DNA from: Mediterraneibacter gnavus ATCC 29149
GTDB taxonomy: Bacteria; Bacillota; Clostridia; Lachnospirales; Lachnospiraceae
DNA: 64,000 bases
Reading direction: 5' to 3'
Assembly: GCF_008121495.1 (NCBI RefSeq)
Contig: NZ_CP043051.1
Coordinates: 62,001-126,000 of the forward strand
The notes below the pieces were generated by a model, which was not told the origin of the DNA, ran no database searches, and was given only the letters and a program-made list of their open reading frames with translations. The position numbers were made by a program, and so were the translations under genes. Positions 1 to 64,000 of this stretch are shown here, piece by piece (the stretch's first letter is position 1; each line of letters begins with the position of its first letter).

Positions 1-1022
1 TTTGCCGCAATACTTCTCACATCTTCAAACCAGACTTCCTGCTCTCTTCCCTGATTTCTGTAAGTAAAATACGGGCTTTGAGCCTCCTGGTCATACTGAA
101 TTGGAGCACCGTATTCCACCGCAAGCCGTACAGCCCCTACATTACCGATCGTCTCTGCTTTTGTCACTCCTTTTTCATAAGGAAGGGTCCAGTTATACCC
201 ATAGTTCGGTATCCCCATCAGAAGCTTCTCAGCCGGGATCTGTGTCAGCGCATACTCTACCACCTGGCGGACTTTCGTAAGGGGTGCGACTGCCATGGGC
301 GGACCATAAGAATATCCCCACTCATAAGTCATCAGAAACAGCCGGTCTGCCTGTTCTCCCAGAAGTGCATAATCAATCCCCTCATAGAGCAGCCCTTTCT
401 GATCTGAAGACGTCTTGGGCGCCAGAGCCACTGACACGCGATATCCCTTTTCGTTCATGGCAGCCCGCAATTCTCCGACAAACTCGGCATATCCTTCCCT
501 GTTCTGCGCACGGACATATTCAAAATCTACATCCACGCCCACATATCCTTTTTCCTCCACCACCTTCAGCAGATTGGTAATCACATTTTCACGTACTGAT
601 TCTTCCTCCACCAGAGTCTGGATCAGCTGATTGTTAAAGACCCCCTGTGTAAACGGGGTCAGAACCAGCATCGGTTCTATCCCATTCTCCCAGGCCAGCT
701 GTATCATCCATGTTTCATCCTGTATGGGCGGAACCAACTCTCCTTCAAACGTAAAGCCATAAGAAAACACAAGCAGTTCATTGAGTGCCGGAAATGCCAT
801 CTCCAGCACATAAGGTTCAATAAAAGGATATGCATACCCTGTCACATACAAATCCTCTCGAATTTCCGCGCTCTCCTGCGGTTTTAATAAGAGCAGCGCC
901 TGCCCCACTGTCAGTTCTCCCTCTTCTCCCAGCTGATTATCATAAATAATCTTCCAGACGGGAACCCCACTTTGACGGGAGATCGAAGATACAGTATCTC
1001 CCGGTACTGTCACATAAATCAT
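1..1022 (-). CDS. LysM + glycoside hydrolase family 18 protein (SleL/YaaH-type), 3' end outside window
   Basis: Reading leftwards from an ATG at 1022 with AGGAGG eight bases upstream gives 340 codons that run off the window edge, so the C-terminus is missing. Residues 1-48 look like a LysM peptidoglycan-binding repeat (VPGDTVSSISRQSGV, then a second half ending LLLLKP). The rest matches a GH18 barrel: the catalytic DxDxE motif is DVDFE at about residues 164-168, and later strands read LLMGIPNYGYNW. No signal peptide is visible. LysM-GH18 proteins of this layout (SleL/YaaH family) are spore-coat enzymes that cleave cortex peptidoglycan during germination, so this gene suggests a spore former. 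That role is inferred from the family. Confidence is high for the domains and moderate for the spore role. Confidence 0.85.
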   Translation of the reverse strand, partial: MIYVTVPGDTVSSISRQSGVPVWKIIYDNQLGEEGELTVGQALLLLKPQESAEIREDLYVTGYAYPFIEPYVLEMAFPALNELLVFSYGFTFEGELVPPIQDETWMIQLAWENGIEPMLVLTPFTQGVFNNQLIQTLVEEESVRENVITNLLKVVEEKGYVGVDVDFEYVRAQNREGYAEFVGELRAAMNEKGYRVSVALAPKTSSDQKGLLYEGIDYALLGEQADRLFLMTYEWGYSYGPPMAVAPLTKVRQVVEYALTQIPAEKLLMGIPNYGYNWTLPYEKGVTKAETIGNVGAVRLAVEYGAPIQYDQEAQSPYFTYRNQGREQEVWFEDVRSIAA

Positions 1023-1092
1023 AAAAACACCTCCTGACTATCCTATGTCCGATAGCCGGGAGGTATTCGATAAATCAGTGTTTGAAAAACTG

Positions 1093-1121
1093 TTGACTTT
1101 TTTTGTAAAGTGGCATATCAT
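1093..1121 (+). promoter_or_regulatory. sigma-A-type promoter for the candidate antitoxin RNA
   Basis: TTGACT (1093-1098), a 17-base spacer, and TATCAT (1116-1121). Predicted start is near 1128. It faces a short stretch ending in a strong hairpin and U-tract at 1163-1199 with no open reading frame, so it probably drives a small RNA. Confidence 0.6.
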
Positions 1122-1127
1122 AATCTT

Positions 1128-1199
1128 AGCTAAGGAAATGGAGAATATTCCATAGTCAAAGTGAACCCCCAAGGAGGCCAGTCCTTGGGGGTTCTTTTT
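1128..1199 (+). ncRNA. candidate antisense antitoxin RNA (type I toxin-antitoxin)
   Basis: The stretch between the promoter at 1093-1121 and the terminator at 1163-1199 would give an RNA of about 70 nt. It contains a small hairpin (ATGGA ... TCCAT, 1138-1153) and then a 13-bp perfect terminator stem. It is convergent with the hydrophobic micropeptide gene at 1203-1298, so it would be complementary to the 3' untranslated part of that mRNA. Type I systems such as txpA/RatA and several in Clostridioides use convergent RNAs overlapping at their 3' ends. Function here is inference; no expression evidence is available. Confidence 0.5.
1163..1199 (+). terminator. strong intrinsic terminator of the candidate antitoxin RNA
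   Basis: Perfect 13-bp stem GAACCCCCAAGGA / TCCTTGGGGGTTC (1163-1175 and 1182-1194) with a 6-base loop, followed by TTTTT at 1195-1199. The U-tract is on the plus strand only; the minus strand continues ACTTTGAC, so the hairpin terminates plus-strand RNA best. Confidence 0.8.
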
Positions 1200-1202
1200 G
1201 GG

Positions 1203-1298
1203 CTAACTGTCTTTATCATTCCGGTCTAACCACTTGCGTATGTAGTAGCCAGCCACACTCACCATAACCGAAACAAGGAATCGGAGAATATAATCCAT
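1203..1298 (-). CDS. 31-residue hydrophobic micropeptide, candidate type I toxin
   Basis: ATG at 1298 is preceded by GGAGGTGAGACT, an excellent ribosome site. The peptide starts MDYILRFLVSVMVSV and has one membrane helix (about residues 3-20), then a charged tail rich in R, K and D ending at a TAG at 1203. This is the architecture of type I toxins in Firmicutes: one short transmembrane helix, a charged C-terminus and a convergent RNA at the 3' end. A promoter with an extended -10 lies upstream (1341-1349). The peptide resembles short proteins I recall from Lachnospiraceae and clostridial mobile elements, but I cannot confirm a family. It could instead be a harmless membrane micropeptide. The gene call is solid; toxicity is inferred. 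Confidence 0.7.
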   Translation of the reverse strand: MDYILRFLVSVMVSVAGYYIRKWLDRNDKDS

Positions 1299-1340
1299 AG
1301 TCTCACCTCCCTTCTGCTGGAAGGTTTCGACAGCATATTC

Positions 1341-1369
1341 ATCATATCACAGCATTTGTTTCTTTTCCA
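1341..1369 (-). promoter_or_regulatory. promoter for the micropeptide gene, extended -10
   Basis: On the minus strand the -10 is TATGAT (1341-1346) preceded by TGA, an extended -10 (TGnTATGAT). A weak -35, TGGAAA (1364-1369), sits 17 bases upstream. The predicted start near 1334 leaves about 35 bases before the ATG at 1298. Confidence 0.5.
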
Positions 1370-1394
1370 TGCATTTTTTCAATTCTACAGAGTC

Positions 1395-1433
1395 AAAAAA
1401 ACGCCATCTATGTCCCCATAGAATGGCGTTTTT
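1395..1433 (-). terminator. terminator of the pheS-pheT-queA operon
   Basis: On the minus strand AACGCCAT.CTATG pairs with CATAG.ATGGCGTT around a short loop, followed by a run of seven T. It starts just past the queA stop codon. Confidence 0.85.
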
Positions 1434-1439
1434 CTTCCT

Positions 1440-2465
1440 CTATAAAATAATCATCGCATCTCCGAAGCTGAAAAAACGATACCGTTCTTTCACTGCCTCT
1501 TCATAGGCTGCCATGACATGCTCTTTTCCCGCCAGTGCAGATACCAGCATGATCAGTGTAGATTCCGGCAGATGGAAATTTGTGATCAGCCCATCTAATA
1601 TCTTAAACTGATATCCCGGATAGATAAAAATTTCTGTCCAGCCGCTGCAAGGCTTTAAGCGTCCGTTCTCGTCCGCCGCAGATTCGATGGTACGGCAGCT
1701 CGTCGTTCCCACACAGATCACACGGCCTCCATGTTCTTTGGCTTTGTTGATCTTCTCTGCCGCTTCTGCATCCACCATGTAAAACTCCGAATGCATATGG
1801 TGCTCGGTCACATCCTCCACTTTCACCGGGCGGAATGTGCCCAGTCCGACATGAAGTGTCACTCTTGCAATATCCACGCCTTTTTCCTGAATTTCTTTCA
1901 AAAGCTTCGGAGTAAAATGAAGCCCCGCAGTCGGTGCTGCAGCTGAACCTTCGTGAGCTGCATACACCGTATTATAACGGCTTCTGTCTTCCAGCTGGTG
2001 GGTAATATATGGAGGAAGCGGCATCTGACCAAGCTGGTCTAAAATCTCCTCAAAGATTCCCTTATACTCAAAGTGAATCAGACGGTTTCCCTCTTCTACC
2101 ACATCCACAACCTCGCCGACCAGAAGTCCTTCTCCGAAACTGATCCTGGTTCCCGGTTTTGCTTTTTTCCCCGGTTTTACCAGTGTTTCCCACACATCGT
2201 TTTCTCCGCGCTTCAACAGGAGGACCTCGATCTTGGCACCGGTGCCTTCTTTTTCTCCGATCAGGCGTGCCGGAATTACTTTTGTATCGTTGATGACCAG
2301 ACAGTCTCCCGGATTCAGATAATCGATCACATCCCGAAAGATATGATGCTCTGTTTTCCCTGTCTCTTTATCCAGAAACAATAATCTGGAACCGGAGCGA
2401 TCCTCCAGAGGATCCTGTGCGATCAGTTCCTCCGGCAGGTCATAATAAAAATCACTTGTTTTCAA
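1440..2465 (-). CDS. queA: S-adenosylmethionine:tRNA ribosyltransferase-isomerase QueA
   Basis: A 341-residue protein of the usual QueA length. It transfers and isomerises the ribosyl group of S-adenosylmethionine onto preQ1 in the tRNA wobble position, giving epoxyqueuosine. Family motifs are visible: [10 protein letters not shown] near residues 59-68, PLPPYI at 149-154, [10 protein letters not shown] at 176-185 and a C-terminal [16 protein letters not shown] segment. The start is a TTG at 2465 with GAGGG six bases upstream. It is the last gene of the pheS-pheT-queA unit, about 30 bases after pheT and just before a terminator. QueH, which performs the next reduction, is encoded separately near 16.3-16.9 kb. 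Confidence 0.93.
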
Positions 2466-2495
2466 TGATATCCCTCTTTCTAAACAGACTCGGTC

Positions 2496-4916
2496 CTATT
2501 TTCTCAGCTCGATTCCCATCTCTTCCAGTGCTTTTAAGATCCGGTTCATCGCAGAAGTTACATCCGCCTCTTCCAGAGTCTTATCCTTTGCACGGAATAC
2601 GATAGAATATGCAACGGATTTGAATCCGGCTTTGATCTGACTTCCTTCATACAGGTCAAACAGTGCATAGCTTTCCAGATATGCTCCGCCTTTTTTCTCG
2701 ATCACATCTTCAATCTGTCCTACCAGGATCTCTTTTGGCACTACCATACTGATATCTCTTGTCACAGCAGGGTACTTTGCGATTCCTGTATATTTTCTGT
2801 CAAAAGTTGCATACGGAATGATCTCCGGCATATCCAGTACTGCTACATATGCGCGTTCCCCGATTCCGTAAGTATCGGCAACTTCCGGATGTACCTCTCC
2901 CAGATATCCGACTACTTTTCCATCGTAAATGATATTTGCCTGGCGCCCAGGATGCAGATATGTTTTTCCTGCATTTGGATCGTATGTTTCTTTTTCGTTC
3001 ATTCCGATCTTCTCAAAGAATTCTTCTACTACACCCTTCATGCTGAAGAAATCCCCTTCTCCATACATTCCCAGAGTAAACTGCATTCTTTCCTCCGGAA
3101 GCTCTGTGATCGGAAGCTGTTTTGGCAGATAAATATTTCCAAGTTCGTAAAGTCTTACATTTTTGTTTCTGCGGTTATAGTTTGTCGCAAGAGATGTGAG
3201 CATTCCATTTAAGGATGTCGTTCTCATCACACTATAATCTTCTCCCAGTGGGTTCATGATCTCCACTGTTTCTCTCAATTTCGAATCTGCCGGGATTCTC
3301 AGTTTGTCAAACACCTTCGGGCTCTCGAATGAATAGGTCATTCCCTGGCTGAATCCGCAGAATTCGGCGATATCTTTTGCCACATCTTCGATTCTCAGTT
3401 TGAAGGACAGTTTTCCTGTTGTGGCCTCTCCCTTTGGAAGTGTCGTCGGAATATTATCATATCCAAAGAATCTTGCAACCTCTTCTGCCAGATCTGCAAT
3501 TCTGAACAGATCATGACGGAATGTCGGTGCGATCACTTCCTTTGCTGCTTCATCATATTCCAGACTGATCTTTGCGAAATAACCAAGCATCTCTTCTTCT
3601 GAAATCGAAGTTCCCAGCATTGCATTGATCTTGTCTGCATCAAATGGAACTCTTACCGGTTCTTTTACTTTTCCGTAAACATCCACGGTTCCGCCAACCA
3701 CTTCTCCGGCGCCTAATTCTTCTACTAACTGGCAGGCTCTGTCAATGGCTGCTTTTGCATTGTTCGGATCCAGACCCTTTTCAAATTTTCCGGAAGCATC
3801 TGTACGAAGCCCTACTCTCTTTGAAGATTTTCGGATGTTGACACCGTCAAAGCATGCTGCCTCAAAGAGCATGGTCTTGACATCATCTGTGATCATGGAG
3901 TTTTCCCCACCCATGATACCGGCAATTCCGACTGCTTTTTCTCCGTCACAGATCATCAGGACATCCTTGTCCATGATACGCTCCTGTCCGTCAAGTGTGG
4001 TAAATTTCTCTCCATCCTGTGCAGTTTTTACAACAATCTCATGACCTGCGATCGTATCCAGATCATAGGCATGCATCGGCTGTCCGTACTCTTCCATCAC
4101 ATAGTTTGTAATATCCACCAGATTGTTGATCGGACGAATTCCTACAGATGCCAGCCTTCTCTGCATCCATTTTGGAGACGGACCGATTTTAATATTTTTT
4201 ACCACTCTTGCACAGTATCTCGGACACAGATCGGCATCTTCTACTGTTACTTTTATATAATCGTTGACATCTTCTCCATTTCCTGTCTCTTTCACGATTG
4301 GAGGAACAAACTCTTTGTTGAATGTAGCGGCTGCTTCTCTTGCGATTCCAAGTACGCTGTAGCAGTCTACACGGTTGGATGTCACTTCATACTCAAATAC
4401 CACATCGTTTCTGTCAAGCGCTTCAATCGCACTTGCTCCGATTTCGGCATCCTCCGGGAAGATATAGATTCCGTCTTCCGGAGCCTCCGGATACATATCT
4501 GTCGTAGAACCCAGCTCCTCGATAGAACACATCATACCAAAACTTGCCACTCCGCGGAGCTTGCCTTTTTTGATCTTGATTCCGCCCGGAACTTTCTGTC
4601 CCGGCTCATGTCCCCCTGCCACGCGTCCACCGTCCAGTACGACCGGCACTTTTGCACCTTCAAATACATTTTTCGCACCTGTTACGATCTGTACTGTCTC
4701 TGTTCCTACATTCACCTGACATACGACCAGTTTGTCTGCATCCGGGTGCTTTTCAATCTTATCGATCTGACCAATGACAATCTTTTCCAGATCTGCATCC
4801 AGCTGTTCATAGCCCTCTACTTTTGTTCCTGACAATGTCATTGCATCTGTATATTCCTGCGCTGTCACGTCCAGATCCGGGACATACGCTTTTAACCATG
4901 ATAAAGAAGTATTCAT
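2496..4916 (-). CDS. pheT: phenylalanyl-tRNA synthetase beta subunit
   Basis: An 806-residue protein, the normal length for bacterial PheT. In order it has an N-terminal tRNA-binding OB-fold of the EMAP type (about residues 40-150, with IVIGQIDKIEKHPDADKL), the B3/4 editing domain, the B5 domain, the inactive synthetase-like core and a C-terminal anticodon-binding FDX-ACB domain (from about 710, ending ILKALEEMGIELRK). It forms the alpha2-beta2 enzyme with PheS, encoded directly upstream with about 30 bases between. The ATG at 4916 follows AGGAATAGG. Expression should follow the T-box in front of pheS. Confidence 0.96.
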   Translation of the reverse strand: MNTSLSWLKAYVPDLDVTAQEYTDAMTLSGTKVEGYEQLDADLEKIVIGQIDKIEKHPDADKLVVCQVNVGTETVQIVTGAKNVFEGAKVPVVLDGGRVAGGHEPGQKVPGGIKIKKGKLRGVASFGMMCSIEELGSTTDMYPEAPEDGIYIFPEDAEIGASAIEALDRNDVVFEYEVTSNRVDCYSVLGIAREAAATFNKEFVPPIVKETGNGEDVNDYIKVTVEDADLCPRYCARVVKNIKIGPSPKWMQRRLASVGIRPINNLVDITNYVMEEYGQPMHAYDLDTIAGHEIVVKTAQDGEKFTTLDGQERIMDKDVLMICDGEKAVGIAGIMGGENSMITDDVKTMLFEAACFDGVNIRKSSKRVGLRTDASGKFEKGLDPNNAKAAIDRACQLVEELGAGEVVGGTVDVYGKVKEPVRVPFDADKINAMLGTSISEEEMLGYFAKISLEYDEAAKEVIAPTFRHDLFRIADLAEEVARFFGYDNIPTTLPKGEATTGKLSFKLRIEDVAKDIAEFCGFSQGMTYSFESPKVFDKLRIPADSKLRETVEIMNPLGEDYSVMRTTSLNGMLTSLATNYNRRNKNVRLYELGNIYLPKQLPITELPEERMQFTLGMYGEGDFFSMKGVVEEFFEKIGMNEKETYDPNAGKTYLHPGRQANIIYDGKVVGYLGEVHPEVADTYGIGERAYVAVLDMPEIIPYATFDRKYTGIAKYPAVTRDISMVVPKEILVGQIEDVIEKKGGAYLESYALFDLYEGSQIKAGFKSVAYSIVFRAKDKTLEEADVTSAMNRILKALEEMGIELRK

Positions 4917-4945
4917 AATCCTATTCCTTTCTCTCCACCTAAATC

Positions 4946-5965
4946 CTAGAACTGTTTCAAAAATCTGATGTCATTTTCATACAAAAGTCTCATGTCATCA
5001 ATTTCATATTTCAGCAGTGCGATTCGCTCCAGACCGACACCGAATGCAAATCCTGAATATTCCTCCGGATCGATTCCGCACATCTCCAGCACATGTGGAT
5101 GTACCATCCCGCATCCGAGGATCTCAATCCAGCCGGAACCTTTACAGAATCGACATCCTTTGCCTCCGCATTTGAAGCAAGTCACATCCACCTCTGCACT
5201 TGGCTCTGTAAACGGGAAATGATGCGGTCTGAATTTTGTCTTTGTCTCTTCTCCAAACAGCTCTTTTGCAAACACTTCCAGTGTTCCTTTCAGATCTGCA
5301 AAGGAAACATTTTTATCGATCACAAGACCTTCAATCTGATGGAAGGATGGAGAATGTGTTGCATCCACTTCATCAGAACGGAATACTCTTCCCGGTGCGA
5401 TCATACGGATCGGCAACTTGCCCTGCTCCATCACTCTCGCCTGAACCGGAGAAGTCTGTGTACGCAGCACAATGTCCTTATTCACATAAAAGGTATCCTG
5501 TTCATCTTTTGCAGGATGCCCATCCGGAATGTTGAGTTTCTCGAAGTTGTACAGGTCGTATTCTACTTCCGGTCCTTCTACTACTTCGTATCCCATTCCC
5601 ACGAAAATGCGCTCTACCTCTTCCAGTGCGATCGTATTTGGATGTCTGTGTCCCACCGTACTTTTCTTAGATGGCAGCGTCACGTCAATGACTTCCGCTT
5701 TCATTTTTTCCTCACGGATGGCTGCCTCCATTTTCACTTTTGTCTCTTCTAAAAGCTCTTCGATTGCAGCTCTTGTCTCATTGACCAGCTGTCCGACTTT
5801 CGGACGCTCCTCTGGGGCCACGTCTTTCATTCCCTTTAATACGGCTGTTAATTCTCCTTTTTTTCCAAGAAATTTTACACGCACCTCGTTCAGCTTTTCC
5901 GGCATATCAGAAGCTTTAATCTGCTCCAAAGCCTGTGCTTTGATTTGTTCCAGTCTGTCTTTCAT
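4946..5965 (-). CDS. pheS: phenylalanyl-tRNA synthetase alpha subunit
   Basis: A 339-residue class II synthetase subunit starting [11 protein letters not shown] at 5965, with AAAGGAGA upstream. The reading frame stays open further upstream, but that part is the T-box RNA, not protein. Visible features are an N-terminal coiled coil (about 1-90), motif 2 region [11 protein letters not shown], the [17 protein letters not shown] insertion with paired cysteines, and the C-terminal motif 3 region [14 protein letters not shown]. It charges tRNA-Phe together with PheT, forming the first gene of the pheS-pheT-queA unit. Confidence 0.96.
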
Positions 5966-6002
5966 CTTCTTTCTCCTTTCTTTGAAAGCATATTTCTTAG
6001 TA

Positions 6003-6287
6003 TGAAAAAAACTCCATCCCAAAAGGGACGAAGTCTGTATTCGCGGTACCACCCTAATTCCCACAGTCTTCCTGTGAGCACTTGGTCTTGTGTAACGTAC
6101 AATAGACGGCACTTTCTACTCTGAAATCATTTCAAAAATGCAGCTTACGTGGGAATTTCGATTGCCGTCTGAACCAAAGAAGGCTTACAGCCAGTGACCT
6201 TCTCTCTCTGATGGAAAACAGTTCTCTACTGTGCACGCTCATCGCTTTTCATATCCTGATTCATTTTTCAAATTTAAGACAAATTTA
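6003..6287 (-). ncRNA. T-box riboswitch (Phe) upstream of pheS
   Basis: The minus strand contains the canonical T-box sequence AGGGTGGTACCGCG (6042-6055), followed at once by a terminator hairpin (GACTTCGTCCC TTTT GGGATGGAGTTTTTTT, about 6003-6037). The distal Stem I shows the AGAGA element near 6200-6208 and its GGCTGTAAG loop. The best specifier codon is UUC at 6171-6173 (context GGTTCAGAC), encoding Phe, which fits the downstream gene. Uncharged tRNA-Phe pairing with UUC and with the T-box bulge would open the terminator. The 5' end is estimated from the promoter at 6294-6322. Confidence 0.92.
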
Positions 6288-7154
6288 CTTTATTATCTTA
6301 TCACAGTTTTTGTGATTGTCAAGATATTTCTCTAACAGTGCATTGACTTCTCCGCCAAGAAGGATCACATACATACACAGATACAGCCACAGCATAATCA
6401 GCACAATCGTAGTCATACTTCCATACATATCTGAAAATCCTTCAAAGATGTCCAGATAAATCGAAAAAATAAAAGAGATCAGCAGCCATCCGCACGCTGT
6501 AAAAACGGCTCCCGGAAGCTGTTTACGCAAAGTTGTCTTCTGTGTTGCTCTCCGGTTTGGAAGATATTTATAAACCAGATCCCAGAAAACGGTCAGAACT
6601 GCAAGTGTCATAACGGTCCGGATCTTAATAATATACTGCATCAGAGTACTCCAGAACGGTGCATGCTTGTAGATCATGGCGCTGATACTGTTTCCAAATA
6701 CAGACAGAACCAGTGACAGTACGATTGCAAGAATGAAGATCACGGTATATAAAGAAGCCCTAAGCCTCAGGTATACATAATTACGAGTCTCGGTATTACC
6801 ATAAATGCAGTTCAGTCCTGCAGTCACGGACAGTACCCCTCTTCCTGCAGACCACAGCGCTACAAGGATCGTGATCGGAATGATCTTAGCCGACTGGGAA
6901 AAATAGACCTGTGTCACGATCGAACGGATAAACCCCTGCACGGATGTCGGAAACACCTGCTCCACTGCATCGATGACATTTGCATAAGTAGCTGGTGTAA
7001 ACTGTACCGCCGTCAGCAAAAGCAGGATGATCGGAATCATAGAGAGTACAAAAAAATAAGCAGCCTGGGCCGCATACGCTCCTGTATGATGGGAGCCGAC
7101 GATCTCAGTGACTTTATTTACTTTTTTTATCGTCTCCTTGACTCTTCTTCCCAT
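6285..7154 (-). CDS. YihY/BrkB-family inner membrane protein
   Basis: A 289-residue membrane protein starting MGRRVKETIKKV at 7154, with AGGAGA seven bases upstream. An upstream in-frame TTG is less likely because the ribosome site overlaps it. About six hydrophobic helices can be seen (for example FFVLSMIPIILLLLTAVQF, VIFILAIVLSLVLSVFG, TTIVLIMLWLYLCMYVILLGGEVNAL). The signature AYFFVLSMIPIIL and the C-terminal LLGGEVNALLE are typical of the YihY/BrkB family (formerly mis-called RNase BN). The function of this family is unsettled; an envelope or transport role is assumed. It is a single gene with its own leader. Confidence 0.85.
   Translation of the reverse strand: MGRRVKETIKKVNKVTEIVGSHHTGAYAAQAAYFFVLSMIPIILLLLTAVQFTPATYANVIDAVEQVFPTSVQGFIRSIVTQVYFSQSAKIIPITILVALWSAGRGVLSVTAGLNCIYGNTETRNYVYLRLRASLYTVIFILAIVLSLVLSVFGNSISAMIYKHAPFWSTLMQYIIKIRTVMTLAVLTVFWDLVYKYLPNRRATQKTTLRKQLPGAVFTACGWLLISFIFSIYLDIFEGFSDMYGSMTTIVLIMLWLYLCMYVILLGGEVNALLEKYLDNHKNCDKIIK
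6294..6322 (-). promoter_or_regulatory. pheS T-box operon promoter inside the end of the yihY-like gene
   Basis: Perfect TTGACA at 6317-6322 on the minus strand. The -10 is either TAAGAT (16-base spacer) or GATAAT (19-base spacer), around 6292-6300. It lies over the last codons of the gene ending at 6285, so the two units overlap. Confidence 0.55.
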
Positions 7155-7254
7155 AATATTCTCTCCTGCTGCTCTCAAACTTTCAAAATCATATCATAAA
7201 GCCCCTGTTTCGTAAAGGGATCTTTTTTGAAGGCTTGTATATCCTGTATTGATG

Positions 7255-7494
7255 AAATAAGGGAATGAAATCAGCCTGTGCTAAATTTCATTCCCTTTTA
7301 TCTTCTGTAGAATCCCCAAAATGCCGTTCCCTGTATTTTGACTCCTAGCACGCAAGCTAGGTGGGCAACCGCATCTGCTTTTCTGTCTTCCACTGCATAA
7401 CGGAGGCTTGACATATTACAGAAATATAAGAATCCCGTTTAAAGTATTGTAGGTTCAAAATAACAAGGTTATCGAACATCTCAGGTTTTCCGTT
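7255..7494 (-). ncRNA. ssrS: 6S RNA (SsrS) candidate
   Basis: This gene-free stretch has a near-perfect promoter (7501-7529), a structured body and a terminator-like hairpin (7261-7295), giving an RNA of up to about 240 nt. Near the 5' end it reads TTTTGAACCTACAATACTTT, then a long run of paired segments including CCTAGC TTGCGT GCTAGG. I recognise this layout and the AACCTACAATACTTTAAACGGG stretch from clostridial 6S RNAs, which bind sigma-A RNA polymerase and mimic an open promoter. The identification comes from memory and structure. The true 3' end may be shorter after processing. Confidence 0.65.
7261..7295 (-). terminator. hairpin at the 3' end of the 6S RNA candidate
   Basis: Perfect 11-bp stem GGGAATGAAAT / ATTTCATTCCC with a 13-base loop. 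The minus-strand tail is TTATTTC, a modest U-tract; the plus-strand tail is TTTTATCTT. It may work in both directions. Confidence 0.55.
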
Positions 7495-7500
7495 GAATTT

Positions 7501-7529
7501 ATTATAGCCTATTTACATAGATTTTACAA
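7501..7529 (-). promoter_or_regulatory. promoter of the 6S RNA candidate
   Basis: TTGTAA (7524-7529), 17-base spacer, TATAAT (7501-7506) on the minus strand. The predicted start is near 7494. No ribosome site or start codon follows. Confidence 0.7.
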
Positions 7530-7620
7530 CCCATACTCCATTTCTTTTTTCATGGTATTTTTTTCAAATTTATGGTATAGTAACATTATTTACATTTGAA
7601 TGCAAGGAGAGGATACTATT

Positions 7621-8400
7621 ATGAAAACAACTGAATTAAAACTGGTCTATTTCAGTCCGACAGGGACGACAAGAAGGGTCATCATGGAGGCAGCACGTCA
7701 GATTGACCTTAAATCCGTCTCATTTGACCTGTCCGTACATAAAGAAAAAAAGCCGGTTCTGCAATTTGACGAAACAGATTTTGTCCTGTTTGGAATCCCG
7801 GTTTATTCCGGCCGGGTTCCCGAAACATTTCTTTCTTATTTCGAGACACTCAAAGGAAACAACACTCCGGCTGCGCTGATCGCAACTTATGGCTGCCGGG
7901 CATACGAAGATGCTCTGTTAGAATTAAAAACCGAGGTGGAAAATCGGGGATTCCACGTAATCGGTGCCGGTGCATTTCCTACTGAGCATTCGATCGTTCG
8001 TTCAATTGGTCTGAGCCGTCCGAATAAAGCGGATCTAAAGACAATCAGTGAGTTCGGGATCGCATTAAACCGCCGTATCAAAAATGAAGATCTCTCTGCG
8101 CTCTCCATTCAGGTACCTGGTAACACTCCATATCGCAAATACGCAAAAACTCCACTGATTCCAAAGGCAGATGTCAGCCTGTGCACGGAATGTAAAGCTT
8201 GCGTCAAATCATGTCCTGCCGGAGCAATCTCTGCACAGGATCCGAAAAAGACGGACAAGAAAAAATGTATTTCCTGCCTGCGCTGCGTACGAAGCTGTAA
8301 GCAAAAAGCCCGCAGTGTCAGCAGTATGAAACTCTCCATGGCAGCCAAAAAACTGAACAAAGTCTGTCAGAGTGATAAAGCCGCTGATATCTTTTTATAA
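7621..8400 (+). CDS. EFR1-type flavodoxin-ferredoxin fusion
   Basis: A 259-residue protein starting MKTTELKLVYFSPTG at 7621, with AAGGAG upstream. The N-terminal 160 residues form a flavodoxin-like domain with an FMN phosphate loop SPTGTTR at residues 12-18. The C-terminal part has two 4Fe-4S motifs: CTECKACVKSC at 188-198 and CISCLRCVRSC at 216-226. This arrangement is the EFR1 family, thought to move electrons between flavin and iron-sulfur clusters in anaerobes. No partner enzyme is adjacent, so the redox partner is unknown. It stands alone on the plus strand between the 6S RNA candidate and the thrC operon. Confidence 0.88.
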   Translation: MKTTELKLVYFSPTGTTRRVIMEAARQIDLKSVSFDLSVHKEKKPVLQFDETDFVLFGIPVYSGRVPETFLSYFETLKGNNTPAALIATYGCRAYEDALLELKTEVENRGFHVIGAGAFPTEHSIVRSIGLSRPNKADLKTISEFGIALNRRIKNEDLSALSIQVPGNTPYRKYAKTPLIPKADVSLCTECKACVKSCPAGAISAQDPKKTDKKKCISCLRCVRSCKQKARSVSSMKLSMAAKKLNKVCQSDKAADIFL

Positions 8401-8465
8401 ATCCTGTCATTAGAACGTTATTACTCCGATAGATGAATCATTTCTGCAATTTGTATGACGTAAGA

Positions 8466-8493
8466 AGAGAGTCAGATCCTCCTGACTCTCTTT
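8466..8493. terminator. hairpin between convergent genes
   Basis: AGAGAGTCAG and CTGACTCTCT form a perfect stem with a short loop between the ferredoxin gene (plus) and the small membrane protein gene (minus). The U-tracts are weak on both sides (TTTCG on plus, TCTTACG on minus), so efficiency is uncertain. Confidence 0.55.
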
Positions 8494-8517
8494 CGTTGAT
8501 ATTCCCCTTGTATCTTT

Positions 8518-8877
8518 CTAAAAATATTTCTTTTTCAGTTGCATCGTATACACTGCAAATACCACCAGTGCTGCCATAAAAAGAATGCCGCCCACTGTGT
8601 CCACCATCTCCATCGGATTTACATACCAGTGGATACAATCTACAATTCCATAAAGAATCGAAACAATTCCAAATCCCAGAACTGCCGGCAACGCCTTTTT
8701 CAGATATGCTTCCTTATCTTTGCACATCTTTTCTGAATAACTCTTCCCCAGGAGAATCGTTTCATTAATGTGTCCGTCTTTTTTCATGTTAAAATATGCA
8801 TACAGGCAATATATCCCGCATCCTACTGCAAGAATTCCGATAAAACCAAACACACTGTTCATACTGTCCGCACTCAT
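8518..8877 (-). CDS. small membrane protein, three helices, unknown function
   Basis: A 119-residue protein with an N-terminal helix (FGFIGILAVGCGIYCLYAYF) and two further helices (ALPAVLGFGIVSILYGIVDCI and VGGILFMAALVVFAVYTM), with a charged segment KDGHINETILLGK between the first and second. I do not recognise a family. Its ATG is only three bases past the thrC stop codon and its ribosome site (GAGGT) lies inside the thrC 3' end, so the two are probably translated together. A link to threonine or its export is possible but not shown by the sequence. Confidence 0.7.
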   Translation of the reverse strand: MSADSMNSVFGFIGILAVGCGIYCLYAYFNMKKDGHINETILLGKSYSEKMCKDKEAYLKKALPAVLGFGIVSILYGIVDCIHWYVNPMEMVDTVGGILFMAALVVFAVYTMQLKKKYF

Positions 8878-8880
8878 TGA

Positions 8881-10374
8881 CTATACCTCGATTTCTAATA
8901 TTTCTTTCACTGTCTCTTTCATTTTGTCTGCATCACACTCTCTTGTATGAAGGATTTTCGCATCACGGATCTCCTTGACCGCATTCGGAACGGCAACCTG
9001 AGAAAGCTTCTCCAGCTCGTCCACAAGCTCAAACTCGTCTCTTCCCGCATATTCTGCATCAATTGCACGCATCACACTGCCTACGAATTTATATGGACTG
9101 GCTGTGGAAGCGATCAGACATTTTGTCTCATCCCCACTTTCTTCTCTGTACTGTGCACATACACAAGAAGCAACTGCCGTATGTGTATCCATCACATATC
9201 CGGTACGTTTATATGTATCGTGGATTGCCTGTGCTGTCTGTTCCTCCGTTGCATAACCTCCCACAAAATCATCCAGTTTTGCCTTCATTTCTTTTGTAAT
9301 CTCATATGCACCACTACTTTTTAATGCATCCATCAGTTCTGCATTTTTCTGACCATCCTGTCCTGCAATTGTATAGATCAGCCGCTCCAGATTGCTTGAG
9401 ATCAAAATGTCCATGGACGGGGAGGATGTCAGCACAAATTCTCTGTTTTTGTCATATGTTCCTGTACGGAAGAAATCAAACAGGACTTTGTTTTCATTGG
9501 ATGCACAGATCAGCTTATTGATCGGAACCCCCATCTGTTTTGCATAGTATGCTGCCAGAATATTACCAAAGTTTCCGGTCGGAACCGTCACATTGATCTT
9601 CTCTCCACTTTGAATCTCGTCATTCTGAAGCAGTTTTGCATATGCATAGACATAATACACAACCTGAGGTACCAGACGACCGATGTTGATCGAATTTGCG
9701 GAAGAGAACTGATATCCTGCCGCATCCAGTTCCTTTGCAAGCACCTGGTCTTCAAAAAGCGCTTTGACACCGCTCTGTGCATTATCAAAGTTTCCATGAA
9801 TTGCCACAACTGAAGTATTGGCACCTTTCTGTGTCACCATCTGCATCTCCTGCACCCGGCTGACCCCGTTCTTCGGATAAAACACAATAATCTTCGTTCC
9901 CGGCACATCTGCGAATCCTGCCATCGCAGCTTTTCCGGTATCTCCGGAGGTTGCTGTCAAAATGACAATATCCTTTGTCACATGATTCTTCTTTGCAGAT
10001 GTTGTCATCAAATGCGGAAGGATCGATAATGCCATATCCTTAAACGCGATCGTCGCTCCGTGAAACAGCTCCAGATGATAGACATCTCCCACTTTCACAA
10101 GGGGGGCGATCACTTCTGTATCAAACTTGGAATCATATGCGCTGTCTATGCAGTGCTTTAACTCCTCCTCTGTAAAGTCTGTCAGAAACTGTTTCATCAC
10201 TGCGTATGCGGTCTCCTGATACGTCATGTTTTTGAGTTCTTCCATTGTCACATCCAGTGTCGGAATCTGCTCCGGCACGAAGAGTCCGCCATCTTCTGCA
10301 AGCCCTTTTAAGATTGCCTCAGACGCTGTTACTTTTTTCTCAGAATTTCTTGTGCTTTTGTATAACAAATTCAT
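8881..10374 (-). CDS. thrC: threonine synthase
   Basis: A 497-residue PLP enzyme starting MNLLYKSTRN, the usual N-terminus of this family, at 10374 with GAGGG upstream. It converts O-phosphohomoserine to threonine. The PLP lysine is in FKDMAL (K112) after LELFHGATIA, and the PLP phosphate site is TGDTGKAA. The length fits the longer threonine synthase class. Homoserine dehydrogenase (hom) is encoded elsewhere in the window at 50.9-52.1 kb and asd at 13.7-14.8 kb, so the aspartate branch is split. No homoserine kinase gene is seen here. Confidence 0.95.
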   Translation of the reverse strand: MNLLYKSTRNSEKKVTASEAILKGLAEDGGLFVPEQIPTLDVTMEELKNMTYQETAYAVMKQFLTDFTEEELKHCIDSAYDSKFDTEVIAPLVKVGDVYHLELFHGATIAFKDMALSILPHLMTTSAKKNHVTKDIVILTATSGDTGKAAMAGFADVPGTKIIVFYPKNGVSRVQEMQMVTQKGANTSVVAIHGNFDNAQSGVKALFEDQVLAKELDAAGYQFSSANSINIGRLVPQVVYYVYAYAKLLQNDEIQSGEKINVTVPTGNFGNILAAYYAKQMGVPINKLICASNENKVLFDFFRTGTYDKNREFVLTSSPSMDILISSNLERLIYTIAGQDGQKNAELMDALKSSGAYEITKEMKAKLDDFVGGYATEEQTAQAIHDTYKRTGYVMDTHTAVASCVCAQYREESGDETKCLIASTASPYKFVGSVMRAIDAEYAGRDEFELVDELEKLSQVAVPNAVKEIRDAKILHTRECDADKMKETVKEILEIEV

Positions 10375-10442
10375 ATCTTCGCCCTCTTTTTCTTTCTTCA
10401 CACTGTTATTGCCATGAATTATATCATAAGTGCTCTGTTTTA

Positions 10443-11759
10443 TCAATTTTGTTTCTTAAATACAATGAAGAGAATTGCACTGACACCCATCAGGACGGGG
10501 TAGAACAAATTCGGAATAATATCAAACGGAGTCAGTCCTGTGAGAGTTGCCGCAGACAGAAGCTGAGCTCCATACGGGATCATTCCCTGCCCCACGGATG
10601 TAAAAATATCCAGAAGGGATGCGGATCGTTTTGGATCAATGTCATATTCTTCGCTGATCTCTTTTGCAATGGGACCTGCCATCACAATGGCAATGGTATT
10701 ATTTGCTGTACAAAGATCTACAAACAATGCCAGCACTGCGATTCCAAATTCGCCGCCTCTTTTTCCTCTGATCCTGCTTTTGATCAGATTTAAGATGAAC
10801 CGGATTCCACCATATTCTCTGACAAGTGACACGATACAGGCAACAATGATCGAAATTACCGTGATATCATACATTCCGGTCACACCGTCTCCTACGACAT
10901 TAAAAATCTCAGACAATCCGATGCTTCCTGTTGCAACGCCCACGATCAGAGATAACGCAATTCCACTGATCAGAACAACAAACACGTTAATCCCCGCCAG
11001 TGCTCCCACCAATACAACGAGATATGGAAGTACTTTCCAGATGCTGTATGGCATCTCCTCCCGGATCTGATAACTTCCGTTTCTTGTCATCAGCCAGAAT
11101 ATCACAATCGTTAAAATCGCCGCCGGGAGTACGATCAGAAAATTTGCCTTGAATTTATCTTTCATCTCGCAGCCCTGTGTTTTTACCGCGGCGATCGTTG
11201 TATCTGAGATCATGGACAGATTATCACCAAACATTGCTCCGCAGACAACGGCTCCAATACAGATTGCCAGAGAAAATCCTGTCTTTTCACTGATTCCGAC
11301 TGCAATCGGAGCAAGCGCTGCGATCGTTCCCATGGAGGTTCCCATGGATACAGAAATAAAACAGCCGATCACAAACAATCCTACGACTGCAATGGATGGC
11401 GGAAGCACCGAAAGCCCCAGATTTACCGTACTCTCCACACCGCCTACCGCAGTTACTGCACCGGAAAATCCGCCTGCACATAAAAAGATCAGACTCATCG
11501 TAATGATATTCTCATCTCCGATCCCGGCAGAAATCACCTTCATTTTGTCTGCAAATGTTAACTTCCCATTCTGCAAAAACGCTGTCAGAAGAGCGATTAA
11601 GAATGCCACAATTGCCGGCATCGCATAAAAATCGCCAAATACAATCCCCATCCCCAAAAACAGGACCAGAAATACTCCGATCGGAAGAAGCGCCACCGCC
11701 CTTCCTTTTTCTTCCGCTCTCAACTTTTTCTCTTCCACTGATGTTCCTCTCTTTCTCAT
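10443..11759 (-). CDS. Na+/H+ antiporter, NhaC family
   Basis: A 438-residue polytopic membrane protein with about 11-12 hydrophobic helices, starting MRKRGTSVEEKK at 11759. The frame is open to 11834, but that upstream part forms a hairpin and has no ribosome site. Family signs include GTSMGTIAALAPIAVG, GAMFGDNLSMISDTTIAA (the conserved acidic helix region) and GQGMIPYGAQLL near the C-terminus. NhaC-type proteins exchange sodium for protons; some relatives exchange amino acids or organic acids. It sits between leuD and thrC in the amino acid cluster, so a metabolite-linked substrate cannot be excluded. Confidence 0.82.
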   Translation of the reverse strand: MRKRGTSVEEKKLRAEEKGRAVALLPIGVFLVLFLGMGIVFGDFYAMPAIVAFLIALLTAFLQNGKLTFADKMKVISAGIGDENIITMSLIFLCAGGFSGAVTAVGGVESTVNLGLSVLPPSIAVVGLFVIGCFISVSMGTSMGTIAALAPIAVGISEKTGFSLAICIGAVVCGAMFGDNLSMISDTTIAAVKTQGCEMKDKFKANFLIVLPAAILTIVIFWLMTRNGSYQIREEMPYSIWKVLPYLVVLVGALAGINVFVVLISGIALSLIVGVATGSIGLSEIFNVVGDGVTGMYDITVISIIVACIVSLVREYGGIRFILNLIKSRIRGKRGGEFGIAVLALFVDLCTANNTIAIVMAGPIAKEISEEYDIDPKRSASLLDIFTSVGQGMIPYGAQLLSAATLTGLTPFDIIPNLFYPVLMGVSAILFIVFKKQN

Positions 11760-11784
11760 TTCACTTCTTTCTTCTTTAATAAAA

Positions 11785-11836
11785 TCCATGAGGGCGTTCC
11801 AAAAGATTCTCCGACTTTTTGAAAACGCCCTCATTT
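11785..11836 (-). terminator. hairpin between leuD and nhaC
   Basis: GAGGGCGTT and AACGCCCTC (about 11787-11795 and 11827-11835) pair over a loop that itself contains short AAAAG / CTTTT pairing. On the minus strand the tail is CATGGATTTTATT, a poor U-tract, so this may be a partial terminator or an attenuating leader hairpin for nhaC. An extended -10 (TGATATAAA) lies just upstream. Confidence 0.4.
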
Positions 11837-11867
11837 TATATCATGCTCTTTCTTTCAATATCCGGTC

Positions 11868-12371
11868 TTAATTTCCGTTCTCTTTTTTTCTGCTGTTTGT
11901 ATAGCTTACAAGACCTCCGGCTGCGATCAGCTTCTGCATAAATTCAGGAAACGCCTGTCCCTGATACTGAGTTCCTTTGGTGCGGTCGTAGATCATTCCG
12001 CTGTCAAAATCTACTTCAACCTCATCTCCGGCTTCGATTTCCTGTGCCGCCTGTGGACATTCAATGATCGGAAGCCCGATATTGATGGCATTGCGATAGA
12101 AAATCCTTGCAAAGGTCTCTGCGATCACACAGCTTACTCCTGCTGTTTTCAGACAAAGAGGCGCATGCTCTCTGGAAGAACCACAGCCGAAATTCTTCTT
12201 TGCCACGATCAGATCTCCCGCCTGCACTTTTTTTGCAAACTCCGGATCAATATCTGCCATGGCATGTGATGCCAGCTCTTTTGCATCAAATGAATTCAGA
12301 TATCTTGCCGGAATAATCACATCCGTATCTACATTGTCTCCATATTTAAAAACGTGTCCCTGTGCTCTCAT
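11868..12371 (-). CDS. leuD: 3-isopropylmalate dehydratase small subunit
   Basis: A 167-residue protein of the bacterial/archaeal LeuD type. It contains [11 protein letters not shown], the loop that positions substrate in the aconitase swivel domain, and [15 protein letters not shown]. With LeuC it isomerises 2-isopropylmalate to 3-isopropylmalate in leucine synthesis. Its ATG overlaps the leuC stop (ATGA, 12368-12371), so the two subunits are translationally coupled. Confidence 0.95.
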
Positions 12372-13645
12372 GCCTCTTCACCTGCCCTCTCCGGATTTGC
12401 AATATATCCTGCAATCGCACTCGCCGCTGCCACTTCCGGAGATGCAAGATAAATGAGAGAATCTACATGTCCCATTCTTCCTACAAAATTCCGGTTTGTC
12501 GTAGATACACAGCGTTCTCCTGCTGCCATAACACCCATATGACCGCCCATACACGGTCCACAGCTCGGTGTATTGACCGCACAGCCTGCATCCACAAAAA
12601 TATCAAGCAGCCCTTCTTTGATACACTGTTTGTAAATCTTCTGAGTTGCCGGAATGACCATCACACGCACATCCGGATGTACCGTATGCCCTTTTAAGAT
12701 TGCCGCTGCCTTTCGCATATCTTCCATTCTTCCATTGGTGCAGGAACCGATCACCACCTGATCGATCTTGATCGGTTCCATCGCCTCGATCTCATCGATG
12801 GTCTTTGCATTGCCCGGAAGATGCGGAAATGCAACTGTCGGACGCACTTCGGAAAGATCAATGGTTACAACCTGTTCATAATCTGCATCCTCATCTGCCT
12901 CGAAAATCTGATATTCTTTTTTCGAATGCTCTTCTAAATATGCTTTTGTCTGTTCATCCACCGGGAAGATTCCGTTCTTCGCACCTGCTTCAATCGCCAT
13001 GTTCGCCATGGTAAAACGGTCATCCATAGACAAATGTGCAATTCCGTCTCCGGTAAACTCCATGGATTTGTAAAGTGCCCCATCTACACCGATCTTGCCG
13101 ATGATGTGGATGATGATATCTTTTCCGCTGACATATTTTCCAGGTTTTCCAGTCAGTACAAACTGAATCGCCGCCGGAACTTTAAACCAGATCTCACCGG
13201 TTGCCATACCGGTTGCGATATCGGTCGTTCCCATACCGGTTGAAAACGCACCCAGCGCTCCATAGGTACAGGTGTGGGAGTCTGCACCAATGATGCATTC
13301 TCCTGCTGTCACCACGCCTGCCTCCGGAAGGATAGCATGCTCTACTCCGGACTTGCCCTGTTCAAAATACCATTTCAATCCCTGTTCTTTTGCAAATTCA
13401 CGGATCGCTTTTGAATTCTCTGCGGATTTGATGTCTTTGTTCGGGGTGAAATGATCCGGTACAAATACAACCTTCTCTTTATCAAACACCTGATCTGCCA
13501 TCTGCTTCAGAATCGGCAGCGCCATCGGTCCTGTGATGTCATTTGCCATCACAATATCCAGCTTTGCCTCGATCAGCTGTCCTGCAGTTACAGATTCCAG
13601 CCCTGCATGTGCTGCCAGTATCTTCTGTGTCATTGTCATTCCCAT
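12368..13645 (-). CDS. leuC: 3-isopropylmalate dehydratase large subunit
   Basis: A 425-residue aconitase-superfamily protein starting [15 protein letters not shown] at 13645, with AAGGGGG eight bases upstream; an upstream in-frame TTG is less likely. The iron-sulfur ligands are visible in IGSCTNGR and in [12 protein letters not shown]. With LeuD it forms the leucine-pathway isomerase. The leuA and leuB genes are not in this window. The order argH-asd-leuC-leuD runs with 20-50 base gaps. Confidence 0.95.
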
Positions 13646-13669
13646 AGGAGAATCCCCCTTTCTCAATCT

Positions 13670-14755
13670 TTATTTTGCCTGAATAAACCCTTTTGCTGTC
13701 AGAGCTTCTGCGCAGAGAACTGCTCCACCTGCTGCTCCTCTGACTGTGTTGTGGGAAAGTCCTACAAATTTGAAGTCAAACATCGAATCTTCTCTCAGTC
13801 GTCCGATTGACACTCCCATTCCGTTCTCATAATCTACATCCAGTTTCACCTGTGGACGGTTGTCCTCTTCCAGATACTGAATAAACTGCTTTGGTGCACT
13901 TGGAAGGTTTTCTTCCTGTGGGAAACCTTTGAATGACACAAGCTTTTCGATCAGCTGCTCTTTTGTCGGTTTCTTCTCAAAATTGATAAATACAGCTGCT
14001 GTATGACCGTTTAATACCGGTACACGCAGACACTGGCAAGTGATTTTCGGAAGCTGAGCCTTTACGATCTCGCCGTTTTCTACTTTTCCGAGAACACGCA
14101 GCGGCTCCTGCTCACTCTTTTCTTCCTCTCCGCCAATATATGGAATGATATTTTCCACCATCTCCGGCCAGTCTTTAAATGTCTTTCCCGCTCCGGAAAT
14201 GGCCTGGTAAGTCGTTGCCACTACTTCTTTTGGTCCGAACTCTTTCCATGCAGCCAGACACGGCGCGTAGCTCTGGATCGAACAGTTTGGTTTTACTGCG
14301 ATAAATCCGCGTGTTGTTCCAAGGCGTTTTTTCTGATCCTTAATCACATCAAAATGTTCTGAATTGATCTCCGGCACTACCATCGGCACGTCCGGTGTCC
14401 AACGATGCGCACTGTTGTTTGACACGACCGGTGTCTCTGTCTTTGCGTATTCTTCTTCGATCGCTTTGATCTCTTCTTTTGTCATATCCACTGCGCTGAA
14501 TACAAAATCTACCGTAGACGCAACATGTTCCACGTCGTTTACATTCATAACAACCAGTTTTTTCACTGCTTCCGGCATTGGAGTTGTCATTTTCCATCTG
14601 TCTCCGACTGCCTCTTCATAAGTCTTTCCTGCAGAACGCGGACTTGCTGCCACTGTCACAACCTCAAACCACGGGTGATTCTCAAGCAAAGAGATAAATC
14701 TCTGTCCGACCATTCCTGTTGCTCCTAAAATTCCAACTTTTAATTTCTTTTCCAT
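13670..14755 (-). CDS. asd: aspartate-semialdehyde dehydrogenase
   Basis: A 361-residue protein starting MEKKLKVGILGATGMVGQRF at 14755, with AAGGAC upstream. It reduces aspartyl phosphate to aspartate semialdehyde, the branch point to lysine, threonine and methionine. The N-terminal GATGMVGQRF is the NADP-binding loop and KPNCSIQSYAP holds the catalytic cysteine. The length and motifs fit the archaeal/fungal-like asd subfamily, which also occurs in Clostridia. It lies between argH and leuC in one transcription direction. Confidence 0.93.
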   Translation of the reverse strand: MEKKLKVGILGATGMVGQRFISLLENHPWFEVVTVAASPRSAGKTYEEAVGDRWKMTTPMPEAVKKLVVMNVNDVEHVASTVDFVFSAVDMTKEEIKAIEEEYAKTETPVVSNNSAHRWTPDVPMVVPEINSEHFDVIKDQKKRLGTTRGFIAVKPNCSIQSYAPCLAAWKEFGPKEVVATTYQAISGAGKTFKDWPEMVENIIPYIGGEEEKSEQEPLRVLGKVENGEIVKAQLPKITCQCLRVPVLNGHTAAVFINFEKKPTKEQLIEKLVSFKGFPQEENLPSAPKQFIQYLEEDNRPQVKLDVDYENGMGVSIGRLREDSMFDFKFVGLSHNTVRGAAGGAVLCAEALTAKGFIQAK

Positions 14756-14803
14756 CTTCTTTCTGTCCTTTCCTCTCATTTTTATTTGAAAACAGCAAAC
14801 CTG

Positions 14804-16183
14804 CTATTCTTCTTTCAAATATGCTTCTTCCAGTGCGATTGCCTGCTCCATGGCACTTTTCCCCGGTGCTCCGATGGTATTTCGCATTTCCACACAAGTC
14901 TTCATGCTGATGGCCTCATAGATATCTTCTTCAAATACCGGAGAGATTGCCTTATACTCCTCCAGACTCATATCATCGAGGGCGATATTTTTATCAATAC
15001 AATATAAAACCAGCTGTCCTACAATCCCGTGAGCATCCCGAAACGGCACGCCGTGATTGACCAGATAATCCGCCGCATCTGTCGCATTTGTAAAACCATT
15101 CTTTGCACTGTCTTCCATCCGCTGCTTTCTGAACCTCATGGTGCGAAGCATCCCCGTAAATAATGCCAGACAGCCTTTTGTCGTATCAATGGCATCAAAC
15201 ACCAGCTCTTTGTCTTCCTGCATATCTTTATTATATGCAAGCGGGATTCCCTTCATTGTCGTCAGAAGGGACATCAATGCCCCGTAAACTCTTCCTGTCT
15301 TTCCGCGCACAAGCTCTGCGATATCCGGATTCTTCTTCTGCGGCATAATGCTGCTTCCGGTACTGTACGCATCATCAATCTCCACAAACTGATACTCATT
15401 GGAATTCCAGATGATCACTTCCTCACAGAAACGGCTTAAGTGCATCATCACGGTAGACATTGCTGACAGCATCTCGATCAGATAATCTCTGTCAGATACG
15501 GAATCCATACTGTTTAAGGTCGGTCCGTCAAATCCAAGCAGCTCTGCCGTATATTCCCGATCCAGCGGATAAGTTGTCCCCGCAAGAGCCCCTGCTCCAA
15601 GCGGGCAGTAGTTCATGCGTTTTCTGATATCTTTCATTCTAAGACGGTCTCTTTTGAACATTTCAAAATATGCGCCAAGATGATGCGCAAGTGTCACCGG
15701 TTGTGCTTTCTGAAGATGTGTAAATCCCGGCATATACGTCTCGATATGCTCTTTCATCAGTTTTAAAAGCACTTCCAGCAATTCTTTTAAAAGTGTATCC
15801 AGTGCTTCGATCTCGTCTCTTGTGTACAGCCGCATATCCAGCGCCACCTGATCATTTCTGCTTCTTCCGGTGTGCAGTTTCTTCCCTGCATCTCCAATCC
15901 GGTCGATCAGATTCGCCTCTACAAAGCTGTGGATATCTTCATACTCATCCGTGATCTCAAGTGTCCCGTTCTCCACATCTGCCTGAATCCCTTTCAGACC
16001 TTCAATGATGCTCTCTTTCTCCTCTTTTGTCAAAATTCCCTGCTTTTGAAGCATTGTCACATGTGCGATGCTTCCCCGGATATCCTGCGCATAAAATTTT
16101 TGATCAAAAGAGATCGATGCATTAAAATTATATACCAGCTTGTCTGTTTCTTTTGTGAAACGACCGCCCCATAACTGTGCCAT
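14804..16183 (-). CDS. argH: argininosuccinate lyase
   Basis: A 459-residue fumarase/aspartase-superfamily enzyme that splits argininosuccinate into arginine and fumarate. The signature [12 protein letters not shown] is present near residue 280, and [15 protein letters not shown] marks the substrate loop. The ATG at 16183 follows GGAGAC. No argG gene is adjacent. It is the first gene of the cluster argH-asd-leuC-leuD, behind a promoter that carries an inverted repeat at 16233-16250. Confidence 0.95.
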
Positions 16184-16228
16184 TCCCCTGTCTCCTTTTC
16201 TCCGATAGTATCTTTTCAGATTGCAATT

Positions 16229-16258
16229 AGTTTAACACATTAACGTGTTATATGTCCA
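16229..16258 (-). promoter_or_regulatory. argH promoter with an inverted repeat in its spacer
   Basis: On the minus strand TGGACA (16253-16258), 18-base spacer, TAAACT (16229-16234). The perfect repeat TAACAC-attaac-GTGTTA (16233-16250) fills the spacer, where a bound repressor would block RNA polymerase. It does not look like an ArgR box. Confidence 0.5.
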
Positions 16259-16282
16259 TAGAAAACTGTGACAGTTTCCGCT

Positions 16283-16903
16283 CTATTGTGTACTGCTTCT
16301 TTGTGAAAACTCACAACCGCAGTAATCCTGCCGATACAATCCATATTCTTTGGATAACTCAATGGATCGTTTGTATCCGTTTTTCTTTTTAAAGTCAGAC
16401 TGCAGGTATTTCACTCCAAACTCTTTCTGTGCTGCCAGTCCGATCTCATTTAACTTGGCTGCATTTTTCATAGGACTGATAGAAAGTGTGGTCGTAAAAT
16501 AATCATAACCGGCTTTTTTTGCCATCTGTGCCGTCTCCCGAAGCCTGAGCGCATAACATTTAAAGCATCTGGCGCCCCCCTCTTTGACATCTTCCAGCCC
16601 CTCTGCCATCCGGTAGAAGCGATCCTTCTCATAATTTCCCGCCAGAAAACTGACCGGATGCTTCAGATTCATACGGGATATCAGCTCCTGCTGCTCCAGA
16701 ATTCGTTTTGTATATTCACTTTCCGGATAAATGTTCGGATTATAATAAAATACCGTGATTTCAAAATACTCTGACAAGTACTCCAATACATAACTGCTGC
16801 ACGGCGCACAGCAGCTGTGCAGCAAAAGTTTTGGCACACGTCCCTCTTTCTGGAGACTTACGATCGTTTTATCCAGTTCTTTCTGATAATTTATCACATT
16901 CAT
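16283..16903 (-). CDS. queH: epoxyqueuosine reductase QueH
   Basis: A 206-residue protein starting MNVINYQKELDK at 16903, with AGGA upstream. The N-terminal LLHSCCAPCSSYVLEYL contains the adjacent cysteine pair of the QueH (former DUF208) family. Further conserved cysteines appear in ARCFKCYALRL and in YCGCEFS near the C-terminus, enough to hold an iron-sulfur cluster. QueH reduces epoxyqueuosine to queuosine in tRNA and replaces cobalamin-dependent QueG in many anaerobes. It has its own promoter and is divergent from the ABC pair. QueA is encoded at 1.4-2.5 kb. Confidence 0.9.
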   Translation of the reverse strand: MNVINYQKELDKTIVSLQKEGRVPKLLLHSCCAPCSSYVLEYLSEYFEITVFYYNPNIYPESEYTKRILEQQELISRMNLKHPVSFLAGNYEKDRFYRMAEGLEDVKEGGARCFKCYALRLRETAQMAKKAGYDYFTTTLSISPMKNAAKLNEIGLAAQKEFGVKYLQSDFKKKNGYKRSIELSKEYGLYRQDYCGCEFSQRSSTQ

Positions 16904-16952
16904 CGTTTGTTTCCTCCGGATTTTCATTCTTTCCTTTTTTACAATCTATTAT

Positions 16953-16981
16953 AGTATACGTCTTTCCGGGATATCTGTAAA
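16953..16981 (-). promoter_or_regulatory. queH promoter
   Basis: TTTACA (16976-16981), 17-base spacer, TATACT (16953-16958) on the minus strand. A TATAAT lies three bases further on as an alternative -10. Confidence 0.55.
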
Positions 16982-17065
16982 GAAATGTCGGATTTTCCAA
17001 AAGAAACGCACAGATTTTCTTGTTTTCCATAAACTGATTATATACTTGTCGAATGGAGTGTCTGT

Positions 17066-17833
17066 ATGGAACCAATTTTAACACTGGATCACTTAAGCTA
17101 TGCCTATCATACTCTGGAAGGCGAAACAAAAGCACTGTCAGATATTTCCCTTTCCGTGAAACCGGGAGAATTTGTGGCAATTGTCGGTCCATCCGGATGC
17201 GGCAAGTCCACACTGCTCTCACTGATCGCCGGTCTTTTGAAACCGGAAGAGGGGGAGATTCTGCTCAATGGAAAATCATTAAAAGAAAGCGCGACCAATA
17301 TCGGTTATATGCTGCAGCACGACCACCTCTTTGAATGGAGAACAATTTATCACAACATCCTCCTTGGACTGGAAATCCAGCATACACTGACTGCTGCAGC
17401 CAAAACCCATGCACGGGAGCTGTTAAAAACCTATGGACTGGAAAAATTTGCCGACTCACGCCCTTCTGAACTCTCCGGAGGAATGCGCCAGAGAGCTGCT
17501 CTGATCCGCACCCTGATCCTGGAACCGGATCTGCTGCTTCTGGATGAACCTTTTTCCGCACTGGATTACCAGACACGGCTTTCCGTAGGAGATGATATCG
17601 GACAGATCATACGGGATTCCGGCCGCACTGCTGTGTTAGTGACACATGACCTTTCCGAAGCGATCAGCCTTGCAGATACCATCTTCATCCTCAGCAAACG
17701 TCCGGCCTCCATTGCACGTATCGTTCCCGTCACCTTCTCCCTGGCCTCTGACACCCCTCTTAAACGCCGCAACGCTCCGGAGTTTAAGACATACTTCAAT
17801 ATTTTATGGAAGGAGCTGAATCAAAATGTCTGA
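17066..17833 (+). CDS. ABC transporter ATP-binding protein, SsuB/TauB type
   Basis: A 255-residue ATPase with Walker A GPSGCGKST (41-49), Q-loop LQHDHLFEWRT, signature LSGGMRQRA and Walker B LLLLDEPFSALD. The sequence is closest in style to nitrate/sulfonate/taurine or pyrimidine-precursor importers (SsuB, TauB, ThiZ). The ATG at 17066 follows GGAG. It overlaps the permease gene by eight bases. No substrate-binding lipoprotein gene is next to it, so the substrate cannot be deduced from the neighbourhood. Confidence 0.9.
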   Translation: MEPILTLDHLSYAYHTLEGETKALSDISLSVKPGEFVAIVGPSGCGKSTLLSLIAGLLKPEEGEILLNGKSLKESATNIGYMLQHDHLFEWRTIYHNILLGLEIQHTLTAAAKTHARELLKTYGLEKFADSRPSELSGGMRQRAALIRTLILEPDLLLLDEPFSALDYQTRLSVGDDIGQIIRDSGRTAVLVTHDLSEAISLADTIFILSKRPASIARIVPVTFSLASDTPLKRRNAPEFKTYFNILWKELNQNV

Positions 17834-18623
17834 ACTTTCAAACAGGCAGAAACGTTATCTACTCCTCCAAAAACGCCATCACCTGATCGTCAATTTATCA
17901 AGACTCCTGATCCTGATCCTTTTTCTGGGACTCTGGGAGATCACTTCCCGCCTGGGAATGATCGACTCTTTCGTTTTCAGCAGTCCTGCCAAGATTGTCC
18001 GCTGCTTTTGGAGCATGGTCCTTGACCGAAGTATTTTTCTCCATCTTGGAATCACACTTTACGAAACGATTTTAAGCTTCCTGTTCGTTACCGGAATCAG
18101 TATTCTGATCGCAGTTATTTTGTGGTACAGCAAAAAATTATCCGAAATACTGGATCCTTATCTGGTCGTGTTGAACAGTCTTCCGAAATCCGCCCTGGCA
18201 CCGCTTCTTATCGTCTGGCTCGGAGCAAACCAGACAACCATTATTATTGCCGGAATGTCCGTTGCGATCTTTGGAAGCATTTTAAATCTGTACACCAGTT
18301 TCACAACAATCGATGAAGAAAAGATCAAGCTCATTTACACACTCCACGGAACGAGACACCACGCACTGACCAAAGTGGTCCTGCCAAGCTCCATTCCCGC
18401 GATCATCAGCAATATGAAGGTCAATATCGGCCTGTGTCTTGTGGGTGTGATCATCGGAGAATTTTTAGCGGCCAGAAACGGACTCGGATACCTGATCATT
18501 TACTCCAGTCAGGTTTTTAAAATGGATTGGCTGCTCATGTCGATCGTGCTTTTGTGTATTATGGCGATGGGATTATATGCCTTGATCAATCTGGTAGAAA
18601 AACTCTGTAAAAAACGGTTTTAA
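17826..18623 (+). CDS. ABC transporter permease, SsuC/TauC type
   Basis: A 265-residue protein with six predicted membrane helices and the binding-protein-dependent permease EAA-type loop, seen as LHGTRHHALTKVVLPSSIPAIISNM. The N-terminal tail is basic and cytoplasmic. It pairs with the overlapping ATPase upstream. The GEFLAARNGLGYLI segment near the C-terminus is typical of the SsuC/TauC subfamily. The unit ends at a two-way terminator at 18627-18672. Confidence 0.9.
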   Translation: MSELSNRQKRYLLLQKRHHLIVNLSRLLILILFLGLWEITSRLGMIDSFVFSSPAKIVRCFWSMVLDRSIFLHLGITLYETILSFLFVTGISILIAVILWYSKKLSEILDPYLVVLNSLPKSALAPLLIVWLGANQTTIIIAGMSVAIFGSILNLYTSFTTIDEEKIKLIYTLHGTRHHALTKVVLPSSIPAIISNMKVNIGLCLVGVIIGEFLAARNGLGYLIIYSSQVFKMDWLLMSIVLLCIMAMGLYALINLVEKLCKKRF

Positions 18624-18626
18624 AAA

Positions 18627-18672
18627 ATCAGGGAAAGCGGATCCTGTTTTTACAAGTTCCACTTTCCCTGAT
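18627..18672. terminator. bidirectional terminator between convergent transporter genes
   Basis: Perfect 11-bp stem ATCAGGGAAAG / CTTTCCCTGAT. The plus-strand tail is ACTTTTTATG and the minus-strand tail starts TTTTTTAAAA, so it serves both the ABC pair and the NSS transporter. Confidence 0.8.
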
Positions 18673-18721
18673 ACTTTTTATGACAAATACTTCTTTTCCA
18701 TTTTTCATTCTCCTATGTGCT

Positions 18722-20086
18722 TTAAAACATGGTGATATATCCCTGTACAAAGATAAACAGCACGATCAGCGGCAAAATATATGACACATACACCCTTGCC
18801 CATTTCGGGAACCGGATTCCCTGTCCGCTGTTCGCTTCCTTCGTAAATTTCTTCCATCCCCATCCATAACAGCTGGTACAAAACAGAAGATATACCAGAC
18901 TTCCGATCGGAAGCAGATTGTTGCTTACCAGGAAATCTTCAAAATCCAAAATATTTTTTCCTGCGCCCAAAGGAGAAATCCCACTCCATACATTAAATCC
19001 GAGAATACATGGAACAGATAAAACCAGGATTGCGATCAGATTGCAGATTACAGATTTTCTCCTGCTGCATCCGGTCAGTTCCATGGCAAATGTAATGATA
19101 TTTTCAAATACGGCAATGATCGTAGATGCTGCTGCAAAGAACATACACAGGAAGAACAGAGTTCCCCAGATTCTTCCGCCGCTCATCGCATTAAAAATAT
19201 TCGGCAGTGTGATAAAGATCAGACTTGGTCCCTGTCCCGGGTTCACTCCGAACGCAAAGCATGCCGGAAAAATGATCATCCCCGCGATCAGCGCCACGCA
19301 GGTATCCAGAATCGTAACACAGATTGCCTCCCCTGTCAGCGCCCGTTTCTTATCAATATAGCTTCCAAAGATCGCAATCGCTCCAATCCCAAGACTCAGC
19401 GTAAAGAAGGACTGTCCCATGGCTGCATAGACGACTTCAAATACACCTGCTTCTTTCACCTTGCCGAAGTCCGGCAGTAAATAGAACCGAATTCCCTCTC
19501 CTGCATTCGGAAGTGTGGCAGAACGTACTGCTAAAATAATCATCAGAGCAAGCAGCAGGATCATCATCACCTTTGTGATCTTCTCCACTCCTTTCTGAAG
19601 CCCCATGCTGCAGATTGCAAAACACAGGATTACAACGATTGCCATACACACAAACATCAATCCCGGTCTCGCTGTCAGATTTGCAAACTCCGCTTCAATC
19701 CCTTTTGCGTCAAGTCCCTCAAACTGCCCTGCCGCCATTTTCACGAAATACAAAATCATCCATCCGCCAATCGTGGTATAAAACATCATCAGCAGATAAT
19801 TTCCTGCCATCCCGAAATATTTATACCAGTGCCACCTGGTCCCCTTTGGTTCCAGCTTATCAAAGGAAAGCGCAATACTTGCCTGACTCGCACGCCCTAC
19901 CGAGAACTCCATGACCATGATCGGAAGTCCCAGTGTTAACAGGAAAAACAGGTAGATCAGCACAAATGCCGCACCCCCGTATTGTCCGGTAATATATGGA
20001 AATCTCCATACATTTCCAAGCCCGATGGCACATCCTGCTGAAATCAGGATAAATCCAAGCCTTGAGCCAAATTTTTCTCTCTTCAT
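18722..20086 (-). CDS. neurotransmitter:sodium symporter family transporter
   Basis: A 454-residue protein with about 11-12 membrane helices. It starts MKREKFGSRLGFILISAG at 20086; an ATG nine bases earlier sits too close to the ribosome site. The N-terminal signature SAGCAIGLGNVWRFPYITGQYGGAAF is the sodium and substrate site of NSS (SNF) transporters such as LeuT and MhsT, which take up amino acids with sodium. The substrate is unknown; tryptophan or other hydrophobic amino acids are usual in this group. A promoter with a palindrome lies just upstream, over the end of the tetR gene. Confidence 0.9.
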   Translation of the reverse strand: MKREKFGSRLGFILISAGCAIGLGNVWRFPYITGQYGGAAFVLIYLFFLLTLGLPIMVMEFSVGRASQASIALSFDKLEPKGTRWHWYKYFGMAGNYLLMMFYTTIGGWMILYFVKMAAGQFEGLDAKGIEAEFANLTARPGLMFVCMAIVVILCFAICSMGLQKGVEKITKVMMILLLALMIILAVRSATLPNAGEGIRFYLLPDFGKVKEAGVFEVVYAAMGQSFFTLSLGIGAIAIFGSYIDKKRALTGEAICVTILDTCVALIAGMIIFPACFAFGVNPGQGPSLIFITLPNIFNAMSGGRIWGTLFFLCMFFAAASTIIAVFENIITFAMELTGCSRRKSVICNLIAILVLSVPCILGFNVWSGISPLGAGKNILDFEDFLVSNNLLPIGSLVYLLFCTSCYGWGWKKFTKEANSGQGIRFPKWARVYVSYILPLIVLFIFVQGYITMF

Positions 20087-20118
20087 CTCTCTCATCCTCT
20101 CTCACTTATTCAACGTTT

Positions 20119-20148
20119 ATCTTACGTGATATCACATTTACTTGTCAA
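20119..20148 (-). promoter_or_regulatory. NSS transporter promoter with a GTGATATCAC palindrome in the spacer
   Basis: TTGACA (20143-20148), 18-base spacer, TAAGAT (20119-20124) on the minus strand, overlapping the last codons of tetR. The perfect 10-bp palindrome GTGATATCAC (20126-20135) sits in the spacer, a typical repressor position. The neighbouring TetR protein is the natural candidate to bind it. Confidence 0.55.
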
Positions 20149-20734
20149 GAAAATCCGATGCTGTCTGACAGAACGCATCCTTCGCATTTGCGATCATATT
20201 AAATGTCATCTGTGCCATTTCTTCCGGTGATTTTTCTTCCCCTTCATTGAGCCACACTTTCACAAGCCCAAGACATCCGCTCAGACAAAACGCGTAAAAA
20301 TATTTGAGATCCTCTTTCTTACCCGGAAACATCTTCTCCAGCGTCCCCCTGCTGTTCTCTTTGATGATCCGCTCAATGCGGTGGATAAATCCCATATCTC
20401 CGTTGGGACCGATCAGCGCTTTACTGATCTCCCGCTCTTCATCTAATACACGAAACATATCTTCTATAAAATAAAACGCATTTTCATTGCCGGATACGAT
20501 CGGATGCTCTTCGATCGCTCTTTTGATCTGCGCTTCCATATTCTCTTCGATTTCTCTCAAAAGGTCCTGAATGTCTTTAAAATGAAGGTAAAATGTGGAA
20601 CGATTGATATCCACTTCTTCTACCAGCTCTTTGACTGTGATCTGATTCACGCTTTTTTCCTTCATCAGCGCTGCAAGTCCTTTTTTTAACTGCCTTCTCG
20701 TTTTAATGACTCTTCTGTCTACTTTTTTCTCCAT
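20138..20734 (-). CDS. TetR/AcrR-family transcriptional regulator
   Basis: A 198-residue regulator. Residues about 10-56 form the helix-turn-helix domain (ALMKEKSVNQITVKELVEEVDINRSTFYLHF), ending in the family pattern STFYLHFKD. The C-terminal part is the variable ligand-binding domain. ATG at 20734 with GAGGG upstream. It lies 27 bases after a MATE pump gene and about 50 before the NSS transporter, all on the minus strand, so it probably controls one or both. The inducer is unknown. Confidence 0.9.
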   Translation of the reverse strand: MEKKVDRRVIKTRRQLKKGLAALMKEKSVNQITVKELVEEVDINRSTFYLHFKDIQDLLREIEENMEAQIKRAIEEHPIVSGNENAFYFIEDMFRVLDEEREISKALIGPNGDMGFIHRIERIIKENSRGTLEKMFPGKKEDLKYFYAFCLSGCLGLVKVWLNEGEEKSPEEMAQMTFNMIANAKDAFCQTASDFLDK

Positions 20735-20761
20735 TTGTTAACCCTCATTTCCATAATATAC

Positions 20762-22087
20762 TCATCTTTGTTGTAATTTCTTATAATAAATCCATCCTGC
20801 AATATCTGCCAGAATCCATCCGATCGGAACTGCACTCCAGATTCCTGACACCCCGATCTGAGGAACCGCTGACAATACATATGCCAGTACTACCCGTGTC
20901 CCCAAAGAAATCACCGTCAGCACAACCGACATTCCCGGTTTTCTGACTGCCCGGTAATATCCATAAAACAAAAACAGGAATCCGATTCCAAAATAAAACA
21001 CACCTTCAATCCGCAAGTATTGAATTCCAACTGCCAGAATTTCTGTTTCGTATGGCTGGACAAAAATCAAAAGCAGCTGCTTTGCAAACACAAAAACTGA
21101 CGCTGAGATCACCAGACAAAATCCCAGTACGAGCAGCACCGACTTTCTTGCCCCCTCCCGGATCCGCTCCTGTTTTCCGGCCCCGTAATTCTGTGCCACA
21201 AAAGTGGAAAACGCATTTCCGAAATCCTGCACCGGCATATATGCAAATGAATCAATCTTCACAGCCGCTGCAAATGCCGCCATTACAACCGGTCCGAAGC
21301 TGTTTACCAGCCCCTGCACCATCAAAATCCCCAGATTCATAACAGACTGTTGAACACAGGTCAAAAACGAAAACTGAAAAATCTCGCCAAACGTCTCTTT
21401 TGTAATTCTGAAATCTCTCCTTCTCAGACGAAACTGCGGACATCGCCCCCAGGTGTAGACTGCGATTCCGATTCCGGAAATCCACTGAGAGATTACAGTC
21501 GCAACCGCAGCTCCGGCAATTCCTGCATCCAGTCCGATCACAAACCACAGATCCAGAACAATATTCAAACCGGCACAGACTGCCAGAAAGATCAACGGAA
21601 TCAAAGATTCTCCTGCTGCTCTCAAAAGAGAGGCAAAATAATTATATAAAAATGTTGCAAGAATTCCGGTAAATACTACTTCCAGGTATGTTCGCATCCC
21701 GTCATATACCTGCTGCGGCACCTGTAAAAACTCCAGAATCCATTCCGTGTTCCGGCAAACCAGTACATTCAGCAATATTGCCACTGCAGCAATCATCAGA
21801 AATGAAGTTCCGATATTCTCTTTTAATTTTTCTTCATTCTTTTCTCCATACCGGATGGAAAATAATGCACCGCTTCCCATGCACAGCCCCAGCAGAATCG
21901 AAGTCAAAAACGTCATCAGTGTATATGATGATCCCACTGCCGCCAGAGCATCTGCTCCAAGAAACCTTCCTACGATCACAGTGTCTGCAATATTATACGT
22001 CTGCTGCAGAAGATTTCCGGCAATCAGAGGGAGAGAAAATAACATCATTTTTTTCGTCACAGGTCCATTCGTTAAATCTATGCTCAT
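20762..22087 (-). CDS. MATE-family efflux transporter
   Basis: A 441-residue, 12-helix MATE protein starting MSIDLTNGPVTKKMMLFSLPL. Two homologous halves can be seen, each with the family pattern (PLIAGNLLQQTYNIADTVIVGRFLG and FLTCVQQSVMNLGILMVQGLVNSFG). MATE proteins export cationic drugs, dyes or metabolites using sodium or proton gradients. It is followed at 27 bases by a TetR regulator. The second MATE gene in this window (38.9-40.3 kb) is a separate, distant paralogue. Confidence 0.9.
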   Translation of the reverse strand: MSIDLTNGPVTKKMMLFSLPLIAGNLLQQTYNIADTVIVGRFLGADALAAVGSSYTLMTFLTSILLGLCMGSGALFSIRYGEKNEEKLKENIGTSFLMIAAVAILLNVLVCRNTEWILEFLQVPQQVYDGMRTYLEVVFTGILATFLYNYFASLLRAAGESLIPLIFLAVCAGLNIVLDLWFVIGLDAGIAGAAVATVISQWISGIGIAVYTWGRCPQFRLRRRDFRITKETFGEIFQFSFLTCVQQSVMNLGILMVQGLVNSFGPVVMAAFAAAVKIDSFAYMPVQDFGNAFSTFVAQNYGAGKQERIREGARKSVLLVLGFCLVISASVFVFAKQLLLIFVQPYETEILAVGIQYLRIEGVFYFGIGFLFLFYGYYRAVRKPGMSVVLTVISLGTRVVLAYVLSAVPQIGVSGIWSAVPIGWILADIAGWIYYKKLQQR

Positions 22088-22143
22088 ATCTCTGCCCCCT
22101 TTTCCTGTTGCTTCGCATCCCCGACGTTTTCATTCTGAAATTT

Positions 22144-22172
22144 ATTTTAAATCAAATACTGCGCATTGACAA
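22144..22172 (-). promoter_or_regulatory. promoter of the MATE-tetR unit
   Basis: TTGTCA (22167-22172), 17-base spacer, TAAAAT (22144-22149) on the minus strand. Predicted start near 22137, about 50 bases before the MATE start codon. Confidence 0.55.
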
Positions 22173-22222
22173 GGTTTTCAGGGAACAGAACCCAAAAACA
22201 GTAATTTTTTTACAAAAAAGAG

Positions 22223-22251
22223 TTGAATTTCTATTACAAAAGCGCTATAAT
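22223..22251 (+). promoter_or_regulatory. tRNA-Thr promoter
   Basis: TTGAAT (22223-22228), 17-base spacer, perfect TATAAT (22246-22251). The start is predicted at about 22258, directly before a palindrome and 26 bases before the tRNA. Confidence 0.75.
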
Positions 22252-22258
22252 AATTGAG

Positions 22259-22279
22259 GTTCGTTCAATCAGAACGAAC
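22259..22279. repeat. perfect inverted repeat at the tRNA-Thr transcription start
   Basis: GTTCGTTC-aatca-GAACGAAC, an 8-bp perfect repeat placed exactly at the predicted start of transcription. It could be an operator or a 5' leader hairpin removed during RNase P processing. Confidence 0.6.
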
Positions 22280-22283
22280 ACTT

Positions 22284-22356
22284 GCTGGAATAGCTCAGTC
22301 GGTAGAGCACTTCACTCGTAATGAAGGGGTCGTCGGTTCAAATCCGATTTCCAGCT
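22284..22356 (+). tRNA. tRNA-Thr (anticodon CGU)
   Basis: A full cloverleaf: acceptor GCTGGAA / TTCCAGC, D arm GCTC..GAGC, anticodon stem CTTCA / TGAAG around loop CTCGTAA (anticodon CGT), T arm GTCGG-TTCAAAT-CCGAT. Length 72 plus discriminator T. CCA is not encoded. It reads the ACG codon. Confidence 0.95.
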
Positions 22357-22364
22357 TGTGTAAA

Positions 22365-22397
22365 AAAGGTTGAAGGCTTCGGCTTTCAACCCTTTTT
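22365..22397 (+). terminator. tRNA-Thr terminator
   Basis: GGTTGAAGGC-TTCG-GCTTTCAACC with a stable UUCG loop, followed by TTTTT. Confidence 0.85.
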
Positions 22398-22512
22398 GTT
22401 TTCTTCCAATATTTTCAAAAGGTTGTTCATAAACGAAAAAACGTACAGATTGCAGATTTTCTTCCACTCCTGCCATCTGTACGTTTTTATTTCCTGTCAA
22501 ATGATTGTTTTT

Positions 22513-23457
22513 CTACTCTGCAAAATCATCCAGAACCAGTTTTGCCGCACCACAGATTCCTGCATCGTTACCAAGTGTTGCAAGGGCAAATCTTACATCT
22601 TTATTTGCAAAGAACGCATTCTCCTGAAATGGCTTTTCTACATATTCAAGAAGAATCTCCCCGGCTTTTGATACCCCGCCGCCGATCACAAAAATGGACG
22701 GATCGATCACTGCTGCCAGATTTGCAAGAGCACGTCCAAGATAATTTCCGAAAGACTCTGCAATCTCTTTTGCCACTGAATCATCTGCTTTCACCGCATC
22801 AAATACTGATTTTGCAGACAGATCATTCCTGTTTAAAATCGTGTTTCTTGTCTCCTGCTCCAGTTTTCTTTTTGCAAGACGCACAATCCCAGTTGCAGAT
22901 GCATACTGCTCCAGGCATCCCTTTCCTCCACATCCGCAGCTTTCTGTTTCGTGAGGATTTACTCGAAGATGCCCGATCTCTCCGCCTGCTCCGTGGCTTC
23001 CTGTCAGAATCTTTCCCCCAACAATGATGCCGCCGCCGACTCCGGTTCCAAGCGTTACCATAATCAGGTTCTTATATCCGGCTCCGCCGCCTTTCCACAT
23101 CTCACCAAGGGCTGCTACATTGGCATCATTTCCGACTTCCACGTCCAGTCCGGTCAGCTCCTCCAGCTCTTTTTTCACTTCTTTGTATTTCCAGCCGAGA
23201 TTTGCACTTCCAAAGACGATTCCCTCTTCTGTCACCGGTGCAGGAACACCTACACCTACTCCGATAATATCCGCATCTGCCAGATCATGCTCTGCTTTTT
23301 TCTCCTTGAGTGATGCAGCAACATCCGGAAGGATTGCCTTTCCCTCTTCTTCTGTGTGGGTCTTGATCTCCCATTTTTCCAAAATAGTCCCCGTTGCCTC
23401 GAACAAGCCCATTTTCACTGTTGTTCCACCAATATCTACTCCAAAACAATATTTCAT
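22513..23457 (-). CDS. glk: ROK-family glucokinase
   Basis: A 314-residue sugar kinase of the ROK family, starting MKYCFGVDIGGTTVKMGLF with the phosphate-binding loop DIGGTT. The zinc-binding ROK motif is CGCGGKGCLEQYASATG near residues 176-192, and HGAGGEIGHL precedes it. It phosphorylates glucose with ATP at the entry to glycolysis. It lies 13 bases downstream of hprK and is probably co-transcribed with it, placing a sugar kinase beside the sensor of catabolite repression. Glucose is the likely substrate by family; other hexoses are possible. Confidence 0.92.
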   Translation of the reverse strand: MKYCFGVDIGGTTVKMGLFEATGTILEKWEIKTHTEEEGKAILPDVAASLKEKKAEHDLADADIIGVGVGVPAPVTEEGIVFGSANLGWKYKEVKKELEELTGLDVEVGNDANVAALGEMWKGGGAGYKNLIMVTLGTGVGGGIIVGGKILTGSHGAGGEIGHLRVNPHETESCGCGGKGCLEQYASATGIVRLAKRKLEQETRNTILNRNDLSAKSVFDAVKADDSVAKEIAESFGNYLGRALANLAAVIDPSIFVIGGGVSKAGEILLEYVEKPFQENAFFANKDVRFALATLGNDAGICGAAKLVLDDFAE

Positions 23458-23469
23458 CTTCCTGCTCTC

Positions 23470-24399
23470 CTATTTCCTTTTTGTCAAACTGTTCTGAACT
23501 CTTTTATATAATTCCTGTGCAGCGTTATATCCCATCTGTTTCTGTCTGTGGTTGACCGCTGCTGACTCCACGATGATCGCCAGATTTCTTCCCGGACGGA
23601 TCGGAATGTTATGGCATACTACTTTGTTGCCCAGAAATTCCGTATACGTCTCTTCCAGTCCGAGACGATCGTATTCTTTTTCTCTGCTCCAGTCTTCCAG
23701 TGTGATGACCAGATCGATATTCTGTGTCTCCCTGACGCTCTGCACACCAAACATGGACTTCACATCTACGATTCCAATACCACGAAGCTCGATAAAATGT
23801 CTGGTGATATCCGGTGCAGAACCAACCAGCGTATCATCGCTGACCTTACGGATCTCTACCACGTCATCTGTTACCAGACGATGTCCTCTCTTGATCAGCT
23901 CCAGCGCTGCCTCGCTCTTACCGATTCCACTCTCTCCCATAATCAGTACACCGACACCATACACATCCACAAGTACTCCGTGAATGGAAATACACGGTGC
24001 CAGTTTCACATTCATCCAGCGAATCAGCTCCGCCATGAAAGAGGATGTTGATTTTTGTGTGATCAGAACCGGTGTATCCGCCTGTGTAGCCTTTTCTAAA
24101 AGCTCTTGATCCGGTTCTAATGCACGGCTGAAGATCAGGCATGGAATTTTATGCGATAACAGCTCATCGTACATCTTCATCTTTTTCGCTTCCTCAAGTG
24201 TCTGAAGATACGTATATTCAACATATCCGATAACCTGTACACGATCCGAGTCAAAATGATCAAAATATCCGGACAACTGCAGAGCCGGTCTGTTGATATC
24301 AGGCACCTGAACATATTTTTCAACCAAATCCACATCCGGTGTCAGATTTTTCAGGTTCATTTTTTCTACAATTTCTTTTAAACTTACGCCTTGTCCCAT
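23470..24399 (-). CDS. hprK: HPr kinase/phosphorylase
   Basis: A 309-residue protein starting MGQGVSLKEIVEKMNLKNL at 24399 with AAAAGGAG upstream. The Walker A loop is GESGIGKS at residues 155-162 and is followed by the HPrK signature region VTDDVVEIRK. A later segment, LGNKVVCHNIPIRPGRNLAIIVESAAVNHRQK, is the family C-terminal domain. It phosphorylates or dephosphorylates HPr on serine and so sets carbon catabolite repression. A promoter lies in the 40-base gap after uvrC. Confidence 0.95.
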   Translation of the reverse strand: MGQGVSLKEIVEKMNLKNLTPDVDLVEKYVQVPDINRPALQLSGYFDHFDSDRVQVIGYVEYTYLQTLEEAKKMKMYDELLSHKIPCLIFSRALEPDQELLEKATQADTPVLITQKSTSSFMAELIRWMNVKLAPCISIHGVLVDVYGVGVLIMGESGIGKSEAALELIKRGHRLVTDDVVEIRKVSDDTLVGSAPDITRHFIELRGIGIVDVKSMFGVQSVRETQNIDLVITLEDWSREKEYDRLGLEETYTEFLGNKVVCHNIPIRPGRNLAIIVESAAVNHRQKQMGYNAAQELYKRVQNSLTKRK

Positions 24400-24433
24400 A
24401 ATGTTCTCCTTTTCTAAGCATTTCCTGCGTTCA

Positions 24434-24462
24434 ATTATATCACTTATGAAAAAACTTGTACA
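24434..24462 (-). promoter_or_regulatory. hprK-glk promoter
   Basis: TGTACA (24457-24462), 17-base spacer, perfect TATAAT with extended TGA (24434-24442) on the minus strand, overlapping the uvrC 3' end. Predicted start near 24427. Confidence 0.6.
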
Positions 24463-26293
24463 CAGATTCTGCCGCTTTTTCATTCATTGACGGAATCTGG
24501 GCAAGCTCTTCCACCGAAGCTGCTTTTATAGCATCCAGACTCATAAAGTTCCGCATCAGCGCTTTACGTCTCGCCGGTCCGATTCCCTCAATATCATCCA
24601 GAATCGAATGCACCTGTCCTTTACTTCTTAAAGAACGGTGATATTCGATTGCAAACCGATGTGCCTCATCCTGAATCCGCGTGATCAACCGAAACGCCTC
24701 TGAGTTTTTATCAATGGCAATCTCCTGATTTTCATAATAAAGTCCTCTTGTCCGGTGATAGTCATCCTTGACCATACCACACACCGGGATATTCAACCGC
24801 AGATCACCCAAAACCTGAAGAGCCACATTGACCTGTCCTTTTCCTCCATCCATCAGAATCAGATCCGGAAAACTGCTGAAACCTCCGATTTCTTTACTTT
24901 CCTTCTGTTCTTTTAGCCCATGGGTGAATCTTCTTGTAAGCACCTCCCGCATGCTTCCGTAGTCATCCGCACCTTCAATTCCTTTGATCTTGAATTTCCG
25001 GTAGTCATTCCGCTTGGGCTTTCCTCTCTCATAAACAACCATGGATCCGACAGACTCAAATCCATTCGTATTCGAGATATCATATGCCTCCATGCGGCGG
25101 ATATCCGAAATCCCGATCAGTTTTTCAATCTCCCGGACTGCTCCGATGGTCCTTCCCTCTTCTCTTTTCAGACGTTCTCTGTCTTTACTGAGAACCAGGG
25201 TTGCATTGTTGGCAGCCAGTTCCACCAGCTTTTCCTTCGTGCCTTTTTTCGGCACGCGGATATTGACTTTCCCTCCTCGTTTTACACTCAGCCATTCTTC
25301 CAGAAGCGAGGCATCTTCAATCTCTTCCTGCAGCATCAGTTCGCCCGGAATAAACGGCGTCCCCGCATAATACTGCTTGATAAAACTATCCAGGATCTCA
25401 CCGCAGGTCTCTCCCTTGGAAATCCGAAGATAGAAGTGATCCCTTCCGATCAGGCGGCCTCCCCGGATAAAAAATACCTGAACGACCGCATCCTCCTCTT
25501 GTATTGCTGCTGCAAGAATATCTCTGTCCTCTCCGCTGCTGTCTGTGATTTTCTGCTTCTGAGCAATCTTTTTTACGCTTCCGAGCAGTTCTCGATACTC
25601 TATGGCTTTCTCAAATTTCAGTTCTTCCGAAGCCTTCTGCATCTTCTCTTCCAGATCCTTCAAAATCCCGTCAAAATTTCCATTCAGAAAACGGATCACT
25701 TCTGAGATAGCTTTTCCATATTCTTCTTTTGAAATATACCCCTGACAAGGCGCATCACATTGCTTGATATGGTAATTAAGGCAAGGGCGCTCTTTTCCGA
25801 TGTCTTTTGGCAGATTCCGGTTGCAGCTGCGGACATGATACAACTTGTGAAGCAGATCAATCGTATCTCTGACTGCCTGCCCGCTTGTATACGGTCCAAA
25901 ATATTTTGCCTTGTCTTTGAGCATCTTTCTTGCCAGCATCACTCTCGGAAAGTCTTCATTTACTGTCACCTTGATAAACGGATATGTCTTATCATCCATC
26001 AGCATGGTATTGTATTTCGGATGATGCTCTTTGATCAGATTGCATTCCAGTACCAGTGCCTCCAGTTCTGAATCTGTGACAATGTACTCAAATCGGCGGA
26101 TATGCGTCACCATCTGCTCAATCTTCACACCTTTATTCCGGCTGGTTTGAAAATACTGACGCACCCGGTTTTTCAGGCTGATCGCCTTTCCTACATAGAT
26201 GATATGATCCCGTTCATCATGCATAATATAAACGCCCGGTTTCGCCGGGAGTTTTTTCAATTCTTCCTGTATATCAAAATTATAATTTTCCAT
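24440..26293 (-). CDS. uvrC: excinuclease ABC subunit C
   Basis: A 617-residue protein of standard UvrC length. In order: GIY-YIG nuclease domain ([20 protein letters not shown], about 14-33), UVR motif ([18 protein letters not shown], near 200), RNase H-like 5' nuclease domain ([19 protein letters not shown]), and helix-hairpin-helix motifs at the C-terminus ([15 protein letters not shown]). It makes both cuts around UV-type DNA damage together with UvrAB. The best start by homology is ATG 26293, which has no ribosome site. A promoter -10 ends only seven bases upstream, so the message may be leaderless. A TTG at 26329 is an alternative, but it lies inside the ftsH terminator. Confidence 0.94.
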
Positions 26294-26300
26294 GCCATTT

Positions 26301-26329
26301 ATTATAAATGCTTTTGAAAAAAAGGACAA
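26301..26329 (-). promoter_or_regulatory. uvrC promoter, predicted leaderless start
   Basis: TTGTCC (26324-26329), 17-base spacer, perfect TATAAT (26301-26306) on the minus strand. The normal start point, seven bases on, is 26293-26294, i.e. the A of the ATG itself. The -35 is embedded in the 3' arm of the ftsH terminator. Confidence 0.6.
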
Positions 26330-26347
26330 GATAAAAATCCTGTCCTT
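26316..26347 (-). terminator. ftsH terminator
   Basis: AAGGACAGGAT-TTTT-ATCTTGTCCTT, an 11-bp stem with one G-U pair, ending in a run of T on the minus strand. It separates ftsH from uvrC. Confidence 0.8.
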
Positions 26348-26358
26348 CTCCGTCTCAT

Positions 26359-28383
26359 TTATTCTTCTGTAAACTCGGGACCTTCTTCCGGTTCTTCCAC
26401 AGGTTTCATCGCGATTCTGGCTTCTTTCTTTGTTTCCAGTTCTTCGCTCTCTTCGATCCCCTGCACCTTTCTTAAAATCTTCATAAATTCTTTTCCTGTG
26501 ATCGTCTCTTTCTCGATCAGGAATTCTGAAATCTTATCCAGTGCTTCTCTGTTTTCCCGAAGCAGGCGTTTTGCCTCTTCATATGCAGCCTTGAGCATCT
26601 CCATTACTTCAGCATCAATCTCAGCTGCTGTCGCTTCTCCACAGTTCATCACCGCACGGCCATCCAGGTAACGGCTCTGTACAGACTCTAACCCGATCAG
26701 ACCAAACTTCTCAGACATTCCGTACTGTGTGATCATTGCTCTGGCAACCTTCGTCGCCTTTTCAATGTCATTGGACGCACCTGTCGTCACCGTATCAAAC
26801 ACAACTTCTTCCGCCGCACGACCAGCCAAAAGTCCGACCAGCATTGCTTTCAGCTCTTTCTTAGTGTTTAAGAACTTCTCTTCTTCCGGCGTCTGCATCA
26901 CATATCCAAGCGCTCCCATGGTTCTTGGCACGATCGTGATCTTCTGTACCGGCTCCGCATCTTTCTGCAGCGCGCTGACCAGTGCATGCCCCACTTCATG
27001 GTAAGATACGATCCGGCGCTCTTCCTCATTCATAATGCGGTCTTTTTTCTCTTTTCCTACAAGAACTACTTCCACAGCTTCAAACAGATCTTTCTGGCTG
27101 ACAACCTGTCTGCCATGCTTTACCGCTGTGATCGCAGCTTCGTTAATCATATTGGCAAGATCCGAGCCAACTGCACCTGATGTAGCAAGCGCGATCGCCT
27201 CCAGATCCACCGTCTCGTCCATCTTGACGTCCTTGGAGTGTACTTTCAAAATGTCCACACGGCCTTTTAAATCCGGTTTATCTACGATAATCCGTCTGTC
27301 AAAGCGCCCCGGACGCAAAAGTGCCGGATCGAGTACTTCCGGACGGTTGGTCGCTGCAAGTAACAGCAGACCTTTGTTCGTATCAAATCCATCCATCTCT
27401 GCCAGAAGCTGGTTCAGTGTCTGCTCGCGCTCATCATTGCTTCCCATGGCATTGTCACGGCTCTTACCGATCGCATCGATCTCATCAATAAATACAATAC
27501 ACGGCGCCATCTGCTGCGCCTGTTTAAACAGGTCACGCACACGGGATGCACCGACTCCCACATACATCTCTACAAACGCAGAACCTGAAAGGGAGAAGAA
27601 CGGCACCTTCGCTTCTCCTGCAACTGCCTTGGCAAGCAGCGTCTTACCTGTTCCCGGAGGTCCCACCAGAAGCGCACCCTTTGGCAGTTTTGCTCCGATT
27701 CCGGTATATTTGCCCGGATTATGCAGAAAATCTACGACTTCCTGCAGGGATTCTTTTGCCTCGTCCTCTCCTGCAACATCCTGGAACGTTACCCCGGTCT
27801 GCTTTTCAACATATACCTTGGCATTGCTCTTTCCGATTCCCATCATACCGCTGCCTTTTGACATCCTCTTCATCACAAAATTCATTAAAAGGAATATCAG
27901 GATCAGCGGAAGGATCGCCGTGATAAATACTTCGAATATCAGCGAAGACATCGTATCCGGTATATTCTGTTCATACTCTACTCCCGCATCGTACAAACGC
28001 TGGGAAAGTGTATCATCTTTTACCGCGCCTGTATAATAGTCAGGTTCTCTCTCTCCTCCCGCCGTCTTTTCTTCAATCTGCTCAAGAAGCTCTGCGGTTG
28101 CTGTATTTTCTTCCTGGTTTTTCTTGATTGCTTCTTTTCTCGCTTCATCTGTGAGCGTAATATAGATTTTGGCAGAATCGATCGTTACTTTTTCTACTTT
28201 TTTCTCATCTACCATCTTTAAAAACTTATCGTAGCTGATCTCCTGCGGGTCGCTCCCCTGCATCAGCGAAAACAGTCCCATAACGAGAAACGCCGTCAGC
28301 AGTGTCGTCACAAGAATGACGCCCCATCCCTGACGGTTGTTTTTGGGATTGTTCTTATTATTTCTGTTGTTTTGATTGTCCAT
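26359..28383 (-). CDS. ftsH: ATP-dependent zinc metalloprotease FtsH
   Basis: A 674-residue membrane protease starting [12 protein letters not shown] at 28383 with AGGAGG upstream. The asparagine-rich N-terminus precedes helix 1 (about 20-41), an extracytoplasmic domain, helix 2 (148-170), the AAA domain with Walker A GPPGTGKT at 241-248, Walker [10 protein letters not shown] near 295-303, the second region of homology LLRPGRFDR, and the zinc protease motif HEVGH at 462-466. It degrades membrane and regulatory proteins. The C-terminal tail is acidic. It has its own promoter and terminator. Confidence 0.97.
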
Positions 28384-28411
28384 TCTTTTCCTCCTAAAGT
28401 CCACTATCCCC

Positions 28412-28440
28412 ATTATAAATACAGGTTTCCCATAAATCAA
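28412..28440 (-). promoter_or_regulatory. ftsH promoter
   Basis: TTGATT (28435-28440), 17-base spacer, perfect TATAAT (28412-28417) on the minus strand. Predicted start near 28405. Confidence 0.65.
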
Positions 28441-28459
28441 TAAAAACATTGTGAAAATA

Positions 28460-28489
28460 TTGTAAACTCCTCCCTGTTTATAGTATACT
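28460..28489 (+). promoter_or_regulatory. DUF1846 gene promoter
   Basis: TTGTAA (28460-28465), 18-base spacer, TATACT (28484-28489). It is divergent from the ftsH promoter. Confidence 0.6.
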
Positions 28490-28563
28490 GTATCAGAAAA
28501 GGGTAAAACTTCTGTTTTCCCTTCTTGTCACACGTAATACTAAATTGATAGAGGAATGAAATC

Positions 28564-30042
28564 ATGAAAATTGGATTTGATAACGAAAAGTATTTAAAAA
28601 TGCAGTCAGAGCATATCCGCGAACGTATCAATCAGTTTGATAACAAACTGTATCTCGAGTTCGGCGGGAAACTGTTCGATGACTACCATGCTTCCCGCGT
28701 TCTTCCGGGATTTGAACCTGACAGCAAACTCCGCCTTTTAAAACAGCTCAGTGACCAGGCAGAGATTGTCATCGTCATCAGCGCAAAGGATATCGAGAAA
28801 AATAAAGTCCGCGGCGATCTTGGTATCACTTATGATTCTGACGTACTCCGTCTGATGGATTCTTACCGCGACAATGGTCTGTATGTGGGCAGTGTCGTAA
28901 TCACACAATACTCCGGTCAGGAAAGCGCCTCTTTATTCCGCCACCGTCTGGAAAATATGGGAATCCGTGTATACCAGCACTACTGTATCAACGGCTACCC
29001 TTCCAATATTCCGCTAATCGTCAGTGATGAAGGATACGGTAAAAATGACTATATCGAAACTTCCCGTCCGCTTGTCATCATCACAGCCCCGGGTCCTGGA
29101 AGCGGAAAAATGGCAACCTGTCTGTCTCAGTTATATCATGAGCACAAACGCGGGATTCATGCAGGATATGCCAAATTTGAAACATTCCCGATCTGGAATC
29201 TGCCGCTGAAGCATCCGGTAAATCTGGCGTATGAAGCGGCTACAGCAGACCTCAACGATGTGAATATGATCGATCCGTTCCATCTGGAGGCCTATGGAAA
29301 GACAACCGTCAACTACAACCGTGATGTTGAGATCTTCCCGGTTTTAAACACGATTTTTGAAAAGATTTACGGAAAGAGCCCATACAAATCTCCAACCGAT
29401 ATGGGTGTAAATATGGCTGGAAACTGTATCTGTGACGATGCTGTATGCTGTGAAGCATCCCGCCAGGAGATCGTTCGCCGTTACTATGATTCCCTCAACT
29501 CTCTTCTGAAAGGAAACAGTCCGGAAGAAGAAGCACAGAAAATCGAGCTGCTGATGAATCAGGCCAATGTGACGATCGAAGACCGCCACGTTGTTGCAGC
29601 TGCCTTAAAACGTGCGGAAGAGACACATACGCCTGCTGCTGCTCTGGAACTGGATGACGGCCGTATCATCACCGGAAAGACCACGAATCTTCTCGGTGCC
29701 TCCGCTGCCCTTCTTCTGAATGTGATCAAAGAACTGGCCGGGTTGAAACACGAGCTGCATATTATTTCACCGGAATCGATCGAGCCGATTCAGAAACTGA
29801 AAGTGGACTATCTGAAAAGCAAAAACCCGAGACTTCATACTGATGAAGTACTTATCGCACTTTCTGCAAGCGCTGCCACCAACCCGGATGCCAGACTTGC
29901 ACTTCAGCAGCTTTCAAAATTAAACGGATGTCAGGCTCATACTTCCGTTATGCTGTCCGATGTTGATATCCGCACCTTCAAACGTCTCGGCGTCCAGCTT
30001 ACATGCGAAGCTGTTTATGAAACCGGATATAATTATCACTAA
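28564..30042 (+). CDS. DUF1846 domain-containing protein
   Basis: A 492-residue soluble protein that fills the whole DUF1846 family length. It starts MKIGFDNEKYLKMQSEHI with AGAGGA upstream. A loop ITAPGPGSGKMATCLSQLYHEH resembles a nucleotide-binding segment, and NYNRDVEIFPVL and SPTDMGVNMAGNCICDD are conserved family stretches. The family is common in Firmicutes and Bacteroidetes and has solved structures, but its biochemical role is unclear. It stands alone with its own promoter and terminator, upstream of pyrG. Confidence 0.88.
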   Translation: MKIGFDNEKYLKMQSEHIRERINQFDNKLYLEFGGKLFDDYHASRVLPGFEPDSKLRLLKQLSDQAEIVIVISAKDIEKNKVRGDLGITYDSDVLRLMDSYRDNGLYVGSVVITQYSGQESASLFRHRLENMGIRVYQHYCINGYPSNIPLIVSDEGYGKNDYIETSRPLVIITAPGPGSGKMATCLSQLYHEHKRGIHAGYAKFETFPIWNLPLKHPVNLAYEAATADLNDVNMIDPFHLEAYGKTTVNYNRDVEIFPVLNTIFEKIYGKSPYKSPTDMGVNMAGNCICDDAVCCEASRQEIVRRYYDSLNSLLKGNSPEEEAQKIELLMNQANVTIEDRHVVAAALKRAEETHTPAAALELDDGRIITGKTTNLLGASAALLLNVIKELAGLKHELHIISPESIEPIQKLKVDYLKSKNPRLHTDEVLIALSASAATNPDARLALQQLSKLNGCQAHTSVMLSDVDIRTFKRLGVQLTCEAVYETGYNYH

Positions 30043-30047
30043 AAGCG

Positions 30048-30077
30048 ATCCTCTCCTGATGGGAGAGGATTTTTTTA
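30048..30077 (+). terminator. terminator of the DUF1846 gene
   Basis: ATCCTCTCC-TGAT-GGGAGAGGAT followed by TTTTTT. Confidence 0.88.
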
Positions 30078-30114
30078 ATAAAAGAGGAAATATTTATTGT
30101 TCATAAAAAAGTAC

Positions 30115-30144
30115 TTGTATTTTTTTGCAAAAAGAGAGTATACT
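30115..30144 (+). promoter_or_regulatory. pyrG promoter
   Basis: TTGTAT (30115-30120), 18-base T/A-rich spacer, TATACT (30139-30144). I see no G-rich start that would allow the reiterative-transcription control known for Bacillus pyrG. Confidence 0.55.
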
Positions 30145-30187
30145 CCTTTTTTAATATTTTTATTCACATCAAATGAGGAGGATCACT

Positions 30188-31795
30188 ATGGCAGTAAAAT
30201 ATGTATTTGTGACCGGTGGAGTTGTTTCAGGACTTGGGAAAGGGATTACAGCCGCATCACTCGGCAGGCTTTTGAAAGCCCGCGGATATACGGTGACCAT
30301 GCAGAAATTCGACCCTTACATCAATATTGATCCCGGAACCATGAATCCGGTACAGCACGGAGAAGTATTTGTAACCGATGACGGAGCCGAAACGGATTTG
30401 GATCTGGGACATTATGAACGTTTTATCGATGAAAGTCTGACAAAAAATTCCAATGTCACAACCGGAAAGATTTACTGGTCTGTCTTGCAGAAGGAACGAA
30501 GAGGCGATTTCGGCGGCGGAACCGTACAGGTTATCCCACACATCACCAATGAGATCAAAAGCAGATTTTACCGCAATCCTTCTGCTGAAAATACCGAAAT
30601 CGCGATTATTGAAGTGGGCGGAACTGTTGGTGATATCGAAAGCCAGCCTTTCCTGGAATCCATTCGTCAGTTTCAGCATGAAAAAGGACGTGATAACGTC
30701 ATTTTGATCCATGTAACCTTAATTCCATACCTGAGAGCCTCTCAGGAAATGAAAACAAAACCTACACAGGCCAGTGTCAAAGAACTTCAGGGCATGGGAA
30801 TCCAGCCGGATATTATCGTATGCCGTTCCGAACATCCGCTGGATAACGGAATCAAAGACAAGATTTCCCTGTTTTGTAACCTTCCGGCAGATCACGTTCT
30901 TCAGAATCTGGATGTGGATTATTTATACGAAGCACCTCTGGCAATGGAAAAAGAAAACCTTGCACAGGTTGTATGCGAATGTCTCCATCTGGACTGTCCA
31001 AAACCGGATTTAAGTGACTGGGAAACTATGGTAGACAATCTAAGACACCCGGTTTCCAAAGTCCGCATCGCACTGGTCGGAAAATATGTTCAGCTGCACG
31101 ATGCCTATATCAGCGTGGTAGAAGCTTTAAAACACGGCGGAATCTACAGCCACACGACTGTTGAGATCAAATGGGTGGATGCCGAGACAGTGACTCCTGA
31201 AACCGCAGATGAGATTTTTAAGGATGTAACAGGAATCCTGGTTCCCGGCGGATTTGGTCACCGCGGTGTGGAAGGCAAGATCGAAGCCATCCGCTACGCC
31301 CGCACACACAAAATTCCGTTCCTCGGTATCTGTCTTGGAATGCAGCTTGCGATCGTAGAATTTGCCCGCAATGTGATCGGTTTCCACGATGCACACAGTC
31401 TGGAACTAAATCCATCCACTACACATCCGGTGATCCACATCATGCAGGATCAGATCGGTATCGAAGATATCGGCGGAACACTTCGCCTGGGCGCTTATCC
31501 ATGTATTCTGGACAAAACTTCCAAAGCATATGAGGTCTACCAGAAAGAAGAAATTCAGGAACGCCACAGACATCGCTATGAAGTCAACAATGATTACCGT
31601 GAAGTTCTGACAGAAAACGGCATGAATCTGTGTGGCCTTTCTCCGGACGGCAAGATCGTTGAAATGGCAGAGATCAAGGATCATCCGTGGTTTATCGCAA
31701 CACAGGCGCATCCGGAATTAAAATCCCGTCCGAACAAACCACATCCACTGTTCAAAGGATTTGTGGAAGCTGCGGCGGCACTTGACAAACACTAA
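30188..31795 (+). CDS. pyrG: CTP synthase
   Basis: A 535-residue enzyme starting [19 protein letters not shown] at 30188, with GAGGAGGATCACT upstream. The N-terminal half is the ATP-dependent synthetase domain, including the loop [10 protein letters not shown] and [19 protein letters not shown]. The C-terminal half is a class I glutamine amidotransferase with [12 protein letters not shown], the catalytic cysteine in [10 protein letters not shown] and the histidine in ATQAHPE. It makes CTP from UTP and glutamine. The 3' end overlaps the remnant of a VanZ-like gene on the other strand. Confidence 0.97.
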
Positions 31796-32032
31796 TATAT
31801 ACAGACTGATCTCTTCCTGAAGTTTCATACCAGGATACAACCCGATTTCCCAAATGGTTCCGATTCCTGTTGTTTCCAGAACAAGGTACACATAATACAG
31901 AAAAATAAAAACCCAGATCATATGTATAAAATTAGTTCTCTGATGAAATCCTTTCGTTTGAATCAGGACATACAGCATACATGGCAGCAGAATACAAAAT
32001 AACGGATACAGTACAAAAATCATATTTTGCAT
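31718..32032 (-). pseudogene. N-terminal fragment of a VanZ-like membrane protein, running into pyrG antisense
   Basis: From an ATG at 32032 with AAAGGAG upstream, the protein begins MQNMIFVLYPLFCILLP, followed by a second helix and VYLVLETTGIGTIWEIG. The TGIGTIWEIG stretch recalls the start of VanZ-like proteins. About 78 residues in, near 31795, the sequence becomes the complement of the pyrG 3' end and the expected remaining helices are missing. I read this as a gene cut off by the pyrG side or by a deletion. It may instead be a short real membrane peptide. The family identity is tentative. Confidence 0.45.
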
Positions 32033-32388
32033 AATAGGGCGACTCCTTTCACTATCAATATGTATCCAGATGGGTATACTCATTCAGGCATCCCGTAATA
32101 CATAACTGCGGTGGGCGGACTTTGTCCGACAATGTATACTGTATCAGATAAGTTTTAAAAATCGAAAAAAAGATTCTTAAGCTTTTCTGAAATGATGCTG
32201 ATTTTATTTTTTTGATTGTCTACTTGACGGGGAGCGGTTCATACTAATGTCAACTTTTTATTCCACCTTCATATTCTCTTCAAAAACATGATCATATTTG
32301 TTTTTTATGGACTGCTTTGATTTGGATCATAATATAAATCATGTTTTCCATAAGAGAAATGATTCTTTAACTTTCATGAAATTTCAAA
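32033..32388. other. gene-free stretch between the VanZ-like remnant and the PAP2 operon terminator
   Basis: No reading frame with a ribosome site is seen on either strand. The stretch is A/T-rich. It holds a GGACTTTGTCC inverted repeat (about 32118-32128) and a longer inverted repeat at 32283-32347. No convincing promoter pair was found. Confidence 0.6.
32283..32347. repeat. long-loop inverted repeat
   Basis: AAAACATGAT (32283-32292) and ATCATGTTTT (32338-32347) are perfectly complementary, and ATAT segments inside extend the pairing with a small bulge. It could be the foot of an unrecognised structured RNA or a remnant of an element end. Confidence 0.4.
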
Positions 32389-32430
32389 AAGCGCCACGAA
32401 GCAGATTCTTCCATCTGCCTCGCAGCGCTT
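32389..32430 (-). terminator. terminator of the dus-PAP2 operon
   Basis: AAGCGC..GCAGAT and ATCTGC..GCGCTT form a long stem with a short loop. The minus-strand tail is TTTTTGAAA. Confidence 0.75.
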
Positions 32431-32446
32431 CTTTCTATCTTCCATT

Positions 32447-33001
32447 TTACTTTTCTGCTTTTTTAGCCTTTCTCACAAGCCCATGCTTCACAATCCTCAC
32501 TGCTCCCCATGCAGCAAACGCCCCCACAACAGCTCCACCGAGCACATCCGTCGGATAATGCACGCCCACATACAACCTGGAAAGAGAGATCAGCACTGCC
32601 AGAATTACAAGCGGAATCCCCCACTTTCTCTCCAAAAACGGATACATCGCCAACGCTGCTCCAATAGAGGCACAGGTATGTCCGGAAGGAAATGAAAAAT
32701 CTGACTGCGGCTCGATCAAAAGCTTCAGTCCTTCCACCACTTCATACGGGCGGATTCTTGCAATGATGTTTTTGAGTGCCACATTTGTGATCAATGCTCC
32801 GATCGCCAGTGCCGCCAAAGCGGCAATTCCTGCTTTTCTTGTCTTTTTCGGAATCAGAAGTACGATTCCCAAGATAATCCAGAACCATCCTGCATCCCCC
32901 AGATGTGTGATCGTCTTCCAGAATCCGTCCATCCACACCTGTCTGATATGCTCCTGAATAAACAACAACGCCTGTCCATCCCATTGTAAAATTGCTTCCA
33001 T
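32447..33001 (-). CDS. PAP2-family membrane phosphatase
   Basis: A 184-residue protein with five or six membrane helices. The three phosphatase motifs are present: KNIIARIRP (C1), PSGHT (C2) and SRLYVGVHYPTDV (C3), with the catalytic histidine in the last. Such enzymes dephosphorylate undecaprenyl diphosphate (BcrC type) or other lipid phosphates. ATG at 33001 with GGAGAGG upstream, 16 bases after the dihydrouridine synthase gene. An undecaprenyl-recycling role is plausible but not proven by sequence. Confidence 0.9.
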   Translation of the reverse strand: MEAILQWDGQALLFIQEHIRQVWMDGFWKTITHLGDAGWFWIILGIVLLIPKKTRKAGIAALAALAIGALITNVALKNIIARIRPYEVVEGLKLLIEPQSDFSFPSGHTCASIGAALAMYPFLERKWGIPLVILAVLISLSRLYVGVHYPTDVLGGAVVGAFAAWGAVRIVKHGLVRKAKKAEK

Positions 33002-33016
33002 TCACCTCTCCTTCTC

Positions 33017-33955
33017 CTATACCAAATCCTGTTCTTCAAATAACGCATCCACAACTGCTTCATACAGTTTCAACTTTTCTGCTTTTTTAATTTTCTTGGC
33101 ATACTTCTCATACTGCGTAAACAACGGCGCCATATAAAACCACAGCTCTTTCATCTTGAAGAGTACCGTTTTCTCCCCAAAAAGAACTTCCTGATATTCC
33201 CGGTAAAGTTCATCATGAAATGCCCGGATCCTGTCTTTTTCAACCGGTATGCCTTGTCTGATCTTCCGAACCAGCCCCGGATTTTTCAGGATTCCTCTTC
33301 CGATCATCACAGATGGTACCTCCTGGAAACGGTTACAGATTATTTCATATTCCTCTTTTGTGCAAATATCCCCATTGTAACAGAGTGGATTTTTACTGTT
33401 TTTGACCGCATATTCAAACATTTCCAGATTCGGAGTGTTCTTATAGAAATCTGTCTGGATCCGCGGATGAATGATCAACTCCTCCATTGGATACTGATTG
33501 TAAATTTCCAGAAGCCGGATCCATTCTTCCGGGCTCTCCTTGCCAATCCGTGTCTTAACCGAAATACGGATCGGTGTCTTTTCAAAAAGCTCTTCTAAGA
33601 ATGCATTCAATCTGTCCGGCTCTGCCAGAAATCCAGCCCCTCTTCCTTTGCTCACCACGGTTTTTGACGGACATCCCAGATTCAGATTGACTTCCTCATA
33701 CCCGTATTCCCCCAGCCTTTCTGCCGTCTTTATAAAATCCTCCGCCGAATTGGTCAAAATCTGAGGAATCGCACACATCCCCTGATTGTGCATGGGTAAG
33801 ATATCGTTCTTTTCCCTGGAACTGAGCTTTCCTTTCTGATTCGGTTTAATAAACGGAATAAAATATTTGTCAATTCCTCCAAAATAGTGTTCATAAGCCT
33901 TTCTATACACATATCCGCTGATTCCTTCCAGCGGTGCAAAATAAAATTTTTCCAC
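33017..33955 (-). CDS. tRNA-dihydrouridine synthase family protein
   Basis: A 312-residue FMN-dependent TIM-barrel protein starting with GTG at 33955 (AGGAGA upstream). The catalytic cysteine lies in VNLNLGCPSKTV (C95), and RISVKTRIG and LCYNGDICTKEEY mark the FMN-binding barrel. Dus enzymes reduce uridines in the D-loop of tRNA. The subgroup cannot be told with confidence. It heads the two-gene unit with the PAP2 phosphatase. Confidence 0.9.
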   Translation of the reverse strand: MEKFYFAPLEGISGYVYRKAYEHYFGGIDKYFIPFIKPNQKGKLSSREKNDILPMHNQGMCAIPQILTNSAEDFIKTAERLGEYGYEEVNLNLGCPSKTVVSKGRGAGFLAEPDRLNAFLEELFEKTPIRISVKTRIGKESPEEWIRLLEIYNQYPMEELIIHPRIQTDFYKNTPNLEMFEYAVKNSKNPLCYNGDICTKEEYEIICNRFQEVPSVMIGRGILKNPGLVRKIRQGIPVEKDRIRAFHDELYREYQEVLFGEKTVLFKMKELWFYMAPLFTQYEKYAKKIKKAEKLKLYEAVVDALFEEQDLV

Positions 33956-34023
33956 AACATTCTCCTGATTCTTTTTTGTTTCGCTCCATTATAGCATATA
34001 TTCTTTTATTTGACACCCATCTG

Positions 34024-34050
34024 TCAAAAAACGGACTCCGAAGAGTCCGC
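34024..34050 (-). terminator. terminator of the YhgE/Pip pair
   Basis: CGGACTC-TTCG-GAGTCCG with a UUCG loop on the minus strand, followed by TTTTTTG. Confidence 0.88.
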
Positions 34051-34065
34051 TTCATTTTGACAATA

Positions 34066-36246
34066 TTACATCAATTTTGTATCTTCCAGTTTTTCTATAA
34101 ACAATTCGTTCAGGCGAATCACCGGTTTTCGAAGCACCAGTCCCAAAAACAGGGATGCCAGAAGGAACAGACACATGATTCCCAATTCTACCCAGTACGT
34201 ATACTGATAGAATCCGGCAACACATTCCCGCATAGCTGTCATACTGTGCGTAAATGGAAGAAACGGATAAATCTTCTGGAAGATTTCCGGCGCCACTTCG
34301 ATCGGGAACGTACCGCCTGATCCTGCCACCTGCATAACCAGAAGAACCACACAGATTGCTTTTCCTACATCTCCAAATGATACCGTGAACGTATAAATAA
34401 TATTCACATATACCACACTGCTTACCCAGCCTGCCAGAAGGAACAAAAACGGATGCTCACACTGGATTCCAAGGAAATACAGATCTCCCAGACAGATCAG
34501 GCCGCTCTGGATCAGTCCCAGCACGAGGAACAGCAGGTATCTGCCCAGATAGATCTGATGCGGCTTCAATGGCGCAAGCGCTCTTTTTAAATTTTCCGAA
34601 GCTGTCACTTTCATCATTGCTACCAGGATGATCCCGCCTACCCAGATAGAGAGTGTAGAATAGAACGGCGCCATGGCTGATCCATAATTTTCTACCGGAT
34701 ACAAGGCTTTTGTCTGCATTCTTACCGGCGCAGACACAAAGCTGCTGATTACTTCCGGGCTGCTTCCAAGCACATTTTTTAATGTCTCCACATTTCCGTC
34801 CTGTGCTGCCGTATCCAGCTTTTCTGCTGCCTGGTTTACCTTTTCTGCCGTCTCTGTCAAAAGGGAAGCAGATGTATCCAGTGTTGTTTTCATCTTCTCC
34901 AGACCGGATCCTGCATCCTTCGCCAGTTTTTCCATATCTTCGACTCCATTGTCCATACTGGTGAACAAAGACTGCACTGCACTGCTGGTATCCCCCAGTG
35001 TGCCAAACATGGTATTGATCTGTGTTTTTACGTTGTTTTCATAATCCGAACGGATCCCCGAGATCTGCTGAGAACCCTGCTTCACCAGCTGATCCAGCTG
35101 TACCTGATAGTTTCCCGCATCACTTGCAGTCTCCGTAATCTTTGCCGCCGCTTCATTCAATTTATCCCTTACCGCTTCCTGGTGGGCAATGGATTCATTC
35201 AGGTTTCCGATGATCGGCTGGAGCAGATCCGAAGCAAGCGGAAAGGAATCTGCAAGCTGCTGCACACTGTCTCGAAATCCCGTATAGCGGTCAATCATAA
35301 CCTGTACTTCGGATGCCACGCTGTTGAGTGCCCCTGCTGTTGCTCCCGCACCCGTGGATATCGAAGAAAATGCATTGTTGATCTGTCCGGATATGGCATC
35401 ATAGCACTGACTTCCCTGTGCCAGTACCTGATTGACACTCTCTGTTGTTCCCGACACTGCGCTTCTTAATGAGTCAACAGAATTTCCGGTCTCATTCAGA
35501 AGTGACAGATTTGTTTCCGTATTCTGCCCCGCTTTATTTAAAATATCTGCAGTGGCATCCAGCATCTGCTGCATGGAAACCGTCAGGTTCGAAAACGCCT
35601 TCACCGTACCGGCTGTTGAATCCAGATCCGCTCCGATCTTCCGGATATTTTCTGTCAGATTCTGTGCTGCTGCCTGTGCGCCGTCACTGCTGGTCACTTC
35701 TGAGATTGTATCCAGAAGATCCAGTCCCACCTGCGCCGCTGTTTTTACAAAAATCTCATCGATCTGCTGCTGTACGGCACTTGCTCCCTTGTCAGTCACT
35801 TTTGGAGCAATGGCATTTTCTTTTTCATTGATATAATATATAATATCGGAATGTGTCATCTCCTCCGAAAACAGGCTCATCATATCCTGACTGAAACTTT
35901 TCGGAATTACGATCGCGGCATAGTATTTTCCCGATTTGACACCTTCTACTGCATCCTTTTTCCCTGTAAACGTCCAGTCCAGCTGGTCATTTTCTCTGAG
36001 ACTTGAGATTACAGTATCTCCGATATTGATCTGGAGAGGAAGGATTTCTCCTTCATACCCTTCATCCGTATTTGCAACCGCCACCTTCAGACCATTTGTA
36101 TTGGAATATGGATCCCAGCTTGCAGCAATATTGAACCATGCATAAAGAGACGGAACAACGCACAAGCCGAGCACTACGATCATTGCGATCACATTTTTTT
36201 TGATATGTGAAATATCATAAAGAAAAACTTGCCCTATCTTCTTCAT
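34066..36246 (-). CDS. YhgE/Pip domain membrane protein (second of a pair)
   Basis: A 726-residue protein. It has an N-terminal helix (NVIAMIVVLGLCVVPSLYAWF, about 14-34), a long extracytoplasmic segment of some 480 residues predicted mainly as coiled coil, and five C-terminal helices from about residue 550 (for example PFYSTLSIWVGGIILVAMM). This is the Pip / phage-infection-protein layout; Pip in Lactococcus and YueB in Bacillus serve as phage receptors, and YueB also belongs to a type VII secretion locus. Its ATG overlaps the stop of the upstream paralogue (ATGA). No WXG100 gene is near. Confidence 0.88.
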   Translation of the reverse strand: MKKIGQVFLYDISHIKKNVIAMIVVLGLCVVPSLYAWFNIAASWDPYSNTNGLKVAVANTDEGYEGEILPLQINIGDTVISSLRENDQLDWTFTGKKDAVEGVKSGKYYAAIVIPKSFSQDMMSLFSEEMTHSDIIYYINEKENAIAPKVTDKGASAVQQQIDEIFVKTAAQVGLDLLDTISEVTSSDGAQAAAQNLTENIRKIGADLDSTAGTVKAFSNLTVSMQQMLDATADILNKAGQNTETNLSLLNETGNSVDSLRSAVSGTTESVNQVLAQGSQCYDAISGQINNAFSSISTGAGATAGALNSVASEVQVMIDRYTGFRDSVQQLADSFPLASDLLQPIIGNLNESIAHQEAVRDKLNEAAAKITETASDAGNYQVQLDQLVKQGSQQISGIRSDYENNVKTQINTMFGTLGDTSSAVQSLFTSMDNGVEDMEKLAKDAGSGLEKMKTTLDTSASLLTETAEKVNQAAEKLDTAAQDGNVETLKNVLGSSPEVISSFVSAPVRMQTKALYPVENYGSAMAPFYSTLSIWVGGIILVAMMKVTASENLKRALAPLKPHQIYLGRYLLFLVLGLIQSGLICLGDLYFLGIQCEHPFLFLLAGWVSSVVYVNIIYTFTVSFGDVGKAICVVLLVMQVAGSGGTFPIEVAPEIFQKIYPFLPFTHSMTAMRECVAGFYQYTYWVELGIMCLFLLASLFLGLVLRKPVIRLNELFIEKLEDTKLM

Positions 36247-38786
36247 GCTTCTTCCTCCTCTTGTTCTTTCCGTTTTCTCAGTGTCTCTAACAATTCCTCC
36301 TGAGACATCCGACTCACCTTCAGTCTCCGTTTCAGACTTTCATGGAGATATTCCACGCAGATCAGATAAAGCGCGATCACAATGATCGATGTGATCCACA
36401 ACACCAGAAATACCATTTTGGAACTGATACTGAACATCAGGATCAAAAAGATCAGCGGAATGATCAAGATCGCCGCAAATCCTCTGCGGATCCGTTTCTT
36501 ATAATTTCTCTCAAACCGTTCTGCCCTCTGGTACATCTCTTCCCGGAATGTTTTCTTGTCTGCCAGCGCACTCACAACTGCTGTCATACGGAATCTCTCT
36601 TTTGTCAGACCTTCCTCCTCACAGATCATCAGCTCAGTCTCTCCCAGTTTCTGGTCAAACATATGGTTCAGATTCAAAAGCCATGGACGTACGACAACTC
36701 CGATCAAAAGCGCAATCGGAACATACACTGCAAGACACAACAAATTCTCTGCATAATGGAATCCATATATTCCTGCTACCGCTTCTCTCATCGCATTGAT
36801 TCCGTATGTAAAAGGAAGCAGCGGATGCAGCTTCTGGAAAAACGCCGGTGTCATCTCGATCGGATAGGTTCCTGCAGAACCCGGAATCTGAATGATGACC
36901 AGAATTACACTGACTGCCTTTCCAATGTGTTTGAATGTAATAGAAAGCGCATAAATAATATTCACATATACAAAGGAAGTGAACAATCCTGCAAAAATAA
37001 ATGCCGCAGGTGACTTGCACTGGACTCCTAACAATAGCAGATCTCCCACACAGATGATCAGCGACTGTATCAGTCCCATCACCACATATAGCATCCATCT
37101 TCCGAAATAAGACTGAACTGCTGTAAACTTCGGCACGACTTCATCTTTATCAGACTCCAGTTTGAAAATTGCGATCAACACAATCCCCCCTACCCAGATG
37201 GCAAGGTTTGTATAGAACGGAGTCATGGCGCTTCCATAATTTTTCACCGGATAAAAGGACTCTGTTTTCAGAGCTACCGGTGCAGACATAAACTCCGAAA
37301 CTGCTTCCGAATCCAATCCTGTCAGATTCAGAAAATCCTGATAGGACTGGGAACTTCTGAGCGCATTCAGATCTGCTGTTACTGAATTCAGTTTTTCCTG
37401 TACTTTCTGAAGCGCATTTCCTGTACTCTCAAGTGCCGTCTTGGAGTCATTCAGGCTTGTATTGAGATTGTCAAGAATTCCTTTCGTCTGATCCACCAGT
37501 GGATCCACTCCGCTTAACACACCGGAGAGTTTTCCGGAAAGCTGTCCGAAAGAATCCAGAGATGTGTTCAGCCCTGGAAGTACATTCTGCTCAAAGCTGC
37601 CTTTGATTCCACGAAGCTGCTGCTGATTTTCCTTTACCAGACTGCCAATCTGCTGTGCTGTATCCGTTGCCGTCTGAGCCGCATTGCCGATTCCCGCATT
37701 TCCTGCCTGCAGACTATTCAAAAGCTCCTGATGTCTCTGGTTCTCTGCCTGCAGCTGTGCGATCAGATCTGATGCCGGACTGCCTGGTATGGCACTGTCC
37801 AGCTGTGAAAGCAGATCAATGATCTTTTCATTCAGCTGGATCACACTGTTGATGGAAGACATGGCACTGTCCACTTTTCCATTGACTGACTGAATCTTTT
37901 CATTCAGACTTCCCAAATCTGCCCCTGCGGAATTCCCGATGTCGGACAGAAGATTCTCCCCATCCGTCAGCGTTCCAGATAGTGCAGAAGAAAATGATGA
38001 GACACTGTTTCTTCCTGCCTGAAGTGCAAAAGCCCCTGCATCCAGAGCAGCAGCCCCTGAGGAAGCAGCGCTTTTCACCTGATCCATGGCAGACTGCACC
38101 TCTTTGATCTGCGCATCACTGTCCTGAAAGGTTGCCTGGAACTCAGACAGTATCTGCTGATAACTTGCGATATTGTCAGATACCTTCTGAATATCTGAAA
38201 CTACATTTTCCTGCAGCGAATCCAGATTGCCCGCTGCATCTGCAATCGAATCTTTAAAAATTTCTGAAACTGCTTCTGATGCAGCAGATACAAATGCCTC
38301 ATTGACCTGACTCTGCACCGCTGTCGCCCCACTGTCCGTAATTTTCGGTGCGATCGCATTTTTCTTCTCATTCAGATAATAAGTAAATTTAGGCTGTTCA
38401 ATCGTTCCCGTCAGTACACTGGTCAGGGATTCACTGAAATCTTCCGGAATCACGATCGCAGCATAATACTTGCCGGATTTCACCCCGTCTACAGCCTCTT
38501 CTTTTTTCACAAACTTCCAGCCCAGATCATGATTCTCCTTCAACTGATCTACAATCTCCTCACCTGCATTGAGCGAACCGGTAAGTTCATTTTCTGTTCC
38601 TTTATCCAGATTCGCCACCGCGATCTGAACTGCTCCCGTATTTCCATAGGGATCCATATTCGCAGCAATATTAAACCATGCGTACAGCGATGGGAGCAGA
38701 CAGACGCCGGCCACAACGATCATTGCGATTGGATTGTGAGCCAGCCGTCTCATATCCCTTTTTAAAATCTGAAATGCGCGCTTCAT
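36243..38786 (-). CDS. YhgE/Pip domain membrane protein (first of a pair), with C-terminal extension
   Basis: An 847-residue paralogue of the neighbouring protein. The N-terminus (AHNPIAMIVVAGVCLLPSLYAWF) and the C-terminal helix bundle (VWVGG-type segment NLAIWVGGIVLIAIFKLES) match it closely. It is longer because about 120 residues follow the helix bundle: a charged segment, two more helices (AAILIIPLIFLILMFSI and VFLVLWITSIIVIALYLICV) and an acidic tail ending EQEEEEA. ATG at 38786 with AAAGGAGG upstream. The pair could form a hetero-oligomer; this is inferred from overlap and similarity. Confidence 0.88.
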   Translation of the reverse strand: MKRAFQILKRDMRRLAHNPIAMIVVAGVCLLPSLYAWFNIAANMDPYGNTGAVQIAVANLDKGTENELTGSLNAGEEIVDQLKENHDLGWKFVKKEEAVDGVKSGKYYAAIVIPEDFSESLTSVLTGTIEQPKFTYYLNEKKNAIAPKITDSGATAVQSQVNEAFVSAASEAVSEIFKDSIADAAGNLDSLQENVVSDIQKVSDNIASYQQILSEFQATFQDSDAQIKEVQSAMDQVKSAASSGAAALDAGAFALQAGRNSVSSFSSALSGTLTDGENLLSDIGNSAGADLGSLNEKIQSVNGKVDSAMSSINSVIQLNEKIIDLLSQLDSAIPGSPASDLIAQLQAENQRHQELLNSLQAGNAGIGNAAQTATDTAQQIGSLVKENQQQLRGIKGSFEQNVLPGLNTSLDSFGQLSGKLSGVLSGVDPLVDQTKGILDNLNTSLNDSKTALESTGNALQKVQEKLNSVTADLNALRSSQSYQDFLNLTGLDSEAVSEFMSAPVALKTESFYPVKNYGSAMTPFYTNLAIWVGGIVLIAIFKLESDKDEVVPKFTAVQSYFGRWMLYVVMGLIQSLIICVGDLLLLGVQCKSPAAFIFAGLFTSFVYVNIIYALSITFKHIGKAVSVILVIIQIPGSAGTYPIEMTPAFFQKLHPLLPFTYGINAMREAVAGIYGFHYAENLLCLAVYVPIALLIGVVVRPWLLNLNHMFDQKLGETELMICEEEGLTKERFRMTAVVSALADKKTFREEMYQRAERFERNYKKRIRRGFAAILIIPLIFLILMFSISSKMVFLVLWITSIIVIALYLICVEYLHESLKRRLKVSRMSQEELLETLRKRKEQEEEEA

Positions 38787-38912
38787 CTTCAGCCTCCTTT
38801 AATAAACACTCTGTCCATAGTAGTGTATTGTATCATAAAAAGAACCATTTGGGCTATTGCAAAAAAGATGAATTTTGGTCAGAAATTTTACTCATTTTTA
38901 ACAACAAGCCAC

Positions 38913-40283
38913 TTATTTTCTGTTGATTATCTCTTTTTTATCAAACGGAAAGTATATTCCACCTTCCATTCTTTTTAACAACAGGCAGGCAATCACGGCT
39001 GAAACCAGTTCCGCCACCGGAAAACTGATCCAGATTCCCGCCGCTCCCATTGTTCGTGACAAAAGATATCCAAGCGGAAGGATAATGACCAGCTGGCGCA
39101 AAAGTGAAATGATCAGAGAATCTCCGCCCCGTCCCAGCGCTTCAAACACACCGGAAAAGATCACACCTGCTGACGACACCAAAAATCCAAGCGAAATCAA
39201 TCGCAGTGCCTCCATTCCTGCACGCATCAGCTCTGCATCTGCCTGGAACATACTCAGAATGATGTCCGGAATTGCCAGAGAAACAACCGTTCCCACCAGC
39301 ATCAGTACTGCCGCAGAAATCAGACTGTAGCGTATCGTATCCCGCACCCGTTTCTTTGATCCGGCTCCGTAGTTATATCCGATAATCGGCCGCATTCCCT
39401 GTACAATTCCATTCGCCGGCATATAAATAAATGTCTGAAGTTTGAAATAAATTCCAAGTACTGCTACATACGTATCCGAAAATGCAGCCAGGATTCCATT
39501 TAATCCGCCCACCAGAACAGACGGCATCGTCATCATCAGAGAAGACGGGATTCCGACCGAATATATCTGACGGATCAGCCGCCAGTCCAGATGCAGATAT
39601 TTGGGATGAATCGTAACACCCGGATTTTTTCGCAGATAAACAACAATATATAGAAGAAATGCGCTGATCTGCCCGATCACAGTTGCCACTGCCGCCCCTT
39701 TTACTCCCATTTCAGGAAATCCAAGAAGGCCGAAGATCAGGATCGGATCCAGGATAATATTAATCATTGCACCTGCTCCCAGAAGTATCATTGTCGTTTT
39801 CATTGCTCCGATGCCCTGATAGATTTTTTCCATCGCGATCTGAAGCAGAGAACCAAACGAAAAGCAAAGAACAATATACGTATAGTCACATGCCTGTTTC
39901 ATGACCTCGGGTTCCTTTGTAAATAATCCGATAAATGGTTCTGTGATCACAAGGCCCAGGATCACAAACAGTACACAATGGATCAGCGTAAGTGCCATCC
40001 CCATTGTAGCAGCCTCATTTGCCCGTTTCTGATCCTTTTTTCCCAGACTGATCGATAAGACGGAAGCAATCCCGACACCAATTCCGACTGCCACAGACAG
40101 CACGATATTCTGCAGCGGGAATGCCAGTGACACTGCCGTGAGAGCCCCTGTTCCCAGATACGATACATAAATACTGTCAATAATGTTATAAAGAGACTGC
40201 ACCAGCATGGACAATACCATCGGCAGAGACATGCTCATCAAAAGCGGAAAAATGTCCCTTGTCTCCATCTTGTTTGTTTCCAT
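38913..40283 (-). CDS. MATE-family efflux transporter with attenuator-like leader
   Basis: A 456-residue MATE protein starting METNKMETRDIFPLLMSMS at 40283, chosen because GGAGGG sits at the correct distance; an ATG 12 bases earlier overlaps that site. It has 12 helices in two halves (YNIIDSIYVSYLGTGAL and FKLQTFIYMPANGIVQGMRP). The closing lysine-rich end is KKEIINRK. It probably exports drugs or a metabolite. It is divergent from an ABC exporter and its leader RNA contains a complete terminator and an overlapping short reading frame, suggesting induced expression. Confidence 0.9.
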   Translation of the reverse strand: METNKMETRDIFPLLMSMSLPMVLSMLVQSLYNIIDSIYVSYLGTGALTAVSLAFPLQNIVLSVAVGIGVGIASVLSISLGKKDQKRANEAATMGMALTLIHCVLFVILGLVITEPFIGLFTKEPEVMKQACDYTYIVLCFSFGSLLQIAMEKIYQGIGAMKTTMILLGAGAMINIILDPILIFGLLGFPEMGVKGAAVATVIGQISAFLLYIVVYLRKNPGVTIHPKYLHLDWRLIRQIYSVGIPSSLMMTMPSVLVGGLNGILAAFSDTYVAVLGIYFKLQTFIYMPANGIVQGMRPIIGYNYGAGSKKRVRDTIRYSLISAAVLMLVGTVVSLAIPDIILSMFQADAELMRAGMEALRLISLGFLVSSAGVIFSGVFEALGRGGDSLIISLLRQLVIILPLGYLLSRTMGAAGIWISFPVAELVSAVIACLLLKRMEGGIYFPFDKKEIINRK

Positions 40284-40359
40284 AATACCCTCCATTCCTC
40301 AAAAAAAGCCATGTGTTTCTGTTTATTCTGAAACAGAAAAACCACATGGCTTTGTACAT
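40186..40359 (-). CDS. candidate leader reading frame of the MATE gene (57 codons, overlapping the start)
   Basis: From ATG 40359 the frame reads MYKAMWFFCFRINRN and continues through the terminator stem, past the MATE start codon in another frame, to a TAA at 40186. It is short and rich in aromatic residues (W, F, Y). The ribosome site is weak (AGG, four bases upstream). A ribosome stalled early on this frame would cover the 5' arm of the terminator at 40305-40353. Whether it is translated is unknown. Confidence 0.4.
   Translation of the reverse strand: MYKAMWFFCFRINRNTWLFLRNGGYYGNKQDGDKGHFSAFDEHVSADGIVHAGAVSL
40305..40353 (-). terminator. terminator/attenuator in the MATE leader
   Basis: On the minus strand AAAGCCATGTG pairs with CACATGGCTTT, with an inner TTTCTGTTT / AAACAGAAA stem, followed by a run of seven T. 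It lies between the promoter (40382-40410) and the MATE ribosome site, so transcripts would end here unless it is disrupted. Confidence 0.75.
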
Positions 40360-40381
40360 GACCTATTTTTTTAGCTTTGAC

Positions 40382-40410
40382 AGCATAGCATATCTTTTTC
40401 TTTCTGTCAA
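40382..40410 (-). promoter_or_regulatory. MATE promoter
   Basis: Perfect TTGACA (40405-40410), 17-base spacer, TATGCT (40382-40387) on the minus strand. The predicted leader from about 40375 to the MATE start is about 92 nt and carries the terminator. Confidence 0.7.
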
Positions 40411-40431
40411 TTGCTTTTTCCAGGATACGGC

Positions 40432-40460
40432 TTGTGTCTCATTTTTAATTATGATACTAT
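40432..40460 (+). promoter_or_regulatory. ABC exporter promoter, with an inverted repeat just downstream
   Basis: TTGTGT (40432-40437), 17-base spacer, TACTAT with an extended TGA (40455-40460). Downstream, ATGGAC (40469-40474) and GTCCAT (40484-40489) form an operator-like repeat over the start region. Confidence 0.45.
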
Positions 40461-40518
40461 GATTTCGTATGGACATCGAAGCGGTCCATCAGCATACAGA
40501 TAGAAAGAGGGGACATTT

Positions 40519-42240
40519 ATGCACACACTGAAAAAATTTATCCATTACTACGGTCCATATAAAGCCGTTTTCTTTCTGGACCTGATCTGTGCTACGATCA
40601 TCAGTCTGGTCGATCTGGCATATCCTCAGATCCTGCGTACCTGTACCAATACCTTGTTTACAAAAAGCAGTTCCTCTATTTTAAGCGCACTGCTTCCCAT
40701 TGCAGCCGGTCTTCTGATCATGTACCTGATCCAGAGCCTGTGCAAATATTATGTCAGCTATCAGGGGCATATGATGGGTGCTTATATGGAAAGGGATATG
40801 CGTCAGCAGCTTTTTGACCACTATGAAAAACTTTCTTTTTCTTATTATGATCAGAACAACTCCGGACAGATGATGAGCAAACTTGTCTCTGACTTGTTTG
40901 ATATTGCAGAATTTGCGCATCATGGACCGGAGAATCTGTTTATTTCCGTGATCAAGATCATCGGATCGTTCATCTTCCTCTTCCTGATCAACTGGAAGCT
41001 GGCAATTCCACTTCTGTTTCTGGTGTTTTGCATGTTTGCATTTTCTATGAGCCAGAACCGCCGAATGCAGTCTACCTTTATGGAAAACCGGAAGAAAATC
41101 GGAGATGTCAATTCCCGTCTGCAGGACACCCTCGCCGGAATCCGCGTGGTTCAGTCTTTCGCAAACGAGGATGTGGAAAAAGAAAAATTCCGCAAGAGCA
41201 ATCACAATTTTCTGCTCTCCAAGGATGCCAACTACAAATGCATGGGCAGTTTTATGGGCTATAACCTGTTTTTCCAGGGAATGATGTATCTTGTCACACT
41301 GGTATTCGGCGGCTACCTGATCGCAAAAGGAGAAATGCAGGCGACAGATCTTGCCATGTATGCACTGTATATCGGAATTTTCATCAGCCCGATTCAGATT
41401 CTGGTGGAGCTTACGGAAATGATTCAGAAAGGCTTCTCCGGATTCAAACGGTTCCTTGCCGTGATGGAGACAGAGCCGGAAATCCAGGATTCCCCGGATG
41501 CAAAGCCACTCAAAGACGTCCGCGGACTGGTTTCCTTCGAGGATGTATCCTTCCACTACAGTGATGACGATACCCTGGTATTATCCAACGTTTCCTTCCA
41601 GATTCCGGCAGGAAAATCCATTGCCCTTGCCGGTCCGTCAGGAAGCGGAAAAACTACAATCTGCTCCCTTCTGCCAAGATTTTATGATGTGAGCAGCGGA
41701 CGCATTACGATCGACGGCAAAGATATCCGTGATCTGACATTAGAGAGCCTGCGAAACCAGATTGGAATCGTACAGCAGGATGTCTATTTATTCTGCGGCA
41801 CAATCAAGGAAAATATCGCCTACGGAAAACCGAATGCCTCTATGGATGAGATCGTCGATGCTGCCAGAAAAGCAAATATTCACGATTTCATCGAAAGTCT
41901 GCCGGATGGCTATGACACCTTTGTGGGAGAACGCGGAACCCGTCTTTCCGGCGGTCAGAAACAGCGGATCTCCATTGCCCGCGTGTTCCTGAAAAATCCG
42001 CCGATCCTGATCCTTGATGAGGCCACCAGCGCACTGGACAACGAAAGTGAACGCTGGATTCAGCAGAGTCTGGAAGTTCTCGCTAAAAACAGAACAACCA
42101 TCACGATCGCACACCGACTCTCCACGATCCAGGGAGCAGACGAGATTCTTGTCATTGCTGACAATGGAATCGCAGAGCGGGGGACTCACGAAGAACTGAT
42201 CGAAAAAAACGGAATTTATGCGCACTATTTAAGAGCATAA
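40519..42240 (+). CDS. ABC exporter, fused permease and ATPase
   Basis: A 573-residue half-transporter. The first 300 residues hold six membrane helices, and the C-terminal part is the ATPase with Walker A GPSGSGKTT, Q-loop VQQDVYLF, signature LSGGQKQRIS and Walker B ILILDEATSALD. ATG at 40519 with GAGGGG upstream. As a single half-size gene it probably acts as a homodimer of the lipid/drug exporter type (MsbA/BmrA). It is divergent from the MATE pump. The substrate is unknown. Confidence 0.93.
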   Translation: MHTLKKFIHYYGPYKAVFFLDLICATIISLVDLAYPQILRTCTNTLFTKSSSSILSALLPIAAGLLIMYLIQSLCKYYVSYQGHMMGAYMERDMRQQLFDHYEKLSFSYYDQNNSGQMMSKLVSDLFDIAEFAHHGPENLFISVIKIIGSFIFLFLINWKLAIPLLFLVFCMFAFSMSQNRRMQSTFMENRKKIGDVNSRLQDTLAGIRVVQSFANEDVEKEKFRKSNHNFLLSKDANYKCMGSFMGYNLFFQGMMYLVTLVFGGYLIAKGEMQATDLAMYALYIGIFISPIQILVELTEMIQKGFSGFKRFLAVMETEPEIQDSPDAKPLKDVRGLVSFEDVSFHYSDDDTLVLSNVSFQIPAGKSIALAGPSGSGKTTICSLLPRFYDVSSGRITIDGKDIRDLTLESLRNQIGIVQQDVYLFCGTIKENIAYGKPNASMDEIVDAARKANIHDFIESLPDGYDTFVGERGTRLSGGQKQRISIARVFLKNPPILILDEATSALDNESERWIQQSLEVLAKNRTTITIAHRLSTIQGADEILVIADNGIAERGTHEELIEKNGIYAHYLRA

Positions 42241-42288
42241 AAAACGTACATCCTGTAAGGATAACTCTCCTTCTGGATGTACGTTTTT
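42241..42288. terminator. bidirectional terminator between the ABC exporter and rubrerythrin
   Basis: AAAACGTACATCC and GGATGTACGTTTTT pair over a 21-base loop. Both strands end in T runs. Confidence 0.85.
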
Positions 42289-42292
42289 CATT

Positions 42293-42835
42293 TTAGTAGT
42301 TTTCTGCGTGAACCTCAAAATAGCTCTGCGGGTGATTGCAGGTCGGACAAATTTCCGGTGCTTTTGTTCCGACTACAATGTGGCCACAATTGCGGCATTC
42401 CCATACCTTTACTTCACTTTTGGCAAATACTTCTGCCGTCTCCACATTCTTTAAGAGTGCACGATACCGTTCCTCATGATGTCTCTCAATCGCTGCTACC
42501 AGACGAAATCTTGCAGCCAGCTCCGGAAATCCTTCTTCCTCTGCTGTTTTTGCAAATCCGTCATACATATCTGTCCACTCGTAATTCTCTCCATCTGCTG
42601 CCGCTGCCAGATTCTGTGCCGTATCGCCGATTCCCTGAAGTTCTTTAAACCACATTTTTGCATGTTCTTTCTCATTGTTTGCCGTCTTCAGAAACAGATC
42701 TGCAATCTGCTCATATCCTTCCTTTTTGGCAACAGAAGCAAAATATGTATACTTGTTTCTTGCCTGTGATTCTCCTGCAAAAGCTGCCTCTAAGTTTTTC
42801 TCTGTCTGTGTTCCTGCATATTTGTTTTCTGACAT
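42293..42835 (-). CDS. rbr: rubrerythrin
   Basis: A 180-residue rubrerythrin. Residues 1-140 form the ferritin-like di-iron domain (E21 in [19 protein letters not shown], and ERHHEERY). The C-terminus is a rubredoxin domain with CRNCG (147-150) and CPTCN (163-166) binding one iron. It detoxifies hydrogen peroxide in anaerobes using electrons from NADH/rubredoxin. ATG at 42835 with AGAGGAGG upstream. No PerR-type box is evident at its promoter. Confidence 0.96.
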
Positions 42836-42867
42836 GATTCAAAACCTCCTCTTTTGATTTTAACTCT

Positions 42868-42897
42868 ATCTTACCACTATTTTCGGTCGGATATCAA
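42868..42897 (-). promoter_or_regulatory. rubrerythrin promoter
   Basis: TTGATA (42892-42897), 18-base spacer, TAAGAT (42868-42873) on the minus strand. Confidence 0.55.
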
Positions 42898-42904
42898 CTT
42901 AAGT

Positions 42905-43191
42905 TCAGAAATTTGAGAAATTCTTCCGCCTGTTTTTAAAGCATCTTTTCGTTATCTCCCTATCAGAACCTGCTTTCCGCAAAAAGCAAAACCATGCTTC
43001 CTGCATTGGCGTATCGTATTCATCTAATTCATTGTCAGTGTTTTTCCGAAGCGGCGCGGCCGGGTAATTAAAGTAACACGATTTCTTCTCTCCCACCACT
43101 CTTTTATAAATTGTGTTTTATCTACATAAAACAAATCGTTTATAATAATATCCTCAAATTCCTGATATCCAATTGATACTCTTCGTGCCAT
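42905..43191 (-). pseudogene. remnant of an AAA-ATPase-like gene (PF09820 type)
   Basis: From ATG 43191 the frame reads MARRVSIGYQEFEDI, then YVDKTQFIKEWW and ITRPRRFGKTLTMN, the N-terminus and Walker A of the predicted AAA-ATPase family often coupled to a nuclease domain. It stops at TAG 43024. In another frame just beyond lies ELDEYDTPMQEAW, which in intact members follows much later as the Walker B segment. So the middle has been deleted and the frame changed, and after about 30 more codons nothing recognisable remains. The stretch has weaker codon quality than its neighbours. The family reading is from memory. Confidence 0.65.
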
Positions 43192-43302
43192 ACCCTAGCC
43201 TCCCTTCTCTGCATAAATTCAATTATAGCCCTTTTCCTTCATAATCACAATGGAGATCTTCTTCCAACATCTGATAAGAAAAGAAACCATCAACAAACTC
43301 AA

Positions 43303-43342
43303 AAAATACGTCTCTTACAGTTTTACTGTAAAAGACGTATTT
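43303..43342 (-). terminator. ilvE terminator
   Basis: AAATACGTC and GACGTATTT flank an inner TTACAGT / ACTGTAA stem. The minus-strand tail is TTTTTTGAG. Confidence 0.8.
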
Positions 43343-43351
43343 TATACTGCC

Positions 43352-44377
43352 TTACTCGATCACCTGAATCCATCCTTTGGGTGCTTCAATCTGCCCCATC
43401 TGGATTCCTGTCAGTGTGTCATACAATTTCTGAATGGTCGGTCCCATCTTTTCCATTCCGCTCGGGAAGCAGATCTCTTTTCCGTGATCCACGATCTTTC
43501 CGACCGGAGAGATGACCGCCGCTGTTCCACACAGTCCGCACTCTGCAAACTCTTTCACTTCATCCAGATACACATCCCGCTCTTCCACTTCCAGACCAAG
43601 ATAATGCTCTGCCACATATAACAGAGAACGTCTTGTGATAGACGGCAGAATCGTATCAGAATGCGGTGTCACCACTTTATTGTCTTTTGTCACGAAAATA
43701 AAGTTTGCCCCGCCTGTCTCCTCAACTTTCGTTCTTGTTGCCGAATCTAAATACATGTTTTCATCATAGCCGTTCGCATGTGCTGTCACGATCGCATGAA
43801 GACTCATTGCATAATTCAGTCCGGCTTTGATATGTCCTGTTCCATGCGGCGCCGCACGGTCAAAATCAGATACACATAACGTCAATGGTTTTACTCCGCC
43901 TTTAAAGTACGGTCCGACAGGTGTCACAAACACCCGGAACTGATACTCATCTGCCGGCTTGACTCCGATGACCGGATTGCTTCCAAACATGTATGGGCGA
44001 ATATAAAGTGTTGCCCCGGAACCATACGGAGGCACATACGCTGCATTGGCTTTTACCACTTCTTTGACTGCCTCCAGAAAACGTTCTTCCGGAAATACCG
44101 GCATCTCCAAACGTCTCGCAGAATCTGCCATCCGGGCAGCATTGAGATCCGGTCTGAATACAACGATCTTACCGTCTTCTGTCGTATAAGCTTTCATTCC
44201 TTCAAATACAGTCTGTGCATACTGCAGGACTCCGGCACATTCATTGAGTACCACACCGGCGTCTTCTGTCAGTCCTCCCTCATCCCATTTTCCGTCTTTA
44301 TAATTGGAAACATATCTCTGTTCAGTCTGTACATAACCAAATCCGAGATTCTCCCAATCGATCTGTTTCTTCTCCAT
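43352..44377 (-). CDS. ilvE: branched-chain amino acid aminotransferase
   Basis: A 341-residue fold-type IV PLP enzyme starting MEKKQIDWENLGFGYVQTE at 44377, with GGAGGAG upstream; an ATG 15 bases earlier overlaps that site. The PLP lysine lies in GHIKAGLNYAMSL. It transfers amino groups between glutamate and the keto acids of leucine, isoleucine and valine. It is next to ilvBN but has its own promoter and an inverted repeat at its start. Length and motifs fit the larger IlvE type found in Firmicutes. Confidence 0.94.
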   Translation of the reverse strand: MEKKQIDWENLGFGYVQTEQRYVSNYKDGKWDEGGLTEDAGVVLNECAGVLQYAQTVFEGMKAYTTEDGKIVVFRPDLNAARMADSARRLEMPVFPEERFLEAVKEVVKANAAYVPPYGSGATLYIRPYMFGSNPVIGVKPADEYQFRVFVTPVGPYFKGGVKPLTLCVSDFDRAAPHGTGHIKAGLNYAMSLHAIVTAHANGYDENMYLDSATRTKVEETGGANFIFVTKDNKVVTPHSDTILPSITRRSLLYVAEHYLGLEVEERDVYLDEVKEFAECGLCGTAAVISPVGKIVDHGKEICFPSGMEKMGPTIQKLYDTLTGIQMGQIEAPKGWIQVIE

Positions 44378-44409
44378 CAAAAACTCCTCCATTCCTCAAT
44401 CGAACGTAT

Positions 44410-44429
44410 TTGCAACTTGTTTGTTGCAA
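44410..44429. repeat. perfect inverted repeat at the ilvE transcription start
   Basis: TTGCAAC-ttgttt-GTTGCAA, 7-bp perfect arms, touching the -10 and covering the predicted start. The placement suits a repressor operator or a leader hairpin. Confidence 0.6.
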
Positions 44430-44457
44430 TTATAATACTCTCACGCTCAAAAATCAA
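44429..44457 (-). promoter_or_regulatory. ilvE promoter
   Basis: TTGATT (44452-44457), 17-base spacer, perfect TATAAT (44429-44434) on the minus strand, in the gap after ilvN. Confidence 0.65.
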
Positions 44458-44473
44458 GAGTGCGCTCTGTTTT

Positions 44474-44986
44474 TTATCGTTCCATCATACTGATGGATTC
44501 AATCCCGACACTTCCGCCTCTGACGACTTCAATACTTTTGAATTCTTCTTTTATCAGCTTCACCACTGCGTCGTTTTTCGTCCCGGTCTGTACAAATTCC
44601 AGAAGCAGGCTGTCTCTGTCACAGTCGATCACTTTTCCTTTAAATGTCTCTGCGATCTGATGCAGCTCCACTTTCTGATCCAGTGTACACTTCCGGACTT
44701 TGATATAAAGGATTTCTTTCATCCGCACAAAAATATCTGTAAAATCGATGACCTTGATCACTTCTACCATTCGATTGAGCTGCTTTTTGATCTGCTCAAA
44801 TGTCTCATCATCACTGACTGTGGCGATTGTCATTCGGGATACCGTCGGATCTTCTGTGGTTCCTACTGTCAGACTGTCCAAGTTGTAGGATTTTCCGGAA
44901 AACAGACCGGAAATCTTAGAAAGCACTCCCACCTGATTTTCCACATACAGAGAAATCCATCTTTTTTTCATACTTTTATCTGCCAT
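44474..44986 (-). CDS. ilvN: acetolactate synthase small subunit
   Basis: A 170-residue regulatory subunit starting MADKSMKKRWISLYVENQVGVLSKISGLF, with an ACT domain in the first 80 residues (the valine-binding part) and a second ACT-like domain at the C-terminus. GGAGG lies upstream of ATG 44986, 14 bases after the ilvB stop. It binds the large subunit and gives feedback inhibition. Confidence 0.93.
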   Translation of the reverse strand: MADKSMKKRWISLYVENQVGVLSKISGLFSGKSYNLDSLTVGTTEDPTVSRMTIATVSDDETFEQIKKQLNRMVEVIKVIDFTDIFVRMKEILYIKVRKCTLDQKVELHQIAETFKGKVIDCDRDSLLLEFVQTGTKNDAVVKLIKEEFKSIEVVRGGSVGIESISMMER

Positions 44987-45000
44987 CGTCCGTCTTCCTC

Positions 45001-46719
45001 CTAACAATCCATAATCATATCTTCCAGTGTTCCGCCCGGCTTGATCATCGGATATACCATCTCTTCCGGATCAATGATAAATTCAATCAGGGTCGGAGTT
45101 TTTGTATTTTTCTTTGCCTCTTCAAATGCTGCCGAGATCTCTTCTGTTTTTGTCACACGGATTCCTTTTGCCCCATAGCTTTCTGCCAGTTTTACAAAAT
45201 CCGGCGTATACTCCGGAAATTCGGCTCCATCTGTCCGTCTCGAAAGCGCTCCTGCGCGCAGATTGGTCATCCCATAGCGTTTTCCGTAAAACAGCTTCTG
45301 CCACTGACGCACCATCCCCAGATATGTATTGTTAAATACACAGGCGATGACCGGTGTCTCCTCCAGAACTGCCGTTGCAAACTCCTGAATATTCATCTGC
45401 ATACCGCCATCCCCGGAAACTGCGATCACTCGTTTCTCCGGATTACCGATCTGTGCTCCGATCGCCGCCGGGAATCCATATCCCATCGTCCCCAGTCCTC
45501 CGGACATGACAAGTTGCTTCTTTTCTGTAATCTCCGCATACTGAGACACCAGCATCATATGCTGACCGACATCTGTCGTGATGATTGCATCGTCAAACTG
45601 ACGGTTCATCTCTTCAATAATATCCAGAGGGCTCATCAATGCATGCCGTTTCATCCGAAGCGGATGCTCCTCTTTCCATGCCGCGATCTGCGCAAGCCAT
45701 TTTTTTGTCTCGCACTCTTCCACATACTCCGTCATCTTCGTAAGCGCTTCTTTGGCATCTGCTACGATTGGAATATCCACATGAATATTTCTGGAAATCG
45801 ATGCCGTATCGATATCAATATGGACAATTTGTGCATGAGGCGCAAATTCATGCAGTTTTCCCGTGATCCGGTCATTAAAGCGCGTCCCGATGGAAAACAG
45901 CAGATCACAGCCGCTGACTGCCATATTGGCTGCATAAGCGCCGTGCATCCCCAGATTTCCGATAAACAGCGGATGATTTGTCGCAATGGCGCCTCGCCCC
46001 ATGATCGTTGTCACTACCGGCACCTGTGTTTTTTCCACCACTTCTGTAAACAATGCACTGGCGCGCGCAATATTCACCCCTCCGCCTGCCAGAAACAGCG
46101 GTCGTTTTGCCTTGTGAAGCATCTTGATCGCTCTTTTCAGCTGTCCGATATGTACACTGGTATTCGGCTTATATCCTCTGATATTCACCTCTTTCGGATA
46201 CTGTGCACTGCCAAGCTCCGCCATCACATCTTTCGGAAGATCGATCAGAACCGGTCCCGGCCTTCCCGTTCTTGCGATATAAAATGCCTCCTTGATGATC
46301 CGTCCAAGATCTTCCCGCTTCGTGACCGTCACACCATACTTGGTGATGCTCCGTGTGATCCCCACAATATCCACTTCCTGAAATGCATCATTTCCGATCA
46401 GATGTCTCGCCACCTGTCCGGTAAAACAGACCAGCGGAACACTGTCATAATTGGCAGTCGCAAGTCCTGTCACCAGATTGGTCGCTCCCGGTCCGCTGGT
46501 CACCAGACAGACGCCGACTTTCCCCGTTGTCCTCGCATACGCATCCGCTTCATGCACCAGTGCCTGCTCGTGTCTCGGAAGGATCACATCAATCCCGCTC
46601 TGCTTATACAGCTCATCGCTGATATCGATCGTACACGCGCCCGGATATCCGAACAATACTTCTACGTCTTCTTCTTTTAATGCTTTTACAAATAATTTGT
46701 TTCCTGAAATCTGCCTCAC
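45001..46719 (-). CDS. ilvB: acetolactate synthase large subunit
   Basis: A 572-residue thiamine diphosphate enzyme. The N-terminal PYR domain holds the catalytic glutamate region ILPRHEQALVHEADAYAR, and the C-terminal PP domain holds the cofactor motif GDGGMQMNIQEFATAVLEETPVIACVFNN. The start is a GTG at 46719 with AAGGAGGG eight bases upstream. It makes acetolactate from pyruvate at the start of valine and leucine synthesis. The leader RNA carries two hairpins and a 17-codon frame. Confidence 0.95.
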   Translation of the reverse strand: MRQISGNKLFVKALKEEDVEVLFGYPGACTIDISDELYKQSGIDVILPRHEQALVHEADAYARTTGKVGVCLVTSGPGATNLVTGLATANYDSVPLVCFTGQVARHLIGNDAFQEVDIVGITRSITKYGVTVTKREDLGRIIKEAFYIARTGRPGPVLIDLPKDVMAELGSAQYPKEVNIRGYKPNTSVHIGQLKRAIKMLHKAKRPLFLAGGGVNIARASALFTEVVEKTQVPVVTTIMGRGAIATNHPLFIGNLGMHGAYAANMAVSGCDLLFSIGTRFNDRITGKLHEFAPHAQIVHIDIDTASISRNIHVDIPIVADAKEALTKMTEYVEECETKKWLAQIAAWKEEHPLRMKRHALMSPLDIIEEMNRQFDDAIITTDVGQHMMLVSQYAEITEKKQLVMSGGLGTMGYGFPAAIGAQIGNPEKRVIAVSGDGGMQMNIQEFATAVLEETPVIACVFNNTYLGMVRQWQKLFYGKRYGMTNLRAGALSRRTDGAEFPEYTPDFVKLAESYGAKGIRVTKTEEISAAFEEAKKNTKTPTLIEFIIDPEEMVYPMIKPGGTLEDMIMDC

Positions 46720-46733
46720 CTTTCACACCCTCC

Positions 46734-46787
46734 TTATGCAAAACGCCCCAAGCTGTCAAAAAGCTCAGGGCGAATAAAATTCCTCAT
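46734..46787 (-). CDS. candidate 17-codon leader peptide of ilvB within a terminator-like hairpin
   Basis: ATG 46787 opens MRNFIRPELFDSLGRFA, ending at a TAA directly before the ilvB ribosome site. The frame spans a hairpin, CGCCCTGAGCT / AGCTTGGGGCG (46744-46772), followed by TTTT. An earlier hairpin, AATTTCAG / CTGAAATT, begins at the predicted transcript start. Leu and Ile codons are few, so this is not a classical ilv leader. No ribosome site is visible for this frame. Confidence 0.35.
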   Translation of the reverse strand: MRNFIRPELFDSLGRFA

Positions 46788-46828
46788 ACACTGAATTTCA
46801 GAGGCTTTCGCTGCTGAAATTTATCCTC

Positions 46829-46857
46829 ATTATACGGTGTATTTTTATCTTTGTCAA
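46829..46857 (-). promoter_or_regulatory. ilvB promoter, full consensus
   Basis: TTGACA (46852-46857), 17-base spacer, TATAAT (46829-46834) on the minus strand: a perfect match. Predicted start near 46822, about 100 nt before ilvB. Confidence 0.8.
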
Positions 46858-46893
46858 TTTCCTTTTCTTGATCTTTTTTAATCCAATTCGCAT

Positions 46894-47724
46894 TTACTTC
46901 CCGTTGTTTCTGTTTTTCAGGGCTCCGATCACACTGTAGACAGCCAGCATTGCCATATTGACCACAACTACACTCGCACCTGCCGGTGTTGCATACACAT
47001 AGGAAATCGTCACTCCCAGAATCAGGCATACAACCGATAGAATCGCTGAATTCAGAATCACACCCTTAAAGGTCTTAAACACCCGCATGGAAGTCAGCGC
47101 CGGAAAAATAATCAGACTGGAGATCAGAAGTGCTCCCATCATCCGCATTCCCAACACGATCGTAACTGCCGTCAACACCGCAATCAGAGTATTATACAGA
47201 TTTGCACGGACTCCTGTTGCCCGGGCGAAAGTCTCATCAAAGGTGATCGCAAAAATCTTATTATAGAAAAACAGATATAAGATCAGCACCGCAACCGACA
47301 GAAGAATACTGAACTGCACATCCTCACCACTCATGGCAAGGATACTTCCGAACATATAGTTATAAACATCAGTGTTCATTCCTGTCGTCATCGAAATCAC
47401 CATAATCCCGATCGCCAGTGCTCCCGTAGAAATCAGTGCAATTGCCGCATCTCCTTTGATCTTGCTGCTGCCGCTGATGCGAAGAAGCAGAACCGCAGCC
47501 ACCACGACCACCGGAATTGCAACCGCCAAAGGCGCCATGTTCAGCGCAGCCGCGATGGCCAGTGCCCCGAATCCAACATGAGAAAGCCCGTCTCCGATCA
47601 TCGAATAGCGTTTCAGTACCAGACTGACTCCCAGAAGTGCCGAACACAATGCCACCAGGGAACCCACCAGAAACGCCCGTACCATAAATGGATAGGACAT
47701 CATTTCCATAAATGTATCAAGCAT
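46894..47724 (-). CDS. znuB: metal ABC transporter permease, ZnuB type
   Basis: A 276-residue membrane protein starting MLDTFMEMMSYPFMVRAFLVG at 47724 with GGAGGTG upstream. It has about eight helices and the ABC-3 family pattern: GDGLSHVGFGALAIA near the N-terminus and GMRMMGALLISSLIIFPA later. It overlaps the ATPase gene by eight bases and completes the ZnuA-ZnuC-ZnuB set. Zinc is the most likely metal because of the histidine-rich binding protein; manganese cannot be excluded. Confidence 0.93.
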   Translation of the reverse strand: MLDTFMEMMSYPFMVRAFLVGSLVALCSALLGVSLVLKRYSMIGDGLSHVGFGALAIAAALNMAPLAVAIPVVVVAAVLLLRISGSSKIKGDAAIALISTGALAIGIMVISMTTGMNTDVYNYMFGSILAMSGEDVQFSILLSVAVLILYLFFYNKIFAITFDETFARATGVRANLYNTLIAVLTAVTIVLGMRMMGALLISSLIIFPALTSMRVFKTFKGVILNSAILSVVCLILGVTISYVYATPAGASVVVVNMAMLAVYSVIGALKNRNNGK

Positions 47725-48427
47725 TTCCCTCACCTCCCAGAAATCTCTTGCCGACTGCACTGTTTTGATATTCCTGCGCAGTTCCGTAAAACAGGGCGCT
47801 CTCCTGCAAATGCAGGATATGGCTTGCATACTGTATCGTACTTTCGATATCATGAGACACCATGACAACTGCAATTTTAGCCTCCTTATTGATTTTTTCA
47901 ATCAACTGGTAAAACTCTGCAGTCACCAGCGGATCCAGTCCTGTCACGGGCTCGTCTAACAACAGGAGCTTCTTTGTGGCACACAGCGCTCTCGCCAGCA
48001 GCACCCTCTGTTTCTGTCCGCCGGAAAGATCCCGGAAGCACTGGTGTTCCATTTCCCGGATTCCTAAAAGCTCCATATTCTCTCTGGCTGCCTTCTTATC
48101 CGCTGCACTGTAAAACGGCCGCCAGCCTCTGCTGTTGAGTCTGCCGGAAAGTACCACCTCATAGACGCTTGCCGGAAAATCTTTCTGCACGACCGTCTGC
48201 TGGGGAAGATACCCGATTTCGTCTTGCTTCAATCCGTCTCCCAGCAGAATCTGCCCTTTAAAGGGCGGTTTTAATCCAAGAAGACTTTTTACCAGCGTAC
48301 TCTTTCCGGAACCATTCTCTCCCACAATGCAGAGATAATCTCCCTGCTCGATCCAAAAAGACAGATCCCGAACAACCGTCTGTCCCTCATATGCGATCGA
48401 AATTCCATCACATTTTATCAATGCCAT
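47717..48427 (-). CDS. znuC: metal ABC transporter ATP-binding protein, ZnuC type
   Basis: A 236-residue ATPase with Walker A GENGSGKST (36-44), signature DLSGGQKQRVLLARAL and Walker B LLLLDEPVTGLD. Its ATG shares the A of the znuA stop (TGATG at 48425-48429), so the two are coupled. It powers metal uptake with the downstream permease. Confidence 0.93.
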   Translation of the reverse strand: MALIKCDGISIAYEGQTVVRDLSFWIEQGDYLCIVGENGSGKSTLVKSLLGLKPPFKGQILLGDGLKQDEIGYLPQQTVVQKDFPASVYEVVLSGRLNSRGWRPFYSAADKKAARENMELLGIREMEHQCFRDLSGGQKQRVLLARALCATKKLLLLDEPVTGLDPLVTAEFYQLIEKINKEAKIAVVMVSHDIESTIQYASHILHLQESALFYGTAQEYQNSAVGKRFLGGEGNA

Positions 48428-49452
48428 CAGTTCAAAGCCTCCTTTAATGTTTCTACATTCTTTTTCATCATGCTCAGATAAGTCTCCCCGTCTGCAAATT
48501 CCTTTGCAGTCAGATTATGACAACTGTAAAACGTCTTCACTTTCGCATGTGTCGTCTCGGCAATGGCATTTGCAATATTCTCATTACTCAGCTCCATCTT
48601 TAAGATCACCGGAATCTGTTCTTCCTTTGCTTTGTTGATCAGAAATGCCATCGTTGCCGCACTTGGCTCCGTATCGGATGCGCAGCCCGGAAATGCCGCA
48701 TAGTATTTCAGACCGTATTCATCTGCAAAATACCGGAACGGAAAACGGTCTCCAAAAAGCAGCACATCGCGTTTGGCCGAACTTACCACCTCACGAAACT
48801 CATCATCCAGCTCTTCTAAAAGACTCACATACGCTTTTTCGTTCTCTTCATAAACTGCCGTCTGCTCCGGATCCAGCTCACCCAGAACATCTGCAATCTG
48901 CTCCACAATTGCAATGGCATTCTTTGGAGACGTCCATACATGTTCATCCGGGGTCAGCGTCTCATGTGTTTCGTGCTCCTCTTCCCCGTGCTCATGCTCG
49001 TGCTCTTCCTCTTCTTCATGTTCATGACCACGTTCTTCTTTCATCCCTTCTACGTGTTCTTCATTTACCGTATCCACGCAGTCGATCAGGCGAAGCAGTC
49101 TGATATGTTCTGTATCGATGGAGTCCAGAATATCCTCCACCCATTCATCGTTCTCACCGCCCACATAAATAAACAGATCACAATTCTGAATCTTCAGAAT
49201 GTCCTGCGGTGTCGGCTCATAGGAGTGTGTCTCTTCTCCCGGCTTTAAAAGCATCGATACTTCTACATTATCCCCTGCAATCTGACGTACAAAATCATAC
49301 TGTGGAAAAATGGTTGTCACGACATTTACTTTCTCTTCGCCGGTCTCTTTCACAGCCCCCACTCTCTGACATCCGGCCACACTTGTCACCAAAAGAAACA
49401 CACTCAGCAGCACTGCCGCCTGTTTTCTCTTGTATGTTTTTCTAAATTTCAT
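48427..49452 (-). CDS. znuA: zinc-binding lipoprotein, ZnuA/AdcA type
   Basis: A 341-residue lipoprotein starting MKFRKTYKRKQAAVLLSVF at 49452. The lipobox is SVAGC with the lipidated cysteine at 28. Metal ligands fit H76 (PGEETHSYEP) and H171 (DEHVWTSP). Between them lies a loop rich in histidine and glutamate (about 133-163), a zinc-acquiring loop typical of ZnuA. The start is 14 bases after the dfrA stop, so it belongs to the thyA-dfrA transcript. No Zur box is visible in that gap. Confidence 0.93.
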   Translation of the reverse strand: MKFRKTYKRKQAAVLLSVFLLVTSVAGCQRVGAVKETGEEKVNVVTTIFPQYDFVRQIAGDNVEVSMLLKPGEETHSYEPTPQDILKIQNCDLFIYVGGENDEWVEDILDSIDTEHIRLLRLIDCVDTVNEEHVEGMKEERGHEHEEEEEHEHEHGEEEHETHETLTPDEHVWTSPKNAIAIVEQIADVLGELDPEQTAVYEENEKAYVSLLEELDDEFREVVSSAKRDVLLFGDRFPFRYFADEYGLKYYAAFPGCASDTEPSAATMAFLINKAKEEQIPVILKMELSNENIANAIAETTHAKVKTFYSCHNLTAKEFADGETYLSMMKKNVETLKEALN

Positions 49453-49465
49453 GATATGCCTGCCT

Positions 49466-49957
49466 TCACTGTCGGCGCTCGTAAGTCGAAAATACATACT
49501 CCAGATCAAAACAAGTATGCTCTTCACTGACTTCTGTCATTTCCCAGTTTTCCAGCTGATCCAGATTCGGGAAATACGTATCTGCCTGATATGCATGGTC
49601 GATCTTTGTTACATATACTTTGCTGCAATAAGGAAGCATCATCCGGTAAATACTTTCTCCGCCGATCACAAAGATTTCTTCCTCATCATATTTTTTCAGT
49701 TCTTCCAGCAATTCTTCTGTTGTATGCACGATCACTGCATCTTTCACATGATAATTGGGATTCCCTGTCAGCACAATATTGGTGCGGTTCTTCAGCGGCA
49801 GACCGTTCGGAAAGCTTTCCAGCGTCTTTCTTCCCATCACAACTACCTTTCCACCTGTCATCTGACGGAAAAACTTCATATCTGCCGGAATGCTGACCAG
49901 AAGTTTGTTTTTATATCCGATTGCCCAGTTTTTATCGGCTGCTACAATTGCGTTCAT
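49466..49957 (-). CDS. dfrA: dihydrofolate reductase
   Basis: A 163-residue enzyme starting MNAIVAADKNWAIGYKNKL at 49957, chosen because GGAGG is eight bases upstream; an ATG at 49963 is too near it. The family patterns AADKNWAIG, VVVMGRKTLESF, NIVLTGNP and IFVIGGESIYRMM are all present. It regenerates tetrahydrofolate used up by ThyA, encoded directly upstream. Confidence 0.95.
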   Translation of the reverse strand: MNAIVAADKNWAIGYKNKLLVSIPADMKFFRQMTGGKVVVMGRKTLESFPNGLPLKNRTNIVLTGNPNYHVKDAVIVHTTEELLEELKKYDEEEIFVIGGESIYRMMLPYCSKVYVTKIDHAYQADTYFPNLDQLENWEMTEVSEEHTCFDLEYVFSTYERRQ

Positions 49958-49986
49958 ATTCATTTCCTCCTTTTTTTGCACAACTC

Positions 49987-50835
49987 CTATACCGCGATTG
50001 GGATATTCTTGATCTGAGGATGTGTCTCATATCCATCCAGCCGTACATCATCCGGTGTAAATTCATAGAAATCCTTTACCTCTGGATTCAGCCAGAATTT
50101 CGGTGCCGGAAGCGGTTCTCTTTTGATCAGTTCCTCGATCATCGGGATATGTCTGTCATAAATATGCGCATCTGCGATCACATGAACAAACTCTCCGACC
50201 TTCATATCACACACCTGTGCCAGCATATGAAGCAGCACCGCATACTGACACACATTCCAGTTATTTGCTGCCAGTACATCCTGAGAACGTTGATTCAGGA
50301 TTCCATTTAATGTCAGTTTGTCACTGTCCTTTTCTTTTGTCACATTAAATGTCATGCTGTATGCACACGGATACAGATTCATCTCATGAAGATCCTGATG
50401 CACATAGATATTCGTCATGATCCGGCGGCTGTAAGGATTGTTCTTCAGATCATAGATCACACGATCGACCTGATCCATCATTCCCTCTTTATACTGATGC
50501 TTTACCTGCATCTGATAGCCGTAGGCTTTTCCGATGGAACCGTCCTCATCTGCCCAGCTGTCCCAGATGTGACTGTTTAAATCATGAATGTTGTTGGACT
50601 TTTTCTGCCAGATCCACAGCATCTCATCCACACAGCTCTTGATTCCTGTCCTTCGCAGAGTCAGTGCCGGAAACTCTTTTGAGAGGTCATAACGGTTCAC
50701 AATGCCAAATTTTTTGATGGTGTACGCAGAGGTTCCATCCTCCCATACCGGGCGTACCTTTTCTCCCTCTGTACTCGTTCCGTTGTCAATAATGTCTCTG
50801 CACATCTCTATAAATACTTTATCTGCGTAACTCAA
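49987..50835 (-). CDS. thyA: thymidylate synthase, Bacillus ThyA/phi3T-like type
   Basis: A 282-residue enzyme starting at a TTG (50835) with AAGGAG upstream. It methylates dUMP using methylene-tetrahydrofolate. Instead of the usual PPCH active-site motif it has LYPCAYSMTFNV, matching the variant class known from the Bacillus phage phi3T and Bacillus subtilis ThyA (TPCVYETQW). The catalytic cysteine is kept. Other class hallmarks are LLWIWQKKSN, NQRSQD and WLNPEVKDFYEFT. It is 15 bases after hom and 29 before dfrA. Confidence 0.93.
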   Translation of the reverse strand: MSYADKVFIEMCRDIIDNGTSTEGEKVRPVWEDGTSAYTIKKFGIVNRYDLSKEFPALTLRRTGIKSCVDEMLWIWQKKSNNIHDLNSHIWDSWADEDGSIGKAYGYQMQVKHQYKEGMMDQVDRVIYDLKNNPYSRRIMTNIYVHQDLHEMNLYPCAYSMTFNVTKEKDSDKLTLNGILNQRSQDVLAANNWNVCQYAVLLHMLAQVCDMKVGEFVHVIADAHIYDRHIPMIEELIKREPLPAPKFWLNPEVKDFYEFTPDDVRLDGYETHPQIKNIPIAV

Positions 50836-50850
50836 TCTTATCTTCTCCTT

Positions 50851-52134
50851 CTAATATTCTCTGATCATACTGCTGATCTCAGAAATGCTGTCCATTTTCT
50901 GCAGCTCTCTCAGCGCATCCTTAATATGATACTCTTTCACTTTTTCTGTACTGATGACCAGTTCAGCCGCTTCTTCCTGTACATGCTTCTGCACAACTCT
51001 GCGGATACTTACCTTATGACCGCCAAATACACTTGCCACTTTCGCCAGAACTCCCGGTTCGTTTTTCACCTGCATTCTGAGGAAAAATTTATTTTTCACT
51101 TCATCAAACGGCTTCACCGGCAGATCCTGATAGCAGGTACAGCTGATTCTTCCGTTGCATCCAAACTGCAGGTTTCTGGCAACATCAATCACATCACCGA
51201 CAACAGCACTTGCCGTCGGCATCTCCCCGGCACCTCTTCCGTAAAACATCGCATCATCCACAGCATCTCCGTGCACAAAAACAGCATTGAACGAATCCCG
51301 CACGGACGACAGGGGATGCTCTTTTCCAAGCAGCACCGGATACACTCCCACTTCAATCCCTTTGTCCGTATTGTGCGCAACTGCAAGCAGCTTGATCACA
51401 CAGTCAAACTCTTTTGCATAGGCAATATCTTCTGCTGTGATCTTTGTGATTCCTTCTGTATAAACATCTTTAAACTGTACTCTGGAATGAAAGGCAATGG
51501 AGGAAAGGATCGCGGCCTTTCTTCCGGCATCCAGTCCTTCCACATCCGCTGTCGGATCTGCCTCTGCATATCCCAGCTCTGTTGCTTTTGCAAGTGCAGC
51601 TTCAAAACTCATGTTTTCTTCAAACATCTTGGTTAAAATATAGTTTGTCGTTCCGTTCACGATCCCCATCACTTCTGAGATCTCATTTCCGGCAAGACAC
51701 TGTTTGAGCGGACGGATGATCGGAATGGCGCCTGCCACCGATGCCTCAAACAGCAGATCACAGCCATGTGCCGCCGCAAGGTCCAAAAGCTCTCCTCCGT
51801 GTTCTGCCATCAGATCTTTATTGGCTGTCACCACATGCTTTCCGGCTCCAAGTGCTTCCTCGATCATGGACTTTGCCGGTTCGATCCCGCCCATCACTTC
51901 GATCACAATCTGAATCTCCGGATCGTTTACAATCGATTTCCAGTCCGTTGTGAGAAGCTCTGTATCCACGCCTTCTCTTTTTTTATGCAGACTGTGTACC
52001 AGGATCTTTTCCACTTCCAGCTCGGCGCCAACTGTGTGTATCATACTTTCTGATCTCCTCTGGATCAATTTGTACACTCCGCCTCCAACTGTTCCAAGTC
52101 CCAGCAATGCCACTTTGATCTTTTTATTTTCCAT
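50851..52134 (-). CDS. hom: homoserine dehydrogenase with ACT domain
   Basis: A 427-residue protein starting MENKKIKVALLGLGTVGGGV at 52134 with AGAGGTGAAG upstream. It has an N-terminal Rossmann domain (GLGTVGGG), the catalytic region GAIPIIRPLKQCLAGNEISEVMGIVNGTTNYIL, and a C-terminal ACT domain (FLRMQVKNEPGVLAKVASVFG) that usually binds threonine. It makes homoserine from aspartate semialdehyde. It is the first gene of the close series hom-thyA-dfrA-znuA-znuC-znuB. Confidence 0.94.
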   Translation of the reverse strand: MENKKIKVALLGLGTVGGGVYKLIQRRSESMIHTVGAELEVEKILVHSLHKKREGVDTELLTTDWKSIVNDPEIQIVIEVMGGIEPAKSMIEEALGAGKHVVTANKDLMAEHGGELLDLAAAHGCDLLFEASVAGAIPIIRPLKQCLAGNEISEVMGIVNGTTNYILTKMFEENMSFEAALAKATELGYAEADPTADVEGLDAGRKAAILSSIAFHSRVQFKDVYTEGITKITAEDIAYAKEFDCVIKLLAVAHNTDKGIEVGVYPVLLGKEHPLSSVRDSFNAVFVHGDAVDDAMFYGRGAGEMPTASAVVGDVIDVARNLQFGCNGRISCTCYQDLPVKPFDEVKNKFFLRMQVKNEPGVLAKVASVFGGHKVSIRRVVQKHVQEEAAELVISTEKVKEYHIKDALRELQKMDSISEISSMIREY

Positions 52135-52225
52135 ACTCTTCACCTCTGTTTTTGAATCCGCTGTTTTTCTTTGCTCCATCTACAGACTTCTGTTTCTATA
52201 GAGTAACAAAATCTTTTCGAAAAGT

Positions 52226-52250
52226 AAAGCGGACATTCTTCTGTCCGCTT
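52226..52250 (-). terminator. terminator of the DUF5684-like gene
   Basis: AAGCGGACA-ttcttc-TGTCCGCTT (perfect 9-bp arms), with the minus-strand tail TACTTTTCG. Confidence 0.65.
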
Positions 52251-52266
52251 CTATCTATAGCTGACC

Positions 52267-53322
52267 TTATTGAAAGGCAATACCATATAATTCACAGGCC
52301 TGTGTAAACAATCGCTCTGTGTTTTCTGTTGCCTGAGAAGTATTCAAAGATACACTGCTCACCAGAATTTCCCGGTCCTCCATCAACTGAACCTGTATGA
52401 TCTCAGTACACGGATAAGCCACTCCATCTGCCCCGATCTGATTGCAGATCAGCTGCTGCATCACGAATCCGTCTTCTGCTACCATCTCACCTACAGTAAT
52501 ATCCGTATAGATTCCCGCCTGACTTTCCAATGTCTTTCGGATATTTTCCACTTCTGCCGAAATTCTCTGCTCAATCGTTTCATCCGCAGCCAGAAGTGTA
52601 AAACCTGCTTTCAGCTCAATTCCATCTTTTGCGGAAGTTGCTGTGGACTCCGTAACTGTATTCTCCCCAGCCTTGAACAATGTGACATCCGTAACCCATT
52701 GATAACCATCCAGGGATACTGTCTCAAAATCCTCATATCCTTCAATCGGAGTGCCCTCATATTCTCTCTGAACGCCCTCCTCTTCTTTCACATCTGGTTC
52801 TTCCTGTGTTTCCTCCGGAACTTCTTGTGAAATCACCGCATCCTGTGTCTGTTGTACTGTCTGATCTGAAACCGCAAACAGGCCCAGTGCGACAACTGCT
52901 ATCACTTCAAGCACCAACAGAATGATACCGATTCCGCCAGTGATCGCACTGGCTATGATCGCTCCTGTACTTTTCTCCGGATCCGGACCTGTATACTCTG
53001 CCTTTCCAAACGCAAGGATTGGAAGAAAAACAATACTTAAGAAAATCAGCCCACAGGCAAATCCATCTTTCTTTCCAAACACTTTTGCCAGTTTTATCAT
53101 TGTAAAAATTGCAAATATCAGATTCCCCAGCGGCAGGAATCCAAAAATAAACAGCCATCCTCTCCCCCAGGTTATCCTGGTCATTACATACAAATTATAA
53201 AACGGGATCAATGACGCCCATCCGGGTTCTCCTGCTTTACAAAATACTTTCCACATTACCGCAACACAAAAAATCAGAAGCGCCAATGCTACAATTATCA
53301 TTCCTATCGCTGCTGCCATCAT
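52267..53322 (-). CDS. DUF5684-like membrane protein with large outer domain
   Basis: A 351-residue protein. The first 110 residues hold three helices with the segment KAGEPGWASLIPFYNLYVMTRI, recalling DUF5684. Then comes another helix (IIASAITGGIGIILLVLEVIAVVALGLFAV, about 122-152), an acidic linker (VPEETQEEPDVKEEEGVQ) and a C-terminal domain of about 150 residues of unknown fold. The domain call is from memory. The start is ATG 53322 with AGGAGG upstream. A Fur-type box is upstream of its promoter. It is a single gene with its own terminator. Confidence 0.7.
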   Translation of the reverse strand: MMAAAIGMIIVALALLIFCVAVMWKVFCKAGEPGWASLIPFYNLYVMTRITWGRGWLFIFGFLPLGNLIFAIFTMIKLAKVFGKKDGFACGLIFLSIVFLPILAFGKAEYTGPDPEKSTGAIIASAITGGIGIILLVLEVIAVVALGLFAVSDQTVQQTQDAVISQEVPEETQEEPDVKEEEGVQREYEGTPIEGYEDFETVSLDGYQWVTDVTLFKAGENTVTESTATSAKDGIELKAGFTLLAADETIEQRISAEVENIRKTLESQAGIYTDITVGEMVAEDGFVMQQLICNQIGADGVAYPCTEIIQVQLMEDREILVSSVSLNTSQATENTERLFTQACELYGIAFQ

Positions 53323-53408
53323 ACCTTTTCCTCCTGTTCCTTAGCTCCCTTATCCCTTTTGATCTCTATTTCATTCTCCTCTTTTGGACTGAAGAATGAT
53401 TCTTTTCG

Positions 53409-53437
53409 ATTTTAACACATCATAGCAAAAAAGTCGA
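53409..53437 (-). promoter_or_regulatory. promoter of the DUF5684-like gene
   Basis: TCGACT (53432-53437), 17-base spacer, TAAAAT (53409-53414) on the minus strand. The Fur-type palindrome lies immediately upstream. Confidence 0.45.
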
Positions 53438-53452
53438 TGAGAATAATTCTCT
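53438..53452. promoter_or_regulatory. Fur-family box candidate (7-1-7 palindrome)
   Basis: TGAGAAT-A-ATTCTCT matches the Fur/PerR-type 7-1-7 repeat TGATAATNATTATCA closely (inner AAT/ATT and outer TGA kept; position 4 is G). It abuts the -35 of the promoter for the membrane protein gene and also faces the tRNA-Gly side. Confidence 0.5.
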
Positions 53453-53552
53453 TTTTGAATATTGTAATATACAGGCAGGGATTGGTGTAAACAGTACGAT
53501 TTGAACATACAATTAGAAATTTCAAAAAAATTAATTTTTTTCAAAAAAGTTG

Positions 53553-53581
53553 TTGACAGATAAGAACTCCTGTAGTATAGT
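53553..53581 (+). promoter_or_regulatory. tRNA-Gly promoter
   Basis: Perfect TTGACA (53553-53558), 17-base spacer, TATAGT (53576-53581). A small GTTCC..GGAAC hairpin lies between the start and the tRNA. Confidence 0.75.
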
Positions 53582-53613
53582 ATATATTGTTCCGAGGGGA
53601 ACACAAAACAAAC

Positions 53614-53686
53614 GCGATAGTGGCTCAGCTGGTAGAGTACGACCTTGCCAAGGTCGGGGTCGCGGGTTCGAACCCCGTCTATCGCT
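53614..53686 (+). tRNA. tRNA-Gly (anticodon GCC)
   Basis: Cloverleaf: acceptor GCGATAG / CTATCGC, D arm GCTC..GAGT, anticodon stem CGACC / GGTCG around TTGCCAA (anticodon GCC), T arm GCGGG-TTCGAAC-CCCGT, discriminator T. CCA is not encoded. Confidence 0.96.
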
Positions 53687-53692
53687 CTTAAG

Positions 53693-53725
53693 AGACTGTA
53701 GATCGAAAGATTTACAGTCTTTTTT
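53693..53725 (+). terminator. tRNA-Gly terminator
   Basis: GACTGTA and TACAGTC arms, followed by TTTTTT. Confidence 0.85.
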
Positions 53726-53815
53726 ATATTTTCAAAACCCGGCATTTCTTCCACTTCCAGTTCAATCCCTGCTTGAGTTCCCTCTCCGTTTCCTTTGATA
53801 AATCAAAAGCAATAC

Positions 53816-53852
53816 AAAAAGAGCTCTTACTACTTGTGTAGTTGAGAGCTCT
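53816..53852 (-). terminator. terminator of the recJ-rel-hemZ-hisS-aspS operon
   Basis: AGAGCTCT..ACTAC and GTAGT..AGAGCTCT form a stem with a small bulge. The minus-strand tail is TTTTTGT, about 55 bases past the aspS stop. Confidence 0.8.
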
Positions 53853-53906
53853 CCATAATTCACGTTCTGTATGCACCATTTTTCAAAAAATGCACACTTC
53901 TTCACA

Positions 53907-55706
53907 TTATTCTTCTGTTTTTACATCTTTTGCATCCAACTTCAGTCCCAGTTCTTCCAACTGTTTATTGTCTGCCATACTTGGAGCCTGTGTCATCAGG
54001 CAGGATGCGTCTTTGATCTTCGGGAATGCCATCACATCACGGATACTGTCTTCTTTTGCCATCAGCATGACCATTCTGTCCAGACCATATGCCAGTCCTG
54101 CGTGAGGCGGTACTCCGTATTTGAATGCATCCAGAAGGAAGCCAAACTGCTCATATGCCTGCTCTTTTGTAAATCCAAGCACCTCAAACATCTTCTCCTG
54201 TACGTCGTTCTGGAAGATTCTTACACTTCCTCCACCGATCTCATTTCCATTTAAGACGATATCGTACGCTTTTGCACGGACTCTGCCCGGCTCGAAATCA
54301 ATATACTGCAGATCTTCTTCCATCGGCATCGTGAATGGGTGATGCATTGCCAGATAACGATTCTGCTCATCGCTCCACTCAAGCAGCGGGAATTCTGTAA
54401 CCCACAGGAAATTGTACTGATTCTTGTCCAGAAGTTCCATCTGTTTTGCCAGTTCCAGACGTAAATTTCCAAGAACATCCCATACAACTTTGTTCTTGTC
54501 TGCCGCAAAGAGCAGTAAATCTCCTGCTTCTCCGTTCATTGCTGCAATCAGATTGTTCATCTCTTCTTCTGTCATAAATTTGGAGAAAGAGGATTTCACG
54601 GTTCCATCTTCCTGAATTGCAATATAAGCAAGTCCCTTGGCACCGAAATCTTTTGCAAATGCCACCAGCTTGTCAATCTTCTTACGCGGCATTGCTCCCT
54701 GTCCTTTTGCGTTGATACCACGGACTGTTCCTCCGTTCTCAATCGCCCCTTTGAACACAACAAATTCACTGTCTTTCACAGTCTCTGTCACATTCACCAG
54801 TTCCATACCGAAACGGGTATCCGGTTTGTCAGAACCGTAGCGGTCCATCGCTTCCTGCCATGTCATTCTCTGGATCGGAAGCTGTACATCCACATCCAGA
54901 ACTTCCTTGAACAGTTTTGCAAGGAAACGCTCGTTGACTTCGATCACGTCATCTACATCCACAAAGGAAAGCTCCATATCGATCTGGGTAAACTCCGGCT
55001 GTCTGTCTGCACGAAGATCCTCGTCACGGAAACATTTTGCGATCTGGATATAGCGGTCACATCCGGAACACATCAGAAGCTGTTTGTAAAGCTGTGGTGA
55101 CTGTGGAAGTCCGTAAAAACTTCCCGGATGTACACGGCTAGGCACCAGATAATCTCTTGCCCCTTCCGGTGTTGTCTTTCCGAGGATCGGGGTCTCGATC
55201 TCAAGGAAGCCTTCTTCTGCGAAAAACTGACGTGCCAGTGTTGTGACCTGACTTCTCATACGCAGGTTTCTCTGAAGATCCGGTCTTCTTAAATCCAGAT
55301 AACGATATTTCAGACGAAGCTCTTCCTTTGTCTTGCTGTTTTCTTCCACCTGGAACGGCGGTACCTCGGATTCTGAGAGGATGCGAAGTTCTTCAGCACG
55401 CACTTCAATCTCTCCTGTTGCCAGGTTTTCATTGACTGCACCGCTTCTCTTCTCCACATTTCCTACAACTGCAACTACAAACTCACTTCTTAATTTTGAA
55501 GCTTTTTCCATCAGCTCTGCCTGTTCTTCTCCCTCAAATACGATCTGAAGGATTCCGGAGCGGTCACGCAGATCCATAAATACGATTCCGCCTTTATTTC
55601 TGTTCTTCTGTACCCATCCCATGACGGTTACTTTCTCTCCAATGTTTGCACTGGACAGTTCCCCGCATCGGTGTGTTCTTTTGAGTCCCTGCATTGATTC
55701 TGCCAT
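53907..55706 (-). CDS. aspS: aspartyl-tRNA synthetase, bacterial type
   Basis: A 599-residue class II synthetase starting MAESMQGLKRTHRCGELS at 55706 (AAGGGAG upstream). It has an N-terminal OB-fold anticodon domain, motif 2 near QIAKCFRDEDLRADRQPEFTQ, the bacterial-type GAD insertion (about 290-420) and motif 3 AGLAYGLDRMVMLM. It is the last gene of the operon. Whether it is discriminating depends on gatCAB, which is not in view. Confidence 0.96.
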   Translation of the reverse strand: MAESMQGLKRTHRCGELSSANIGEKVTVMGWVQKNRNKGGIVFMDLRDRSGILQIVFEGEEQAELMEKASKLRSEFVVAVVGNVEKRSGAVNENLATGEIEVRAEELRILSESEVPPFQVEENSKTKEELRLKYRYLDLRRPDLQRNLRMRSQVTTLARQFFAEEGFLEIETPILGKTTPEGARDYLVPSRVHPGSFYGLPQSPQLYKQLLMCSGCDRYIQIAKCFRDEDLRADRQPEFTQIDMELSFVDVDDVIEVNERFLAKLFKEVLDVDVQLPIQRMTWQEAMDRYGSDKPDTRFGMELVNVTETVKDSEFVVFKGAIENGGTVRGINAKGQGAMPRKKIDKLVAFAKDFGAKGLAYIAIQEDGTVKSSFSKFMTEEEMNNLIAAMNGEAGDLLLFAADKNKVVWDVLGNLRLELAKQMELLDKNQYNFLWVTEFPLLEWSDEQNRYLAMHHPFTMPMEEDLQYIDFEPGRVRAKAYDIVLNGNEIGGGSVRIFQNDVQEKMFEVLGFTKEQAYEQFGFLLDAFKYGVPPHAGLAYGLDRMVMLMAKEDSIRDVMAFPKIKDASCLMTQAPSMADNKQLEELGLKLDAKDVKTEE

Positions 55707-55728
55707 TTCTCTGTTTCTCCCTTCTTCT

Positions 55729-56994
55729 CTACAACTGCTCCACATTGTCAGCATAGCAGTCTACAATCTCTGTATATCCCTGTTCCATCAGCTGTTCTTT
55801 CTGGAACTTTTTATTTTTCTTCATGTTGACGATCATCACCTGTTTTCCAAGTGCGCGCTCTGCTTTTGCCAGATTTAGGATCTTGAGCATGCCTTCCTTC
55901 GGCATCTTCTTGTCGATCAGAAATGCTTTCTTCTGTGCGGCTGTCGGTACCTGATATCCTCGTTCTAAAAGCAGCATGACAATCCGTTCAAATCCGATGG
56001 AAAATCCGACTGCCGGTGTATTCTGTCCGGTGAATTTTCCGATCATTTCATCATAACGTCCACCGCCGCCTACCGAACCGCCGAACTCGTCCATAGAAAT
56101 CTCAAAGATCGTCCCTGTATAGTAAGACATTCCCCGAACCAGTGTCGGATCAAATTTCATGCAAAAATCCGCTTCCTTTGCACTTTCCACACTTGTAATA
56201 ATCATCTCGAGCGAAGCCGCCGCGTCATCCGCAAGAAAGCCTTCCAGTTTTTCTTTACAGTAACGTACGCCTTCCACGTCATTCGTAATCTCTTTGAATA
56301 ACTGCAAATATTTTTCCACAGACTCTTTTGCATATCCGTTTTCCTCTAATTCTGCTGCCACACCATCCAGACCGATCTTGTCCATCTTGTCCAGGATGAT
56401 GAATACATTTTCATAATCACTCTCTGCAAATCCGCTGTATGCTGCCATTGCTTTTAAGATTCTTCTGTCATTGATACGGATCGTAAAGTTTTTAAAATCC
56501 AGTTTTCCAAGCAGCGTCGTCGTTGCCAGGATCAGCTCGATCTCTGCCAGATTACCTGGCTCTCCCAGAATATCGATATCACACTGCATAAACTGACGGA
56601 ATCGTCCTCTCTGCGGTCTGTCCGCTCTCCAGACATTTCCCATCTGAAGTGCTTTAAACGGAGACGGCAGTTCATTTGCATTGTTCGCATAGTATCTGGA
56701 CAGCGGTACTGTCAGATCGTAACGAAGTCCTCCGTCCACAACATCTTTTTCTTCTTTTGCTTCTTCGATCTTCAGCTTTTCTCCTCTTTTTAAAATCTTG
56801 AAGATCAGTTTTTCATTGTCTCCGCCCTGTTTGCTGCAGAGATTTTCAATGTGCTCTACACATGGAGTCTCAATGGATGAGAACCCAAATGCGCGGTATG
56901 TCTCTTTGATCTGTCCGATCACATAATCGCGGATCTCCATCTCCGCCGGCATCATATCTTTCATTCCGGTTACCGGTTTCTTTTTCAGCGCCAT
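55729..56994 (-). CDS. hisS: histidyl-tRNA synthetase
   Basis: A 421-residue class II synthetase starting MALKKKPVTGMKDMMPAE at 56994, with AAGGAG seven bases upstream; an ATG six bases earlier overlaps that site. The HisRS signatures are GLRYDLTVPLSRYYANN, the motif 2 segment QMGNVWRADRPQRGRFRQF and VRGMSYYTGTIFE. The C-terminal anticodon domain follows. It overlaps hemZ by ten bases and is 22 bases before aspS. Confidence 0.95.
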   Translation of the reverse strand: MALKKKPVTGMKDMMPAEMEIRDYVIGQIKETYRAFGFSSIETPCVEHIENLCSKQGGDNEKLIFKILKRGEKLKIEEAKEEKDVVDGGLRYDLTVPLSRYYANNANELPSPFKALQMGNVWRADRPQRGRFRQFMQCDIDILGEPGNLAEIELILATTTLLGKLDFKNFTIRINDRRILKAMAAYSGFAESDYENVFIILDKMDKIGLDGVAAELEENGYAKESVEKYLQLFKEITNDVEGVRYCKEKLEGFLADDAAASLEMIITSVESAKEADFCMKFDPTLVRGMSYYTGTIFEISMDEFGGSVGGGGRYDEMIGKFTGQNTPAVGFSIGFERIVMLLLERGYQVPTAAQKKAFLIDKKMPKEGMLKILNLAKAERALGKQVMIVNMKKNKKFQKEQLMEQGYTEIVDCYADNVEQL

Positions 56995-58415
56995 AACCAT
57001 TCTCCTTTTCTCTCTATCATCTCATCAATACGGCTTTCATACTCCGTAATATTTTTCACATTTTCTATGCGGATCAGATTCGTCTCCCGTCCATTGTCCA
57101 GACGGATCTTCTCCGGAAGCACGATCTTTGTGGAGGCACCTGCCCCGGCTGCAAGGATCGTCTGTTTTTCTTCCATAATAAGTATATTGTATATTCCGGC
57201 TTTGTCAACCTTTGCATATCCAACATTTTCAAAATTTCCCGCAATATTTTTCTGCCGGTACAGATAATACGGCACAAGTCCCATGCGTTCTGCCGCCCTG
57301 GCACTCTCTTCTACCATCTGTTCGATCTCAGAATGCAGATCAATCTTGCGCTGCTCCTGGCCGAACTTCGCCGCCCGCTTGATCGCCAGCGCATGAACCG
57401 TCAGACTGTCCGGCGAAAGCTCTTCAATCTGACAAAGCGTATCCCTCATATCCTCCGCCGTCTCTCCCGGAAGTCCTGCGATCAGATCCATGTTGATATT
57501 GTCAAATCCAAGCTCTCTGGCTGCATGGAAAATGTCTTTTACATCCTGAACGGTATGCTTTCTTCCCACCAGATCCAGCGTTTTCTGCTGCATGGTCTGG
57601 GGATTGACAGAAATCCTGGTCACCGGAAATCTTCGCATCACTTCCAGCTTTTCTCTTGTAATGCTGTCCGGTCTTCCCGCCTCGATCGTAAACTCCTGCA
57701 GATACTCAAATGAAAACGACTTCTGTATCGTATCCAAAAGCTCAAAAAGTTGCTCTGCCTCCAGTGTTGTCGGAGTCCCTCCTCCGATATAGATCGTATT
57801 AAGCTTTCTTTCTTCTGCCCGCTCTCCCAGTGCCCGGATTTCCTGACAGAGCGCCTTTAAATAATCATCTACCCGGTCTTTCCACTCCGCCAGAGGGGAC
57901 GAACTGAAAGAACAGTACGAACAGATGCTTGGACAAAACGGAATCCCTACATAGAGACTGAATCCCTGCTCATAGTCCAGTCTGCCAAGCAGCTCTTTTT
58001 CCCGCTCTGCAATCGCAATGCCAAGTTCTGCCTTCTGGTGACTGACTCCGTACTCCTGCTCTAAAAATGTGCAGACTTCTTTTCGGCTCATACCGGCTTC
58101 CAGTTTCTGCATAGCCAGCTTTGTCGGTCTGACACCTGTCAGCATCCCCCAGGCAAGTATCCGTCCGGTCACTTTTGACAGCCAGTCATAGACAAGCTTT
58201 GTCACCTTCTTCTTTCCATCCTGGCGGTCCGGACAGTCTGCAATTTCTGAAACAGGAACATAAAAGCAAGAATTCTCTTCCAGTTTCACTGAAACCAGAG
58301 ATTCCTGCTTTTCGTCCAGATTCTGGCTGATCTCCTCATTCGGGAAAAAAGCCTTCACAATATGATATAAATTATACATATATAACGTATCTTTACTGCT
58401 GATCTGTATCATCAT
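56985..58415 (-). CDS. hemZ: HemZ-type radical SAM coproporphyrinogen III oxidase-like protein
   Basis: A 476-residue protein. The radical SAM cluster motif is CPSICSYC (C161, C165, C168), preceded by YVGIPF and followed by NTIYIGGGTPTTLE. The N-terminal 150 residues are the extra domain found in the HemZ subgroup. It resembles HemN but its true reaction in anaerobic Firmicutes is uncertain; heme synthesis genes are not otherwise visible here. It overlaps hisS. Confidence 0.88.
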   Translation of the reverse strand: MMIQISSKDTLYMYNLYHIVKAFFPNEEISQNLDEKQESLVSVKLEENSCFYVPVSEIADCPDRQDGKKKVTKLVYDWLSKVTGRILAWGMLTGVRPTKLAMQKLEAGMSRKEVCTFLEQEYGVSHQKAELGIAIAEREKELLGRLDYEQGFSLYVGIPFCPSICSYCSFSSSPLAEWKDRVDDYLKALCQEIRALGERAEERKLNTIYIGGGTPTTLEAEQLFELLDTIQKSFSFEYLQEFTIEAGRPDSITREKLEVMRRFPVTRISVNPQTMQQKTLDLVGRKHTVQDVKDIFHAARELGFDNINMDLIAGLPGETAEDMRDTLCQIEELSPDSLTVHALAIKRAAKFGQEQRKIDLHSEIEQMVEESARAAERMGLVPYYLYRQKNIAGNFENVGYAKVDKAGIYNILIMEEKQTILAAGAGASTKIVLPEKIRLDNGRETNLIRIENVKNITEYESRIDEMIERKGEWLWR

Positions 58416-58432
58416 ATTTCTCTTCCGTTTTC

Positions 58433-59053
58433 TTACAAAAACGGATTATTCTCCTTTTCAAATCCGATCGTTGTTGCCTCCATATGTCCCGGATACACCT
58501 GTGTATCTTCCGGAAGGCTCAGCAATCGCTCTTTTACCGAACGCACCAGTGTACTCATACTGCCTGTCGGAAAATCTGTTCTTCCAACAGAGCCTGCAAA
58601 CAGTGTATCTCCGCTGAAAAGAACCTCCTCTTCTTCTATATAATAACAGCATCCTCCCGCCGTATGCCCCGGAGTGGAGATCATACGGATCTGATATCCT
58701 GCAAGTGCGAGAGATGCCCCATCTTCCAGAAACTTGGCGTCCGCAAACACATAGCCCGCTCCATATGCAACAGACAGATTCACATTGGCATCTGTCAGAA
58801 CCTTCTGCTCCAGTGCACTGGCATAGACAGGAACTGACCATTCCCTGCGCAGTGTGTCAATTCCCATAATATGATCAAAATGACCATGTGTCAGGAGAAT
58901 TCCCTGCAACTGAAGACCTTCTGTCTGGATAAATTCGACAAGCGGCGCAGATGGTGCCGCCGGATCCACAACAAAACATTCTTTTGTATTTTCATTGTAC
59001 ACCACATAACAGTTGGTGCCGACCATTCCGATCACAAATTTTTTGATTCTCAT
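58433..59053 (-). CDS. metallo-beta-lactamase-fold hydrolase, glyoxalase II-like
   Basis: A 206-residue MBL protein with the metal motif THGHFDHI (55-62), STPGHTAGG, LFSGDTLF and a C-terminal VYPGHMEATT. This pattern fits hydroxyacylglutathione hydrolase-like proteins without a known thiol substrate in these anaerobes. The start overlaps the end region of rel (ATG 59053, seven bases from the rel stop), so it is translated from the same transcript. The place between rel and hemZ is conserved in many Clostridia from memory. Confidence 0.88.
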   Translation of the reverse strand: MRIKKFVIGMVGTNCYVVYNENTKECFVVDPAAPSAPLVEFIQTEGLQLQGILLTHGHFDHIMGIDTLRREWSVPVYASALEQKVLTDANVNLSVAYGAGYVFADAKFLEDGASLALAGYQIRMISTPGHTAGGCCYYIEEEEVLFSGDTLFAGSVGRTDFPTGSMSTLVRSVKERLLSLPEDTQVYPGHMEATTIGFEKENNPFL

Positions 59054-59059
59054 TTTTCT

Positions 59060-61366
59060 CTACCCCGCTGTCCGTTCAATATCCAGAACTCCTTCTACAT
59101 TTCGCAGTTTTTTTATGATAAGATTCAGCTGTTCTCTGCCCTTTACAATAAATCCCATTTCCAGTGTAGCAGTTCCTTTTTTGCTGGTTCGTGTATTCAT
59201 AGATCTGACATCGATCTTTTCTTCTGTAAATACCTTTGTTACATCCAGAAGCAGTCCCTGCCTGTCGTTTGCATACATCTTCAGCTCTGCCAGATACTGA
59301 CCTCCGCCTTCCGTCTCTGCATTATTCTCCCACTCTGCATCGATCAGACGCTCCCGCTCCACAGCAGACAGATGCAGCATATTCACACAATCTGTACGGT
59401 GGATCGTCATACCTCTTCCTCTGGTCACAAATCCTACGATTTCATCACCCGGAACCGGATTGCAGCACTTGGAGAAGCGCACCGCCATGTCATCGATTCC
59501 CTTAACCACGATCCCGCTCTTTGATTTTGCAATATGCACCTTCTGATTGTTTGCCTCAGAAATCTTCTCCAGGATCGTCGCATCCGTAATCTCTTTTTTG
59601 TGATCTTTTCCATACTCTTCTACCAGACGGTTGACTACCTGACCTTCCTTTAGTCCACCGTGTCCGATTGCTGCCAGAACTGCATCCCAATCCCGGAATC
59701 CATACTTTCTCTGGACGATCTGCAGATATTTTGGCTTCATGATATCCGCCTGTGCGATCGACTTGGATTTAAAGTATGCGGCAATCAGCTCTTTTCCTCG
59801 AATAATATTCTCTTCTTTAAACTCATGCTTAAACCACTGATTGATCTTATTCTTTGCCTGTGTGCTCTTTACGATGCTCAGCCAGTCCCGGCTCGGACCT
59901 TTGGAATTCTGAGATGTCAGAATCTCAATACGGTCTCCGTTCTGGATTTTGTAATCAATATTGACCAGCTTGCCGTTGACACGTGCACCTACCATCTTGT
60001 TGCCCACTGCACTGTGGATTGCATAGGCAAAATCCACCGGAGTAGAACCGTTCGGCAGGTTCTTCACATCTCCGTTCGGAGTGAAACAGTACACATCTTC
60101 TGCAAACAGATCCAGATCGCCTTTTAAGAGACTCAAAAACTCTCTGTTGTCCGACATATCCCTCTGCCACTCCAGAATCTGCCGAAGCCAGCTTAACTTT
60201 TCTTCCTCACGGCTCTTATTATTCTTAGCCGAACCGCCGCTCTCCTTATATTTCCAATGGGCCGCAATACCGTACTCTGCCGTCTTGTGCATCTCCTCTG
60301 TACGGATCTGAATTTCAAACGGCTGTCCTGCCGGCCCCATCAGAGTCGTATGCAAAGACTGGTACATATTCGCTTTCGGCATGGCGATATAGTCTTTGAA
60401 TCGCCCCGGAATCGGTGTATACATCTCATGGATCACACCCAACGCCGCATAACAGTCTTTGACCGAATCTACGATAATGCGCACGGCAAACAGATCATAC
60501 ACCTGATCCAGAGTCTTATTCTGATTGACCATCTTTTTGTAAATACTGAAGAAATGCTTCACTCTTCCATATACCTTTGCCTGAATATGGGCATTCTCCA
60601 TATGGTGAGAGACCTCTGCCACGATCTGCTGCACAAACTCTTCCCGCTCTGTCTTTCTCTCATTTAAATCCTTTACCAGCTGGAAATACACTTCCGGCTG
60701 ATAATATTTTAAAGAAAGATCATCCAGCTCTGTCTTGATTTTGGAAATACCCAGCCTCTGCGCGATCGGAGCGTAGATATCCATCGTCTCTCTGGCTTTT
60801 TCCTTCTGTTTTGCCGGAACCATAAACTCCAGCGTTCTCATATTGTGCAGGCGGTCTGCCAGCTTGATAATGATCACACGGATATCTTTTGCCATGGCAA
60901 GAAACATCTTGCGCAGGTTTTCTGCCTGCACTTCCAATTTATCCTTAGAATAAGACAACTGGCCCAGCTTTGTGACTCCATCTACAAGCAGCGCTACCTC
61001 TTCGCCAAACTCTCTTGTAATATCCTCCACTGTCATCTCTGTATCTTCAACCGTATCATGGAGCATTCCTGCCACGATCGTCTCCTTATCCATCTCCAGA
61101 TCCGCCAGAATGATCCCCACCCAGAGCGGATGAATGATATAAGGCTCTCCGGACTTGCGGACCTGCTCTTTATGTGCCTCTCTGGAAAGCTTATACGCCT
61201 TCTCGATGAGAGAAATATCTGCGGATGGATGATACTTTCTTACCCTTGCAATCAACGCTTCATATAACTGCTCAGGGTTTTGATAATCTTCAGGTGCTTT
61301 CACGGCATGGCCATCCACCATTTCCAGATTTTTATTCAGAAGTTCATATTCCAGCGTACCTGCCAT
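59060..61366 (-). CDS. rel: bifunctional (p)ppGpp synthetase/hydrolase Rel
   Basis: A 768-residue Rel/SpoT protein. In order: HD hydrolase domain (HPLWVGIILADLEMDKETIVAGMLHDTVEDTEM, with HD at about 88-89), synthetase domain (AVRIIVDSVKDCYAALGVIH and YQSLHTTLMG), TGS domain (CFTPNGDVKNLPNGSTPVDFAYAIH), zinc-finger-like region with FSKCCNPVPGDE, and a C-terminal ACT domain. It makes and destroys (p)ppGpp in the stringent response. Both active domains look intact. Confidence 0.96.
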   Translation of the reverse strand: MAGTLEYELLNKNLEMVDGHAVKAPEDYQNPEQLYEALIARVRKYHPSADISLIEKAYKLSREAHKEQVRKSGEPYIIHPLWVGIILADLEMDKETIVAGMLHDTVEDTEMTVEDITREFGEEVALLVDGVTKLGQLSYSKDKLEVQAENLRKMFLAMAKDIRVIIIKLADRLHNMRTLEFMVPAKQKEKARETMDIYAPIAQRLGISKIKTELDDLSLKYYQPEVYFQLVKDLNERKTEREEFVQQIVAEVSHHMENAHIQAKVYGRVKHFFSIYKKMVNQNKTLDQVYDLFAVRIIVDSVKDCYAALGVIHEMYTPIPGRFKDYIAMPKANMYQSLHTTLMGPAGQPFEIQIRTEEMHKTAEYGIAAHWKYKESGGSAKNNKSREEEKLSWLRQILEWQRDMSDNREFLSLLKGDLDLFAEDVYCFTPNGDVKNLPNGSTPVDFAYAIHSAVGNKMVGARVNGKLVNIDYKIQNGDRIEILTSQNSKGPSRDWLSIVKSTQAKNKINQWFKHEFKEENIIRGKELIAAYFKSKSIAQADIMKPKYLQIVQRKYGFRDWDAVLAAIGHGGLKEGQVVNRLVEEYGKDHKKEITDATILEKISEANNQKVHIAKSKSGIVVKGIDDMAVRFSKCCNPVPGDEIVGFVTRGRGMTIHRTDCVNMLHLSAVERERLIDAEWENNAETEGGGQYLAELKMYANDRQGLLLDVTKVFTEEKIDVRSMNTRTSKKGTATLEMGFIVKGREQLNLIIKKLRNVEGVLDIERTAG

Positions 61367-61422
61367 ATCAAATCCCCCTTTTCTTTTTATCGTAAAATTC
61401 CATATGGATTAGTATATCATCA

Positions 61423-63135
61423 TTATTGATAATTTACCACTGTAATCTGTATGCTTTTGTTTCCTCTGTATTCATTGACCGACGGATAAAATGTCAGCGC
61501 CACCTCTTCTTTTCCCTGCAGATACTCCATACACTCCTGTACCTCTCCGAAATAGATCGCCTCCATTTTCCGTCCATTTCGATCCAGAACCTGAAATTTC
61601 AGGACATTCTGATTCTTCCCGATCACACGGAGATTCTGTACTTTTAAGTTTTTTTCCGCAAACAACGGCTTTGTATTTCCTTTCCCGAAAGGCTCCAGAA
61701 GTTCCAGTTCTTCAATCAGCTCTTCTGTTACATACGCAAGAGGAAGTTGCATGTCAATGGATACCTTCGGCATCAGATCCTGACTGGTCAGCTCACAGAG
61801 TTCATTGATCGTTCTGCGGAAACGTTCCACATTCTCCTCTTCCAGAGATAGCCCTGCCGCCAGCTTATGGCCTCCGAATTTTGTGAATAACGCCCTGCAT
61901 TTGCACATTTCCTCAAACATATGGTAGCTTTCAATGGAACGCCCCGACCCTTTGACGCCATGTTCTCCCTGCGTCAGAACAAACACCGGCTTATAATATT
62001 TTTCTTTCAGTCTTCCGGCAATGATCCCCGCAATACTCTCATGACAGTCCTGCAGATACACGACCAGTACTCGATCCTCTTTCAAATCCGTTGTCTCGAT
62101 CTGTTCAACTGCCTGCTCTACCCCTTTTTCTGTCATTTCCTTACGGCTGTCATTCAATGCTTTTAAATCTTCTGCCATCATGACAGCTTCTCTTCTGTTC
62201 TTCACCTCAAGGAGCTCCAATGCCCGCTTTGCCGTATCCAGCCGCCCGCTCGCATTGATACATGGTCCGATGACAAATCCGATGTGATAGGCAGACAATC
62301 TCTCTATCGGTACCTGCGTGCATTCCATCAATGCTTTCAGACCTTCATTTTGCGTGCGTTTCAGCATTTCCAGCCCCTGTTTTACAAAAATCCGGTTCTC
62401 ATCCACCAGATCCATCACATCCCCCACGGTCGCAATCGCCACATTTTCCATCAGAAAATCTACATCATCTGCATCCTGCCCCATGACATTATATAACGCT
62501 TCCACCACTTTATACACAACTGCCGCACCGCACAGACCTTTAAACGGATAAGGATCTCCCGGTAAATGCGGGTTGACCACTGCATCTGCATCGGGAATCA
62601 GATATTCTTTCTCTCCTCCTGCTTCTAGATAAGGTACTTCATGGTGATCTGTCACAATGATCGTCATCCCCTGCGCTTTCCCGTAAGCAATCTCTGAAGC
62701 GGCTGCGATCCCATTGTCACAGGTAATGATCGTATCTACACCGTCCTCCAATGCCCTGTCAATGAGCATCTGATTGAGGCCGTATCCATCCTTCATCCGA
62801 TCCGGAATATCCGTATCCACCAAAGCTCCCAGACTTTCTAATCCTGTTTTCAAAATATACGTCGCATTGACTCCGTCGATATCATAATCTCCGATCACAC
62901 GGATTTTTTCGCCTTCCCGGATTTTTTCCTCCAGAATCTCCACTGCCGTATCCATATTTTTCATCAGCATCCCATCGTGCAGATCTGCAATCGTTCCATT
63001 TAAATAATAGTCAATATTCTGATCGCCTAAAATATCCCTGTTTCGGATCAGGCGCGCGATGATCGGGGAAATATGATATTTTTCCGCAATCTGCGTAAAA
63101 TCCGCTTTCTTCATGGATACAAACCACTTTTCCAT
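61423..63135 (-). CDS. recJ: single-stranded-DNA-specific exonuclease RecJ
   Basis: A 570-residue DHH-family nuclease starting MEKWFVSMKKADFTQI at 63135, with GGAGG seven bases upstream. Metal-binding motifs are GDYDIDGVN (82-90) and VTDHHEVP (161-168), and the DHHA1 motif GGHKLAAGLSL is in the C-terminal half, followed by an OB-fold. It degrades single-stranded DNA 5' to 3' in repair and recombination. It is the first gene of the operon reaching aspS; apt, often found between recJ and rel, is absent. Confidence 0.94.
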   Translation of the reverse strand: MEKWFVSMKKADFTQIAEKYHISPIIARLIRNRDILGDQNIDYYLNGTIADLHDGMLMKNMDTAVEILEEKIREGEKIRVIGDYDIDGVNATYILKTGLESLGALVDTDIPDRMKDGYGLNQMLIDRALEDGVDTIITCDNGIAAASEIAYGKAQGMTIIVTDHHEVPYLEAGGEKEYLIPDADAVVNPHLPGDPYPFKGLCGAAVVYKVVEALYNVMGQDADDVDFLMENVAIATVGDVMDLVDENRIFVKQGLEMLKRTQNEGLKALMECTQVPIERLSAYHIGFVIGPCINASGRLDTAKRALELLEVKNRREAVMMAEDLKALNDSRKEMTEKGVEQAVEQIETTDLKEDRVLVVYLQDCHESIAGIIAGRLKEKYYKPVFVLTQGEHGVKGSGRSIESYHMFEEMCKCRALFTKFGGHKLAAGLSLEEENVERFRRTINELCELTSQDLMPKVSIDMQLPLAYVTEELIEELELLEPFGKGNTKPLFAEKNLKVQNLRVIGKNQNVLKFQVLDRNGRKMEAIYFGEVQECMEYLQGKEEVALTFYPSVNEYRGNKSIQITVVNYQ

Positions 63136-63183
63136 GTCAGTTCCTCCCAAGTATCTTTCTTGTTTTTCTAGCTGTTAATTTTT

Positions 63184-63212
63184 ATTGTAGCATACTAAAA
63201 ATTTTCTGTAAA
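63184..63212 (-). promoter_or_regulatory. recJ operon promoter
   Basis: TTTACA (63207-63212), 17-base spacer, TACAAT (63184-63189) on the minus strand. Confidence 0.6.
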
Positions 63213-63217
63213 TCTGT

Positions 63218-63290
63218 CCAGAACTGGAGTGCGCAAGCACGACGATTGCGCATGGATAGGTGGGGAATGGTGTGAACGGTAACAAGAACT
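63218..63290. repeat. candidate intergenic repeat with a TGCGCAA palindrome
   Basis: The gap upstream of recJ holds a G/C-richer block: TGCGCAA and TTGCGCA arms around a nine-base loop (about 63230-63252), then GTGTGAACGGTAAC. The block looks unlike nearby intergenic DNA and I recall similar blocks in related genomes, so it may be a dispersed element. There is no other copy in this window. Confidence 0.35.
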
Positions 63291-63352
63291 GTTCTGCCAG
63301 CGAATATTTTATTCAAACATCTTCCGCCAAAGCCAAATTTCCCGTACCATAA

Positions 63353-63388
63353 AACAGTGCCCCATGCCTTTCGGCACAGAGCACTGCT
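63353..63388 (-). terminator. terminator of the surface protein gene
   Basis: CAGTGC..GTGCC-GAAA-GGCA..GCACTG stem with a GNRA-type loop; the minus-strand tail is TTTTATGG. Confidence 0.7.
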
Positions 63389-63417
63389 CATGTTTAGGAA
63401 GAATTTTTTATTTTTAT

Positions 63418-64000
63418 TTATTTGCGTCTTTTCAGGAATGCCAGAAGTGCTGCTCCTCCTGCAAGAAGTCCGGATACTGCTCCGGCGATCGGAGTGGCAT
63501 CTCCTGTCTTCACTGCTTTGTTTGGAGTACCAGTTGACGGTTTCTGTGTTGTAGACTGACTATTGTTTCCATTATTTTGTCCGTCATTGTTTCCATTTCC
63601 CGGTTTGTTGTTATCCGGTTTATTATTGTCTGGATTTTCTGGTTTTTCAGTCTGCGTTTTTTCCTCCAGTGCATCGATCGCAGTTCTTACTTTCTGTACT
63701 GCTGTATCAATGTCTGCCTGAGATGCCTCTTTGTCTGCAAGAATAAACTGCGCTGCCTCCACTTCTTTCTGAAGTGCTTTTACTGTCTCTTCGGTATACT
63801 TATCTGCCTGTTCCAGACGTTCCTCTGCTTCTTTTATAACAGCTGTAAGCTTTGATTTATCTGTAGAAACAGCTGCTTTCTGGAAGAGTGCTGTAATATT
63901 GGCATCTGCATTGACATCACAGAATGTATACTCTGCCACTGCACCAACAGACTGTCCATTTACCAGTACATCACTGATCACATATCCTTCTTCCGGCTGG
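63418..64000 (-). CDS. C-terminal part of a large wall-anchored surface protein, 5' end outside window
   Basis: The frame is open from the window edge to a stop at 63418 (194 codons). It begins in a divergent InlB-type repeat (EYTFCDVNADANITALF). A FIVAR-like helical segment follows (DKSKLTAVIKEAEERLEQADKY), then a repetitive linker rich in N, P, D and K (PDNNKPDNNKPGNGNN), and a C-terminal sorting region: VKTGDATP, a hydrophobic helix, and a KRRK tail. The anchor pattern is VKTGD rather than LPXTG. Such C-termini end long carbohydrate-active or adhesin proteins in gut Lachnospiraceae; the catalytic part lies outside the window. Confidence 0.85.
   Translation of the reverse strand, partial: QPEEGYVISDVLVNGQSVGAVAEYTFCDVNADANITALFQKAAVSTDKSKLTAVIKEAEERLEQADKYTEETVKALQKEVEAAQFILADKEASQADIDTAVQKVRTAIDALEEKTQTEKPENPDNNKPDNNKPGNGNNDGQNNGNNSQSTTQKPSTGTPNKAVKTGDATPIAGAVSGLLAGGAALLAFLKRRK

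Follow-up and report, generated by a model that had tools for sequence, protein, structure and literature searches.

A probable par/Fst-like type I toxin-antitoxin module with an unannotated peptide branch in Mediterraneibacter gnavus

Introduction

In Mediterraneibacter gnavus ATCC 29149, near the start of the 64,000-nucleotide stretch of DNA analysed here (the window), a 31-codon frame on the minus strand lies between two genes and faces a promoter-like site and a hairpin on the plus strand. Does this arrangement form a type I toxin-antitoxin module, as a preliminary description of the DNA had proposed, and which known system does it most resemble? The proposal is supported by a repeat over the start codon, the convergent layout and an anatomy that is kept in relatives, and we consider it very probable, judging from the sequence, that the locus is a type I module acting like par/Fst of pAD1. 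The features given for par in the sections of PMC7472228 used here are convergent promoters, a bidirectional terminator, direct repeats that sequester the start, and a 5' stem-loop. Our comparisons with the literature draw on parts of PMC7472228, PMC6563280, PMC3543317 and PMC10903887.

Results

Anatomy of the locus

The features of the locus are collected in Table 1. As first described, the 31-residue peptide has a strong ribosome site, GGGAGGTGA, just before the ATG of its frame, and the layout is indeed convergent, the plus-strand promoter-like site and the hairpin facing the minus-strand peptide gene. Convergent promoters, seen as consensus matches at the locus and in promoter scores across 143 loci, flank the unit. 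On the plus strand TTTTT stands directly 3' of the 13-pair hairpin (hairpin plus tract, 1163-1199). The shared hairpin was reported as a terminator for the antitoxin direction only; the terminator scan reported none in the toxin direction, in which only ACTTTGAC comes after the hairpin and the T tract is short. Window positions 1-4000 contain 7 promoter-like sites against 5.5 expected and 6 terminator-like sites against 2.7 expected, and the promoter and terminator consensus matches at the locus are, alone, near chance. With gathering thresholds Rfam placed no family here; elsewhere in the window it reported a T-box leader (6021-6251, minus strand) and a 6S RNA (7309-7490, minus strand).

Table 1. 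Positions of the module and its flanking genes in the window
Feature	Position	Strand	Basis or remark
Flanking gene, presumably for a LysM/glycoside-hydrolase-18-like protein	3..1022	minus	ORF list; cut by the window edge
Putative antitoxin promoter, TTGACT-17-TATCAT	1093..1121	plus	10/12 consensus matches
Putative antitoxin RNA, about 72 nt	1128..1199	plus	inferred from promoter and terminator
Direct repeat copy B, 5' part of the antitoxin RNA	1132..1160		repeat alignment; geometry kept in relatives
Hairpin of 13 pairs common to both RNAs; loop GGCCAG on the plus and CTGGCC on the minus strand	1163..1194	both	antitoxin-RNA terminator; possible toxin-mRNA terminator
Putative toxin gene, 31-codon ATG frame, peptide MDYILRFLVSVMVSVAGYYIRKWLDRNDKDS	1298-1206, stop 1205-1203	minus	ORF list and conservation in relatives
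Direct repeat copy A, over toxin start codon and ribosome site; counterpart of one par direct repeat	1275..1305		repeat alignment
Shine-Dalgarno region of the toxin mRNA, GGGAGGTGA	1303..1311	minus	sequence; longest ribosome-site class
5' stem-loop ACCTTCC-agcagaa-GGGAGGT, predicted to mask the Shine-Dalgarno sequence	1305..1325	minus	predicted fold of the leader
Putative toxin promoter, TGGAAA-17-TATGAT, extended -10	1341..1369	minus	9/12 consensus matches; predicted start about 1334
Flanking gene, taken to be queA	1440..2465	minus	ORF list

What raises the locus above chance is a direct repeat, together with an anatomy that is kept in relatives. The two copies, which run in the same direction on the plus strand, are identical in 25 of 31 columns by our own count, with one 2-nt gap; their alignment scores 19.8, whereas the best of 300 shuffles gives 12.8. 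Because copy B repeats the start region, the plus-strand RNA is complementary to the peptide mRNA both at its start and at its 3' hairpin. The preliminary description had placed the contact between the two RNAs at the hairpin in the 3' untranslated part; that complementarity stands, and the main contact, at the start-codon repeat, had been missed. A complementarity of about 29 nt over the start region would make a blocked translation start the likely mode of antitoxin action.

Two further features of the locus could be followed across its relatives. Predicted pairing of the Shine-Dalgarno sequence with its own leader averages 0.69 over 157 unique leaders, compared with 0.54 for shuffled leaders, which often pair this sequence as well; 109 of the 157 lie above the mean of their own shuffles (Wilcoxon p = 1e-9, relatedness ignored). 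Antitoxin promoters score at least 9 in 135 of 143 loci (mean 10.5, shuffled 7.15) and toxin promoters in 102 (mean 9.2, shuffled 7.2). Strong antitoxin promoters and weaker toxin promoters would fit an antitoxin that is made in excess.

The pattern written for the branch is ..SVxAGVxxYYICKWLD... In the alignment of 41 members W23, which stands between the membrane helix and the charged tail, is invariant (41/41), and V11, I20, K22, L24 and D25 are nearly so. Within the membrane helix the window peptide has S10xxxS14 and is without P/D/S/TxxxG; many relatives have SxxxG.

The anatomy is kept in relatives

At E 0.1, own genome included, peptide matches occur in 19 of 58 same-genus genomes, although we take one of them (L017) to be false. 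On the same terms the count for the host family is 88 of 299 genomes, an upper figure because the weakest matches include frames of several hundred residues. A pattern scan of a species-genome collection yielded at least 340 relatives, and the 80 kept for analysis come mostly from Lachnospiraceae, with others from Oscillospiraceae, Ruminococcus flavefaciens, Phascolarctobacterium and one Tissierellia MAG. For the 77 with enough downstream DNA (L081, L089 and L090, at contig ends, were left out), we aligned the start region of each locus to the DNA past the stop, comparing own with cross-locus pairs. Own pairs score 18.3 on average, versus 8.9 for cross-locus pairs (sd 1.8, 99th percentile 15.0). 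The cross-locus percentile is reached by 66 of the 77, the repeat beats 200 shuffles in 67, and 64 score highest with their own downstream region among all 77. Low scores for cross-locus pairs within one family mean that the repeat is specific to its locus, which is what an antitoxin needs. Eleven named loci fall under the percentile, and 8 of these belong to the upstream variant described below. Peptide and hairpin, whose co-occurrence the preliminary description had suggested checking, do travel together: 67 of the 77 relatives have a hairpin of at least 10 pairs no more than 100 nt from the stop.

The association of peptide and antisense unit also held when homologues without such a unit were sought. 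Among 125 loci, which are non-independent because several were fetched twice (e.g. L024/L060 and L025/L064), 111 have a downstream unit, 10 an upstream unit and 4 are unclassified, two of these being explained on inspection and one borderline, with 12.4 where the threshold is 13. The count left out L017 as a false match, L018 at a contig end, and L045 and L048, whose starts were badly set; the script also mis-set the start codons of L126 and L153. Another 25 loci comprised 20 with a downstream unit, 3 with an upstream unit, of which two duplicate L025 and L027, and 2 with neither (L224 and L226). That some relatives have no antitoxin was considered for the MEYI/MELI group and rejected when its unit turned up upstream.

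A second copy of the peptide motif is present in 7 of 132 loci. In five of the seven, toxins score 16.0-22.2 with their own antitoxin and 6.6-10.0 with that of the neighbour. At L103 the own scores are 12.8 and 18.6 and the cross scores 8.4 and 11.4, and the first copy looks degenerate; the two copies at L067 both belong to the upstream type.

A variant with the antitoxin unit upstream

The 10 upstream rows among the 125 reduce to 9 distinct loci, and with L229 and the second L067 copy the variant comprises 11 distinct units (L064, which is the same as L025; L067, with two copies; L068, L071, L077, L087, L093, L099, L027 and L229). Their order, with promoters placed by eye, is hairpin, repeat copy, leftward antitoxin promoter, rightward toxin promoter, toxin and the toxin's own hairpin, so that the antitoxin unit is divergent from the toxin. 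Because the two RNAs share no terminator in this form, their loops need not be complementary. Both hairpins were found in seven of the 11 units (the script found no upstream hairpin in L087, L099, L067b or L027), and the loop cores agree in all seven, which are not seven independent events because several are close relatives. The core is CTGGCA in five units, CTAGCA in L093 and CTGCAA in L229. The stems of each hairpin pair differ wholly or outside the innermost pairs, and loops that match despite such stems suggest that loop-loop pairing is selected.

A different rearrangement was seen at L138, where the antitoxin part of the module reads opposite to the usual direction; we take the gene beside this module to be erm(B)-like.

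Empty sites, plasmids and phages

Counting its own genome, queA is matched in 53 of the 58 genomes of the genus, and 30 of these queA loci, that of the window among them, were fetched. The peptide motif occurs within 600 nt downstream of queA in none of the 29 other loci, 6 of which had less DNA than that. In two same-genus loci, L262 and L266, both window flanking genes are adjacent without the module, and the glycoside-hydrolase-like neighbour starts 76 bp and 61 bp after queA, respectively, versus 421 bp in the window; at L240 this neighbour starts at +1067. Because the flanking genes adjoin without it in two same-genus genomes, the window module is probably an acquired cassette. The locus had been described as possibly a stable resident system, which these empty sites render doubtful. 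No mobility gene was seen beside the module in window positions 1-3000. A conserved gene neighbourhood was considered and rejected: among the loci fetched by then only L042 also lies near queA, in the opposite relative orientation (coordinates by eye).

Relatives also lie on mobile replicons. Matches at E 1 cover 394 plasmid records, 331 of them from Enterococcus and 34 from Streptococcus (including pSpnP1), and 11 phage records; 48 viral contigs carry relatives. We fetched 61 plasmid, phage and viral loci, of which 58 were classifiable (L155, L157 and L172 were left out) and 53 have a downstream repeat; it is present in 10 of 11 plasmid loci and in 2 of 2 phage-record loci. The five unclassified are L159, L171, L175 and L178, where the script apparently took an internal ATG, and L206, which scored 11.8. 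No annotated feature lies under the 20 best and 45 spread plasmid matches listed, the PLSDB gene table being incomplete. Conjugative plasmids from Enterococcus hirae and E. faecium (L207, L208 and L209) carry unannotated peptides of this branch, with HYICKWLD, accompanied by a downstream repeat and a hairpin. In the small Streptococcus pneumoniae plasmid pSpnP1 (L199), which has a Zot-domain gene, the module lies close to replication genes, and so it does in a filamentous-phage record, bajarodino virus 68, Inoviridae (L210). These two loci suggest that the module is used by small replicons.

Comparison with Fst profiles and with pTEF1 fst

Single scans of Pfam and NCBIfam gave no match to the window peptide, and searches with the Fst models PF13955 and NF033608 gave none up to E 10. 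In PHROGs the matches were limited to four unnamed families, none better than E 0.046, and no PDB chain matched the peptide alignment up to E 10. For the 41 members the Fst models reach E 0.016 (NCBIfam, 4 members) and E 0.12 (Pfam, 1 member); when ten members were scanned singly, one matched NF033608 with 15 bits against a cut-off of 26. In the own genome and 199 phylum genomes the Pfam Fst model found nothing over its cut-off, with five weak rows.

Comparison of profiles, using 11 Fst sequences, gave a probability of 96.1 and a score of 37.0. When the membrane columns were permuted with WLD kept, none of 100 permutations reached 37.0 (mean 25.5, best 35.1 with probability 95.6). Masking WLD lowered the probability to 75, and with the membrane part alone the probability was 33.5. 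The profile comparison links the branch to Fst, which could reflect common descent or convergence. The G-to-W spacing and the S-for-P exchange fit the SxxxG clade mentioned for Fst in the sections of PMC7472228 used here; the window peptide itself has S at the G position.

The same scripts were applied to pTEF1 fst (L139). They found a repeat scoring 22.2-22.4 over the GTG start, its other copy lying at +76..118, and a hairpin of 15 pairs at +42..77, a geometry equal to that of the window locus. Ten of 12 plasmid Fst matches score at least 19.4 and two do not (L148, 8.0; L150, 9.6). The U-turn YUNR loop, absent from some par homologues according to the part of PMC7472228 consulted, is matched in the toxin-strand loop of the window (CUGG) and in 36 of 138 hairpins overall. 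Our limited literature search found no published name for the peptide branch. We take asparagiforme to belong to the Lachnospiraceae. Because of this, and because commensal Clostridia are among the Fst hosts in the sections of PMC7472228 used here, some members of the branch may already be counted as Fst-like.

Discussion

The anatomy, its conservation, the locus-specific complementarity and the empty sites in relatives are properties of the DNA, and from them we infer how the module might work, from its transcripts and their amounts to the order of pairing, toxicity, action on the membrane and a role in addiction. A minus-strand mRNA from about 1334 would encode a one-helix membrane peptide, an excess of which would harm the cell's own membrane functions. 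The Shine-Dalgarno sequence of this mRNA would start out folded into the 5' stem-loop, and the plus-strand RNA would be made in excess from its stronger promoter. The two would presumably meet loop to loop at their complementary hairpins; pairing would then extend over the direct-repeat region and cover the Shine-Dalgarno sequence and the start codon. The peptide would remain unmade while the module is present, and loss of the module or of its short-lived antitoxin would free the mRNA.

Other explanations share parts of this picture. The peptide could be a useful, non-toxic small membrane protein, such as a regulator of a membrane enzyme, that is silenced by an antisense RNA, and the sections of PMC7472228 used here lend this some plausibility in reporting chromosomal par copies with no deletion phenotype and possible metabolic links. 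We regard it as highly improbable: an addiction cassette agrees better with the patchy presence within the genus, the empty sites, the carriage on plasmids and phages, and a queA neighbour that recurs at just one other of the loci retrieved up to that point. That the whole is accidental, with an open frame between two genes, an ordinary terminator and an antisense promoter that is mere noise, would agree with promoter-like and terminator-like counts near expectation, yet none of 300 shuffles scores as high as the repeat, and all parts of the anatomy are seen again in more than 100 loci. This reading is already refuted because the anatomy is conserved, and we give it next to no weight.

It is also highly improbable, in our estimate, that the module is of the Clostridioides difficile kind, in which toxin and antitoxin RNAs make contact through overlapping 3' ends. 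The layout is convergent, the picture is near that of the preliminary description, and the C. difficile type I model NF047374 matches 20 of the 41 members, with a best E of 3.2e-4. The window peptide, however, has no match to NF047374; single scans of ten members gave six matches, all confined to the membrane part, with 12.3-17.3 bits where the cut-off is 60; and the start-codon repeat provides a second, longer contact. The locus is most likely a genuine par/Fst-like type I module with a peptide of an unannotated branch, and probably acquired.

A broader reading is one that we favour with some reserve: that these peptides form an unnamed, horizontally spread toxin family, apart from Fst in sequence and under par-like control, in Clostridia, in phages and on plasmids of enterococci and streptococci, and that in a permuted subset, with the antitoxin upstream, divergent and without a common terminator, the loops are kept in step, so that loop-loop pairing would be under selection in its own right. 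Present annotation would lack a common class of addiction module, to judge from the family genomes (an upper figure) and plasmid records counted above. Self-matching antitoxins, insulated two-copy loci and permuted loci make up a defined test set for how antisense specificity persists with many near-identical toxins per genome.

Among known systems, Ldr/Rdl of enterobacteria likewise has a small W-containing membrane peptide, and Ldr (PF13940) matches 2 of the 41 members weakly (best E 0.035), but Ldr/Rdl is without the convergent layout of the window locus. The C. difficile type I toxins share a small hydrophobic peptide and an antisense RNA; the branch falls far under the NF047374 cut-off, and we know of no start-region repeats in the C. 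difficile systems, whereas in the window module that repeat is the longer contact. In the part of PMC7472228 consulted, ldr/rdl regulation stands nearer hok/sok. The preliminary description could not place the peptide in a named family, and this holds in part: the peptides of the branch lie under the curated Fst cut-offs, reading ..SVxAG/SVxxYYICKWLD.. versus ..APxxVG.. in Fst, the U-turn loop is mostly absent, and the antitoxin unit is shifted upstream in a subset of loci. The arrangement, in turn, has the anatomy of par/Fst, with convergent promoters, a shared hairpin, direct repeats at the start codon, a predicted 5' stem-loop masking the Shine-Dalgarno sequence, equal spacing of repeat and hairpin, and a one-helix peptide of about 30 residues with W-L-D ahead of a charged tail, and the module looks as if it works like par/Fst.
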